From Acidimicrobiia bacterium (GTDB lineage Bacteria > Actinomycetota > Acidimicrobiia > Spongiisociales > ZC4RG35): a stretch of 42,588 nucleotides of DNA. Position 1 is the stretch's first letter. Every line of letters begins with the position of its first letter. A program made the translations under genes and the position numbers. Shown here in pieces: positions 1-42,588 of the stretch. The notes beneath the pieces are model-generated. The model did not search any database. It saw only the letters and a list, made by a program, of their open reading frames with translations, and had not been told where the DNA came from. The DNA lies in assembly GCA_025937235.1 (NCBI GenBank), contig JAICRU010000019.1, forward strand, positions 1-42,588. The letters are read 5' to 3'.

Positions 1-786
1 CCAGCATTCGATCCAGTTGTGGGGGCCACAGTTGGCTACCGCCGCCCTCACCCGCGGCTCGAAGGCAGCCGCCCGGCAGGCGTAGTAGCCCCCCAGGCTG
101 GCGCCGATCAAGCCGACTCGGGAGGTGTCGATCCGGGAATGCGCCTCGAGAGCGTCGATGGCCGCGCCGACCGCCACCTCGTAGTCGTGTCTGATGGGGA
201 GCCTCGTGCTGATCTCCCCTTGACCGGGCCCATCAAGGCTGAGCACGGCCAAGCCCCGGCGGAGCAGGGCCCCGCGTCCACCATGACGCTGCTCCTTGGT
301 CGAGTCGAGCCCGGGCAAGAAGAACACGACCGGCACCGGCTCCTCCCCAGCCGGCACGCTGAGCAGACCAACCAGGTCTGCCTCGGGGAAGGGGATGGAG
401 ATCTTCTCGACCTTTGGCTCCATGTGGGGAAGTGCCCGGTCATGGGTCTCGACCATCTTCGCCAGGCCATGGAGGTGGGCCTCCTCGTCGTCCACCGAGA
501 GGAAATATGAGAGGTGGTATGACTTCGAGGCATTGATGAACGATCCGACGGCCGAGATGTGCCGCCGCTCCTCCAACGCCCTCGTCCCCATCTCCTCGTG
601 TGCTCTTGCCGTCTCCATCCAAGCCGGGCCCCAGTCGGACCAGGTCTGGACGCGTTCCAGCGTCCCGGTCAGGTCTCCGAGCGGGATCCCGCTGTGGAGG
701 AACCTGGCCGCCCAGATATCCAGCACCTCCTGGACCACGGGGTCGGGATGGTGGAGTGTCCGGGTGAGAGCAGGGTCGACCCTCAT
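1..786 (-). CDS. Alpha/beta hydrolase, FrsA/pseudooxynicotine-hydrolase-like (3' end cut by window)
   Basis: The frame is open from ATG at 786 to the window edge, giving 262 residues without a stop. A helical N-terminal region (about residues 1-125) precedes an alpha/beta hydrolase core. The core shows a strand-rich stretch ending LPGLDS, then LSLDGPGQGE near residue 183, and the nucleophile elbow GASLGG with Ser230. This cap-plus-core order resembles the family of 2,6-dihydroxypseudooxynicotine hydrolase and related esterases. The acid and His of the triad lie beyond the edge. The start codon overlaps the stop of the upstream oxidoreductase by one base (TGATG), so it is probably translationally coupled as the last visible gene of a five-gene operon. 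The substrate cannot be told. Confidence 0.82.
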   Translation of the reverse strand, partial: MRVDPALTRTLHHPDPVVQEVLDIWAARFLHSGIPLGDLTGTLERVQTWSDWGPAWMETARAHEEMGTRALEERRHISAVGSFINASKSYHLSYFLSVDDEEAHLHGLAKMVETHDRALPHMEPKVEKISIPFPEADLVGLLSVPAGEEPVPVVFFLPGLDSTKEQRHGGRGALLRRGLAVLSLDGPGQGEISTRLPIRHDYEVAVGAAIDALEAHSRIDTSRVGLIGASLGGYYACRAAAFEPRVRAAVANCGPHNWIECW

Positions 787-1841
787 CAGAGTGCCCCCGC
801 CCTATCCACCAATGGCCCGACCCGGACCGCCTCACCGTTCCGTCGTGACGACTCCAGTGCGGCATGGACCACGGCCAGCGCCCGGATCGCCTCCAGGGCC
901 CCGACCTCGATCTCGGCCTCACCCCTGATGGCAAGGGCGAACTCGTCCAACTGCTCGCGGAACATGTCCGTTTGAGGCATGTCGACCGGGGGACGCACCG
1001 ACTCCCGATAGGCCTGGCTCACCAGGGTGCTCTTGGAGTCGACCAGGTGAGAATCGTCCCAGTTGTTGAAGTCGAGGTCGTAGAAGAGATTGGCCTCGGT
1101 GCCTTGGATCCGAAGCTGGTAGACGCCCGGTGAGGCCCAACCGGTGCCGAGGTAGCCGAGTGGACCCGACTCGAATTCGAGGATCGACATGATCGCGTCG
1201 GGGACCTCGGACTTCGTGTAGAGCCGTCTGGCATGACTGGACACTGCGGCCACCGGTCCCAGGAGATACTGCAAGTTGTCCGCATGATGCACCCCGAGCT
1301 GGATCAGCGCCCCGCCAGGGCTCTTGTCGGCGAACCAGCGCCAGGTATCGGTGGTGAGCTCGAGCCCGCGCTCGTTGGAGAAGTTCGCCTCGGCCAGCGA
1401 CACCCGGCCGATCTTCCCGGTCTCGATCCACTGCTTCATGGCCCGATGCCCGCCGAGTCGTCTCGCGCTGTGACCGACTGCAAAAGGCCGACCGGAGGCG
1501 GCGGCGGCCCGACCGATCTCGCCCGCGTCTTCCATGGTGTGGGCGATCGGCTTGTCTGTGTACACCGCCTTGCCGGCATCGAGGCACTCGAGGATCACGC
1601 TCTTGTGCGAGTCGTTGGGCGTGGTGACCAGCACCCCTTCGATCTCGGGGGCGGCCAGCAGCTCGTCGAGAGTCGACGCCGCCCTGGGCACGCCGAACTC
1701 CTCCTGGAACTTGGCCCGGCTCTCGGGTGACCTGGAGAAACAGCTGGCCAGCTCGATCACCGTCCCCCGCTGGGCGCCCCTGGCCAGCACCCGGGCCCAT
1801 CTCCCCAGCCCGATCGATGCAAGCTTGACCTTCTCTGCCAT
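786..1841 (-). CDS. Gfo/Idh/MocA family NAD(P)-dependent oxidoreductase
   Basis: This 351-residue protein has the usual family length and layout. An N-terminal Rossmann fold carries GLGRWA (residues 11-16), VTTPNDSH lies near residue 75, and DKP (96-98) stands at the position of the family's EKP motif, whose Lys is catalytic. A C-terminal alpha/beta substrate domain follows. Members oxidise or reduce hydroxyls of sugars, inositols or related cyclic alcohols. A good Shine-Dalgarno (AAGGAG) lies just before ATG 1841. The gene starts 12 nt after the cupin stop and overlaps the hydrolase start by one base, so it belongs to the same operon. The specific substrate is unknown. Confidence 0.88.
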   Translation of the reverse strand: MAEKVKLASIGLGRWARVLARGAQRGTVIELASCFSRSPESRAKFQEEFGVPRAASTLDELLAAPEIEGVLVTTPNDSHKSVILECLDAGKAVYTDKPIAHTMEDAGEIGRAAAASGRPFAVGHSARRLGGHRAMKQWIETGKIGRVSLAEANFSNERGLELTTDTWRWFADKSPGGALIQLGVHHADNLQYLLGPVAAVSSHARRLYTKSEVPDAIMSILEFESGPLGYLGTGWASPGVYQLRIQGTEANLFYDLDFNNWDDSHLVDSKSTLVSQAYRESVRPPVDMPQTDMFREQLDEFALAIRGEAEIEVGALEAIRALAVVHAALESSRRNGEAVRVGPLVDRAGAL

Positions 1842-1853
1842 CTCGGCTCCTTC

Positions 1854-2222
1854 CTACCCGTCGAGGAGCAGGTCGAGCTCCTCGATGTTGCTGGAGAAAT
1901 CGTCGTGAGGGAAGAAGCAGACCAGGGACATCCTCTCCCCCGCGTGGGCCATGGTGGCGTGAGGGGTGCCCGCCGGGATCCGGTACCAGGTCCCGGGTCC
2001 CACTTCATGAAATGTCCCATCGAGCCAGACCCGGCCCCGACCCGCCACGACATAGACCACCTCTTCACTGTGAGGGTGGCGATGAGGCGACCTCGTCTCG
2101 ACATGCTCGATGACGACCTGCCTGCTCGTGGATTCGCCCCGCCCCCCGGCCTCGAACGGATCGGCGGTGGACCGACCCGGGAAATCGCGGAAGACGAGCT
2201 GGTCCGGCCCGACCACAGTCAT
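1854..2222 (-). CDS. Small single-domain cupin protein
   Basis: The 122-residue protein starts at MTVVGPDQL; its ATG overlaps the upstream creatininase-family stop by four bases (ATGA). A longer reading frame exists but would run into that gene. The cupin motif 1 is seen as HRHPHSEE (His47, His49, His51, Glu53/54) followed by VAGRGRV, and motif 2 as PAGTPHA with His88. These are expected metal ligands of a beta-barrel cupin. Such proteins act as isomerases, dioxygenases or lyases on small acids, or only bind ligands. Here it sits among dehydrogenases and hydrolases, so an enzymatic role in the same pathway is likely, but which reaction cannot be said. Confidence 0.85.
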   Translation of the reverse strand: MTVVGPDQLVFRDFPGRSTADPFEAGGRGESTSRQVVIEHVETRSPHRHPHSEEVVYVVAGRGRVWLDGTFHEVGPGTWYRIPAGTPHATMAHAGERMSLVCFFPHDDFSSNIEELDLLLDG

Positions 2223-2986
2223 CGTTCGATCCCCCTCATCTTCAGAATCGACTCCACCTCTCCCGCGATCTCCTCCCCGACCGTGGTGGCGAATTCCCTG
2301 GCGAGGCCCTCGTCGGCCCATTGAGGGCTCCCGTACCAACCATCGTCGGCGATCTCGGTCACGTCGGTTATGTACCCGTATGTCTCCCGGGACCGTCGCA
2401 TCGCGTCGAGGGCGTCCGCCCCTTCCGGTCTGGTCGGCTCGGTCACCCGATCCAGTCGTACCAGCCCGGGATCGTGGGCCAGCACCGACAGGGTCTCGAT
2501 CCCGCCGCCATGGGTCAGCTCACCACCCATCGCTGCGTATAACCGCTGGGCGGTGTAGCAGGCCTGAGCAGTCACCACCAGGACGTCGTCACCGGTCTGG
2601 AGCTCGGTGGCGACCGCATCGAGGGAGGCGATGTTGCCCTCGTGCCAGTTGACGAAGACGAAGATCGACGTCCCCATCGCCACCAGCTCCTCACATACGT
2701 TCTTCAAGTAGGACTCGAACACCTCACGCCGGAGTGAGATCGTCCCTGGGTGCCCGGCATGGATCGGAGTCACCCCGTACTGGCCCGCCGGGACGATGAG
2801 AGCATCGAGACGTTCGGCCAGATCGGCTGCAATCAGATCTGCGGCCATGGTGTCGGTTCCACAGGGGAGATGGGGGCCGTGCTGTTCGACGCTTCCAAAG
2901 GGCATGACCACGACGCCGCGGCGTCCGATCAGCTCCGATACGTCGGGCGAGGTGAGTTCGTAGATGGATCTGCTGGGCACGGTCAA
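2219..2986 (-). CDS. Creatininase family amidohydrolase
   Basis: The 255-residue protein fits the creatininase/MftE/FAPy-hydrolase family in length and fold. It shows PFGSVEQHGPHLPCGTDT near residues 29-46, giving metal ligands Glu34, His36 and Asp45, and VNWHEGN with His115 in place of the usual NGHGGN. The later HAGExETS motif is altered: HGGGIETLS keeps Glu164 but has Gly162 at one conserved acidic position. Family members hydrolyse cyclic amides or act as metallopeptidases; they need not act on creatinine. It overlaps both neighbours by four bases (ATGA), so translation is coupled through the operon. Confidence 0.88.
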   Translation of the reverse strand: MTVPSRSIYELTSPDVSELIGRRGVVVMPFGSVEQHGPHLPCGTDTMAADLIAADLAERLDALIVPAGQYGVTPIHAGHPGTISLRREVFESYLKNVCEELVAMGTSIFVFVNWHEGNIASLDAVATELQTGDDVLVVTAQACYTAQRLYAAMGGELTHGGGIETLSVLAHDPGLVRLDRVTEPTRPEGADALDAMRRSRETYGYITDVTEIADDGWYGSPQWADEGLAREFATTVGEEIAGEVESILKMRGIER

Positions 2987-3975
2987 CGCACCTCGGCCGC
3001 CATCGGTGACACCAGGGCGTGGAGCGGGGGCTCACCGGACAGAATCCGACCCGCCTCGGCCGCGGCCTTGCGACGCAGTTCGTCCTCGGTTTCCTCGGTG
3101 TACCAGGACATGTGCGGGGTAAGGAGGAGTCGATCGGCGACTGGCTCGAACGACGACGTGTCTGGCGGCTCCGTCTCGTACACGTCGAGAGCCGCCACCG
3201 CGGGACGCCCTTCGGCCAGGGCACTGATCAGGGCACCGGTGTCGATCAGGGCCCCACGGGCCGTGTTGACCAGGGCCGAGCCTTCCTTCATCTTGGCCAG
3301 CTCCGGAGCGCCGATGAGATGCGTCCGGCCGGAGGTCGGGGCGTGGAGTGTCACCACATCCGACTCGGCGAGCAGCTCGTCGAGGGAGACGAGACGGGCT
3401 GTGCCGGTGGGCAGGGTCTCACTCAGGTCGGTCGCCCCCACCATGGGATCCGCGACGAGAAACCGCTGGAAGCTCAGACCCGTGAGCATGACGGCCACCC
3501 TTCGCCCGATCCGGCCGAACCCCACGATGCCGGCGGTCAGGCTGGAGGGGAGATGGAGGGGACGCAGCGCGCCGACACCCCAGGAGCCACCCCAGGTCCT
3601 GCGATCGGCGAGCTTCAGTCGCCGAATCGAGGCCAGCAGCAGGGACACCGCATGAAGTGCGACGGTCTCGGTCCCGTAGTCGGGGACGTAGGCCACCGTC
3701 ATCCCCAGGCCGCGGGCGGCCTCGAGGTCAACCGAGTCGACTCCGACGCCGAGACGAACTATCGCCTTTGCCCCCAACTCGTCCAGGGTCTGCCGGTCGA
3801 ACCGGGGTGCGGCCCCGGCCAGGATGACCGCCGCCCCAGCGGCCACTTCGAGGATTTCGGCCCGGCTGTCTCCCCGACCGAAGACGAGCTCGACATCCGG
3901 CAGCATCTCCCGTTCGATATCGAAGTCGCGGAAGCGGGTTCCGAGAATCGCCACCTTGGGCCGTCTGGAGTCCAC
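2983..3975 (-). CDS. D-isomer specific 2-hydroxyacid dehydrogenase (CtBP/phosphoglycerate dehydrogenase-like)
   Basis: This 330-residue protein starts at GTG 3975 and is the first gene of the minus-strand operon. The NAD-binding Rossmann motif GFGRIG is at 152-157. Other family marks are NTARG with Arg240, DVYETEP with Glu269, and TPHMSWYTEE with His288; Arg, Glu and His form the catalytic triad. The aromatic residues after the catalytic His resemble the C-terminal-binding-protein-like branch. It interconverts a 2-hydroxyacid and a 2-oxoacid using NAD(P)H. Its stop overlaps the next start by four bases. No clear Shine-Dalgarno is seen before the GTG, so the exact start is less certain. Confidence 0.88.
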   Translation of the reverse strand: MDSRRPKVAILGTRFRDFDIEREMLPDVELVFGRGDSRAEILEVAAGAAVILAGAAPRFDRQTLDELGAKAIVRLGVGVDSVDLEAARGLGMTVAYVPDYGTETVALHAVSLLLASIRRLKLADRRTWGGSWGVGALRPLHLPSSLTAGIVGFGRIGRRVAVMLTGLSFQRFLVADPMVGATDLSETLPTGTARLVSLDELLAESDVVTLHAPTSGRTHLIGAPELAKMKEGSALVNTARGALIDTGALISALAEGRPAVAALDVYETEPPDTSSFEPVADRLLLTPHMSWYTEETEDELRRKAAAEAGRILSGEPPLHALVSPMAAEVR

Positions 3976-4073
3976 CGGAGCCGAGTGTAGGTGAGCAATC
4001 GTTTGCGGAGCAATCCCTCACGACGGCCCGAATGAAGGGCCGGCACGGGTCCGCGAACTGCGACACTGCCCCG

Positions 4074-4730
4074 GTGAACGACACCAGAGACGTGACAGGC
4101 GCCCCCGAGCTGGTCCGTGCCAGGGAGGCATTGAGCACGGGCCCAATGCCAAAGCTCGTGGTCCTCGTGGAGGGGACCAGTGATCAGGTCGCATTGGAGA
4201 CCCTGGCCGCCCGCCGCGGGATCGACCTCGCAGTGAGGGCAGTCGTCATCCTGCCGATGGGTGGCGCCACCACCATCGGCCGCTTCCTCGATCTGCTCGG
4301 CCCCAATGGCTACGACCTCGACCTGGCCGGTCTATGCGATCGCAATGAGGAGAGCGCTTTCCGAAGGGAGCTGGAGCGTGTGGGGCTGGGCTCCGGCCTG
4401 ACCCGGTCCGGGATGGAGTCGGCCGGCTTCTTCGCATGCGACAGAGACCTGGAGGAGGAGCTGATCCGCGCCCTGGGGCCGGCACGGGTGGAGCGGATCA
4501 TCGAGCAGCAGGGCGAGCTGAACTCCCTGAACATCCTGCTCCGCCAGCCTGCTCATCGCGGCCAGCCGATCGAGCAGGTCTTGTGGCGCTTCATGGGCAC
4601 CCGTTCAGGGCGTAAAGCCAACTACGCCCGTTCGATGGTCGAAGCGCTCGACCTCGAGAATGTTCCCCGCCCTCTGGGCGGAGTGCTGGATCACGTAATG
4701 TCTCGGGGCGGATCGGCGCGCTCGGCGTAG
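4074..4730 (+). CDS. Stand-alone OLD-type TOPRIM domain protein
   Basis: The product is about 218 residues from GTG 4074; an in-frame ATG at 4032 is the alternative. I prefer 4074 because GACACT lies six bases before it, as at other putative leaderless starts here. VLVEGTSDQ (Glu33) is the first TOPRIM acidic motif, GLCDRNEE (Asp89) is at the second, and CDRDLEEEL near residue 122 matches the pattern after the TOPRIM core in OLD-family nucleases. The ATPase domain normally fused in OLD proteins is absent. It may be a nuclease or nucleotidyl hydrolase. The 3' end overlaps the convergent GNAT-like gene by 40 bases. Confidence 0.72.
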   Translation: MNDTRDVTGAPELVRAREALSTGPMPKLVVLVEGTSDQVALETLAARRGIDLAVRAVVILPMGGATTIGRFLDLLGPNGYDLDLAGLCDRNEESAFRRELERVGLGSGLTRSGMESAGFFACDRDLEEELIRALGPARVERIIEQQGELNSLNILLRQPAHRGQPIEQVLWRFMGTRSGRKANYARSMVEALDLENVPRPLGGVLDHVMSRGGSARSA

Positions 4731-5158
4731 ACGAAGCTGGCGAATGGCCAGCTCTCCTCGAGCCAGGTGCTGACGGCGTGCCACAAGGGGGCATCGAGCT
4801 CGGCGCGACTCATCCTGACCCAGGACTGGACCTTCGCCTTGCTTCCGCCGGACTTGTCGGGGTAGATGTAGACGCAACCGATCACTTCCTCTCCCTCGAG
4901 CACCGAATAGGTGAAACCGCTCCTGCTGGCGAAGTCCCGGGCGTGTGCCTCGAGATCTCTCATGTTCTCGGCCAGGGTCATCGGTCGGGGCCAGCTGCTT
5001 TCCGCCCAGCCCGGAGTGGAGCGGATGTGACCGATGCTCGACGTCCATGCCTCGTGGTCGCGCTCGTTGTGAACCGGCCCGAGCGGCTCGAGCCTGAAAC
5101 CAGGGCCGTCGAGTCCGGTTGGAACGGCGAATCCCTCGGGGACGAATAGCTGAGACAT
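4691..5158 (-). CDS. GNAT-family N-acetyltransferase-like protein
   Basis: The 155-residue protein begins at ATG 5158. It contains a FRLEPLGP start typical of RimJ/RimL-like folds, and a core strand pair around residues 82-100 (FTYSVLEGEEVIGCVYIYP) that matches the central beta hairpin of GNAT acetyltransferases. The canonical Q/RxxGxG/A acetyl-CoA loop is not evident; KAKVQSWV occupies the equivalent region, so activity is uncertain. It is transcribed convergently with the TOPRIM gene and their coding ends overlap by 40 bases. I base the call on overall pattern rather than on catalytic residues. Confidence 0.62.
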   Translation of the reverse strand: MSQLFVPEGFAVPTGLDGPGFRLEPLGPVHNERDHEAWTSSIGHIRSTPGWAESSWPRPMTLAENMRDLEAHARDFASRSGFTYSVLEGEEVIGCVYIYPDKSGGSKAKVQSWVRMSRAELDAPLWHAVSTWLEESWPFASFVYAERADPPRDIT

Positions 5159-5260
5159 GGTCGGTCACACCTGGGGCACGACGGCCAACTCCCGGCCCAG
5201 CGCGTTCCCCCACCATCGGACGAACGCATTCACGACCAGACTGCCCACCGACCCAGAGCA

Positions 5261-5266
5261 TATAAG
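5261..5266 (+). promoter_or_regulatory. Probable -10 element (TATAAG) for a leaderless M24-family gene
   Basis: TATAAG ends nine bases before the ATG at 5276. A start of transcription six to nine bases downstream would fall at or next to the start codon. No Shine-Dalgarno precedes the ATG, which fits a leaderless transcript. Confidence 0.5.
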
Positions 5267-5275
5267 GTCGGCCGG

Positions 5276-6427
5276 ATGGCCGATGATCTCTATCCCCGGT
5301 TCAGCGAAAAGGAAATGGCGAGCCGTCGCCGCTCGATCTTCGCGGCCATGGACGTCGCCGGGGCCTCGCATCTCGTCGCCTACGGTGCCGACCGGTCGGG
5401 GACGGCCATCCCATGGCTAACCGAGTGGCCCACCACCCAGGAGGCCGCGCTGTTGCTCTCCCCGGGGGAGACACCACGTCTCCTCGTCCAGCACTACAAC
5501 CATCTCCCCAATGCCCGCCGGATAGCCCTCGACTGCCAGGTCGAGTGGGGCGGGTCGTCCACGATCACCAGGCTCGAGCAGCTGCTCCAGGCCCGTCTCA
5601 CACCAGGCCAGAAGGTGGGCGTGGTCGGGCCGCTTCGATATGGCGCCTTTCAACAGCTCGCCGGCTCGGTGGGAGAGCTGGTCAGTCTCGACGGTGAGTA
5701 CCAGCGGCTCCGTCTGGTCAAGTCACCAGAAGAGATAGAACGGCTGGAGGTCGCGGCCCGGTTGTCCGATCGGGCGATCACGGCCATCGCCCAGGAGGTG
5801 GCCGTAGGGATGGACGAGCGGGAGGTGGCCGCGATAGTCGAGACTGCCTATCTGGCCGACGGCGCGACCAACCACATCCACTACTTCGCCGCCACTTCGA
5901 TGAGCGACCCGGGCCAATGTGTCCCCTCCCAGTTCCAATCGACCCGACGCCTGGAGTCGGGCGACGTCTTGTTCTGTGAGATAAGCGCCAACTACTGGGG
6001 CTACGCCGGACAGGTGCTTCGCACCTTCACCATCGCCAGCGACCCGACACCGCTGTTCGTCGACCTCCATCGGGCGGCCGACGCTGCCTTCGACGCCATC
6101 GCCGCCGCCGTGCGCCCCGGCGCCCGTGCTGCAGAGCTGGTGGAGGCGTCCGGTGTCATCGAGGAGATGGGCTTCACCATCTACGACGACCTGGTCCATG
6201 GCTATGGGGGCGGGTATCTGCCGCCGGTCCTCGGCACCAGGAGCCGACCCAACCTGCCGATACCCGATCTCACCCTGGAGGAGGGCATGGCCCTGGTCAT
6301 CCAGCCCAATGTGATCACGCCCGACGAGAAGGCCGGGGTGCAGACCGGACATCTCGTGGTCGTCACCGAGGACGGTCACCGATCACTTCACGACGCGCCG
6401 CGGGGCCTGATCCGCATCGCCGGCTGA
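5276..6427 (+). CDS. M24-fold (aminopeptidase P/creatinase-like) protein lacking most metal ligands
   Basis: The 383-residue protein has a creatinase-type N-terminal domain (about 1-145) and an M24 pita-bread C-terminal domain (about 150-383), the layout of Xaa-Pro peptidases and creatinase. Of the five usual metal ligands only His308 (in VHGYGGG) is kept. The two Asp positions carry Glu235 and Gln246 (GYAGQVLRT), and the two Glu positions carry Gln343 (VIQPNV) and Gly358 (GVQTGH). That pattern argues against a dinuclear metallopeptidase and for a metal-free hydrolase, as known for creatinase, or a binding protein. It lies on the opposite strand near the creatininase-family operon. Length and frame are intact, so it is not a decayed gene. 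Confidence 0.85.
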   Translation: MADDLYPRFSEKEMASRRRSIFAAMDVAGASHLVAYGADRSGTAIPWLTEWPTTQEAALLLSPGETPRLLVQHYNHLPNARRIALDCQVEWGGSSTITRLEQLLQARLTPGQKVGVVGPLRYGAFQQLAGSVGELVSLDGEYQRLRLVKSPEEIERLEVAARLSDRAITAIAQEVAVGMDEREVAAIVETAYLADGATNHIHYFAATSMSDPGQCVPSQFQSTRRLESGDVLFCEISANYWGYAGQVLRTFTIASDPTPLFVDLHRAADAAFDAIAAAVRPGARAAELVEASGVIEEMGFTIYDDLVHGYGGGYLPPVLGTRSRPNLPIPDLTLEEGMALVIQPNVITPDEKAGVQTGHLVVVTEDGHRSLHDAPRGLIRIAG

Positions 6428-6470
6428 GCCCTCGACGGGTCACGACACGGGGGAACGCCCGCGACCAGAT

Positions 6471-7169
6471 TCAGCCTGCCGGGCTCGCCGTGGTCACGGA
6501 TACCGGCTTGATGCCAGCGAACATGCTTCGGGCATTCCATGTGGGGAAGGCTCGGACGAGCGCTGAGGGGCCGTTGAGTTGTATGCGGCTGTCCCGGATC
6601 GCCGCTGCCCAGCTCAGCTGTCCTGCGTGCCATTTGACGAAGGCCTCGGCTTCTGCAGTGACGAACAGATCCTCGTCCAGGCCGAGGTAGGTCCGGCAGA
6701 TCTCGGTGTCGCCACCCTCGATCAGCAGCCAGTATCGATCTGGTGTCCGGGGCCCGGTGAAGTCGAACCGTACGACCACCCGTCGATTCGGGAGCCGGTC
6801 TCGCTGCAGCGTGTTGCACATGGACCAGAGAGCCACGAATGGATCGAGGTTCTCCGGGGCGATCTCGAGCCAGCGTGCCCCCCACTCGCCGAGCGACACG
6901 CAGACCTTGAACAGGTCATGGCCGGCGGGGGTGAGCTCGTAGCGACGCCCCCGCCCGGCAGATTTGGGTGCAGACTCGACGATGCCGAGTCGTTCCAGCT
7001 GCTTGAGGCGCTGGGAGAGCAGAGTTCGGGAGAGCCCCGGGGCACCCTCCAGAATCTCGCTGAAACCCCCACAGCCCAGATACAAGTTGCGCACGATCAA
7101 GGGCGTCCAACGCTCCGCGAAGATCTCCGCGCCGCGGGCGATTGGGCAGTACTGGCCGTAGGTCCGCAT
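6471..7169 (-). CDS. HxlR family transcriptional regulator with C-terminal SCP2-like domain
   Basis: I start this at ATG 7169 (MRTYGQYCPIARG), giving 232 residues; a longer frame to 7238 would enter the shared promoter. Residues 1-100 form an HxlR-type winged helix: CPIARGAEIFAERWTPLIVRN, the recognition segment LSRTLLSQRLKQLERLGIV, and the wing GRGRRYELTPAG. Residues about 110-232 resemble an SCP2 sterol-carrier-like domain, a possible hydrophobic ligand pocket. Cys8 is at the position of the redox Cys of some HxlR proteins. It is divergent from the FAD oxidoreductase gene and very likely controls it and itself, through the direct repeat between them. Confidence 0.88.
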   Translation of the reverse strand: MRTYGQYCPIARGAEIFAERWTPLIVRNLYLGCGGFSEILEGAPGLSRTLLSQRLKQLERLGIVESAPKSAGRGRRYELTPAGHDLFKVCVSLGEWGARWLEIAPENLDPFVALWSMCNTLQRDRLPNRRVVVRFDFTGPRTPDRYWLLIEGGDTEICRTYLGLDEDLFVTAEAEAFVKWHAGQLSWAAAIRDSRIQLNGPSALVRAFPTWNARSMFAGIKPVSVTTASPAG

Positions 7170-7203
7170 GAAGCCATTGTCAGCTACCCGCGGTCGAATT
7201 TGA

Positions 7204-7235
7204 AGTCCAGATTCTTGACCAACTAGTCCAGATTC
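7204..7235. promoter_or_regulatory. Direct repeat, probable operator between HxlR regulator and FAD oxidoreductase
   Basis: AGTCCAGATTC occurs at 7204-7214 and again, identical, at 7225-7235. The copies start 21 bp apart, two turns of the helix, so both lie on the same face of the DNA. A TTGACC at 7215-7220 between them could be a -35 element for the plus-strand gene. The location, in the only gap between a divergent regulator and enzyme, makes an operator for the HxlR-type protein the simplest reading. Confidence 0.5.
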
Positions 7236-7318
7236 CACACTTCACAGCCGGCGTCCTTCGTGGTGCGATCGAAGCACAGAGGGCCGAACCCGACCCACCT
7301 GAGCACGGAGGCAACGAC

Positions 7319-8683
7319 ATGGAGATCGATGAGTTCCAGGGTCGGCTGATCACGGTCGACCACGCTGACTACGACGCTGCCCGAGCCATATGGAACGGCG
7401 CCATCGACCGCTACCCGCGGGTGATCGCTCGGTGCAGCAGAGCAGCCGACGTGGCCATCGCCATGCGTTATGCCCGCGAACAGAACCTGGAGGTCGCGAT
7501 ACGGGGCGGTGGCCACAACGTGGCCGGCACCGCAGTGTGTGACGACGGGATCGTCGTCGACCTCACGGCCATGCGGGGCGTCCGCGTCGACCCCGTCGGC
7601 GGGATGGCCCAGGTGCAGGGTGGTGCCCTTTGGGGTGACGTCGACCGCGCGGCACAGGCCCACGGTCTGGCGACCACGGGCGGAATCATCAGCCACACCG
7701 GCGTCGCGGGACTCAGCCTCGGCGGTGGCATCGGCTGGCTAATGCGCAAGCACGGTCTCACCGTGGACAACCTGCTCGCCGCCGAGGTCGTGACCGCCGA
7801 AGGCGACCTGCTGCGGTCATCCGAGGACGAACACCCCGACCTCTTCTGGGCACTGCGCGGCGGAGGCGGCAACTTCGGTGTCGTCAGCTCGTTCGAGTTC
7901 CGGCTCAATCCTCTCGGACCGGTCGTCCTGGCCGGCCCCATCTTCTGGGACGCCGGCGACACCGGGGAGGTCCTCCACTTCTATCGTGAGTTCGCATCCA
8001 ACGCCCCCGAGGAGCTGGGGACGGTCGTGAGGTTCGGCACCGCCCCACCACTGCCTGCCATCCCCGAAGAGCTGCATTGGCGCCCGGTGATCATGGTGGG
8101 CACCTGCTACGCGGGGCCCATCGCGGAGGCCGAACAGGTCCTACGACCCTTACGCGCCCTGGGGAGGCCGCTTCTCGATCTCATCGCACCGAGCCGATAT
8201 GTGGACCACCAGAGTGCCTTCGACTCGACGGTGATGCATGGTTGGAACTACTACTGGAAGTCGACATACCTCCCCGCGCTTGGCGACGACCTGATCGAGG
8301 TCATCGCCGAGAACGCCTTCGCCGCTTCCTCACCACGTTCGTACGTGCTGATCTTCCATCTGGGCGGCGCAGTCGGCCGCGTAGCGGAAGCCGAGACCGC
8401 ATTCGGAAACCGAGAGGCGACCCACGCCATCACCCTCGACGGGGTGTGGCGGCCCGGGGAGGACTACGGCGATCGGGACATCGCCTGGGCCCGGCGCTTC
8501 TTTGCCGCCCTCGACAGCCAACGCGAGGGGGTCTATGTCAACTTTCTCGGTGCGGACGAAGCCCCCGAGCGCGTTCGCGAAGCATACGGCTCGGTCTACG
8601 ACCGGTTGGTGGAGGTGAAGACCAAGTACGACCCCGACAACGTCTTCCACCACAACCAGAACATCCAACCGCGTTCGGGGTGA
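7319..8683 (+). CDS. FAD-binding oxidoreductase, berberine bridge enzyme-like (FAD_binding_4/BBE)
   Basis: This 454-residue protein has the standard length and order. An FAD-binding PCMH domain (about 35-205) carries VAIRGGGHNVAG with His66, the expected 8-alpha-histidyl FAD attachment. GVAGLSLGGGIGWL follows near residue 128, then a substrate domain. The C-terminal BBE motif YDPDNVFHHNQNI lies just before the end. The second covalent Cys of bicovalent members is replaced (SHTGVAG), so FAD is probably bound by one link only. Such enzymes oxidise alcohols, sugars or reduced rings with O2. A CGGAGG ribosome site lies upstream. It is divergent from the HxlR regulator, which probably controls it. 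Confidence 0.9.
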   Translation: MEIDEFQGRLITVDHADYDAARAIWNGAIDRYPRVIARCSRAADVAIAMRYAREQNLEVAIRGGGHNVAGTAVCDDGIVVDLTAMRGVRVDPVGGMAQVQGGALWGDVDRAAQAHGLATTGGIISHTGVAGLSLGGGIGWLMRKHGLTVDNLLAAEVVTAEGDLLRSSEDEHPDLFWALRGGGGNFGVVSSFEFRLNPLGPVVLAGPIFWDAGDTGEVLHFYREFASNAPEELGTVVRFGTAPPLPAIPEELHWRPVIMVGTCYAGPIAEAEQVLRPLRALGRPLLDLIAPSRYVDHQSAFDSTVMHGWNYYWKSTYLPALGDDLIEVIAENAFAASSPRSYVLIFHLGGAVGRVAEAETAFGNREATHAITLDGVWRPGEDYGDRDIAWARRFFAALDSQREGVYVNFLGADEAPERVREAYGSVYDRLVEVKTKYDPDNVFHHNQNIQPRSG

Positions 8684-8755
8684 GCTCCCCTTGGATCCCC
8701 TCCGATACTGACGCGATCGCTCGCTTCGTGTGACGTGATTCGGTGTCGAGTGAGC

Positions 8756-9283
8756 TCAGCCCTGGAGGTTCTGAATGAACATGCCGGCGAGGGCGAAGAG
8801 CAGGGCGATCAGAAGAATTCGGCGAGTGAGAAGCGCCGCGTTTGGGATATCCCGGAATGCTGACAACACCCATCCCGCGGCGGCATACTCCGCAATCACC
8901 ACCAGCGAACCCGCGAGCACAAAGACTCCCGTCATCTCGATGGCAGTCCAGAGGAAGACCACTCCCATCACTGCGAAGGTCGCCCCCGTGAGGGCACCCA
9001 CGCCGATGCCACGTCGCACATCCGCGACGTCGATCCCGTCGAGGAGCCACGCCAGAGCGGTGACACCGACCAGAAGCGCCGAGTACGCCAATGGGATACG
9101 ACGGAAGAGCTGTTCGTCGGAGAGAAGGCCTGGCTCCCGCTCCTGATCGAAGAGTGACATGAACACGCCCGCGTTGAAGAACAGATCCATTCCGACGGTC
9201 AATGCCCACGTTGTGAGTACTGGTCGAACGGCCAACGCACGGTGTGTAGGCCCGGAAGATCGCTGGCCACCCATCGGTCTCAC
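8756..9283 (-). CDS. Hypothetical integral membrane protein
   Basis: The 175-residue protein has four or five hydrophobic segments, roughly residues 22-44, 66-82, 93-115, 118-140 and 152-170. A short polar loop with EREPGLLSDEQLFRR follows the first segment. I do not recognise a family and see no catalytic motif. The first 15-18 residues (MRPMGGQRSSG) are polar and may not be translated; a GTG near residue 20 (VRPVL) is an alternative start. It is separated by 96 bases from the next minus-strand membrane gene group and may be transcribed with it. Confidence 0.6.
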   Translation of the reverse strand: MRPMGGQRSSGPTHRALAVRPVLTTWALTVGMDLFFNAGVFMSLFDQEREPGLLSDEQLFRRIPLAYSALLVGVTALAWLLDGIDVADVRRGIGVGALTGATFAVMGVVFLWTAIEMTGVFVLAGSLVVIAEYAAAGWVLSAFRDIPNAALLTRRILLIALLFALAGMFIQNLQG

Positions 9284-9379
9284 TGATGTGTCCCCGAGAC
9301 GTTCTGCTCCGAGGCACGGCTCTCGGACCCGACCCGAAGGTTTTTGCCGGCCAATGAGAAGCCCAGAGTCGGAAGACTT

Positions 9380-9607
9380 CTACGCCGACTTGCGCTCTGA
9401 CCTGCGACCGGCAACTAGATAGACGGTGGCGCCTCCGGGGAGTCTCGTTGCCGTGTCCCACATTTCGGGGTTGCCACGGATCGACGAAGGGTCGCGGGCT
9501 GCGAGATCGCGCCGTGCGGTGGCAATCAGAGAGGCCGCGGTGATGGCCAATCCGGCGAGTAGCGCGGCCTTTCCTCCAGTGGGCAGGTTCTTCCAGAGTG
9601 TTCTCAT
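9380..9607 (-). CDS. Small single-pass membrane protein
   Basis: The 75-residue protein has one hydrophobic helix (about residues 12-31, GKAALLAGLAITAASLIAT) followed by RRDLAARDPSSIRG and a second short segment ending YLVAGRRS. The arrangement of a helix, a basic Arg-Asp motif, Ile-Arg-Gly and a closing Tyr-Leu-x-x-Gly-Arg-Arg resembles small actinobacterial phospholipase D N-terminal-like (PLDc_N) proteins, but the match is only by eye. Its ATG overlaps the stop of the CPBP-family gene by four bases, so it is translated from the same message. Confidence 0.6.
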   Translation of the reverse strand: MRTLWKNLPTGGKAALLAGLAITAASLIATARRDLAARDPSSIRGNPEMWDTATRLPGGATVYLVAGRRSERKSA

Positions 9608-10542
9608 GTCAAAGCCTCCTCTCTTGGACGCTCATGAGCCGTATTGCGGGCACCCTTGCGAATGTGTCGGTGGGCCAGCCATATGGCCATGACCATGACG
9701 ATGGCCACGTCGACGAAGCCGAGGATCGACTCCCAGGGCAAGTCGATGTCTCCTGCCTGGATATTGGTGAAGAAGGCCCCGAGGGGTGTGAGCAGCGGCC
9801 AGAGGATCAGGATGTTGGTGGTCAATCGGAAGATGATGGCGTAGACGACGCCGAGACCGAACAGGAACCACATTTGGCCGCCGGTCATGCCGTAGCCGAC
9901 GTGGTAGAGCGCATACAAGAGCGCCGCCCCGCCGACGGCCGGGATTACCCCGAAGCTCTCTTCGAGACGCCCCTGGATGAACCCTCGGAAGAAGACTGCC
10001 TCGAATAGCCCGACGACAAGGGACATGACCAGAAGCGGCACCCATTCGACCGGAGCGGGCAGGTCAAAGCCCCAGAGAGTCATGGCGAACTGGATGGCGG
10101 CGAATACCGAGCCCAGAATCAACGTGGCTCCCAGCTGGTGGAAGCCCAGCCCCAGTGACCGGAGGTCCCGGCCTCGCATCCAAACCTGGTAGACGATCGG
10201 GCCCACCACGCCGATTACCAGGCCAAAGGCGAAGCACAGGAACAGCCCGAGGATGTTGTCGGTGGTGAACACGGTGAACGCCAGACGAAACAGCCCAACC
10301 ACCGCTACATACGAGGCGCCTATCACCAGCAGGTCACGACTGTCGACGCCTCTGAAGGTGAAGCCGGGTCGGAGTCCTGGGAGGAGTGCGACGAGCAGCG
10401 CCGAGGGGACCACGAGGGCAGCCCACACGGCCACGTTGTCGATGTTCAGCAACAGCAGGGCCGCCAGGGAGAACAAGGCCCAGACGAAGATGCGAACTCG
10501 ACCTGGAGACCGGTTGACTTCGGAGTCGTGACCCATATGCAC
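9604..10542 (-). CDS. CPBP family intramembrane metalloprotease homologue
   Basis: The 312-residue protein has about eight hydrophobic segments. The CPBP (Abi/Rce1-type) signature is present as LFEAVFFRGFIQG; the first Glu and the FRG are kept but the second Glu of the usual EExxFRG is Ala. A histidine motif LYALYHVGYG and a later polar TTNILILWPLLTP complete the active-site pattern. Rce1-type proteins cleave prenylated or peptide substrates in the membrane; bacterial members often serve in bacteriocin immunity or regulation. The small membrane protein downstream overlaps its stop. The start may be ATG 10542 or the ATG two codons later. Confidence 0.8.
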   Translation of the reverse strand: MHMGHDSEVNRSPGRVRIFVWALFSLAALLLLNIDNVAVWAALVVPSALLVALLPGLRPGFTFRGVDSRDLLVIGASYVAVVGLFRLAFTVFTTDNILGLFLCFAFGLVIGVVGPIVYQVWMRGRDLRSLGLGFHQLGATLILGSVFAAIQFAMTLWGFDLPAPVEWVPLLVMSLVVGLFEAVFFRGFIQGRLEESFGVIPAVGGAALLYALYHVGYGMTGGQMWFLFGLGVVYAIIFRLTTNILILWPLLTPLGAFFTNIQAGDIDLPWESILGFVDVAIVMVMAIWLAHRHIRKGARNTAHERPREEALT

Positions 10543-10728
10543 TCAAGTGCCAGCCTCACATGTGTGGGTGCCCGTCACCAGAGCCAGAAGTCCCCAACTG
10601 AACAGAGATTCCAGTGAGCACACAACGGCGTGCGCTGGGTCAAGGCCCTCGAGAACGCGACGTACGTCCTGCCGGCCATGGCGGTCAAACGGCTCACGTC
10701 GACGGCGGTTCGCTCAGATCTGGGCGAC

Positions 10729-11157
10729 TTATGTCTCGGCGGACTCGGCGGCGTCCTTCATGCCCTGAACCTCGACTGTCATGTAGCGCTGGGTCAGGCC
10801 CTTGTAGAACAGGCCGACGACCGGGACGAGCAAGCCCCGCATGTCCAGGCTCAGGGTCAAGCGCGAGCGGCCTCCCTCGAGCGCTTCGACGCGATGACGC
10901 GCCACGTTGGTGACGCCTCCGGACTTCTGGCGAAACTCGAAATAGGTCGGCGCGTCCCAGACGGTGATCTCCCATTCGCCCTCTGGCAGCTTCGGTTGCT
11001 TGAGGCGTACCCGGCTGCCTTCGGCCACAGGGCCCGGCGTGAGCAACTCGACGTCTTCGACCGTCTCGATATGGCGCGGCCACGCTTCGAGGTCGCTGAG
11101 CACCTCCCAGACGCGCTGCTGCCGGGCCTCGACATCGATGGATTCCTCAAAATGCAT
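10729..11157 (-). CDS. SRPBCC (polyketide cyclase/START-like) family protein
   Basis: The 142-residue protein starts at MHFEESIDVE (ATG 11157); a longer frame would enter non-coding sequence beside the mobile remnant. The START/Bet v1-like fold is recognised from FEESIDVEARQQRVWEVLSD, WPRHIETV, an acidic strand pair, TYFEFRQ and a long C-terminal helix (KGLTQRYMTVEVQGMKDAA). Such proteins bind hydrophobic ligands or act as small cyclases; no catalytic residue can be assigned. It appears monocistronic and is the last intact gene before the integrated-element remnant. Confidence 0.78.
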   Translation of the reverse strand: MHFEESIDVEARQQRVWEVLSDLEAWPRHIETVEDVELLTPGPVAEGSRVRLKQPKLPEGEWEITVWDAPTYFEFRQKSGGVTNVARHRVEALEGGRSRLTLSLDMRGLLVPVVGLFYKGLTQRYMTVEVQGMKDAAESAET

Positions 11158-11215
11158 GCCGACGGTCACCTCGAAGGTCGCCCTGCTCCAAGCCGGGCAC
11201 GTTAGGGGAGGCGGC

Positions 11216-11244
11216 CCAGACCTGCCTCGCTCACACCGACCCCA
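11216..11244 (+). pseudogene. Scrap of a second tyrosine integrase 3' region
   Basis: This 29-base stretch matches 12838-12866 in the larger integrase remnant at 27 of 29 positions. It encodes QTCLAHTDP against QTRLGHTDP, the conserved motif with the third catalytic His. It lies just left of the left att copy, in the same relation and orientation as the larger remnant has to the right copy. It is too short to be functional and I read it as the end of an older, mostly deleted insertion. Confidence 0.5.
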
Positions 11245-11262
11245 TGGAGAGATGGAAACTAC

Positions 11263-11355
11263 TCCCAAACCAGCGGGCCGCTCCGGAGAGCGACCTGACC
11301 TGGGGTTTCTGAGTCGGGACGGCGGGATTCGAACCCACGATCTCAGCGTCCCGAA
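11263..11355 (-). repeat. Left att copy: duplicated 3' half of tRNA-Pro plus downstream sequence
   Basis: This segment repeats 13016-13108. Positions 11314-11355 match the tRNA-Pro 3' half, from the anticodon loop through the T arm to the 3' end, with one mismatch (11341). Positions 11263-11313 match the region beyond the tRNA 3' end, including a degenerate hairpin, with about six mismatches. Identity stops abruptly inside the anticodon loop, where the tRNA 5' half is absent. This is the form left by tyrosine-recombinase integration at a tRNA gene. Confidence 0.8.
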
Positions 11356-11475
11356 AGGTGCCGGGCCGTTCCCAAAGACTGATTCGGACGAACTACCAGG
11401 TCAGAGCGTATGAGCGGACTGGTGTGGACTGTTGTGGATGTCTGCGGACGCGCGATGGAGCGGGGCTGCATTTGG

Positions 11476-11619
11476 TCAGGTGACCTCGAGGAATCGCCGG
11501 ATCGCCTCGCGGAAGATCTCGCTCGTCGTCGTCTGCTCGGCCTCGGCGCGCGCTTCGATCGCAGCCCGCAACTCCGGTTCGATACGCACAGGCACGACAT
11601 CGTCCGGACCCGATCCCAT
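11476..11619 (-). CDS. Ribbon-helix-helix (CopG/Arc-type) antitoxin-like protein, N-terminus possibly lost
   Basis: From ATG 11619 the frame gives 47 residues: a beta strand VVPVRIEPELRAAIE followed by two helices ending TTTSEIFREAIRRFLEV, the classic RHH DNA-binding fold. The same frame is open further upstream to 11703 and reads like the N-terminal part of this antitoxin family (HHELVIAS, VEALKTRHRGRPAMGSG), but it has no ATG or GTG before a TGA at 11704-11706. The original start was probably lost. No toxin gene is seen beside it, so it is an orphan or remnant within the integrated element. Confidence 0.6.
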   Translation of the reverse strand: MGSGPDDVVPVRIEPELRAAIEARAEAEQTTTSEIFREAIRRFLEVT

Positions 11620-11932
11620 TGCGGGTCGACCCCGATGCCGGGTCTTGAGGGCTTCGACGTCGTCGCAGGATGCGATGACCAGTTCGTGGTGGCGCTTCCC
11701 GATTCATTGATTCCTACGCCGGCGACGCTCTTGCTCAGTTCCCTGCAGAGGATGGTGAGTCATGGCCCGTCGAGCTGCAGGAAGGCACCTATGGGTTCAG
11801 GCCACCGGTTCAGGAACCGGAGCAGACCCTCTTGGACGTTCGAACTTGCCAGGGATGACCAGGGTTGTTGAGCGGCCCGTTGACGTGAGCCTGGGGCTCA
11901 CGGTGCAAGCACAGCTGCCGATATCGGGCGGG
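11620..11932. other. Gene-poor stretch inside the element remnant
   Basis: Apart from the upstream extension of the antitoxin frame, no convincing gene is present. A plus-strand frame ending with TGA near 11870 reads as a short protein-like segment (FIDSYAGDALAQFPAEDG) but lacks a start and may be a gene scrap. A perfect 7-bp inverted repeat, CCGGTTC-AG-GAACCGG, lies at 11805-11820; its role is unknown. Confidence 0.4.
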
Positions 11933-12379
11933 CTAGATACGGGCGATCTCGCGTTGGCGTCGTGACCTGACCACAGCCCATGTAACCGCCGCGGCCCCGG
12001 TTGCGGTAACACCGCCAGCGATGAGAGCGGGACTTCGACTCGGTTCAAAAGGTTCAGGACCTGAGTACTCGATGCCGATCGGGCTGGTACAGATGACTGG
12101 TGAAATCGTCTCCTCGCCGGACGCGAAATTCTGACTGAATGACTGAGAGCAACCCCACGGGGCGACGAGCACGTATGCGATAAGGAATCCCAGGAACAGG
12201 GCCAACCCAGGGAGAAAGACCTGCGGTCGGGACCGGAAGGGGGACAACAGCGCTAGGGCGACCGCCATGAACCAGAAGTACAGCCCGATGCTGAAGATCG
12301 TGAGGACTCCGAAGGCAAACAGGACTCCGACGACGAGCCAAAACTTCAAGCTTGCCTCTTCCGGAGGGCTGTCGCCCAT
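11933..12379 (-). CDS. Hypothetical membrane protein carried by the element remnant
   Basis: The 148-residue protein starts at ATG 12379. Three hydrophobic helices are visible, about residues 12-45 (probably two close helices), 55-68 and 119-135. A polar, probably external, stretch holding two Cys (CSQSFSQNF and VICTSPIG) lies between the last two, and a basic tail RSRRQREIARI should face the cytoplasm. No family is recognised. It is the only long intact frame between the two att copies and is probably cargo, although it could also be an older chromosomal gene. Confidence 0.5.
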   Translation of the reverse strand: MGDSPPEEASLKFWLVVGVLFAFGVLTIFSIGLYFWFMAVALALLSPFRSRPQVFLPGLALFLGFLIAYVLVAPWGCSQSFSQNFASGEETISPVICTSPIGIEYSGPEPFEPSRSPALIAGGVTATGAAAVTWAVVRSRRQREIARI

Positions 12380-12596
12380 GGCCTATTCTCCCACAGAGCC
12401 CGCATCGACTAACAGCGCATAACGGGCGCCCTCGAAGCCCAGGATCACCCAGACCACCCGCCCGAGAACCGGCAATATGCGCTAGCGAGCATCGTGGACC
12501 GTGGCAGTGCTTGTACTTGAGGCCTGACCCGCACGGCAGCGCTCATTGCGGCCCGTCTCCGCCTGCGTCCTCCTAGTGGGCTGACCCGGCAGCTTC

Positions 12597-12988
12597 TTCG
12601 CTCGAGCCGCCCTCATGGAACTCCTCGCAAACCATTCGAACGGCGAGGACTGATCACCAGGGACACCGACGTCTTCCTCTTTACCACCCGGACGGGGAAC
12701 ACCTCGACTCCTCGAACTGGCTGCACCGGATCTGGTACCGGCCCGCCACCAACCGGACGTCGAGTGGGCTCAGTTCGACGACCTCCGCCGGGCCAACGCA
12801 CGGGACTCGTCCTCGAAGGCAACGACCCGAAGACGGTCCAGACCCGCCTCGGTCACACCGACCCCAGGCTCACTCTCGGCATCTACGCCCAGGCCACCAC
12901 CGAAGCCGACCGGCAGGCCGCCGAGCGCCTCGGGGAACGGTTTCTACCCAGCCAGGACCGCGATCGAGGTCGAGGTCGTGGTTTATGA
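12597..12988 (+). pseudogene. Tyrosine recombinase (integrase) C-terminal remnant with several frameshifts
   Basis: Catalytic-domain pieces can be joined only across several frame changes. In order they are: MELLANH; FERRGLITRDTDVFLFTTRTG; GEHLDSSNWLHRIWYRPAT; DVEWAQFDDLRRANA (second catalytic Arg, with Asp in place of the usual His); and TGLVLEGNDPKTVQTRLGHTDPRL with LTLGIYAQATTEADRQ, which holds the last His and the Tyr nucleophile. The N-terminal DNA-binding domains are missing. It points toward the tRNA-Pro and ends about 80 bases from it, the usual place for an integrase that uses this tRNA as attachment site. It cannot make a working enzyme. Confidence 0.8.
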
Positions 12989-13015
12989 CGCGCGACGGAC
13001 GCGCGATGGAATCGG

Positions 13016-13108
13016 TCCCAAACAAGCAGGCCACTCCGGAGAGCGGCCTGACCTGGGGTTTCTGAGTCGGGACGGCGGGATTCGAACCCACGACCTCAGC
13101 GTCCCGAA
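13016..13108 (-). repeat. Right att copy overlapping the intact tRNA-Pro 3' half
   Basis: This is the partner of 11263-11355 at an offset of 1753 bases. It covers the tRNA-Pro 3' half and 51 bases beyond the tRNA 3' end. The homology outside the tRNA shows that the duplicated segment is longer than the usual att core. Confidence 0.8.
13027..13050 (-). terminator. Probable intrinsic terminator of tRNA-Pro
   Basis: On the minus strand CAGGCCGCTC pairs with GAGTGGCCTG around a TCCG loop, a 10-bp stem with a single G-T pair. It is followed by CTTGTTTGGG, a weak T-rich tract, and lies 17 bases downstream of the tRNA 3' end. A partly degraded version is present in the left att copy. Confidence 0.6.
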
Positions 13109-13140
13109 CGCTGCGCGCTACCAAACTGCGCCACGTCCCG
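13067..13140 (-). tRNA. tRNA-Pro (anticodon CGG)
   Basis: The minus strand folds into a full cloverleaf. The acceptor stem is CGGGACG/CGTCCCG, the D arm is GCGC-loop-GCGC, the anticodon stem is CAGCG/CGCTG around TTCGGGA, and the T arm is GTGGG-TTCGAAT-CCCGC. The anticodon CGG reads CCG proline codons. CCA is not encoded; the base after the acceptor stem is A. The gene is intact although it serves as the attachment site of the adjacent element, whose integration restored the 3' half. Confidence 0.95.
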
Positions 13141-13267
13141 AATGAGGGCCGAATGGTAGGCCGGCGAATCGCCCTAGCCCACTCGATCACAACCGACATA
13201 ACCCCTTCCCAACCGGGAAAAGCGGCATACGCTGATGGTCAGGCAAAGACAGCCACAGGAGGGTTGG

Positions 13268-13573
13268 ATGACCGCCTACGACGCGCAGCTCAGGCTGAGC
13301 GGGAGCGACGATGCCCCGATCCACGTTGTTGTCGACCTGACCGACGACCGTCTCACGATGACGGCCGGGGACATCGAAGTCGGCGACTGGGCACGCGATC
13401 AGGTCCGGGTCTCGGCGATGCCTGACGGTTTCCATGTTCGGGCGGAAGGTGAGGAGATCATCCTCGACGTCACCGACGACGCCCATTTCGCGCTGGATCT
13501 CGGACTGCGAAACGCACCACCCATCCTGCGGCGACGTATGTCGGCCCTCCTCCGCAGTGACGCAGACGGGTAG
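13268..13573 (+). CDS. Hypothetical protein
   Basis: A strong ribosome site (AGGAGGG) sits about six bases before ATG 13268, which decides this start over upstream codons. The 101-residue product is rich in beta strands and acidic residues, with the pattern YDAQLRLSG, IHVVVDLTDDRLTMTAG, GDWARDQVRVSAMPDGFHV and IILDVTDDAHFALDLG. It reads like a small beta-sandwich or PH-like domain, but I recognise no named family. It has no signal peptide or membrane helix and is convergent with asd. Confidence 0.72.
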   Translation: MTAYDAQLRLSGSDDAPIHVVVDLTDDRLTMTAGDIEVGDWARDQVRVSAMPDGFHVRAEGEEIILDVTDDAHFALDLGLRNAPPILRRRMSALLRSDADG

Positions 13574-13579
13574 GTCTGG

Positions 13580-14590
13580 CTAGAGCAGTTCGGCGATCTG
13601 GACCGCGTTCAGCGCGGCCCCTTTGCGCAGGTTGTCAGCAACGACCCATAGGTTGATCCCACCGGGCTGGCCCAGGGTCGGCCTGATCCTTCCCACCAGG
13701 ACGTCGTCGATGCCGGCCGAATCCAGTGGGGTCGGCACCTTGTCGGTCCACACCTGCAGGCCGGGGGCAGAGGTGAGGATCTCCGCCGCCTCATCGGGGT
13801 CGACCGGCCTCTCGAATCGGAGTGATGCGGCCACACCATGCCCAACCAGGGTGGGGACGCGGACACATGTCGGCTCGACGAGGAGATCGGGGATGTCGAG
13901 GATCTTTCTCGACTCGTTGACCAGCTTCCACTCCTCGTCGGTGTAGCCCTGCTCGGTTTCCGATCCGGCGTAAGGAAGGACGTTGAATCCGATGGGCCGG
14001 GCGTAGAGCGAGGGACTCGGGTCCTCCCAGCCCCCGTTCATCAAAGACTCGAGGTCGGGACGAAAGAGATCGGTCTGCTCGATGAGCTCGCGGACACCCT
14101 GTTGTCCCGAGCCGGAGACCGACTGATACGACGTGGCAACCATCGTCCTCAGCCCCGCGGCCCGGTGAAGGGGCCCCGCCGCCATCATCAGAGCCATCGT
14201 GGTGCAGTTCGGGTTGGCGATGATCCCCCGGTGCGATCCCACTGCGGCGTCGTTGACACCGGCCACCACGAGGGGGACCGAGGCGTCCATCCGGAAAGCC
14301 GAAGAGTTGTCGATGACGACCGCTCCTGCCTCGGCGAAGGCCGGGGCGTGATCCCGGGACCGGTCACCGCCGGCGGAGAACAAGGCGATGTCGATCCCGG
14401 CCGGGTCCGCCGTCGACAGGTTCTCCACTTCGAGATCACCCCATCGCGTCTTCACCACTGACCCGGTGGAGCGCTCGGAGGCAAGCAGACGCAGGCATCC
14501 GAGCGGAAAACTGCGTGATTCGAGGATGGCCCTCATGGTGCGGCCGACCGCTCCGGTGGCCCCGACAACCGCAACCACCCGATCACTCAA
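13580..14590 (-). CDS. asd: Aspartate-semialdehyde dehydrogenase
   Basis: This enzyme reduces aspartyl-4-phosphate to aspartate semialdehyde with NADPH, for lysine, threonine, methionine and diaminopimelate synthesis. The 336-residue length is normal. GATGAVG (10-16) binds the nucleotide, IDNSSAFRMD is conserved, and ANPNCTT carries the catalytic Cys129. SYQSVSGSGQQG and the later RVPTLVGHG with the catalytic-region His are also family marks. Its start overlaps the aspartokinase stop by four bases (ATGA), so the two consecutive pathway enzymes are coupled. Confidence 0.96.
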   Translation of the reverse strand: MSDRVVAVVGATGAVGRTMRAILESRSFPLGCLRLLASERSTGSVVKTRWGDLEVENLSTADPAGIDIALFSAGGDRSRDHAPAFAEAGAVVIDNSSAFRMDASVPLVVAGVNDAAVGSHRGIIANPNCTTMALMMAAGPLHRAAGLRTMVATSYQSVSGSGQQGVRELIEQTDLFRPDLESLMNGGWEDPSPSLYARPIGFNVLPYAGSETEQGYTDEEWKLVNESRKILDIPDLLVEPTCVRVPTLVGHGVAASLRFERPVDPDEAAEILTSAPGLQVWTDKVPTPLDSAGIDDVLVGRIRPTLGQPGGINLWVVADNLRKGAALNAVQIAELL

Positions 14591-15819
14591 GCCCCAACCT
14601 CCTCGTAGAGGGTGGGTGGGTCGAAAGCGGCATGCAAGGCTTTGACCGCGGCGTCAACCTCGTCCGACCTGACCACACACGAGATGCGGATTGTCGACGT
14701 AGAGATCATCTCGATGTTGATCCCGGCCGATGCAAGCGTCTCGAAAACCTTGGCGGCCACGCCTGGATGCGACTTCATGCCCGCGCCGACGAGGGAGACC
14801 TTCGCGATGTCCGCGTCCACATCGACCGATTCGGCTTCGATCTCGCCGGCCACCTGCTTCGAGATGCGCTCGGCGTCCACCAGGTTGGCTCGGGGGACGG
14901 TGAAGCTGATATCGGTGCTCCCGTCGTGTGAGACGTTCTGGACGATCATGTCGATGTTGACCCCGGCGGCGGCGAGTGAGCCGAACAGGGCGGCCGCCAC
15001 ACCCGGGCGGTCGGAGACTCGGTTGACGGTGACCTTCGCCTCGGACCGATCATGGGCGATTCCACTGATGATCGCTTGCTCCATCGGGGACTCACGGACC
15101 CACGTGCCCTCCCCATCGTGAAAGGAGGAGCGAACATGGATCGGGATCTCGAAGCGGCGGCCGAACTCGACAGCCCTGGACATCAGGACCCCGGCGCCCG
15201 ATGCGGAGAGCTCCAGCATCTCATCGAAAGGGACCTCGTGGAGCTTTCGGGCCTCGGGGACGATTCGAGGATCGGCGGTGAACACCCCGTCGACATCGGT
15301 GAAGACCTCGACGCTGTCCGCTCCAAGGGCGGCGGCCAGGGCGACGGCAGTGGCGTCGGACCCTCCCCGGCCCAGGGTCGTGATCTCCTTCGACGAAGGA
15401 TCGACACCCTGGAAGCCGGCCACGATCACGACCTTGCCTTGTGCCAGGCTGTCGCTGACCCGGGTCCCCTTGATGTCCAGGATCTTCGCCGACCCATGCG
15501 ATGAATCGGTGAGGATCCCTGCCTGTGAGCCGGTGAAGCTGACCGCGGGGATGCCCCGGGAGTTCAGGGCGATCGAGAGCAGAGCCATCGAGATCCGCTC
15601 GCCGGCGCTGAGGAGCATGTCCATCTCCCTGGGCGAGGGGTCCTCGCTCAGCTCCCCGGCCAGATCGACGAGCTCGTCCGTTGTCTGGCCCATTGCCGAG
15701 ACCACCACCACCAGGTCGTGGCCCTCGCCCCGCGTCGACTCAACCCGATCGGCGACGGCCTCGATGCGGGCGACGTCGGCAAGGGATGTCCCACCGAACT
15801 TCTGGACCACGAGCGACAT
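14587..15819 (-). CDS. lysC: Aspartate kinase
   Basis: It phosphorylates aspartate in the first step of the aspartate family pathway. From ATG 15819 (MSLVVQKFGGTS) it has 410 residues; an upstream extension to 15861 is unlikely. The kinase domain shows KFGGTS (7-12), FTGSQAGI and TLGRGGSD. Two C-terminal ACT domains, around VTVNRVSDRPGVAAALF and KVSLVGAGMKSHPGVAAKV, are the usual sites for lysine/threonine feedback. An internal ATG at 15084 (MEQAIISGIAHD) stands where corynebacterial beta subunits begin. It is followed in the operon by asd. Confidence 0.95.
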   Translation of the reverse strand: MSLVVQKFGGTSLADVARIEAVADRVESTRGEGHDLVVVVSAMGQTTDELVDLAGELSEDPSPREMDMLLSAGERISMALLSIALNSRGIPAVSFTGSQAGILTDSSHGSAKILDIKGTRVSDSLAQGKVVIVAGFQGVDPSSKEITTLGRGGSDATAVALAAALGADSVEVFTDVDGVFTADPRIVPEARKLHEVPFDEMLELSASGAGVLMSRAVEFGRRFEIPIHVRSSFHDGEGTWVRESPMEQAIISGIAHDRSEAKVTVNRVSDRPGVAAALFGSLAAAGVNIDMIVQNVSHDGSTDISFTVPRANLVDAERISKQVAGEIEAESVDVDADIAKVSLVGAGMKSHPGVAAKVFETLASAGINIEMISTSTIRISCVVRSDEVDAAVKALHAAFDPPTLYEEVGA

Positions 15820-15889
15820 GTCGAACACAGTTTGAATGCTTTTCCACCCAAACACGAACACCGGCTCGGGATTGGGGAACGGCGCTGCC

Positions 15890-15895
15890 TAGAGT
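15890..15895 (+). promoter_or_regulatory. Probable -10 element (TAGAGT) for leaderless cyclophilin gene
   Basis: TAGAGT ends nine bases before ATG 15905 in the short divergent gap between aspartokinase and the cyclophilin gene. No Shine-Dalgarno is present, so transcription probably begins at or beside the start codon. Confidence 0.45.
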
Positions 15896-15904
15896 CGCTC
15901 CGCC

Positions 15905-16693
15905 ATGACCGACAGACGCCGGCGTCAGAAGGAGCAACGCGCCGCCAGGAGAGAAGCCGCGAAGAAACAGGAGGCCCGCAAGGAGCTGGGTCGCCGGCTG
16001 GGAATGGCTTTCCTGTTCGGTCTGGTGGTTGTGGGGATTTTCGTCGTCGGGGCCTTCTTCGGCGGCGAGGAGGGCGACCTACCCGGGAGTTACGAGGACT
16101 TCCTCGGCCAGCCGACCGCATGTGGCGCCGAGGCGCCGGAGCCCGAGCCGGTCCTGAGCTTCGATGCGCCGGAACCACAGGGTGACGTGACCGCCGGCTC
16201 CAACGTGACCGTGACCCTCGAGACGTCGTGCGGTGAGATCGAGATGGCCCTGGACCCGGTCGCCTCACCACAGACGGCCAACTCCTTCGTCTTCCTCGCT
16301 CGAGAGGGCTTCTTCGACGGCCAGGTCTTCCACCGCATAGAGGAGGGGTTCAGAGTCTTCTCCGGCGATCCCGAAGCCAACGGCCAGGGGGGCCCGGGCT
16401 ATCTGATTCCGGATGAGTTCCCGGCGGGCGACTTCGAATACACCCCCGACATGGTGCTGATGGACAATGTCGGCAGGGGCACGACCGGTAGCCGATTCTT
16501 CATCCTGACCGGGGAGGGCGCCGCGGCGCTCAACCCACAGTTCAACTTGCTGGGGGAGGTCACCTCTGGTCAGGAGACTCTCGAGGCAATCGCCGGCGTC
16601 GAGACGGCGGTACGACCCGGTTCGACCGGGCAGAGCCTTCCCCTGGAGACGGTTTACATCGAGAGGGCAACGGTCGAAGTAACCAGCCCGTGA
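15905..16693 (+). CDS. Membrane-anchored peptidyl-prolyl cis-trans isomerase, cyclophilin type
   Basis: The 262-residue protein has a very basic N-terminus (about 1-32), one membrane helix (about 33-54) and an extracellular cyclophilin domain (about 100-262). Cyclophilin marks are NSFVFLAREGFFDGQVFHRI, GGPGYLIPDEF, GSRFFILTGEG and NLLGEVTSGQET. At the usual FxxQGGDP the sequence is FRVFSGDP, so the conserved Gln is missing, although the active-site Arg equivalent in FHRI remains. It should assist folding of exported proteins outside the membrane. It begins a plus-strand run with the PHP gene and murJ. Confidence 0.9.
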   Translation: MTDRRRRQKEQRAARREAAKKQEARKELGRRLGMAFLFGLVVVGIFVVGAFFGGEEGDLPGSYEDFLGQPTACGAEAPEPEPVLSFDAPEPQGDVTAGSNVTVTLETSCGEIEMALDPVASPQTANSFVFLAREGFFDGQVFHRIEEGFRVFSGDPEANGQGGPGYLIPDEFPAGDFEYTPDMVLMDNVGRGTTGSRFFILTGEGAAALNPQFNLLGEVTSGQETLEAIAGVETAVRPGSTGQSLPLETVYIERATVEVTSP

Positions 16694-16729
16694 GAGCGGC
16701 ACAGGCAATCATCCTGGGCTGAGGACCAA

Positions 16730-17575
16730 ATGGCCGTAGACCTACATACTCACTCCACGGCCTCCGACGGGTCGGACGATCCCGCCACTCTCGTCGACAA
16801 GGCCGCTGCGATGGGACTGAGCACCATCGCCCTCACCGATCACGACACCCAGGACGGCATCGCACTTGCCCGCTCTGCTGCCGAACGGATGGGGGTCGAG
16901 CTGGTACCGGGCACCGAGCTGTCTCTTGAGTTCATGGGTGGAATGCATCTCCTCGTCCTCTGGCTCGAGCCGGGGCCGGGTCCGCTCCAGGACCGGCTGG
17001 GATCCCTGAGGCAGGGTCGCACCGGGCGGAACGAGTCGATCCTCGCCCTGCTCACCGACCACGGTATGCCGCTGACGATGGATGAGGTTCTCGAGCAGGC
17101 CGGTGAAGGCTCGGTGGGACGCCCCCACATCGCTGCGGTGATGGTGCGTCGAGGTTACGTGGCCTCCATCGCGGAGGCATTCGAGCTATGGCTGGCAGCT
17201 GGGAAGCCGGCCTACGCCAACCGACCCCGGCTAACGCCAGAGGAGGCGATCGGGCTTGCGGTGCAATCGCGTGGGGTCCCGATCCTGGCCCACCCTCACA
17301 CTCTCGGCATCAATCGGGCCGACGAGATGGCAGAGGTGCTCGACCGGCTGCTGTCGGCCGGGCTGATCGGGATGGAGACGATGTACGCCGCCTATCACCG
17401 CCACGAACGGGAGGGATACACCCACCTGGCCCGTCGTTTCGGGCTGAGCGTGTCCGGTGGAAGCGATTACCACGGCACGTATAAAGAAGGACTCGAGCTC
17501 GGGCGTGGCTATGGGGATCTGGAAGTACCCGAATCCGTCCTCGAGGACCTGCGCGACCGGAGGCCGGGAGCGTGA
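16730..17575 (+). CDS. PHP domain phosphoesterase (TrpH/RNase AM-like)
   Basis: The 281-residue protein shows the PHP metal motifs in order: DLHTHSTASDG (His6, His8, Asp13), LTDHDT (Asp37, His38, Asp39), PGTELS with Glu63, GRPHIA, LAHPHT and GGSDYHG near the C-terminus. The length and motifs match 3',5'-nucleoside bisphosphate phosphatase / 5'-3' exoribonuclease (YciV/TrpH), which uses three metals. A GAGGA ribosome site precedes ATG 16730. Its stop overlaps the GTG start of murJ, so the two are translated together. Confidence 0.88.
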   Translation: MAVDLHTHSTASDGSDDPATLVDKAAAMGLSTIALTDHDTQDGIALARSAAERMGVELVPGTELSLEFMGGMHLLVLWLEPGPGPLQDRLGSLRQGRTGRNESILALLTDHGMPLTMDEVLEQAGEGSVGRPHIAAVMVRRGYVASIAEAFELWLAAGKPAYANRPRLTPEEAIGLAVQSRGVPILAHPHTLGINRADEMAEVLDRLLSAGLIGMETMYAAYHRHEREGYTHLARRFGLSVSGGSDYHGTYKEGLELGRGYGDLEVPESVLEDLRDRRPGA

Positions 17576-19104
17576 GCCGGCCGATGAAGATGGGCGCAGC
17601 GGCTGCGGTCGTCTCCGCCAGCGTGCTCATCTCGCGTCTCCTCGGCCTGGCCAGAGAGGCCATCCTGGCCGCGCTGATCGGGGTCAACGCCGAGGGCGAC
17701 CTCTACCGGCAGGCGTTCCTGATCCCTGACTTCCTCAATTACCTGCTTGCAGGTGCCTTCCTCACCATCACCCTCATTCCGATTCTGAGCAGCCATCTGG
17801 AACGGGGAGATCCCGCCGCGGCCAGCCGGGCGTTCACCTCGGTGTTCCGGTTCGTGGCACTCGCCATCGTCGGGCTCACGGTCGTGATGTGGGTCGCGGC
17901 AGGGCCTTTGGTGTCCCTCCTCTTCCCCGAGGTCCCGGATCCCGACCGGCTCGTCTCGCTCACCCGCATCGTCCTCCCCGCTCAAGTCTTTCTGGTGGTG
18001 GGGGCCCTCCTCACGGCGGTGCAATACACCCACCGCCGATTCGCCCTTCCCGCCCTGGCACCGATCGTCTACAACCTGGGGATCATCGCAGGCGGCCTGA
18101 TCGGCGCCACCATGGGCGAGACCGGCCCGGAGGGGTTTCTGTGGGGCGCGGTGATCGGATCGGCAGTGGGCAACTTCGGTCTGCAGTGGGCTGGGGCGCG
18201 TCGCACAGGGACATGGTTCACCGATGTGCCCGCCGGCGAGTCTTCGGTGAAGGAGTACCTGCTACTGGCCCTGCCGTTGATGCTGGGTCAGTCCATCGCC
18301 GTCCTCGACGAGCAGTTCGTCCGCTTCTTTGGCCAGGTGGACGTGGGTGCCACCTCCGCCCTCAGCTTCGCCCGTCAACTCAACATGGTCCCGGTCGGGG
18401 TGATCGCCCAGGCTGCCGGAGTCGCCGCATTCCCCTTCCTGGCCCGCCTCGCTGCCGGGGGAGATGTCGACGGGCTCGTACGCACCACTGGCCGTGCTGC
18501 TCGCAACACCGTGTTCGTCGCCGCAGGAGCCACCGCGGCCCTGGTCGTGCTGGCCCGTCCCCTCGTCCGCCTCCTCTACCAGTACGGCGAGTTCAGCGCC
18601 ACCGACGGCGAGCTCGTCGCCGGGCTCCTCGTCATCTACGCCTTTTCCATCCCGGCCTGGGGGCTCCATCAGATCCTCTCCAGGCATTTCTATGCCAAGC
18701 GAATGATGTGGCGGGTCGTCCTGATCGGTTCGTTGGGGACACTGGTGGCCATCCCGGTCTGGCTCCTCTTGTACGACGCCTTGGGCGTCGAGGGCTTCGC
18801 CCTCGCTTCCACGGTGGTCATGACCGCATACGCCATTGCGCTGCTTGTGGCCTGGGGCCTCGATTCGGGATGGGCGGCGGTACGAGGGCTCGTCCCATCG
18901 GTCCTCCGTGGGCTGACCGCGGCCACGCTGGCCGCCCTGGCCGCCTACCCCCTGGTGACCGCCCTCTTCGACGGGTCTGACCTGTCCCTTCTCGAGGGGG
19001 TGGTCGCCGCCCTCATCGGTGGCCTGACCACAGTCGCGGTGTTTCTAGGTGTCTCCGCATTGATGCGGGCCCCCGAGCTGCGAGACCTGCTGCGCCGTAG
19101 CTGA
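17572..19104 (+). CDS. murJ: Lipid II flippase MurJ (MviN family)
   Basis: The 510-residue protein has about 14 hydrophobic segments of the MOP/MATE-like exporter fold. The family start motif ISRLLGLAREAILAALIG lies near residues 20-37 and LIPDFLNYLLAGAFLTITLIP follows. It should flip lipid II across the membrane for peptidoglycan synthesis. It starts with GTG overlapping the stop of the PHP gene (GTGA). The actinobacterial C-terminal pseudokinase extension seen in mycobacterial MurJ is absent. Confidence 0.93.
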   Translation: MSRPMKMGAAAAVVSASVLISRLLGLAREAILAALIGVNAEGDLYRQAFLIPDFLNYLLAGAFLTITLIPILSSHLERGDPAAASRAFTSVFRFVALAIVGLTVVMWVAAGPLVSLLFPEVPDPDRLVSLTRIVLPAQVFLVVGALLTAVQYTHRRFALPALAPIVYNLGIIAGGLIGATMGETGPEGFLWGAVIGSAVGNFGLQWAGARRTGTWFTDVPAGESSVKEYLLLALPLMLGQSIAVLDEQFVRFFGQVDVGATSALSFARQLNMVPVGVIAQAAGVAAFPFLARLAAGGDVDGLVRTTGRAARNTVFVAAGATAALVVLARPLVRLLYQYGEFSATDGELVAGLLVIYAFSIPAWGLHQILSRHFYAKRMMWRVVLIGSLGTLVAIPVWLLLYDALGVEGFALASTVVMTAYAIALLVAWGLDSGWAAVRGLVPSVLRGLTAATLAALAAYPLVTALFDGSDLSLLEGVVAALIGGLTTVAVFLGVSALMRAPELRDLLRRS

Positions 19105-19445
19105 CTCCGTGTGGTGTGCGGGCCAACCCTCCTCTCTTGGAAGACGTCCAGCGTCGGATGGGGAGCCAACTTCGACCCGGGATGATCGAAGTCGAAGGTG
19201 ATGAGGAGACCAGGGCCGTTGACCCCGTCACCTTCGAAGCTGGGGTCGACCGACTCGATAAAGCCGGCGGCGATCAACGGGTAGGCGAAGTTGTCCGCTT
19301 CGACCGACCCGACAGCCCCGGTGGGAACGGATTTCCCTCTGTCCGGGCACAGAATATGGCCGTGGTCTCATGGACGGTTGCCGCTGCCGCAGCGTGAACA
19401 CCAGCGTCATCGCCGAAACGAGCGCCAACGAGAAAACCCGGGAGC
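19105..19445. other. Region without a convincing gene, holding a possible degraded minus-strand ORF
   Basis: No frame here has a credible start, length and coding look together. On the minus strand a frame open from about 19365 reads GHILCPDRGKSVPTG, AVGSVEADNFAYPLIAAGFIE and then GPGLLITFDFDHPG. This looks protein-like but has no ATG or GTG, and its stop lies deep inside murJ. It may be a decayed gene. No RNA gene is seen. Confidence 0.35.
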
Positions 19446-19658
19446 TCAGGTCGGTCTGACGATGTCCCGGGGCATGTTCGGCTCCTCGGTGCGCCCGGCG
19501 AGCAGCCAGGAGGGCAGCGGACGCGACCCGTCCCTGGGCGCCTGGCGGGAAACCCGCTCCTCCTCGGTGATCCGGTCGAGGACGACGGCAATCAGGGCCG
19601 CTTCGAACGCGCTTGCCCCGCCTCTGATCTCGATGCCTGTTGGCTCGATGCGGCTCAT
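19446..19658 (-). CDS. Small protein resembling acyl-CoA carboxylase epsilon subunit
   Basis: The 70-residue protein has a strand-helix start (GIEIRGGASAFEAALIAVVLDRITEEERVS) and a Trp-containing tail (PSWLLAGRTEEPN). Size and layout recall the small epsilon subunits of actinobacterial acyl-CoA carboxylases, which have a short strand, a helix of type EEVAALVAVL and a Trp-containing tail. Its ATG overlaps the stop of the methylmalonyl-CoA epimerase gene by four bases. This supports a shared role in propionyl-/methylmalonyl-CoA metabolism. The carboxylase alpha and beta genes are not in the window, so the call is tentative. Confidence 0.55.
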   Translation of the reverse strand: MSRIEPTGIEIRGGASAFEAALIAVVLDRITEEERVSRQAPRDGSRPLPSWLLAGRTEEPNMPRDIVRPT

Positions 19659-20062
19659 CCCGGTAACTCCACCAGCTCGATCAAGGTACCACCGAGATCG
19701 GCCGGGTGGACAAAGGCGATCCGGGCGCCCCGACCCCCGGGGCGCGGCGACTCGTCGATGAGCCGGGCACCTTGCTGATGCAGGTGCTCCAGTGCGATCT
19801 CGATCGAGGCCACCATGAAGGCGACATGGTGCAGACCTTCCCCCCTCTTCTCCAGGAAGCGTCCGACCGGGGTGTCTGCCGCAAGAGGCTGGAGCAGCTG
19901 GACGAAGGAGCCACCCACCGGGATCATCGCCTCCTCGACGCCTTGTGCCTCGACAACCTCCCGGTAGAGAGGGCCCACCCCGTAACGCGCCTGGTAACCG
20001 TCTAGTGCCGCCTCCAGATCGGTCACCGCGATGCCGACGTGGTCCAGATTCAAGAGTTTCAC
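19655..20062 (-). CDS. mce: Methylmalonyl-CoA epimerase
   Basis: From GTG 20062 (VKLLNLDHVGIAV) the protein has 135 residues, the normal length; the longer frame upstream is antisense to the thiolase gene. The glyoxalase/VOC fold shows LDHVGIAVTDLEAALDGY with the metal His, FLEKRGEGLHHVAFMV with a second His, and GTLIELVE with the metal Glu. It interconverts (2R)- and (2S)-methylmalonyl-CoA on the propionate route. It is divergent from the thiolase gene, with starts about 40 bases apart, and leads a two-gene operon with the epsilon-like protein. Confidence 0.92.
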   Translation of the reverse strand: MKLLNLDHVGIAVTDLEAALDGYQARYGVGPLYREVVEAQGVEEAMIPVGGSFVQLLQPLAADTPVGRFLEKRGEGLHHVAFMVASIEIALEHLHQQGARLIDESPRPGGRGARIAFVHPADLGGTLIELVELPG

Positions 20063-20065
20063 CGG

Positions 20066-20106
20066 CAGGAGGCTAAATGCCGTCGCCGGTAGCATCATCC
20101 TGGTGA
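20066..20106 (+). promoter_or_regulatory. Ribosome site and 9-codon upstream ORF overlapping the thiolase start
   Basis: AGGAGG lies about six bases before ATG 20077, which opens a 9-codon frame (MPSPVASSW) ending in TGA 20104-20106. That stop overlaps the proposed GTG start of thiolase at 20103, which has no ribosome site of its own. The arrangement fits reinitiation or translational coupling from a leader peptide. Confidence 0.4.
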
Positions 20107-21284
20107 CCAACCCAGTCCTGACCGGGATCGCCCGCACTCCCATCGGCAGATACGGCGGTGCCCTCGCCCAGTTGCGCGCAGTGGAGCTTGGTGGCCTCGC
20201 CATCGCAGGCGCCATCGAGCGGAGTCAGATCGACCCCGGCGAAGTCGACGAAGTCCTGTTCGGACACGTGCTCCAGGCTGGAGAGGGGCAAATCACGGCC
20301 CGTCAGGCAGCGGCGCGGGGGGGTCTACCGATGACGGTGCCGTCGGTGACCATCAACAAGGTGTGCCTGTCGGGTTTGTCGGCAATCGGGCTCGCGGAGC
20401 GGGGGGTCCGGGCAGGTGACACGAAGTTCGCAGTCGCGGGCGGGATGGAGAGCATGTCCAACGCCCCCCATGTCCTCAGGGAGTTGAGATGGGGAGCGAG
20501 GATCGGCAACGTCGAGATGGTCGACGTGATGCAGCACGACGGCCTCTTCTGTGCGTTCGATCACTGCACGATGGGCGAGTCCTCCGACCTGAAGAACCAG
20601 CGTCTGGGGATTTCCCGTGAAGAACAAGACATGTGGGCGGCCCGGAGCCATCAACGAGCCGAGGAGGCGACCACGACTGGGATCATGGCGGACGAGATCG
20701 TCCCTGTAACCGTGCACAGGACTAGGGCCGATCCGATCATGGTGGATCGGGATGAAGGCATCAGGGAAGGCACCACGACCGAGTCCCTGGGCGCCCTCCG
20801 GCCCGCCTTCATCCCGGATGGCACGATCACTGCCGGCAACGCATCGCAGATATCTGACGGCGCCGCCGCCGTCATCGTCGCCGACCGTCGGGCCGCGGAG
20901 GCGTCCGGCGCGCCGCTCCTCGCCGAGATCCTGGGCTACGGGCAGATCGGCGGGGTCGATGCCAGCCTCCACGAGCGCCCCGCCGAGGCACTTCTGATCG
21001 CACTCAAACGGGCCGGACTGGAGGTTGGCGATCTCGACCTGATCGAGATCAACGAGGCGTTCGCCGCCGTCTCGCTCTGGTCGGCGCGGATCCTCGACAT
21101 CCCGGAGTCCAAGGTCAACGTCCACGGTGGTGCCGTTGCATTGGGCCATCCCATCGGTGCCACCGGCGCACGTCTGGTGGTCAGCCTCGTCAACGCCCTC
21201 CGGGCCCGGGGGGGCGGCCTCGGCGCCGCCACCCTCTGCGGAGGGGGCGGGCAGGGCGACGCCCTCGTCATCAAGGTCGGTTGA
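20103..21284 (+). CDS. Thiolase (acetyl-CoA C-acyltransferase)
   Basis: From GTG 20103 the protein has 393 residues, the standard thiolase length; a longer frame to 20031 adds an untypical N-terminus. The acyl-binding Cys88 is in INKVCLSGL, the catalytic His in NVHGG and in GHPIGATGAR, NEAFAAV is conserved, and the second Cys is in LCGGGGQGDAL. It condenses two acetyl-CoA or cleaves 3-ketoacyl-CoA. Biosynthetic and degradative roles cannot be told apart here. Its stop overlaps the glpX start by one base (TGATG). Confidence 0.93.
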   Translation: MTNPVLTGIARTPIGRYGGALAQLRAVELGGLAIAGAIERSQIDPGEVDEVLFGHVLQAGEGQITARQAAARGGLPMTVPSVTINKVCLSGLSAIGLAERGVRAGDTKFAVAGGMESMSNAPHVLRELRWGARIGNVEMVDVMQHDGLFCAFDHCTMGESSDLKNQRLGISREEQDMWAARSHQRAEEATTTGIMADEIVPVTVHRTRADPIMVDRDEGIREGTTTESLGALRPAFIPDGTITAGNASQISDGAAAVIVADRRAAEASGAPLLAEILGYGQIGGVDASLHERPAEALLIALKRAGLEVGDLDLIEINEAFAAVSLWSARILDIPESKVNVHGGAVALGHPIGATGARLVVSLVNALRARGGGLGAATLCGGGGQGDALVIKVG

Positions 21285-22276
21285 TGCCCGAGCCCGTCGA
21301 ACGCAACCTGGGCCTCGACCTGGTGCGTGTCACCGAGACCGCAGCCATGGGTGCCGCCCGCTGGCTGGGCCGTGGCAACAAAGAAGCCGCCGACCAGGCC
21401 GCGGTCGACGGGATGCGACTACATCTCTCGACACTCGACATCGACGGGCTGGTCGTCATCGGTGAGGGGGAGAAGGACTCGGCCCCGATGCTCTACAACG
21501 GGGAGCGGGTGGGCAGCGGCCACGGTCTGGTGGTGGACGTCGCCGTCGACCCGGTGGACGGGACCACCCTCACTGCTTCGGGCATGCCCGGCGCCATCGC
21601 CGTGATCGCCCTTGCCGAGGGTCGTGGAACGATGTACGCCCCGGGCTCACTGGTCTACATGGACAAGATCGCGGTCGGCCCAGAGGCCGCCGGGATGGTG
21701 GAGCTCGGCGCACCCGTGGAGCACAATCTCCGGCAGGTGGCCAAGGCCAAGCGCAAGGACGTCAACGATCTCAGGGTGCTGATACTGGACAGAGACCGAA
21801 ACCAGCATTACATCGACGGTGTGCGCCGGGCCGGGGCCCGGATCTCCCTGATCCGTGACGGGGATGTGGCCGGGGCCATCGCCACCGCCCAGGAGGAGAC
21901 AGCCGCCGACATCCTGCTCGGCATCGGCGGCTCACCAGAGGCTGTGATCGCAGCTGCGGCTCTGAAGTGCATGGGCGGCGAGATCCAGTGCAAGCTGTGG
22001 CCCCGGAGCGCGGAGGAGCGTCAACTCGGGCTGGACGAAGGACTCGACCTCGACCAGGTCATGGGCACCGCCACCCTGGTCGCGTCCGACAACGTCTTCT
22101 TCGCCGCCACGGGGGTCACCGGAGGCGAATACCTGCAGGCTGTCGAGTTCCGGCGGGAAGACCACGTGGTGACCCATTCGGTGATCATGCGTTCCAAGAC
22201 CGGTTCGATCCGGTACATGGAGGCCACGCACAACATCGCCCGTCTCGGCGAGATCTCGGCCCAGACCCTCGACTAG
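21284..22276 (+). CDS. glpX: Fructose-1,6-bisphosphatase class II
   Basis: The 330-residue protein removes the 1-phosphate of fructose-1,6-bisphosphate in gluconeogenesis. Lithium-sensitive phosphatase motifs are present: VIGEGEKDSAPMLYNGE for metal binding, and VAVDPVDGTT. LGIGGSPEAVIAAAALKCMGG and ATGVTGGEYL are typical of GlpX. The upstream TTG at 21281 is a poorer start than ATG 21284, which overlaps the thiolase stop. The chain looks complete and convergent with the small membrane protein. Confidence 0.95.
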   Translation: MPEPVERNLGLDLVRVTETAAMGAARWLGRGNKEAADQAAVDGMRLHLSTLDIDGLVVIGEGEKDSAPMLYNGERVGSGHGLVVDVAVDPVDGTTLTASGMPGAIAVIALAEGRGTMYAPGSLVYMDKIAVGPEAAGMVELGAPVEHNLRQVAKAKRKDVNDLRVLILDRDRNQHYIDGVRRAGARISLIRDGDVAGAIATAQEETAADILLGIGGSPEAVIAAAALKCMGGEIQCKLWPRSAEERQLGLDEGLDLDQVMGTATLVASDNVFFAATGVTGGEYLQAVEFRREDHVVTHSVIMRSKTGSIRYMEATHNIARLGEISAQTLD

Positions 22277-22287
22277 CTGTCTCTCGA

Positions 22288-22635
22288 TCAGACGGTGTCG
22301 GAGAGAATGGTCCGCACGTCCATCACGATCCCGATCAGCAACAGGATCGTCACCACACCGATGAAGACGGTATAGGCCCAACGGGCCCGATGGTCGGCGA
22401 TCCAAAAACGGCGCACCCCGGAGACCCCCATGTAGATGGCGAGCACCGAGAGGGCGATCGTCAGCGGGGCACTGGCCGCTCCTGACAGACCGACGACTGG
22501 GGCCAGGATCGGGATCAGCAGGTAGGTGATGATGCAGCGAATCCCGGACACCACGATCGCGGCTGTGGTGTTGCGGCGGGCACCGAGGATGGCGTTCTTG
22601 TCGACGACGTTGCCGACACGAAGCAGCCGGCGCAT
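22288..22635 (-). CDS. Small hypothetical membrane protein
   Basis: The 115-residue protein from ATG 22635 has three hydrophobic segments, about residues 24-48, 56-72 and 85-104, with a basic loop (VRRFWIADHRARWAY) between the last two. No family is recognised. The frame stays open upstream for some 15 codons to the stop of the heme oxidase gene, so the true start may be a rare codon there (residues like ATEQLRSERTSADRF). It is the last gene of the long dnaX-heme transcription unit. Confidence 0.68.
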   Translation of the reverse strand: MRRLLRVGNVVDKNAILGARRNTTAAIVVSGIRCIITYLLIPILAPVVGLSGAASAPLTIALSVLAIYMGVSGVRRFWIADHRARWAYTVFIGVVTILLLIGIVMDVRTILSDTV

Positions 22636-22681
22636 GAAACGGTCGGCGGAGGTCCGCTCCGACCTCAGCTGTTCGGTTGCG

Positions 22682-24094
22682 CTAATGAGGCTCTCCTGGT
22701 CCGGTGGCCGAGACGACAGCAGAGAGACTATCCAGGACTCCGTCGGCGGCCCTCATCCCGGAGTCGACGCACTCGTTGAGCCCGATGCCGTGGAATCCCC
22801 CGCCGGCGATGAAGAGACCGGGGCCGAGATGGGCCTCGGCTTCGGCCACCCGGTCGAGATGACCGAGGTTGTAACGGTGAAGCCCACGATCCCAAAGGCG
22901 GACCCAGCTGCGGAGAGGAGTGGCCGTGATGCCGACCATCTGTTCGAGTTCTTCCATCGCCACTTTCTGCACATACACGTCGCGATCGACCGTCGCCGGG
23001 TCGCGTGACGGTCTCACGTAAACACGGAGAAGGCCATAACCATCATCGGGAACCCGCCCCGCCCACTTCTGGTGGAGGAACGAAACGCCGGAGATCCGTC
23101 GACGTTGTGCCGAGGGAACGACGAAGCCCGATCCGGGCAGCGGTGGCAGCGCGTCGACCCGATAGGCGAGGGTGACTGAAGCACCCGGAACCTGGTCGAT
23201 GAGTCGCAGCGCCTCCGCCGACCTCGGCGCAATCCCGGCAAGGAGTTGGGCGGCGGCTGGCGCTGGAAGGGCGAGGACCACCGCCGAGGTGGTCAAGGCA
23301 CCAGTGCCCAAGGTCAGGCTGAAGCGGTCGGCAGAATCACGTTCGATCTCCACGGCCGCCGTCTCGGTTCTGATGTCGACCTCTTCCAACGCCCCGGCCA
23401 AGCCGTCCACCAGGCGACCCATGCCCTCCCGGAGGCTGGCGAAGTGACTTTGCGACTCGGGCGAAGGAGTGGGAGCGGCACGGGCGGCCAGGATCAGGCT
23501 GCGATGAGCCTGCTCCATCTCCAGAAATCTCGGAAACCCGGCGCGGAGGCTCATCGTCTTCGGCTCGGCGGCGTGGATGCCGGCGATGAGCGGCTCGGCG
23601 ATCCTCTCCAGGAGCTCACGACCGAGACGGCGGGTGACGAACGACTCCAGGCTCTCGTCACCGGCCGTGGGTCGCCGAGGCAGGACGAGGTCGCCCAAGG
23701 CTCGCACCTTGCCCCGCCAGGAGAGAAGGGTGGATCCGAGTAGGGAGCGGAGACTGGTTGGGACCATGAGGAGAAAGCCACCGGGCAGCGGATGCAGCCT
23801 CCCCTCCCACCAGACTGAGGAGCCCCGGTGCTCCGGTCGGGTCGAGATCACCTCGCTGGCCATCGCGAGCTCGTCGCAGAGTCGGAGCACAGAGCCTTTC
23901 CCGGCAACGAAGCTGTCGGGCCCGGCCTCGATGACGAAACCGTCGTCGACATCGGTGTGAACCATGCCACCCAGCCGGTCCGAGGCTTCGAGCAATGTGA
24001 CCTGCGCTCCGGCCTGGCTCAAGCGATACGCAGCAGCCTGGCCGGTTATGCCGCCACCGATGACAGCGACGTCCGATTTCGCGCCGGTCGTCAT
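22682..24094 (-). CDS. hemY: Coproporphyrinogen III oxidase / protoporphyrinogen oxidase (HemY/CgoX type)
   Basis: The 470-residue flavoprotein begins with the FAD dinucleotide motif VIGGGITGQAAAYRLSQAG, followed by LEASDRLGG. The C-terminal GLFIAGGGFHGIGLNECVDSG closes the FAD site. The oxygen-dependent HemY family oxidises protoporphyrinogen IX or, in bacteria that also have ChdC, coproporphyrinogen III to coproporphyrin III. Because hemQ is in the same operon, the copro role is more likely. Its ATG overlaps the ferrochelatase stop by four bases. Confidence 0.93.
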   Translation of the reverse strand: MTTGAKSDVAVIGGGITGQAAAYRLSQAGAQVTLLEASDRLGGMVHTDVDDGFVIEAGPDSFVAGKGSVLRLCDELAMASEVISTRPEHRGSSVWWEGRLHPLPGGFLLMVPTSLRSLLGSTLLSWRGKVRALGDLVLPRRPTAGDESLESFVTRRLGRELLERIAEPLIAGIHAAEPKTMSLRAGFPRFLEMEQAHRSLILAARAAPTPSPESQSHFASLREGMGRLVDGLAGALEEVDIRTETAAVEIERDSADRFSLTLGTGALTTSAVVLALPAPAAAQLLAGIAPRSAEALRLIDQVPGASVTLAYRVDALPPLPGSGFVVPSAQRRRISGVSFLHQKWAGRVPDDGYGLLRVYVRPSRDPATVDRDVYVQKVAMEELEQMVGITATPLRSWVRLWDRGLHRYNLGHLDRVAEAEAHLGPGLFIAGGGFHGIGLNECVDSGMRAADGVLDSLSAVVSATGPGEPH

Positions 24095-24996
24095 CCCCCC
24101 GTGAAGTCCAGCAGGTCAGCGAGGCTCCGTATCAGCCCGGGGTGCTCGTTGAGACAGCGGCAGCGATGGAACTCGAGCCCCATGGCCTCCGCCTCCGCTC
24201 TGTGCTCGATGTCGTTGTCGTAAAGGGTCTCGACGTGATCGGCGATGAAGCCGATCGGGTCGACCAACACGGAGGTGGCGCCGTCTCGGGCCAGCTCTTT
24301 CATCGTCTCTTCGACCGAGGGCCCCAGCCACGGCTCGCGAGCGGCCGCACTCACGCTCTGATAGGCCAGGCGCCAGTCGTCCAGACCCAGTAGCCGCGCC
24401 ACCTCCGAAGCGGTCTCGGCCAGCTGGTCCGCATAAGGGTCCCCCTGCTCGATCATTCGCATCGGAAGGCTGTGAGCCGAGAAGATGACCTTGGTCCCGG
24501 TCGGTGCCGGGGACAGCGAATCACTCAGCATCCCGGCGAGCGTCTCCACGTACCCCGGGTGAGCGTTCCAGTCTGGTGTGAAGCGAAGCGCGACCCCCGA
24601 TCCGTCGAACGCACGCCGGACCGCCTCCTCATACGCGTCTGTCGAGACTTCGCATCGATAAGGGGCCAGGCTGATCACCACGACCTGCTCATCCCCGTTG
24701 GACGCGATCTGCTGAGCCGTATCGTCGATGGTCGGCCGGGCATGGAGCATCCCCACGTGGACATCGGCCGCCACACCGCGCCTGGATAGCTCCTCTTCGA
24801 GCAGAGCCGCCTGTCGTCGGGTGGTAGCAGGAAGAGGTGAACCTCCTCCTATTGCCCGGTACCGCTGCAGGGCGGCCGGGATCACGTGGTCGGGTGGGAC
24901 CCGGCCCAGCACACTCTCCACGAACTCCGGGACCTGGTCCAAGTCTTCGGGCCCGCCGAACCCGGCGAGCAACACGGTCAGCTTTCGGTCAGCCAC
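24091..24996 (-). CDS. hemH: Ferrochelatase (coproporphyrin III ferrochelatase, CpfC type)
   Basis: I use GTG 24996 (VADRKLTVLL), 301 residues, which overlaps the hemQ stop by eight bases and has a GGAGG ribosome site. The frame extends upstream to 25053 but would lie inside hemQ. The catalytic His175 is in FSAHSLPMR and Glu256 is in ADHVETLYD. Cys115 and the pair Cys279/Cys281 (HRCRC) are placed like [2Fe-2S] ligands known in actinobacterial ferrochelatases; a fourth Cys is not evident. It inserts Fe2+ into the porphyrin before ChdC acts. Confidence 0.93.
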   Translation of the reverse strand: MADRKLTVLLAGFGGPEDLDQVPEFVESVLGRVPPDHVIPAALQRYRAIGGGSPLPATTRRQAALLEEELSRRGVAADVHVGMLHARPTIDDTAQQIASNGDEQVVVISLAPYRCEVSTDAYEEAVRRAFDGSGVALRFTPDWNAHPGYVETLAGMLSDSLSPAPTGTKVIFSAHSLPMRMIEQGDPYADQLAETASEVARLLGLDDWRLAYQSVSAAAREPWLGPSVEETMKELARDGATSVLVDPIGFIADHVETLYDNDIEHRAEAEAMGLEFHRCRCLNEHPGLIRSLADLLDFTGG

Positions 24997-25741
24997 CGAA
25001 CCACCTCCCCACCCCTTCGGGCACAAGCCTCTTGCCGACGAAGAACGGGCCAAATTCGGCGAAACGGGCGCTGACGTCGTCGAATCTCATCTCGTAGACC
25101 AGTTTCTTGAACTGCAGCGGGTCGTCGGAGAACAGAGTCACCCCCCACTCCCAATCGTCGAGACCCATCGAGCCGGTCACGACCTGGGTCACCTTCCCCG
25201 CGTAGCGGCGCCCGGTGCGCCCGTGAGCCCGCATCAGCTCGGCCCTCTCGCTCCCCCCGAGGAGATACCAGTTGTCGTCGCCCTGCCTTCGCTTGCTCAT
25301 CGGGTAGAAGCAGACGAACCGACTGTTCTCGGGGAGCTCGGGATAGAGCCGGGCCTGGATGTACGGGCTGTCCTCGACATTGGAGCCCGTGCCTTGGGGA
25401 GCCGCATGACGGCTCACCTCGATCACCGAGAGATAGGAGTAGACCCGGGACGTGCACGATCCGACCATCGAACGATCGAAGCCCTGCTCCAGATCGTGGA
25501 GCTGGGTCATGTCGGGGCGGAGATGAATCATCATCAAATCGGCCTTGTGCCCCACCATCTCGTATGTGATGCTCAGGCCGATCCCTCCATCGGTCAAGGC
25601 TTCGGCGTCGGCGATGAGATCTCTGGCTTCAGCAGCCGCCTTCTCTCGATCCGGTGCGGGCATGCGATCCCAGGCAGCCCCATCGAAACGTCTCAGGTCG
25701 TGGAGGGCGAACCAGCCTTCGAGGGTTTCGGGGGCACTCAT
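24989..25741 (-). CDS. hemQ: Coproheme decarboxylase ChdC (HemQ)
   Basis: The 250-residue protein belongs to the chlorite-dismutase-like family. The catalytic-region Tyr motif VYSYLSVIE (Tyr103) and the C-terminal signature are present. The signature is His173 in MRAHGRTGRRYAGKV, followed by GSMGLDDWEWGVTLF. ChdC oxidatively removes two propionate carboxyls from coproheme to give heme b. This gene therefore marks the coproporphyrin-dependent pathway. It overlaps hemE by four bases and hemH by eight. Confidence 0.95.
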   Translation of the reverse strand: MSAPETLEGWFALHDLRRFDGAAWDRMPAPDREKAAAEARDLIADAEALTDGGIGLSITYEMVGHKADLMMIHLRPDMTQLHDLEQGFDRSMVGSCTSRVYSYLSVIEVSRHAAPQGTGSNVEDSPYIQARLYPELPENSRFVCFYPMSKRRQGDDNWYLLGGSERAELMRAHGRTGRRYAGKVTQVVTGSMGLDDWEWGVTLFSDDPLQFKKLVYEMRFDDVSARFAEFGPFFVGKRLVPEGVGRWFGG

Positions 25742-26760
25742 CCGATTCCCGCTTTCTCATCAGACCGTCGGTGGGCATGCTCGATCACCGACTCCACGAC
25801 GGCGGCCACGCTCTCCACGGGGGTGCCGGGCAGGACCCCATGACCGAGGTTGAAAACGTGCCCGGGGCGACCTCGGACGCGGTCGAGCAACTCCGTCGCC
25901 GCTCGCCCGGCCTCCTTCGGGCCGGCCAGGAGCACCGATGGATCCAGATTGCCCTGGATCGGGTGATCCGGACCGATCCGGTTCCAGGCCACATCGAGGG
26001 GGAGCCGCCAGTCCACGCCATAGGCGGTGGCCCCCACACCGGGAAGCAGCTCGAGCAGGTGGGCCCCGCCGGGCGCGAAGTAGATAGTGGGAACGCCGAT
26101 CCCGGAGAGGGCTTGCCGTGCGCTGGGCAGGGCCCATGTCTCGAACTGCTCGGCATCGAGCAGGCCGGCCCAGGTGTCGAACAACTGGATGACATCCGCC
26201 CCGGCCTTCACCTGTGCCTGCAGATATCGGTGGGTGGAGGAGGCAAGACGTGACAGCGCCGTAGCTGGGTCGTGACGATGAATGGCACTTCGGAAGACGG
26301 GGAAGTGCTGGGACCCGCCCCCTTCGAGGAGATAGGCGAGAACGGTCACCGGGGCACCGGCGAATCCGATCACTGCCGCCTCCCGGTCCAAATTCGCCTT
26401 GACCCGCCCGATGACCTCACCGACGTGTGCCAGCCTCGCCATGTCGGGATCTGGCAGATCTGCGACCCGAGCCATGGTGAGGGGATCGAGTCGCGGGCCG
26501 GGGTCGAAGACCACGTCGACGCCCATGGCCGGGACCGGGGTCATGATGTCTGCGAAGACGATTGCACCGTCGAGCGGAAAGCGACGCAGCGGCTGCAGGG
26601 TGATCTCCGCCGCCAGATCCGGGGTCTGCATCGCCTCCTCGAACCGATGTCGGCTTCGCAATTCCCGGTACTCGGGAAGGTAACGACCGGCCTGGCGCAT
26701 CAGCCAGATCGGCGGCCGGTCGAGTGGCTCCCCACTCAGTGCAGCGAGCAGCCTCATCAC
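25738..26760 (-). CDS. hemE: Uroporphyrinogen decarboxylase
   Basis: The 340-residue enzyme converts uroporphyrinogen III to coproporphyrinogen III. The N-terminal signature WLMRQAGRYLPEY has the substrate-binding Arg22 and Arg26. DIMTPVPAMGVDV contains the conserved acidic residue, and the central GFAGAPVTVLAYL and late HVFNLGHGV are typical. Normal length and four-base overlaps with hemL upstream and hemQ downstream show tight operon packing. Confidence 0.96.
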   Translation of the reverse strand: MMRLLAALSGEPLDRPPIWLMRQAGRYLPEYRELRSRHRFEEAMQTPDLAAEITLQPLRRFPLDGAIVFADIMTPVPAMGVDVVFDPGPRLDPLTMARVADLPDPDMARLAHVGEVIGRVKANLDREAAVIGFAGAPVTVLAYLLEGGGSQHFPVFRSAIHRHDPATALSRLASSTHRYLQAQVKAGADVIQLFDTWAGLLDAEQFETWALPSARQALSGIGVPTIYFAPGGAHLLELLPGVGATAYGVDWRLPLDVAWNRIGPDHPIQGNLDPSVLLAGPKEAGRAATELLDRVRGRPGHVFNLGHGVLPGTPVESVAAVVESVIEHAHRRSDEKAGIG

Positions 26761-28046
26761 GCCGCAGCCCCGATTGCGTCGGCCAAGGCGTCGATGACGT
26801 AGTCGAGGTCGTCGTCGAGGTGCGTCTCCATCATGAACCAGGTCTCGAACGCCGAGGGGGGAAGCAGGACGCCTCGCTCCAGGGCGGCCCGAAAGAAGCG
26901 CGCGAACAGGTCCTGATCGACTCCAGAGACCTCGTCCCAGGATCGCACCTGCTCCACGCCGAGGAATACCCCGACCATCCCGCCTATGTGGTTGACCAGG
27001 CCCGGGACACCGGCTCGTGACATCGCCCCCGACAACCCCTCCTCAATCCGGTGACCGGCCTCATCGAAGCGCCGGTAGAGGGCGGGATCGCTGGCCAGGT
27101 ACCTCAGGGTGGCGAGCCCGGCGGAGGTGACCAGTGGGTTCCCGGCCAGGGTGCCTGCCTGATAGACCGGGCCTTCAGGGGCGATGGAACGCATGAACTC
27201 GGCCCGCCCGCCATAAGCGGCGCCAGGTGTCCCCCCTGCCACCACCTTGCCCAACGCCGTGAGATCCGGCGTCACGTCATAGTGGGCCTGCGCGCCCCCG
27301 AGCGCGACCCGGAAGCCGGTCATCACCTCGTCGAAGATCAGCAAGGCACCGGCGTCGTCGCACAGACCTCGCAGGCCGTCGAGGAACCCCGGCTCCGGGG
27401 GCACGCATCCCATGTTCCCCGCCACGGGCTCAACGATGATCGCAGCCACCCCCTCGTCGAGAAGGGCCTCCACCGAGCCCAGGTCGTTGTAGCGGGCGAC
27501 CCTGGTGGCGGCGAACGTCCCCGCGGGCACCCCGGGGCTCGACGGCTCACCGAACGTGGCCAGCCCAGAGCCAGCCCGGACGAGGAAGGAATCGGCGTGG
27601 CCGTGATAACAACCCTCGAACTTGATCAATCCCTGACGCTCGGTGACGGCGCGGGCCAATCGAACCACCGAGGCCGTGGCTTCGGTCCCCGAGTTGACGA
27701 CACGCACCACCTCCACGGACGGGACGAGCTCACAGATCAGCTCGGCGAACTCGATCTCCGCCGTCGTGGATACCCCGAACGATGTGCCACGGGCTGCGGC
27801 ATCCCGGACGGCCTCCACGACCGCAGGATGGGCGTGCCCCAGGATCTGGGCGCCCCACGAGGCAATGAAGTCGACCAACTCGACGCCCTCGGTCGTCTTC
27901 AGGCTCGACCCGTGCCCCGACTCGATATACAGCGGCTCCCCGCCGACCGCCTTGAACGCTCGGACCGGGGAGTTGACTCCGCCTGGCATCACCTCGAGGG
28001 CCCGGCGCTGCCAGGTAGTGGTGGCCGAAGAGGCGAGCACGCTCAT
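26757..28046 (-). CDS. hemL: Glutamate-1-semialdehyde 2,1-aminomutase
   Basis: The 429-residue class III aminotransferase makes 5-aminolevulinate from glutamate-1-semialdehyde. [12 protein letters not shown] near residue 20 is the family start motif, NSGTEAT binds the PLP phosphate, CYHGHAD is conserved, [11 protein letters not shown] contains the PLP-ring Asp239, and [16 protein letters not shown] carries the Schiff-base Lys267. It is the second step of the C5 pathway after HemA. Start and stop overlap hemB and hemE by four bases each. Confidence 0.96.
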
Positions 28047-29029
28047 CCCTGCTCCCCGATGAGATGAGCCGCCTCGATGGCGAAATAGCTGAGGATGATG
28101 CCGGCGCCGGCACGGGCAATCCCGGTGAGAGCCTCCATCATCACCCGCTCCCTCTCGATCCAGCCACGCGCTGCCGCCGCTTCGATCATGGCGAACTCCC
28201 CGGAAACCTGATACGCGACGATTGGGACCTCGACGGTCTCGGCCACGGCTCGGACGATGTCGAGATAGGGCCCGGCAGGCTTGACCATCACCATGTCAGC
28301 TCCCTCGGCGAGATCGAGGGAAACCTCTCGGATCGCCTCACGCGAGTTGGCCGGATCCATCTGGTGGGACCGACGGTCACCGAATGTGGGCGCCGACCCG
28401 GCGGCGTCACGGAACGGGCCGTAGTAGCCGGACGCGTACTTGACGGCATACGAGCAGATGACTGTGTCGGTGTGCCCGGCCGCATCGAGCGCCTCCCTGA
28501 TGGCGGCCACCCGGCCGTCCATCATGTCCGACGGGGCCACGATGTCGGCCCCCGCCTCGGCATAAGCGACCGAGGCACGAGCCAACAGGGGGAGCGAGGC
28601 ATCGTTGTCGACCACATCGCCCCGCAATGGGCCACAGTGACCGTGGCTCGTGTATTCACAAAGACACACATCGGCCCAACGCACCAGGCCCGGTGCAGCG
28701 TCGGCCATCGCCTCCAGCGCCTGGGGGACCGGGCCCGAAGGGTCCCAAGCCGATGACCCGACCTCGTCCTTGGTCTCGGGAACACCGAACAGCATCATGC
28801 CTCCGACCCCGGCCGCCTCTGCCTCCTTGGCCAGGACCGACACCCGGTCGACCGACAGCTGGGCATGACCCGGCATCGACTCGATCGGGCGTCTGACTCC
28901 CCTGCCCGGGACGACGAAGACGGGGAGGACGAGCTGGGATGGGTGGAGGCGAGTCTCGGCCACCGTGCGACGGAGCGACGCGCTCATGCGCAGACGTCGG
29001 GGTCGGGTGATGGGGATCGTGGTACTCAT
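28043..29029 (-). CDS. hemB: Delta-aminolevulinic acid dehydratase (porphobilinogen synthase), zinc-type
   Basis: The 328-residue enzyme condenses two 5-aminolevulinates to porphobilinogen. The metal site reads [14 protein letters not shown] with Cys122, Cys124 and Cys132, the zinc-binding version rather than the Asp-rich magnesium type. The two active-site lysines are Lys197 ([16 protein letters not shown]) and the Schiff-base Lys250 ([10 protein letters not shown]). It overlaps hemD and hemL by four bases each. Confidence 0.96.
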
Positions 29030-29703
29030 CGATTGGCCTCCATGTGCTGGTTCATCGCGACGGCAAGGGATCCATGCGCCGGGCGTGGGCTGACGACGTC
29101 GGGCTGTCGAACGCGGGCGACGGCCGCCGCTGTCGTCTTCCCGATCACCCCCACCACCACATCATCGAGCCCGCGTGCCAGCAGCCAGCCCTGGACCGCC
29201 GAGGGGGAAGAAAACGCAACGGCGTCGACCTCGGTGGGTAACGCCGGCACCGGCGCGGTTCGGTATACGACGTGTTCTTCGACGGAGCCCGCAATCTCAC
29301 GGAGCCTCGTGATGACTGACGGATCGGTCCCGCCGGCATGCGGGAAGACGACCCTCGCCGTTCGAATTCTGCCGGCGATGGCCTCGATCAGGTCGAGCAG
29401 CCCGGAACGGCCGGTAGTGACCACGTGGCCACCTGCGCGGCCGGTGGCGTCGGCCGACGATTGGCCGACGGCGGCCACTTCCACCTCGGGCATCTGTCCT
29501 TCTGGCCAGAGGAGGCCCACGGTTCGGGCCGAGCTGATCAAGATCAGTTCGGCCTCGGCGGCTGCCAGACGAGCGTGGCCAAGGGCATCCTCATCGGCGG
29601 CCTCGACCTGCACACACTGGATCGGGACCGGCTCCAAGCCCGTCTCGAGATACACCGGGGCCACGATCTCGAACCGATCGTTGGTGATCGCCACGGTGCT
29701 CAT
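29026..29703 (-). CDS. hemD: Uroporphyrinogen-III synthase
   Basis: The 225-residue protein has the weakly conserved two-domain alpha/beta fold of HemD. Recognisable parts are [12 protein letters not shown] near residue 55, [37 protein letters not shown] and [16 protein letters not shown], the last being the most typical motif. It cyclises hydroxymethylbilane with inversion of ring D. The position directly after hemC in the operon strengthens the call. Both ends overlap neighbours by four bases. Confidence 0.9.
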
Positions 29704-30563
29704 AGCCCCAGTCCCTCCCGGGCCGCGTCCGCCACCTCGTCGGGACGCGCCCCTCTCACTGCAACCCGGCGCGGCCCCTGCTCGTCTGCGACGAAGGCGT
29801 CGAGCCTGATCGATCCATCAGCCTCCCGACTGGCCAGCGCGCCCAGGGCTGACCTGCAGCCCGCGCCGGTCTCCGCGAGCAGACGACGCTCCGCCGTGGC
29901 CAACCCTCGAACGTCCTGGTCGTCGATGGCCCTGGCCAGCTCCTCGGCTTCGCTCCCGGGCCGGGCCTCCACTGCGAGAGCACCCTGACCCGGAGCGGGA
30001 ACCATCTCCTCGACCGTGAACCGCTGGGCGATGACGTCGACACGGCCGAGGCGGGTGAGCCCGGCTTCGGCCAGGATCGCCGCGTCGACCTCTGACCGGT
30101 CCACCTTGTCGAGCCGGGTGTCGATGTTCCCCCTCAACTCCACCGTTTCCAAGTCTGGGCGAAGCTCCAGCAGCTGACTGCGACGACGTGGGCTGCCGGT
30201 GCCGATCACGGCGCGGGAGGGAAGCTTGTCCAGGGTGCCGCCCACCATGACGTCGAGGGGCGCGGCCCGCTCGGGTAAGGCGGCGAGGACGAGGTCACCG
30301 GACATGGCCACCGGCAGGTCCTTGAGCGAATGCACCGCCAGGTCGGCACGGCCGTCGAGCACTGCTTGCTGCACCGCTCGCACGAAGGCGCCGATCTCGG
30401 TGAGCTCGGCGATGGGGCCGGTCTGATCCAGGTCTCCAGCGGCTTCGACCTCGACCATGGTGACCGACAGCCACTGATGCGCCCGCCGCATCATGTCTGC
30501 CACCTTTCGTGCCTGAGCCATGGCGAGCGGTGAGCGCCGGGTGGCGATGCGAACCTCATTCAT
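29700..30563 (-). CDS. hemC: Hydroxymethylbilane synthase (porphobilinogen deaminase)
   Basis: From ATG 30563 (MNEVRIATRRSPLA) the protein has 287 residues; an ATG four codons upstream is the alternative. It joins four porphobilinogens into hydroxymethylbilane. Typical segments are AVHSLKDLP with catalytic Asp82, GTGSPRRRSQL, LRGNIDTRL and APGQGALAVE. The dipyrromethane cofactor Cys236 lies in ETGAGCRSA, where the common GGCxxP is slightly altered. It overlaps the hemA stop by eight bases. Confidence 0.95.
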   Translation of the reverse strand: MNEVRIATRRSPLAMAQARKVADMMRRAHQWLSVTMVEVEAAGDLDQTGPIAELTEIGAFVRAVQQAVLDGRADLAVHSLKDLPVAMSGDLVLAALPERAAPLDVMVGGTLDKLPSRAVIGTGSPRRRSQLLELRPDLETVELRGNIDTRLDKVDRSEVDAAILAEAGLTRLGRVDVIAQRFTVEEMVPAPGQGALAVEARPGSEAEELARAIDDQDVRGLATAERRLLAETGAGCRSALGALASREADGSIRLDAFVADEQGPRRVAVRGARPDEVADAAREGLGL

Positions 30564-31719
30564 CGACGACCCCATACGCCTTGCCCAGTAGGTCGGCCAC
30601 CTCCCCGGATCGGGGCGACGAGCCCACGTACGAGATGGGGGGATGGATCACCCGCCTGGCAACGGTGTGGGCGAGCTGGCGGAGGATCGCCTCGGGGTCC
30701 GCCGCTCCCGGCAACCGTCGGGCGAAGCGCCGCACTTCTTCGTCGACGGCCCGGTCGGCGCTGTCCAGCATCGCCCCGATGACCTCAGCCACCACGGATG
30801 GGGCGGATAGGCGAGCCCAGGCCGCAGCCGATTCTCGCTCCAGGATCCCATCGATCTCGGGACGGGCGTGGCGGGTCACCGAGGATGCGATCTCGTCGAT
30901 CCCCAAATAGGTCACTCTGGGATGGCTCCGGAGCCAGCCGAAGCCGGGCGGCATGCCCACATCGGCGAAGAGGAGCTGCGTGTCTCGCGAAGCAAGGGCG
31001 GCCTCGATACCGCTTCTCGAAGGGTCCGTGGCGGGACCGGGAATGGTCGAGATCACCACCGGTGAGCCGGCGAAAGCCTCGGGACACGACTCCCAGGGTC
31101 GGGGCTCCGCTCCGTCCACCCTGGCCTGGTGACGCGAATACACCGTAACCATGCCCCCAGGAACCCCTCGGGCCGCCGCCCTGGCCATCGCCCCGGCGCC
31201 AAGGATGGCCACGCGATGGTGAGGGCCAGCCATCGATGCCGCCGCCATCGCCAGTGATCCCTCCTCAGTGTTCTCCAGATGGCGACGGACCTTGCGGCCG
31301 ACTCCGACGGCTGCGCCGAGAGCCCGACCGAGAAGGCTGTCCGCCTGGGCGCTCTCCTCGAACCAACCGATGGCCTGGCGAACCTGGGACAACACTTCCG
31401 GCTCGCCCAGATTCGGGGACTCCAGACCGGCGGCAATCCGGCATAGGTGGCGGAACGCCTGGTAGTCGGTCCGGACCATCCCCCCCTCGGGCATCGGCTC
31501 GTCCCCATAGAGCGAGGTGAGGAGGTCAGACGCCTGCTGGGGACCCCCCTCCCAGATGATTTCGACGCGCAGGCAGGTACAGAGGAGGAATGCAATGTGC
31601 TCGTCGCATCGAAGGTGTTCCAGCGAGGCCGGGATCGAGCCCGGGTCCCGCGCCAAACGGGCGCGGTCCCCGGCGGGCACCCCGGGATGGGCGAAGGAGA
31701 GCCCCGTCAGGCGTGGCAC
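30556..31719 (-). CDS. hemA: Glutamyl-tRNA reductase
   Basis: The 387-residue protein, from GTG 31719, reduces glutamyl-tRNA to glutamate-1-semialdehyde and commits carbon to heme. The catalytic Cys49 is in LLCTCLRVEI, where the near-universal TCNR is TCLR, an unusual Asn-to-Leu change. His91 and GLESPNLGEPEVLSQV follow, and VAILGAGAMARA is the NADPH site. A C-terminal helical dimerisation domain is complete. It starts the heme run 111 bases after recR; a perfect inverted repeat lies in that gap and may carry control of the pathway. Confidence 0.93.
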   Translation of the reverse strand: MPRLTGLSFAHPGVPAGDRARLARDPGSIPASLEHLRCDEHIAFLLCTCLRVEIIWEGGPQQASDLLTSLYGDEPMPEGGMVRTDYQAFRHLCRIAAGLESPNLGEPEVLSQVRQAIGWFEESAQADSLLGRALGAAVGVGRKVRRHLENTEEGSLAMAAASMAGPHHRVAILGAGAMARAAARGVPGGMVTVYSRHQARVDGAEPRPWESCPEAFAGSPVVISTIPGPATDPSRSGIEAALASRDTQLLFADVGMPPGFGWLRSHPRVTYLGIDEIASSVTRHARPEIDGILERESAAAWARLSAPSVVAEVIGAMLDSADRAVDEEVRRFARRLPGAADPEAILRQLAHTVARRVIHPPISYVGSSPRSGEVADLLGKAYGVVDE

Positions 31720-31792
31720 GCCCGCGTCGCTGGTCCAGCCATGGCCATCCCGGTCAACCCAAGTCGCATGCGACGCCGACAGCGAGTCGGTA

Positions 31793-31817
31793 TTGATCCG
31801 ACGACGGGTCGGATCAA
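31793..31817. promoter_or_regulatory. Perfect 10-bp inverted repeat upstream of hemA
   Basis: TTGATCCGAC is repeated inverted as GTCGGATCAA around a five-base centre. It lies 13 bases downstream of the recR stop and about 75 bases before the hemA start, the only sizeable gap between recR and the heme genes. No T-tract follows on the minus strand, which is against a simple intrinsic terminator. It could be a repressor operator or an attenuating hairpin. Confidence 0.5.
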
Positions 31818-31830
31818 GCTTGGCTGCTGC

Positions 31831-32424
31831 TTACAGCTCCATCCTCCCGGCGAGGGCTCGCCCCAGCGTCAGTTCGTCGGCGTAGTCGAGGTCCCCGCCG
31901 ACCGGGAGGCCCGAGGCGAGACGGGTCACTTTCACCCCGAGCGGCTTCAACTCACGTGCCAGGTACATGGCAGTGGCGTCACCTTCGATGGTCGGGTTCG
32001 TGGCGACGATGATCTCGGCGATCTCCTCGCGCCCAATGCGATCGGTCAGCTCCCCGATGCGCAACTGGCCGGGCCCTATGCCGTTGATCGGCGACAATGA
32101 CCCGCCCAGCACGTGATAGAGGCCGCGGAACTCCTGGCTCCGCTCCACCACCACGATGTCCTGGGGACGCTCGACGACGCACAAGATCGACTCGTCGCGC
32201 CGGGTGTCACGGCAGATGGCGCAGAGGTCGCCCGAGGCCACGTTGAAGCACCTTCCACACAGACTCACCTGGTCCCGCATGTCGTTGATGGCGGACGCCA
32301 GCCGACGAGCATCGGCCTCTTCCACACCGAGCAGGTGAAATGCGAGCCGTTGCGCCGTCTTCTGCCCGATGCCGGGGAGACGGGCCATCTCGTCGATGAG
32401 ACGCTGGACCGGGCCTTCGAACAT
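31831..32424 (-). CDS. recR: Recombination protein RecR
   Basis: The product has 197 residues from ATG 32424, whose A overlaps the ybaB stop (TGATG). The helix-hairpin-helix [20 protein letters not shown] is at the N-terminus. A zinc finger with [19 protein letters not shown] follows. The TOPRIM domain includes [24 protein letters not shown] and [13 protein letters not shown]. RecR works with RecF and RecO in loading RecA at gaps. The dnaX-ybaB-recR order is very widely conserved. Confidence 0.96.
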
Positions 32425-32747
32425 CAACCGAGCAGGCCACCGAGGCCGAGGTCCCCGGTCAGCCCTCCCAGCTGCTCAGAGGCGGCTGCGCTCGCCGACT
32501 CCATCGCCTGGCGCACCGCGGCGACCACCAGGTCCTGGAGCATCTCCACGTCATCGGGATCGACCACCTCTGGGGCGATGATGACCTCCACCAGTTCTTG
32601 GCCACCGGTCACCGTGGCCACGACCATGCCACCGCCGGCCGAGCCCTCGAAAGTCCGGGTGGCCAATTCCTGCTGCGCTGCAGCGAGCTGCTCCTGCATC
32701 TTCTGCGCCTGAGCCATCAGCTGTCGCATGTCCGGTGGGCGATTCAT
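32424..32747 (-). CDS. ybaB: YbaB/EbfC family nucleoid-associated protein
   Basis: The 107-residue protein begins with [21 protein letters not shown], the coiled helix typical of the family. The conserved centre [23 protein letters not shown] and the following acidic motif [17 protein letters not shown] confirm it. It forms tweezer-like dimers that bind DNA. The position between dnaX and recR is the usual one. The Gly/Leu-rich tail is typical. Confidence 0.95.
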
Positions 32748-32780
32748 CGACCCGAACGGTAGCTACCACGTGCCAGGTAT

Positions 32781-34487
32781 CTACTCCTCCACCACTTCGG
32801 CGCCGAGCTCGGCGGCGAGCAGTGACGTTGGATCGGATGGCGTGTCCGGCCGTTCCTCGAGCTGGGTCATGTCGATGGTGTTGTCCCCATCTGCGTCCTG
32901 CGGTGACTCCCTGAGCCCGAACCTCACTTTCACCGTCCCACCCAGGAGGTCACTTGCCCGGGTTGCCACGATCGCCGCCACCACATCATCCTCCTGGAGC
33001 GATTGGAGATGGAAGCCGTGAGGCACTTCGAGCACGATCACGTTGCCCTCGACACCGGCCGGGACGGCCTCCCTGAAGAAGGCCCATCGCCGTGCCCCCA
33101 GGACATCTCGCAGGGAGCCGAACAGGCCGGGCCAGACCTTCTGCAGTTGTTCGAAGGTAACATCGATGGCGGCGGCTTCGACCGTGGGCTCGGAGGCACC
33201 GGTGCCATCCTGCTCCGGGGCGGGCTCCTCGTGGGCCGCCGATGCGGTGACCGGCGCCACCGGGGTGTTGGCCAAGGCGACGGTCTGAGCAGACGACGAC
33301 CCGGCCTGGGGTACCGGGTCGGGTTTACCGAGACGTCGCTCGATGCGCTCCACCCTGGATAGAAGCGCCTCGGTGTCACTGGCCGTTTCCGGGCGGGTGA
33401 GCTTGATCAAGGCGAGCTCAGTCATCAGCCGCTCCTCGCGGCCCTCACGGAGACGAACCAGGGCATCACCGAGCAGGTCGACTGCCCGAAGCACGTCGGA
33501 GGCCGAGATGAGCTGTGCCGCCTTGCTCCAGGACTCGTATACATCGGGCGGCTCATCGGAGATCTCGGCCAGGTTGGGGGCATAGTGGGCGAGGAACGCC
33601 CCCCGGAAGAAGGCAACCGACTCGGAGACGAACCGTCTCAGGTCCACACCGTCGGCGGCGAGCTCGGCCACGAGCTCGAGTGCGGCCTTGGCATCCTGGG
33701 CGGCGACTGCCTCGACCAGCCTCATGAACGCTTCAGAGTCGGCCAGGCCGAGGGCCCGGCGCACTCCTGCCACGTCGACGGTGCCGGCACCCAGGGCCGC
33801 GACCTGCTCCAAGAGAGACAGCGAGTCGCGCACCGAACCACCGGCGTGCCGGGCGATGGCGATCAGAGCCGCCGGGTCGGATTTGTGACCCTCGCGGTCG
33901 GAGATGGCGCTGAGATGACCGGCAAGCTCCTCGATCGCCACCGGGTGGAAATCGAAGCGCTGGCTCCGCGATCTGATGGTGTCGAGCAGCTTGTACGGCT
34001 CCGTCGTCGCCAGGACGAAATGGACGTGCTCTGGGGGCTCCTCCAGGGTCTTGAGCAGGGCGTTGCCCGCCGCCTTGGACAGCATGTGAGCCTCGTCGAG
34101 CACGAAGACCCGCTTCGATGTCGCCGTCGACGCCACCGTCGTCACGCTCACCCTGATGTCCCTGATGTCGTCGACCGAGTTGTGAGACGCCGCGTCGAGC
34201 TCGAGAACGTCGAGCGAGGTGCCCTCGGTGATGGCCACACAACTGGGACAGACGTTGCATGGTGACCCGTCCGCCCCCCGGTTCACGCAATTCAACGACT
34301 TGGCCAGGATGCGAGCCGTGCTTGTCTTACCGGTGCCTCGGGGCCCGGTGAACAGATAGGCGTGGGCCACCCGCCCGTCGGCCACCTCACGGGACAGGGT
34401 CGTGGTTACGTGGCCCTGCCCGATCACGTCGTCGAAGGTCTGTGGCCGGTACTTCCGATAGAGGGCCTGGTAGTCCACCACCGCCAC
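32781..34487 (-). CDS. dnaX: DNA polymerase III subunit gamma/tau
   Basis: The frame is open to 34913, but the protein part starts at YQALYRKYRPQTFDDVIGQ. I place the start at GTG 34487, which has AGGAGG upstream; GTG 34481 or 34478 are alternatives. This gives 568 residues. The clamp-loader AAA+ core has Walker A GPRGTGKT (48-55), a zinc module with Cys68, Cys77, Cys80 and Cys83, and DEAH (131-134). A proline/alanine-rich linker leads to a conserved C-terminal domain (FEQLQKVWPGLFGSLRDVLG). No slippery frameshift motif was searched for in detail. Confidence 0.93.
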   Translation of the reverse strand: MAVVDYQALYRKYRPQTFDDVIGQGHVTTTLSREVADGRVAHAYLFTGPRGTGKTSTARILAKSLNCVNRGADGSPCNVCPSCVAITEGTSLDVLELDAASHNSVDDIRDIRVSVTTVASTATSKRVFVLDEAHMLSKAAGNALLKTLEEPPEHVHFVLATTEPYKLLDTIRSRSQRFDFHPVAIEELAGHLSAISDREGHKSDPAALIAIARHAGGSVRDSLSLLEQVAALGAGTVDVAGVRRALGLADSEAFMRLVEAVAAQDAKAALELVAELAADGVDLRRFVSESVAFFRGAFLAHYAPNLAEISDEPPDVYESWSKAAQLISASDVLRAVDLLGDALVRLREGREERLMTELALIKLTRPETASDTEALLSRVERIERRLGKPDPVPQAGSSSAQTVALANTPVAPVTASAAHEEPAPEQDGTGASEPTVEAAAIDVTFEQLQKVWPGLFGSLRDVLGARRWAFFREAVPAGVEGNVIVLEVPHGFHLQSLQEDDVVAAIVATRASDLLGGTVKVRFGLRESPQDADGDNTIDMTQLEERPDTPSDPTSLLAAELGAEVVEE

Positions 34488-34532
34488 GGTACCCGCTGGT
34501 CCCTCCTCGGTACACCGGGGTGGGCAGTGGGG

Positions 34533-34538
34533 CAGAAT
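34533..34538 (+). promoter_or_regulatory. Possible -10 element (CAGAAT) for leaderless DUF1801-like gene
   Basis: CAGAAT ends six bases before ATG 34545 in the short divergent gap from dnaX. No Shine-Dalgarno is visible, so a leaderless message is likely. Confidence 0.35.
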
Positions 34539-34544
34539 GAGTCG

Positions 34545-34985
34545 ATGACCGATGGCGCCGGGATCATCAGCGACGGGGGTCGTAGCGCCGATGGGGCCTT
34601 CAGTCGGCTGGTCGAGTCCCGATCGAGTGACGTCCAAGCCTTGGCGCGCCAGACTCGTGACCTGGTCTTCGATGTGTTCCCGGACACTGTCGAGGTCGTG
34701 TGGCCGAAGCAGGGCTCGGTCGGGTGGGGCGTCGGGCCGAAGAAGTTCAGCGAGCAATTCGCCTACTTCATGGCATACGCCAAGCACGTCACCTTGGGGT
34801 TCTACCGGGGCGGGGATCTTCCCGATCCCGACGCGCTCCTCCCCACGTCGAGGGCGAAGCAGGTGTCGGGGAAGCTGAGCATGAGGAGCATCAAGATCAC
34901 CGATCGAAGGCAACTCGAGGATCCTGCCCTGCGCGCCCTGATCGAGGCGGCGGTCGAGGAGCGCCGGGGCGGATGGTCGTCATGA
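34545..34985 (+). CDS. DUF1801 (YdhG-like) domain protein
   Basis: The 146-residue protein starts at MTDGAGIISDG. The longer upstream frame is antisense to dnaX and is ignored. The domain is recognised from VFDVFPDTVEVVWPKQGSVG, the Gly-rich loop GWGVGPKKFSEQFAYFMAYA, VTLGFYRGGDLPDP and a C-terminal helix LRALIEAAVEERR. Proteins of this small alpha/beta family have no settled function; one Bacillus member has been described as an iron chaperone. It appears monocistronic, ahead of an ABC transporter. Confidence 0.75.
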   Translation: MTDGAGIISDGGRSADGAFSRLVESRSSDVQALARQTRDLVFDVFPDTVEVVWPKQGSVGWGVGPKKFSEQFAYFMAYAKHVTLGFYRGGDLPDPDALLPTSRAKQVSGKLSMRSIKITDRRQLEDPALRALIEAAVEERRGGWSS

Positions 34986-35035
34986 CCCTCGCTTCACATG
35001 GCTCGGTTCGGCTTCGGTTAGACACATAATCGGTC

Positions 35036-35041
35036 GATACT
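35036..35041 (+). promoter_or_regulatory. Probable -10 element (GATACT) for leaderless ABC ATPase gene
   Basis: GATACT ends six bases before GTG 35048. With no Shine-Dalgarno present, transcription probably begins at or beside the start codon. Confidence 0.45.
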
Positions 35042-35047
35042 CCGGGC

Positions 35048-35848
35048 GTGACCCAGCCCCTGATCGACAGCCCTGCGACCGACTCCGCCCCCGTCACCCC
35101 GGCTGTCTGGGCCAGGGGGTTGGTGCGCAAGTTCGGCAAGACCGTGGCCGTGGATCAGGTCGATCTATCCATCGCTCGGGGCGAGTTCTACGGCCTCCTT
35201 GGCCAGAACGGGGCGGGGAAGACCACCACGATCAAGACCATCGTCGGCCTGCTGCGCCCGGACCAAGGCTCGGTCGGGATCGGTGAGTTCGACACGTGGG
35301 AGAGCCCGACCGAGGTGAAGGCGAGGATCGGAGTCCTCCCCGAGGAGTTCAACCTCTATGAGCGGCTCACCGGCGCCGAGCTCCTCGACTTCACCGCGGC
35401 AATGCATGGACTGGATCGGGCGGAGGCGAGCCGGCGGCGAAACGAGCTTCTCGAGCTGCTCGACCTGGCCGATGCCGGCTCGAAGCTGGTCGGTGACTAC
35501 TCGCGGGGCATGCGGAAGAAGATCGCCCTCGGCGCGGCCATCATCCATCGTCCGCCCGTTCTCTTCCTCGACGAGCCCTTCGAGGGGGTCGACGCGGTTT
35601 CGGCCCGTCTCATTCGCCGGCTACTGCAACAGGCGGCCCAGGGTGGCACCACCATCGTCTTCTCCTCCCACGAGATGCACCTGGTGGAGAAGCTGTGCAC
35701 CAGGATCGGGATCATGGTGGATGGCCGTCTCACCATCGAAGAGACGCCCGACGGCCTCTGCCGCCGGATGGGTGTCGACAACGTCGAGGACGCTTTCATC
35801 GCAGCGGTCGGCGGGCGGACACCGGACACCTCATGGTACGCCACCTAG
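35048..35848 (+). CDS. ABC transporter ATP-binding protein (ABC-2 exporter type)
   Basis: The 266-residue ATPase starts with GTG. It shows Walker A GQNGAGKTT (52-60), the signature YSRGM (151-155), Walker B VLFLDEP (171-177) and a switch His in FSSHEMH. The order and the lone nucleotide-binding domain fit the CcmA/NatA-like exporter group. The following permease overlaps its 3' end by 16 bases, so they form one transporter. The cargo is unknown; nothing nearby points to an antibiotic or a polysaccharide. Confidence 0.92.
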   Translation: MTQPLIDSPATDSAPVTPAVWARGLVRKFGKTVAVDQVDLSIARGEFYGLLGQNGAGKTTTIKTIVGLLRPDQGSVGIGEFDTWESPTEVKARIGVLPEEFNLYERLTGAELLDFTAAMHGLDRAEASRRRNELLELLDLADAGSKLVGDYSRGMRKKIALGAAIIHRPPVLFLDEPFEGVDAVSARLIRRLLQQAAQGGTTIVFSSHEMHLVEKLCTRIGIMVDGRLTIEETPDGLCRRMGVDNVEDAFIAAVGGRTPDTSWYAT

Positions 35849-37437
35849 TCGAACTCAAAGCTCGGCTCACCTGGAACGGGTTCCGCAGCGATCGCCAGCG
35901 GCAGATCGGCCTCCCCCTGGCCACCATCCTGCTCGGATGGCTCGGGATCTGGCTGGCCCAAGCCCACTACCGGAACGTGGCCGAGCTGATCGAGGTCAGC
36001 CCGACTGCCCTGCCGGAGTATCTGGCCTGGACCGCTCTCATCTCCTTCCTGGTCTGGGTGACCCTCCCGGTGATCATCTTCCCGCTCGACGAGAACCTGG
36101 ACCCTCAGCAGCTGGCGACGCTCCCCATCACCCCGACCCAGATGGTCACGGGCCTCGCCACGGCCAGCCTCGTGGCGCCCTCGACGGTGGTCCCCATCGC
36201 CCTGCTCGTCGGGAACGCCACCGCCATCGGCGGAGGATGGTGGATGGTGATACCGGCTTCCATCGTGTTCCTGGCGCTGCTGGCGATAGGCGGTCAGCTC
36301 TTCTCCGCCGCCATATCGGCGATACTGCGCACCCGCCGGGGTCGTGACATCGCCACGTTCTTGATTCTCGGACTGGCAGCCGGCTCGTTCTTCGCCTACA
36401 GGGCCGTGAGCGAGACCGTGAGCGAGATGGGCCTGGCTGGGGCGGTCCTCGACACGCCGATCTCGCAGTGGTGGGCGCTCTTGCCGCCGGTTGCCACGCA
36501 AAAGGCCATCGTCGATGCCGCATCGGGACAGGTCGCCGGGGCGGTGCTGGCCCTGCTCGCCGCGTCCATCGTTCTGGCGGTATTGGCCATCGTCTGGCGA
36601 CGTCTGCTCGGATGGCTCCTGTCCACCCCGATCCAGCAGAGCCGGCCCGCGGCCCGGGCCCGTCGGAGCGGCATGACGATCGGTCCATGGGGAGTGGTGC
36701 CGACGCTGGCCAGAAAGGAGTTGCGCTTCTATATCCGTGACCCCCGACAGCGCCTGGTCTGGACCGGGACCGTCATCTTCGTAGGTCTCGCCATCGGGGG
36801 TGCGGTGATGAACACCACCGGGTTCTTCGACCTGCGAACCCGGGCCTGGGCACCGCTCATTGCCCCGGTCCTCGTGCTCTTCGTGGGCCTTCCCATCGCC
36901 TTGAACCTGTTCGGGTGGGAGCGCAATGCCGCCAGCTATCTGTTCGTGCTCCCGGCCAAGCCGCACCAGATCCTCCTCGGGAAGAACCTGGCCGTGGCCA
37001 CCGCCCTGGTCTTGGAGACCGTGGTCTTGACTGTGGGGCTGGCCCTTTTCACGGGTCAGTGGACCTGGGTCTGGCTGATGCCTTCGCTGACGCTGGCAGC
37101 AATCGGGTGTCAGCTCGCCGTAGGCAACATGGTCTCCGTGCTCACCCCTCTGCGGCTGCCACGGGAAGGCACCGACGTGTTCGCTCAGTCGACCGAGCAG
37201 GGCTGTCTGGCCATCGTCAGCCAGACCGTGTCGTTCTTCGCCATCGGCCTCCTGCTGGTCCCACCGGCTTCGGTTGCCGTACTCACCGTCGGCTTCGGGC
37301 AGGTGCTCGCTCCCTGGGTCGCGATCGCAGCCGGTGTCTTCTGGGGGACCGCCCTCTATACGATCTCCCTACTCATCTCGAGCCGTCTGCTGAGACGGCG
37401 GATGCCCGAGGTACTGGCCTGGGTCCAGGTGGCCTGA
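35833..37437 (+). CDS. ABC-2 type transporter permease
   Basis: The 534-residue membrane protein starts at MVRHLVELKARLTWNG, inside the 3' end of the ATPase gene. About twelve hydrophobic segments are visible, in two similar halves split by a polar loop near residue 275 (IQQSRPAARARRSG). Each half begins with a basic amphipathic stretch (LKARLTWNGFRSDRQRQ and RKELRFYIRDPRQR), which is typical of fused ABC-2/Pls-type permeases. It should pair with the preceding ATPase in an efflux role. Confidence 0.87.
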   Translation: MVRHLVELKARLTWNGFRSDRQRQIGLPLATILLGWLGIWLAQAHYRNVAELIEVSPTALPEYLAWTALISFLVWVTLPVIIFPLDENLDPQQLATLPITPTQMVTGLATASLVAPSTVVPIALLVGNATAIGGGWWMVIPASIVFLALLAIGGQLFSAAISAILRTRRGRDIATFLILGLAAGSFFAYRAVSETVSEMGLAGAVLDTPISQWWALLPPVATQKAIVDAASGQVAGAVLALLAASIVLAVLAIVWRRLLGWLLSTPIQQSRPAARARRSGMTIGPWGVVPTLARKELRFYIRDPRQRLVWTGTVIFVGLAIGGAVMNTTGFFDLRTRAWAPLIAPVLVLFVGLPIALNLFGWERNAASYLFVLPAKPHQILLGKNLAVATALVLETVVLTVGLALFTGQWTWVWLMPSLTLAAIGCQLAVGNMVSVLTPLRLPREGTDVFAQSTEQGCLAIVSQTVSFFAIGLLLVPPASVAVLTVGFGQVLAPWVAIAAGVFWGTALYTISLLISSRLLRRRMPEVLAWVQVA

Positions 37438-37472
37438 CCGCCCCCACCCTTTGGGCAGTAGGTGACCGCGTC

Positions 37473-37478
37473 TACCGT
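37473..37478 (+). promoter_or_regulatory. Possible -10 element (TACCGT) for leaderless nucleotidase gene
   Basis: TACCGT ends six bases before ATG 37485, repeating the spacing seen at 34545 and 35048. The match to the consensus is modest. Confidence 0.3.
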
Positions 37479-37484
37479 CTCCGG

Positions 37485-38048
37485 ATGCGGCTCGGGATCG
37501 ACCTCGATGGGGTGGTGGCGGACTTCACCAAAGGGTGGGTCGACTTCTACAACCGGGACTTCGGAACCGAGTTGAAGCCGGAGCAGGTCGTCACGTGGAA
37601 CGGAGTGACCGAGATCACTCACTTCGAGAGGATGTCGGAGTTCTGGCGATGGAGCTCAGACCTGGACGGCCGATCCCTGTTCTGGCATCTCGAGACCTTC
37701 CCCGGGGCGATCGACGCCCTGCACCAGCTGGCTCACGACGGCCACGAGATCGTGATCCTCACCATGAAGCCGAGATTCGCCGTGGATGACACTCATGAAT
37801 GGATTGCTCGCCACGGAATCCCCTATAAGGAGGTGCACATCCTCGAGGACAAATGGAAGGTGGACTGCGACGTCTACCTCGACGACGGGCCGCACATTCT
37901 CGCCGACCTGGTGGCCCATCGCCCGGACCGTCTCGTCTGCCGTTATGTCAGGCCATGGAATCGCCCGCTGGCAGGCGCGGTGGACGTGACGAGCTTCGAC
38001 GAGTTTCGCGACCTCGTGCAACGGGTGGAACCGAAGCCCGCCCCCTGA
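37485..38048 (+). CDS. 5'(3')-deoxyribonucleotidase-like HAD hydrolase (NT5C family)
   Basis: The 187-residue protein starts at MRLGIDLDGVVADF, with the HAD nucleophile Asp6 and Asp8. Motif II is VILTMKPR near residue 100, and the acidic motif is VDCDVYLDDGPHI, with the Lys before it in EDKWKVD. The cap with WVDFYNRDFG and the length fit NT5C-type nucleotidases, which dephosphorylate (deoxy)nucleoside monophosphates. The longer upstream frame is antisense-like and not coding. Substrate range is not visible. Confidence 0.82.
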   Translation: MRLGIDLDGVVADFTKGWVDFYNRDFGTELKPEQVVTWNGVTEITHFERMSEFWRWSSDLDGRSLFWHLETFPGAIDALHQLAHDGHEIVILTMKPRFAVDDTHEWIARHGIPYKEVHILEDKWKVDCDVYLDDGPHILADLVAHRPDRLVCRYVRPWNRPLAGAVDVTSFDEFRDLVQRVEPKPAP

Positions 38049-38106
38049 TTAGGGTCGGGCAGGCGACCCGGGGTCTGTCGCCAAGAGGATACGAATGGAG
38101 CGAAGA

Positions 38107-39207
38107 ATGAAGAGAAGAGCCTTCTGGGCTTGTCTTCTCGTGATGGCCCTGATCGCCGCGGCATGTGGCGGCGACGGAGGTGGGGGCACCACGACAACAG
38201 CGGCCGCGGAGGAGGAGACCACCACCTCTGCCGCTGCGGAGGAAACCACCACGTCGGCGGCCGCGGAGGCCGAGCTGGGGTCAGCAGACCGACCCATCCA
38301 GGTGCTGTTCGTCCCCTCCGTGGACGCCCAGGTGATCACCACGGGTGGTGAGATCATGGACCAGGCGCTCACCGACGCCACCGGCCTCGAGTTCGAGGTC
38401 AGCGTCCCGACGTCCTATGCGGCCACCATCGAGGAGATGTGCGCCAACCCGGCCGACACCATGGGGTTCATCCCCGCCTTCGGCTATGTGCTGGCCTCGC
38501 AACTGTGCCAGGTGGACGTGGCGTTCAAGGCGGTTCGGTTCGGCTGGGGCGTGTACTGGGCGCAGTTCCTGGTGGCACGCGATAGTGAGATCCAATCGCT
38601 CGAGGACCTGGAAGGCCTGAGTTGGGCCTATCCGGACCCGGGATCGACCTCGGGATTCCTGTTCCCCTCGGTGAGCCTCGATGAAGCGGGGGTCACACCC
38701 GGTGAGACCGTGGAGGCTGGTGGGCATCCGCAGGCGGCCCTGGCCGTCTACAACGGTGAGGTCGACTTCGGCACCACGTTCTTCAGCCCGCCGCTGCTTC
38801 CCGAGGGCGAATGGCAGATTGGCGACCCGCCGGAGATTCCAGACGAGGCCATCGAAAGCTGCGCCCCCACCGACGAAGGTGAGCTCTGGTGCGGTGACTA
38901 TCGGGTGCTCGACGCTCGGGCCAGCGCGATCGAAGAGGCTCCCGACATCATGCAGCAGGTACGGATCCTGGATATCACCGCAGAGATCCCCAACGACACC
39001 TTGTCGTTCGGGCCTGACTTCCCCGCCGACCTGCGGACACAAATCCAAGACGCACTCGTTGCCTTTGCCGAGACGCCGGAGTGGGCGGAGTCGATCGGTC
39101 ACCAGGACTTCTACGCCTGGGACGGGATCGACCCTGCCACCGACGCCGAATACGACATCGTCCGCACGGTGGTCGAGGAGCAGGGCATTACGCTGGAAGA
39201 CCTGTAG
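38107..39207 (+). CDS. phnD: Phosphate/phosphite/phosphonate ABC transporter substrate-binding lipoprotein
   Basis: The 366-residue protein starts at MKRRAFWACL; a GGAG ribosome site lies within the alternative four-codon extension from ATG 38095. A signal peptide ends in LIAAACGG, with lipid-modified Cys20. A Thr/Ala/Glu linker follows with a nine-residue repeat (AAEETTTSA), typical of actinobacterial surface lipoproteins. The PhnD-like binding core (about 60-366) includes PTSYAATIEEM, GFIPAFGYVLA, GLSWAYPDPGSTSGFLFP and VDFGTTFFSPP. It captures an oxyanion such as phosphate, phosphite or phosphonate for the PhnC-PhnE importer. Confidence 0.9.
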   Translation: MKRRAFWACLLVMALIAAACGGDGGGGTTTTAAAEEETTTSAAAEETTTSAAAEAELGSADRPIQVLFVPSVDAQVITTGGEIMDQALTDATGLEFEVSVPTSYAATIEEMCANPADTMGFIPAFGYVLASQLCQVDVAFKAVRFGWGVYWAQFLVARDSEIQSLEDLEGLSWAYPDPGSTSGFLFPSVSLDEAGVTPGETVEAGGHPQAALAVYNGEVDFGTTFFSPPLLPEGEWQIGDPPEIPDEAIESCAPTDEGELWCGDYRVLDARASAIEEAPDIMQQVRILDITAEIPNDTLSFGPDFPADLRTQIQDALVAFAETPEWAESIGHQDFYAWDGIDPATDAEYDIVRTVVEEQGITLEDL

Positions 39208-39229
39208 GGCACCAACGAAAGTGAAAGAA

Positions 39230-39257
39230 GGAGGGAGCCCGGCAATGGGCTCCCTCC
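39230..39257 (+). promoter_or_regulatory. Stem-loop between phnD and phnC
   Basis: GGAGGGAGCCC pairs perfectly with GGGCTCCCTCC around a GGCAAT loop, an 11-bp GC-rich stem. It lies 22 bases after the phnD stop and ends three bases before the phnC start, with no T-tract. The GGAGGG that could act as ribosome site lies in the stem. It may protect phnD mRNA or limit phnC translation. Confidence 0.6.
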
Positions 39258-39260
39258 CCA

Positions 39261-40019
39261 ATGACAATGCTCCGGGTTGAGAACCTGACAAAGGTCTACG
39301 ACGACGGCACCGTTGCCCTCAAGGACGTTTCATTCGAAGTCCCCGAAGGCCAGTTCCTCGCCGTCATCGGGCTCTCCGGGTCGGGCAAGTCGACACTCCT
39401 CAGATGCATCAACCGGTTGATCGACCCCACCGAAGGCCGCATCTTGTGGAAAGGCGAGGACATCACCGCGGCCAATCACGAAGACCTGCGCAACATCCGC
39501 AGGCGGATCGGGATGGTGTTTCAGAACTTCAATCTGGTCCATCGCTCCAAGGTGATCACCAACGTCTTGGCCGGACGGCTGGGATACACCAGCCCTGCTC
39601 TTTCGGTGGTCAACCGATTCTCCAGGAAGGACCGGGAGCAAGCCATGGTGTCTCTCGAGCGGGTCGGTCTCGCCGAGAAGGCCAACAACAGGTCCGAGGA
39701 GCTGAGCGGAGGACAGCAACAGCGAGTGGGCATCGCCAGGGCCATGGTGCAAGACCCGGAGATGATTCTCGCCGACGAGCCGGTGGCCAGTCTCGACCCC
39801 GTGCTCGCCCACTCCATCATGCAATACCTGGAGGCGATCAACCATGACGACGGGGTCACCGTGCTGTGCAGTCTCCACTTCCTCGACCTGGTCCACCGAT
39901 ACGGACAACGGGTGATCGCCCTCAACGAGGGTCGCAAGGTGTTCGAAGGGCTGCCCTCGGAGATCGACGACGAGATGTTCAAGGAGATCTACGGCAGGGA
40001 GGCGGAGCGGGTTGGCTGA
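39261..40019 (+). CDS. phnC: Phosphonate/phosphate-type ABC transporter ATP-binding protein
   Basis: The 252-residue ATPase has Walker A GLSGSGKST (37-45), Q-loop MVFQNFNL, signature LSGGQ (148-152) with a full LSGGQQQRVGIARA, and Walker B MILADEP (168-174). The PhnC-type stretch RSKVITNVLAGRLG confirms the subfamily. It may start at ATG 39261 or at ATG 39267. It powers the importer with PhnD and PhnE; its 3' end overlaps the phnE start by eight bases. A stem-loop lies directly upstream. Confidence 0.93.
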   Translation: MTMLRVENLTKVYDDGTVALKDVSFEVPEGQFLAVIGLSGSGKSTLLRCINRLIDPTEGRILWKGEDITAANHEDLRNIRRRIGMVFQNFNLVHRSKVITNVLAGRLGYTSPALSVVNRFSRKDREQAMVSLERVGLAEKANNRSEELSGGQQQRVGIARAMVQDPEMILADEPVASLDPVLAHSIMQYLEAINHDDGVTVLCSLHFLDLVHRYGQRVIALNEGRKVFEGLPSEIDDEMFKEIYGREAERVG

Positions 40020-41940
40020 TTTGAAGACCACCCCGGCGAAGACCCCGCCACGGGAAGAGGTGAAGCCGAAGAAGCTGCGGCCCGTTCGACGCAGCCTGTG
40101 GATGGCAATCGGGCTCCTGGCTGGATTCGTGATCTATGCCTACGGGTTTCAGGTCGTCAACGTCAACTTGGACACCATCGGTGATCCGGTCCGTCAGGGG
40201 CGGTTCGCCAACATCATCCGGGCCCTGGGCTCACCCGATCTCCTCACCTATGAGACGGTCGCCACCAATGTCGACATCGACTTCGCCATGCCCTGTCCCG
40301 CCGATGGCTTCACTGCAGCCGCCTCTGAGGGCGGAGCGGCGACGATCTCGATCGATCCGCCCTGCGCCGATTCCAGGGGCATCGTCACGGTCTCGGGTGA
40401 GGGTTTCGGGTCCAACGAGCCGATCAACATCTTTTTCGTCCCGCCCAACGGGATAGAGCTACGCGTTGCGCAGGTTCGAACCAACGCCGATGGAGTTTTC
40501 AGCACCGAAGCCCAGCTGCCAAACCGTCCCGATGAGCAGGTGCAGACCATCCGGGCCAAGACCCGGGAACGGGTGGGAAGCATCTTCAACCCCGTCTACG
40601 TCCCCACTGGGCAGACCAACTCCGAAACCGGAGAGGAGATTGTGTTGCGGTCTCCGCGCTGGTCTGCGAACGCCGAGGCGACCTGGAGGGGGATCATCCA
40701 GACGATCTTCCTCGCGCTCCTCGCGACCACGGTGGGCACGATCATCGCCATGCCCCTTTCCTTCCTGGCGGCACGAAACCTGATGAGCGATGTCAGGATC
40801 CCGGTCCTCAACGTCGGGTTGGCGATCGTCGCCCTGCCCGTGGGGGCCGTGCTGGGTTATGCCGCCGCGTCGGGAGGAGGCGGGATCGTGGACCGGTTGC
40901 CGGGCTCGGCCCTGCTCTTGGGAGCAGTCACCATGGTTCTGGTGTGGCTCGGCTTCCGCGCTCTACGATTCGCGGTGCCCCTCCCCGATACCGAGCGCCC
41001 TCGCTGGCTCAGGGTTGGCGCGGGTCTAGCCGCGGCGGCCGCCTTCCTGCTCGCCTCACAGTCCGCCGTTCGCTTCATGGAGATCGGAGGGGCCCAGGCT
41101 GCCTCAGTCCTGGGACCACTGGCCTTCCTGGGTACCTTCGTGCAGCGCCTGGGCGAGATCATGGCTCTCGTCTTCGGTGTTCTCGCCGGTCTCGCCGCTG
41201 CCGTTGCCCTGGCGATCTTCGCCAGCAAACTCGCCTACGCCATCGCGAAGAACGTCGGCCCGGGTATGAATCAGGTGCTCTCTGTCGTTGCGGTCGGTCT
41301 CGCCGGCGCGGCGATAGCGGTGGGAATCGGTCAGGCCATCGCCTGGATGTATCAAATCATCGACACGACGGCCACAGTCGTGATACCTGCGGCGATCGGC
41401 GCCGTGCTCGGGGTGGGCTTGGGAGTGTGGGGCGCAATGCGCGGACAGCTCGGTGCGGGCCTCGGCATCTACTACATCTTCCGCACGTTCTTCAACACCT
41501 TGAGGTCGATCGAGGCCCTCATCCTGGCCCTCGTCTTCGTGGTCTGGGTCGGATTGGGTGCCTTTGCCGGAACCCTGGCGCTGGCCCTGCACACCATCGC
41601 CGCCAACGCCAAGCTCTACTCGGAGCAGGTGGAAAGCATCAGCTCCGGCCCGTTGGAGGCGGTTCGGGCCACCGGCGCCACCCGGCTGCAGACGGTGATC
41701 TATGCGGTGGTGCCGCAGATCGTGGCCCCGTTCATCGCCTTCACCATGTACCGCTGGGACATCAACGTGCGCATGTCGACGATCATCGGCTTCGTCGGCG
41801 GCGGTGGCATCGGGTTGATCCTCCAACAGAACATCAACCAGCTCAACTATCGGGGCGCCGCCGCTCAGATCCTGGCGATCGCCATCGTGGTGGCTGCCAT
41901 GGACTACGTCTCCAGCCGCCTCCGGGAGAGGTACGTGTGA
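40012..41940 (+). CDS. phnE: PhnE-type ABC transporter permease with two large insertions
   Basis: The product has 642 residues from TTG 40012, against about 270 in ordinary PhnE. A first helix (about 30-50) leads into an external beta-rich domain (about 90-200). This contains Cys95, Cys118 and an Ig/IPT-like strand pattern (GIVTVSGEGFGSNEPINIFF). The PhnE N-part follows (TIIAMPLSFLAARNL, about 243-257). A stretch of six or seven extra hydrophobic segments (about 262-484) then interrupts it. The PhnE C-part resumes at FRTFFNTLRSIEALILALVF and contains the EAA coupling loop GPLEAVRATGATRLQ (546-560). No frameshift is seen. Confidence 0.88.
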   Translation: MADLKTTPAKTPPREEVKPKKLRPVRRSLWMAIGLLAGFVIYAYGFQVVNVNLDTIGDPVRQGRFANIIRALGSPDLLTYETVATNVDIDFAMPCPADGFTAAASEGGAATISIDPPCADSRGIVTVSGEGFGSNEPINIFFVPPNGIELRVAQVRTNADGVFSTEAQLPNRPDEQVQTIRAKTRERVGSIFNPVYVPTGQTNSETGEEIVLRSPRWSANAEATWRGIIQTIFLALLATTVGTIIAMPLSFLAARNLMSDVRIPVLNVGLAIVALPVGAVLGYAAASGGGGIVDRLPGSALLLGAVTMVLVWLGFRALRFAVPLPDTERPRWLRVGAGLAAAAAFLLASQSAVRFMEIGGAQAASVLGPLAFLGTFVQRLGEIMALVFGVLAGLAAAVALAIFASKLAYAIAKNVGPGMNQVLSVVAVGLAGAAIAVGIGQAIAWMYQIIDTTATVVIPAAIGAVLGVGLGVWGAMRGQLGAGLGIYYIFRTFFNTLRSIEALILALVFVVWVGLGAFAGTLALALHTIAANAKLYSEQVESISSGPLEAVRATGATRLQTVIYAVVPQIVAPFIAFTMYRWDINVRMSTIIGFVGGGGIGLILQQNINQLNYRGAAAQILAIAIVVAAMDYVSSRLRERYV

Positions 41941-41963
41941 CGGGACTCGTGTTCCCTCCGTCC

Positions 41964-41997
41964 CCGGCTTCGCCGGCACTCCCCCCTCCGGGGGGAG
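41964..41997 (+). promoter_or_regulatory. Two hairpins in front of dgt; the second covers its ribosome site
   Basis: CCGGC-TTC-GCCGG lies at 41964-41976, and CTCCCCCC-TCC-GGGGGGAG at 41979-41997. The right arm of the second stem is the probable ribosome site (GGGGAG) four bases before GTG 42002. There is no T-tract, so a role in limiting translation or marking the phn transcript end is possible. Confidence 0.5.
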
Positions 41998-42001
41998 ACA
42001 A

Positions 42002-42588
42002 GTGCTGAGACGGGCCCGGCTCGAACGCGAGCGTCTCGAGCACGAATTGTTGGCGCCAGAAGCCACCAAGGCCGACGGGTCGGCCGGCCGCGCCGAAGAT
42101 GAGGAACCGGACGAGTTCCGTACCGCCTTCGAGCGTGACCGGGACCGCATCGTGCACACCAAGGCGTTTCGCCGCCTCAAGCACAAGACCCAGGTCTTCC
42201 TCAACCCCGACGGCGACCACTTCGTCACCCGAATGACCCATACCATCCAGGTGAATCAGGTGGGTCGGGCCATGGCCCGCGCCCTCGGGCTCAACGAGGA
42301 CCTGACCGAGGCGATCTGCCTGGGTCACGACGTCGGACATTCCCCTTTCGGGCATACCGGCGAGGAGGCGCTCAGCCCTCTGGTCGAGGGCGGCAGCTGG
42401 CTGCATTCGGCCCATGGGGTGCGCACCCTCTCCCTGATCGAGCCGCAAAACCTCAGCGATGAGGTGCTCGACGGGATACGGGCCCACTCGTGGGGGGGGG
42501 TCCCGCCACCCCGGACGCCGGAAGGGCAGCACAGCCGGGTGGCCGACGGGCTCGCCAACCACACCCACGAAGGGGCCGATGCGCGACG
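42002..42588 (+). CDS. dgt: Deoxyguanosinetriphosphate triphosphohydrolase-like HD protein (3' end cut by window)
   Basis: The frame from GTG 42002 is open to the window edge (195 residues). After a charged N-terminus it shows FRTAFERDRDRIVHTKAFRRLKHKTQVF, the typical Dgt opening, cited here by its key parts: DRDR, KAFRRL and KTQVF. The HD metal site is assembled from MTHTIQVNQVGR and LGHDVGHSPFGHTGEEAL. Dgt cleaves dGTP or other dNTPs to the nucleoside and triphosphate. The last 20 residues (VADGLANHTHEG) deviate from the family's VADRxAYxNHD pattern just after a run of nine G. A sequencing slip or real divergence is possible there. Confidence 0.87.
   Translation, partial: MLRRARLERERLEHELLAPEATKADGSAGRAEDEEPDEFRTAFERDRDRIVHTKAFRRLKHKTQVFLNPDGDHFVTRMTHTIQVNQVGRAMARALGLNEDLTEAICLGHDVGHSPFGHTGEEALSPLVEGGSWLHSAHGVRTLSLIEPQNLSDEVLDGIRAHSWGGVPPPRTPEGQHSRVADGLANHTHEGADAR

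Follow-up and report, generated by a model that had tools for sequence, protein, structure and literature searches.

The window analysed here is a 42,588-nt stretch of contig JAICRU010000019.1 from an Acidimicrobiia bacterium. Its sole tRNA gene encodes tRNA-Pro(CGG), and the 3′ half of this gene is present a second time among the features collected in Table 1. The direct repeat (11263-11361 and 13016-13114) covers 99 nt at 93% identity and aligns locally with a score of 82, where 200 shuffles gave no more than 15.1. This bears out the initial annotation, which had described a duplicated tRNA half with one mismatch and had proposed aligning 11263-11355 to 13016-13108. The tRNA part of the repeat is 43 nt long with a single mismatch (T at 11341, C at 13094), the flank part extends 50 nt past the tRNA 3′ end with four mismatches, and a scan of the window found the full-length core at these two places only. 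The copies cease to match at the 5′ edge of the anticodon loop, an endpoint that the repeat shares with Islander-type tRNA islands. No tRNA 5′ half was found after the distal copy, where the best local score was 6 of 32 (the real tRNA scores 32).

Table 1. Features of the tRNA-Pro locus in window coordinates. E and N are flank scores defined in the text.
Feature	Position	Strand	Remarks
Presumed CPBP-type membrane protease-like ORF	9604..10542	-	its side syntenic with G001 up to window 10599
SRPBCC (polyketide cyclase-like) gene	10729..11163	-	beyond the putative older scar; Pfam PF10604 E 9e-18
Putative integrase-tail scar of an older related element	11209..11244	+	32/36 identical to 12831-12866
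Element-type flank behind the displaced half, probably from the older element	11263..11312	-	E score 27, N score 8
Distal att core	11313..11355	-	displaced tRNA-Pro 3′ half
Truncated ribbon-helix-helix (RHH, CopG-type) antitoxin-like gene	11476..11676	-	distal end; Pfam RHH_1 E 7e-7
148-aa orphan membrane-protein ORF	11933..12379	-	probable cargo
Tyrosine integrase remnant	12635..12985	+	C-terminal end only; three frame changes, at ~12703, 12738 and 12800
Element-type flank, probably supplied with the 3′ half	13016..13065	-	hairpin then T-rich tail, terminator-like
Proximal att core	13066..13108	-	tRNA 3′ half, anticodon loop to 3′ end; 1 mismatch in 43 to 11313-11355
tRNA-Pro(CGG)	13066..13140	-	ARAGORN; intact; probable integration target with restored 3′ half
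asd side: 112-aa ORF (+) and asd (-)	13235..14590		conserved; syntenic with G001 and G002

Between the two cores lies the end of a tyrosine integrase gene, which is read in four successive frames (12635-12703, 12703-12738, 12738-12800 and 12800-12985). Its fragments match an intact 394-aa relative, L108 in genome G034 (tblastn E 2e-20), and Pfam Phage_integrase on the last segment alone gave a weak hit (E 0.006) below the gathering cut-off. The initial annotation had recognised a frameshifted tyrosine integrase here, and both the match and the tree described below agree with it; its view that the catalytic domain can be rebuilt was too generous, since approximately the last 115 residues are left and the window has DDLRR where its relatives have an HDLRR motif. 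Nothing equivalent to residues ~1-270 of the intact relative was found. The RLGH and YAQA stretches, invariant in eight aligned relatives, are present in the tail. The genome contains no other clear integrase of the same family (the next matches have E 0.066 and 1.05). Because the integrase is broken and shortened and no second family member was found in the genome, the window element is unlikely to move by its own means.

Among the other genes of the locus, the 148-aa ORF has a homologue in one of 34 family genomes, its own (E<=1e-5), and its DUF898 match (E 2.7e-4) is below the cut-off. The RHH gene is 82% identical to residues 26-91 of the full 92-aa homologue in G002. It adjoins a tRNA half in the window, G002, G007 and G009, and G015 has an RHH gene with no half. 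A toxin-antitoxin pair was not recognised, as the RHH gene is truncated and no toxin frame was seen in the window, and a toxin-like fragment beside the G015 homologue (L102, toxin-frame peptide) matched no Pfam family. We noticed toxin-antitoxin-like genes near tRNA-Pro in other genera, namely a nucleotidyltransferase gene with a truncated HepT-like gene in G007 (L048 5288-6141); near tRNA-Pro in G020 (L051 3482-4868), PIN occurs with a FitA-like RHH, and ParE with Phd/YefM. Two duplications were also seen: a hydrophobic ORF in the tRNA-Pro region of G007 (L048 2260-2751 and 4920-5360) lies once beyond and once inside the element, and the homologue of the 112-aa ORF (window 13235-13573) occurs twice in G019 (L047 2555-2857 and 10641-10961), 8 kb apart. 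The SRPBCC gene was found in three of 21 genomes at E<=1e-10 (its own, G002 on a different contig, and G010), is absent from G001, and is accessory, either a host gene or old cargo.

The flank behind the tRNA folds at -28.8 kcal/mol (z -3.4), and a terminator pattern scan returned one terminator-like site only, 13050-13027, with 1.3 expected in shuffles. Six flanks of both types were folded and all form strong hairpins. For the typing of flanks at 32 sites, each was given a local score to the window tRNA flank (E, element-type) and to the G001 flank (N, native), and a type was called when its score was >12, the highest of 500 shuffles of one flank, and above that of the other type. Thirteen sites are E-type, eight are N-type and 11, including both sites with intact integrases, are neither; since the two flanks are both hairpins rich in GC, several calls are weak (scores of 14-15).

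We compared the window with two congeners, and the flanks distinguish the three sites. G001, whose asd is 92% identical, has a native hairpin flank (E 11, N 40) behind its tRNA, and then a cyclase gene. The initial annotation had suggested looking in relatives for an empty site, and for a second tRNA half persisting without the element; G001, the closest relative lacking the element, has no tRNA half, no RHH gene and no integrase. Neither this outcome nor the integrase match above refutes the initial annotation, which had named both as tests. The G001 site is not strictly empty, since the cyclase gene fills, on its other side, the interval that in the window comprises the SRPBCC gene and the element (window 10600-13046 against L040 2632-4241), and no close copy of this gene was found in the window genome (best match by E-value 37% identical). 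In G002 (asd 85%), the tRNA has an element-type flank (E 34, N 10) and a displaced half 2.7 kb away, adjoined by the intact RHH gene, keeps the native flank (E 11, N 26); sequence retained beside its tRNA matches window 12938-13140 and takes in the final integrase codons. In the window, both the tRNA (E 40, N 11) and the displaced half (E 27, N 8) have element-type flanks. The window element and that of G002 have different interiors and may be separate arrivals. The three congeners show an empty site (G001), a single insertion (G002) and a probable stacked insertion (the window).

The evidence for stacking lies beyond the displaced half, a region in which the initial annotation was incomplete: its tRNA-Pro scar with two att copies stands, and it missed the second integrase tail at 11209-11244 and the element-type distal flank. 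The second tail scores 26, which none of 1000 dinucleotide shuffles reaches (maximum 16), and among 839 window segments compared with the integrase tail, two overlapping the scar score 26 and the next best scores 15.5. Its best match is the tail at L107 (91%, 32/35), marginally nearer than the window tail over a length too short to resolve the two. In the distal copy an integrase tail is followed by a flank and a half tRNA, as at the proximal end, and the arrangement of an integrase tail with a half tRNA recurs in G009 and on contig C35 of G034. Because the displaced half carries an element-type flank and a second integrase tail, it most likely marks where an earlier related element, since deleted down to its tail, had inserted, and the locus would hold two generations of insertion. 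The traces of the older element amount to 36 nt of integrase and 50 nt of flank, and the window yielded no far end for it and no native flank, which leaves the first insertion only half visible.

Related remnants were found in other genomes. Displaced halves occur in at least six of the 34 family genomes, in seven copies, a lower bound as the genomes are fragmented; an uncertain 33-nt match in G014 adds to these. The integrase tail is present in 10 of 138 genomes of the order, at 11 places (E<=1e-9). Among the places outside the window, the seven most similar (71-81% identity) all lack a full-length frame, and the integrases on contig C31 of G034 and in G027 are intact. The query in this search was the tail itself, which favours tails, and the G089 integrase holds an assembly gap; for both reasons the tail-only matches are not proof of an extinct integrase branch. 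In G089, the integrase and an excisionase gene lie at tRNA-Pro, 5.8 kb from a displaced half. Within the same genomes, fourfold sites of the tail are much more often alike to those of the window than fourfold sites of asd (G026, 23/29 vs 48/139; G004, 19/28 vs 66/152), which points to movement of the elements between lineages. For the same reason we rejected the idea of one ancestral scar inherited vertically.

As for the specificity of the integrase, a search of genome_contigs with the intact integrase alone as query gave no matches. A search with the tail alignment gave 80 loci in genome_contigs and 13 in viral_contigs, of which the 80 and the best viral locus were examined. Among the 32 relatives with >=54% identity, tRNA-Pro(CGG) lies within 1 kb downstream on the opposite strand in 15 and upstream in two; four have part of a tRNA-Pro only (L156 at a contig end), one has a tRNA-Thr at 1191 bp, and ten have no tRNA, four of these with <200 bp of sequence left. 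This count overlaps genomes already counted (L120 is G089, L135 is G004 and L152 is G020). The relatives are mostly tail-to-tail with tRNA-Pro(CGG) in actinobacterial MAGs; less similar integrases also occur at Val, Thr and Met tRNAs, and the plasmid and phage collections yielded only relatives of <60% identity. The window tail falls with three tRNA-Pro-adjacent tails in a tree of 44 rows (support 100/97), where five changes of the Pro label are needed, compared with a shuffled mean of 12.4 (0/500). The viral_contigs record L200 (4250 nt) pairs a related integrase with an adjacent half of the tRNA-Pro(CGG) type, which may be an attP or the scar of stacking. The displaced halves in relatives and the integrases at tRNA-Pro support the earlier suggestion that this tRNA is an integration hotspot, and the repeat, the remnant and the sites in relatives likewise support a dead element of ~1.75 kb between two att copies.

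Together with the specificity of its relatives, the locus supports site-specific integration at tRNA-Pro, and very probably a younger element inserted at a tRNA-Pro(CGG) already occupied by an element of the same family, both of which have since decayed. The attP of a tyrosine-integrase element specific for this tRNA would have recombined with the half running from the anticodon loop to the 3′ end, the 3′ half and terminator-like hairpin flank brought by the element would have made the gene whole again, and the old half would have been displaced to the far end of the element. Landing on a tRNA occupied by an earlier element of the family would account for the older integrase tail and flank beyond the displaced half. 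The older element would then have been deleted except for its tail, and the younger one would have shrunk to 1.75 kb, its integrase losing most of its length and its frame, along with any excision, replication and transfer genes it may have had. The residue would be able to move only through the action of a related integrase on its att sites.

Other histories were weighed against this one. If there had been one integration only, the block 11209-11361 would have arisen afterwards from the proximal end, by duplication or gene conversion; the same ordered parts in both copies are compatible with this, as is a second integrase tail of only 36 nt. However, the copy stops precisely at the anticodon loop, as displaced halves elsewhere do, the copies differ from each other (32/36 in the tail, 46/50 in the flank), the older tail is marginally nearer to L107, albeit over a stretch too short to be decisive, and stacked tails recur in G009 and G034, so we consider a single integration quite unlikely. 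Slightly less probable still is the joint arrival of both elements as a composite, in which an element carried an attached decayed one: transfer of such tandems is reported in the relevant passages of PMC5704250, but positive evidence was not found here and an intact composite would be needed in the donor. That the tRNA half and the integrase pieces reflect chance or ordinary paralogous similarity, for which only the weak Pfam score speaks, has a negligible probability and is already refuted by the alignment score against its shuffles and by the comparative flank evidence.

We asked which known class of element the window element resembles. pSAM2 itself sits in a tRNA-Pro gene. The literature searched contained no paper connecting either pSAM2 or Acidimicrobiia to tRNA-Pro. 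Some related integrases belong to larger elements: in L147, RepSA (Pfam E 1.6e-146) and a TraB/FtsK-like protein go with the integrase, and a tRNA-Pro half lies displaced at a distance of 8.6 kb; homologues of RepSA and TraB also occur with the L125 integrase; a replication-relaxation protein and an excisionase are encoded in L124, and an excisionase homologue in G089. From their gene content, L147 and L125 look like pSAM2-type AICEs. L147 1904-10569 (JAHFUS010000072.1) and L125 are apparently complete AICEs at tRNA-Pro(CGG), from MAGs titled 'Actinomycetes bacterium'; because this is their only title, they do not contradict the statement, in PMC3218068, that Acidimicrobidae appeared devoid of AICEs as of 2011. 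The window element shares with AICEs, as outlined there, the tyrosine integrase and the att site in a tRNA 3′ end, but lacks the RepSA and FtsK-like TraB found with the related integrases of L147 and L125; tblastn of the L147 RepSA, the L147 TraB and the L124 replication-relaxation protein gave no window match at E<=1e-6. Since no gene for replication, transfer or excision (rep, tra, xis) is left, we rejected classifying it as an AICE, although it may once have been one. With Islander islands (PMC4383910), it shares a whole tRNA, a displaced 3′ fragment in the same orientation and an integrase next to the tRNA. The stated filters would reject it, as it is under the 2-kb lower limit and its integrase is broken. 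It has a non-functional integrase remnant between the tRNA and the fragment, and an empty site in G001. The likeness to CIMEs and accretion (PMC5704250; decayed AICEs, PMC9513070, both as excerpted) lies in successive insertions at one tRNA and in a decayed element between two att copies, and here two att sites are kept and integration and transfer functions are lost. CIMEs are mobilised by an element that integrates next to them; the window element is a candidate for this, in a genome where no second integrase of the family was found.

The locus is a well-supported new case of a known process, the accretion and decay of tRNA-targeting integrative elements, and its mechanism is textbook. Tandem accretion at tRNA genes with decay to two-att elements has been described in parts of PMC5704250 and PMC9513070, and the reading of islands from a tRNA and a displaced fragment in sections of PMC4383910. 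A broader proposal, which we regard as rather doubtful, is that the family carries a replacement tRNA 3′ half with a terminator-like hairpin so that stacking never disturbs the tRNA, that tRNA-Pro(CGG) would thereby be a long-lived landing pad across several families of the order, and that dead 1.75-kb residues with two att cores might stay mobilisable by newcomers. The value of the case is that the hairpin flank behind the tRNA distinguishes the states of this site in three congeners: empty, occupied once and, on the favoured reading, occupied by stacked insertions. This flank is a simple marker of integration history at tRNA genes in uncultured actinobacteria of this group.

Follow-up and report, generated by a model that had tools for sequence, protein, structure and literature searches.

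The PhnDCE system of M. smegmatis imports phosphate, not phosphonate or phosphite (PMC7866108), and the PhnCDE system of E. coli also imports phosphate (PMC6469041). The PhnE permease of such systems (TIGR01097, a profile of 252 positions) is usually about 250–300 amino acids long, a length that lies outside the curated definition of the family. MalF, a type I permease of the maltose importer, has a large extracytoplasmic loop domain, and its P2 region (residues 91–271) contacts MalE (PMC3150292); MalF is compared with PhnE here as an analogue. MetI of the methionine importer (3tui) shares its core fold with the PhnE described here and has neither of the two insertions reported below. A sequence search for a solved PhnE structure found none; its hits were limited to MetI-type permeases and amino-acid permeases, with E 3e-4 or weaker.

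The window, which is the whole 42,588 nucleotide stretch of Acidimicrobiia DNA that was analysed, contained a phnD-phnC-phnE operon with the following features:

38095..39207, + strand: phnD, substrate-binding lipoprotein (PF12974, E 3.5e-42; TIGR01098)
39261..40019, + strand: phnC, ATPase subunit (TIGR02315, 333.1 bits, cut-off 266.1)
39998..40002, + strand: GGAGG, likely ribosome-binding site, 9 bases 5′ of the phnE TTG start (by reading of the sequence)
40012..41940, + strand: phnE, enlarged permease of 642 aa (TIGR01097; full-length homologues)

PhnD scored 148.7 bits against TIGR01098 (NCBIfam cut-off 112.05) and had a lipobox, LIAAAC, with its Cys codon at 38164–38166, followed by a long Thr/Glu/Ala-rich linker; a lipobox-like motif was found in 64 of 69 homologous PhnD proteins. 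The TTG start of phnE overlapped the phnC stop by 8 bases. The sequence-only reading had described the gene at 40012–41940 as an oversized PhnE, and this ORF is the PhnE permease of the operon: the intact protein matched TIGR01097 in two stretches with a total of 233.3 bits (curated cut-off 216.7), its gene stood with those of PhnC and PhnD, and all 74 of the 74 PhnE homologues matched the same family. With PhnE of the described PhnCDE and PhnDCE systems it shared the core sequence, an EAA-type coupling helix and an operon with PhnC and PhnD. It differed from them in having insertions of ~140 and ~225 residues, so that its 642 aa, roughly 2.5-fold the ordinary number, put it outside the usual PhnE range. 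Automatic annotation labelled all variants as plain PhnE, and the enlarged form is therefore easily overlooked.

The structure of PhnE alone was predicted with AlphaFold2 (AF2) from a 74-row alignment. The model had a mean pLDDT of 80.6, with values mostly >90 in the external domain and in the six helices and ~55–77 in the core, and both additions foreseen from the sequence were seen in it. The order of elements was TM1 (25–49), an external beta domain (~77–214), TM2 (219–252), six helices (265–477) and the core helices (482–641). The fold and topology below are those predicted:

40084..40158, + strand: TM1, residues 25–49, running in to out (AF2 helix, hydropathy, charge bias)
40240..40659, + strand: insertion 1, predicted external Ig-like domain, residues ~77–216 (AF2 strands, pLDDT mostly above 85)
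40294..40296, + strand: Cys95, invariant, likely disulfide partner (74 sequences)
40363..40365, + strand: Cys118, invariant, likely disulfide partner (74 sequences)
40666..40767, + strand: core helix 1 (TM2, residues 219–252), running into SFLAARNL (profile match)
40786..41460, + strand: insertion 2, predicted six-helix membrane bundle, residues 259–483 (AF2, length conservation, loop charges)
41461..41937, + strand: remaining PhnE core, residues 484–642 (PF00528, 54.7 bits over residues 468–637; MetI-like fold)
41644..41676, + strand: EAA-type coupling helix, residues 545–555 (short helix at 545–553 in the AF2 model)

By sequence, this PhnE is a canonical permease with two separate insertions, the first placed in an extracytoplasmic loop and the second in cytoplasmic loop 1, because the protein with both removed gave a single end-to-end match to its family. 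Excision of residues 77–216 and 259–483 in silico left 277 aa that matched TIGR01097 in one stretch (profile positions 2–251 of 252) at 257.6 bits, a higher score than the 233.3 bits of the intact protein. The two insertions thus account for the excess length. TM1 was the counterpart of the usual N-terminal PhnE helix. Profile comparison with the first core helix of normal PhnE proteins of the same order gave a probability of 97.9% for TM2 and 35.8% for TM8; the alternative that TM8 is core helix 1 was therefore rejected. The core aligned with MetI (3tui_A; Z 15.8, rmsd 3.9, 202 residues, over model positions 216..642), and 202 residues is approximately the length of the core if the insert is not counted. 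In the coupling helix, which is expected to contact PhnC, E549, A550 and G555 were invariant among the 74 sequences. Together the MetI-like core and the coupling helix point to the fold of a type I ABC importer permease, as predicted at a core pLDDT of only 55–77; at the same core pLDDT (~55–77), the packing of the insert on the core and the PhnE dimer are putative. Both ends of insertion 2 were predicted to be cytoplasmic. The K+R content per sequence was 2.0–4.1 on the predicted inside loops (N-terminus and insert) and 0.6–0.9 on the outside loops of the insert, a distribution that agrees with the predicted topology. A type I importer permease can thus gain two modules in separate loops with its core retained.

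An external Ig-like domain with two Cys had been proposed from the sequence, and the prediction agreed with this. AF2 gave a beta-sandwich (pLDDT mostly above 85–90) which was Ig-like; residues 108–186 aligned with the neocarzinostatin-type Ig folds 2cbq and 2cbm (Z 8.5–8.6, rmsd 1.7–2.0, 78–79 residues, 15% identity), from which the PhnE version differs in being membrane-anchored and in having no chromophore context. C95 and C118 were invariant in the 74 PhnE homologues, which suggests that they form a disulfide; apart from this pair and a few other positions, the sequence of the domain varied freely. Sequence support for the Ig assignment was weak: the domain had no Pfam match over cut-off and, in the window, no match to TIG, the best being one homologue at 13.5 bits (cut-off 20.9), so that an IPT/TIG-type Ig assignment failed at the sequence level, and four homologues matched the NCBIfam chromoprotein model with E down to 5e-4. 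Some Acidimicrobiia PhnE proteins of ~780–850 aa (L072, L095, L101, L103, L104, L106–L109 and L111) had 100–155 extra ectodomain residues after query position 208, for which a Pfam match over cut-off was not found.

The hydrophobic segments noted earlier between the two PhnE halves were also present by both hydropathy and AF2; the motifs that mark the halves, AMPLSFLAARNL (residues 246–257) and FRTFFNTLRSIEALILALVF (residues 490–509), were 232 residues apart. These extra membrane segments can be described more exactly as a discrete six-helix bundle placed after core helix 1, which was present in all the enlarged PhnE proteins observed, among them subunits that have no ectodomain. The insert was 225–231 aa long in 72 of the 74 sequences and 214 and 235 aa in the other two. 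Predicted alone, it had a pLDDT of 93.0 and a pTM of 0.81. Among solved structures Foldseek returned no match under E 1, and the best VIA-align match was Z 8.1 over 92 residues; this may be merely a common helix arrangement, and novelty of the fold is not thereby established. An hhalign comparison of the insert with the PhnE core showed no relation (probability 0.1%), and the two halves of the insert were not clear repeats of each other (8.9%). Other PhnE proteins of the same order (L112–L118) have a multi-helix extension at the N terminus; kinship of the insert with this extension was considered and rejected, the probability being 1.0%. The core of MalF is not known to have a six-helix insert in its first cytoplasmic loop. 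A bigger membrane insert of ~300 residues was present in L128 and L129, from the class of Levilinea, and insert size is thus variable.

Two Anaerolineae-class loci each encoded two adjacent enlarged phnE genes, of 636 and 507 aa in L123 (starting at 1375 and 3386) and of 559 and 518 aa in L124 (minus strand, starting at 1076 and 2756). Both permeases of each pair had the insert and only one of each pair had the ectodomain, so the two modules are separable. Enlarged PhnE proteins with both modules, with the insert only and with a longer ectodomain form a natural series for testing extra permease domains. Other arrangements were also observed. Six loci of the same order (L112, L113, L114, L116, L117 and L118) had a phnE pair in which one member carried a long N-terminal hydrophobic extension (~440 aa in total) and the other was of normal length. 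In L115 (minus strand), a 592-aa ORF consisted of two PhnE-type cores fused head to tail. A further 642-aa ORF, at 1084–3012 of L002 (genome G000, contig C10), had two permease cores and adjoined a ProV-type ATPase; by reading of its sequence it is probably a fused ProW pair, and its assignment as a phosphate (Pst) permease was dropped in favour of a ProV/ProW-like pair.

In named genomes of Acidimicrobiia and of Anaerolineae/Caldilineae-type Chloroflexota, 80 loci encoded full-length homologues, most of them with 39–60% identity. The gene order phnD-phnC-phnE was kept across the two phyla wherever contigs were long enough. An assembly artefact, which the sequence-only reading had named as the finding that would count against it, was ruled out by the presence of homologues in many independent assemblies, including that of a same-genus genome with a PhnE at 60% identity. 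A normal-size homologue with identical flanks had been named likewise; no second, normal-size PhnE was found in the window's own genome (96.7% complete). A search across the Actinobacteria detected the insert profile in three of 296 sampled Actinomycetota, all three from the window's order, where 65 of 138 genomes had it. It was also detected in 6 of 201 Chloroflexota and, with some weak matches among them, in 18 of 199 genomes from the class of Levilinea. In these samples the enlarged PhnE occurs in one order of Acidimicrobiia and in Chloroflexota and is not Actinobacteria-wide. A tree built from the C-terminal core placed every Acidimicrobiia sequence in a single supported group (99/93) next to many branches of Chloroflexota, a pattern that, depending on the position of the root, may reflect one transfer out of Chloroflexota. 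Descriptions of an enlarged PhnE or of its two insertions were not found in the literature searched, which covered few subscription journals.

The reading that we favour, with a probability of roughly 0.6, is that PhnDCE is a type I importer with an enlarged homodimeric PhnE, in which the Ig-like domain lies at the docking surface and the helix bundle forms a belt. PhnD, PhnC and PhnE would together import inorganic phosphate, phosphite or small phosphonates. Lipid-anchored PhnD would capture the anion outside the cell and dock on the PhnE homodimer, and two PhnC ATPases would power alternating access through the coupling helices. The Ig-like domain, part of extracytoplasmic loop 1, would sit beside the docking surface and hold or guide PhnD, as MalF P2 does with MalE. 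The six-helix bundle, inserted between core helices 1 and 2, would pack outside the pore; that it is a structural belt on the pore exterior is our guess. The homodimer is inferred because the operon has a single permease gene, whereas MalF pairs with MalG. Transport and its substrate are likewise deduced from the genes present. The C-P lyase gene phnJ was not found in the window's genome or its relatives by a model that detected it in an E. coli control, and Pst-type permeases were present in the window's genome. Given these findings and the phosphate-importing PhnDCE and PhnCDE already described, the likeliest cargo is probably phosphate or phosphite, C-P lyase being the only phosphonate route covered.

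Docking of PhnD by the Ig-like domain, as part of this reading, has about an even chance. It is favoured by the analogy to MalF P2, by the presence of the ectodomain on one subunit only in the paired permeases and by co-divergence with PhnD, and it is sensible for a lipoprotein such as this PhnD, whose linker is long. Co-divergence was assessed in 66 homologues, the window itself being left out as its PhnD is incomplete in locus L001. Given PhnC, core and insert, the partial correlation between ectodomain and PhnD was 0.42, and that between insert and PhnD 0.10; the values were 0.27 and 0.22 with the long-ectodomain clade removed and 0.33 and 0.23 in Chloroflexota alone, all of them in a kind of test that kinship inflates. 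Another possibility is that both insertions are purely structural, stabilising the homodimer or suiting the cell wall and membrane of these bacteria, and that the docking site of PhnD is the usual surface of the core, as it is where PhnE has the normal build. We regard this as possible but distinctly less probable than the favoured reading. It agrees with the occurrence of the insert on every enlarged PhnE, with the lack of a special link between insert and PhnD in the partial correlations, and with the freedom of the ectodomain sequence to vary; it agrees less well with an ectodomain that follows PhnD a little more closely than the insert and that is kept on only one subunit of the paired systems. 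Should the Ig-like domain indeed dock PhnD, bacteria that lack a classical periplasm would have an independent equivalent of MalF P2.

The suggestion from the sequence that the permease has its own extracytoplasmic sensor or docking domain thus holds for the domain itself, a predicted beta-sandwich, and two weak lines of evidence make docking plausible; no evidence was found for a sensor. Ig-like folds are commonly protein-binding or structural. It is doubtful that the ectodomain and bundle form a built-in control module which gates the pore in response to the occupancy of PhnD or to substrate outside; regulation of this type was not found described for PhnDCE importers, and the bundle would then be a membrane domain with no clear match among solved structures. 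It is improbable, too, that the external domain is a sensor of substrate or of loaded PhnD which uses the extra helices to gate or report transport: the ectodomain is connected to the insert through core helix 1, which gives such a signal a path on paper, but the domain is Ig-like in fold, and neither a ligand site nor a signalling domain nor a partner was found. Least of all do we expect PhnE to be a pseudo-dimer in one chain, made of two permease halves that were fused or partly duplicated. TM8 weakly resembles core helix 1 and TIGR01097 matches PhnE in two stretches, but there is a single EAA-type core and one PF00528 stretch only, the insert is neither related to the core nor built of clear repeats, and the true PhnE-PhnE fusion in L115 looks different. 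A fused double permease of the FbpB or ProW-fusion type was rejected in the same way, two cores not being present and the insert being unrelated to the core.

The genes on either side of the operon were also compared. In Acidimicrobiia one neighbour of the operon encodes a 5′(3′)-deoxyribonucleotidase (NT5C, PF06941) and the other an HD-domain protein that by reading resembles a dGTPase, the flanking genes of the window being at 37488–38048 and 42002–42588. These flanks were seen in none of the Chloroflexota loci, and they recurred in nearly all long-enough loci of the window's order.
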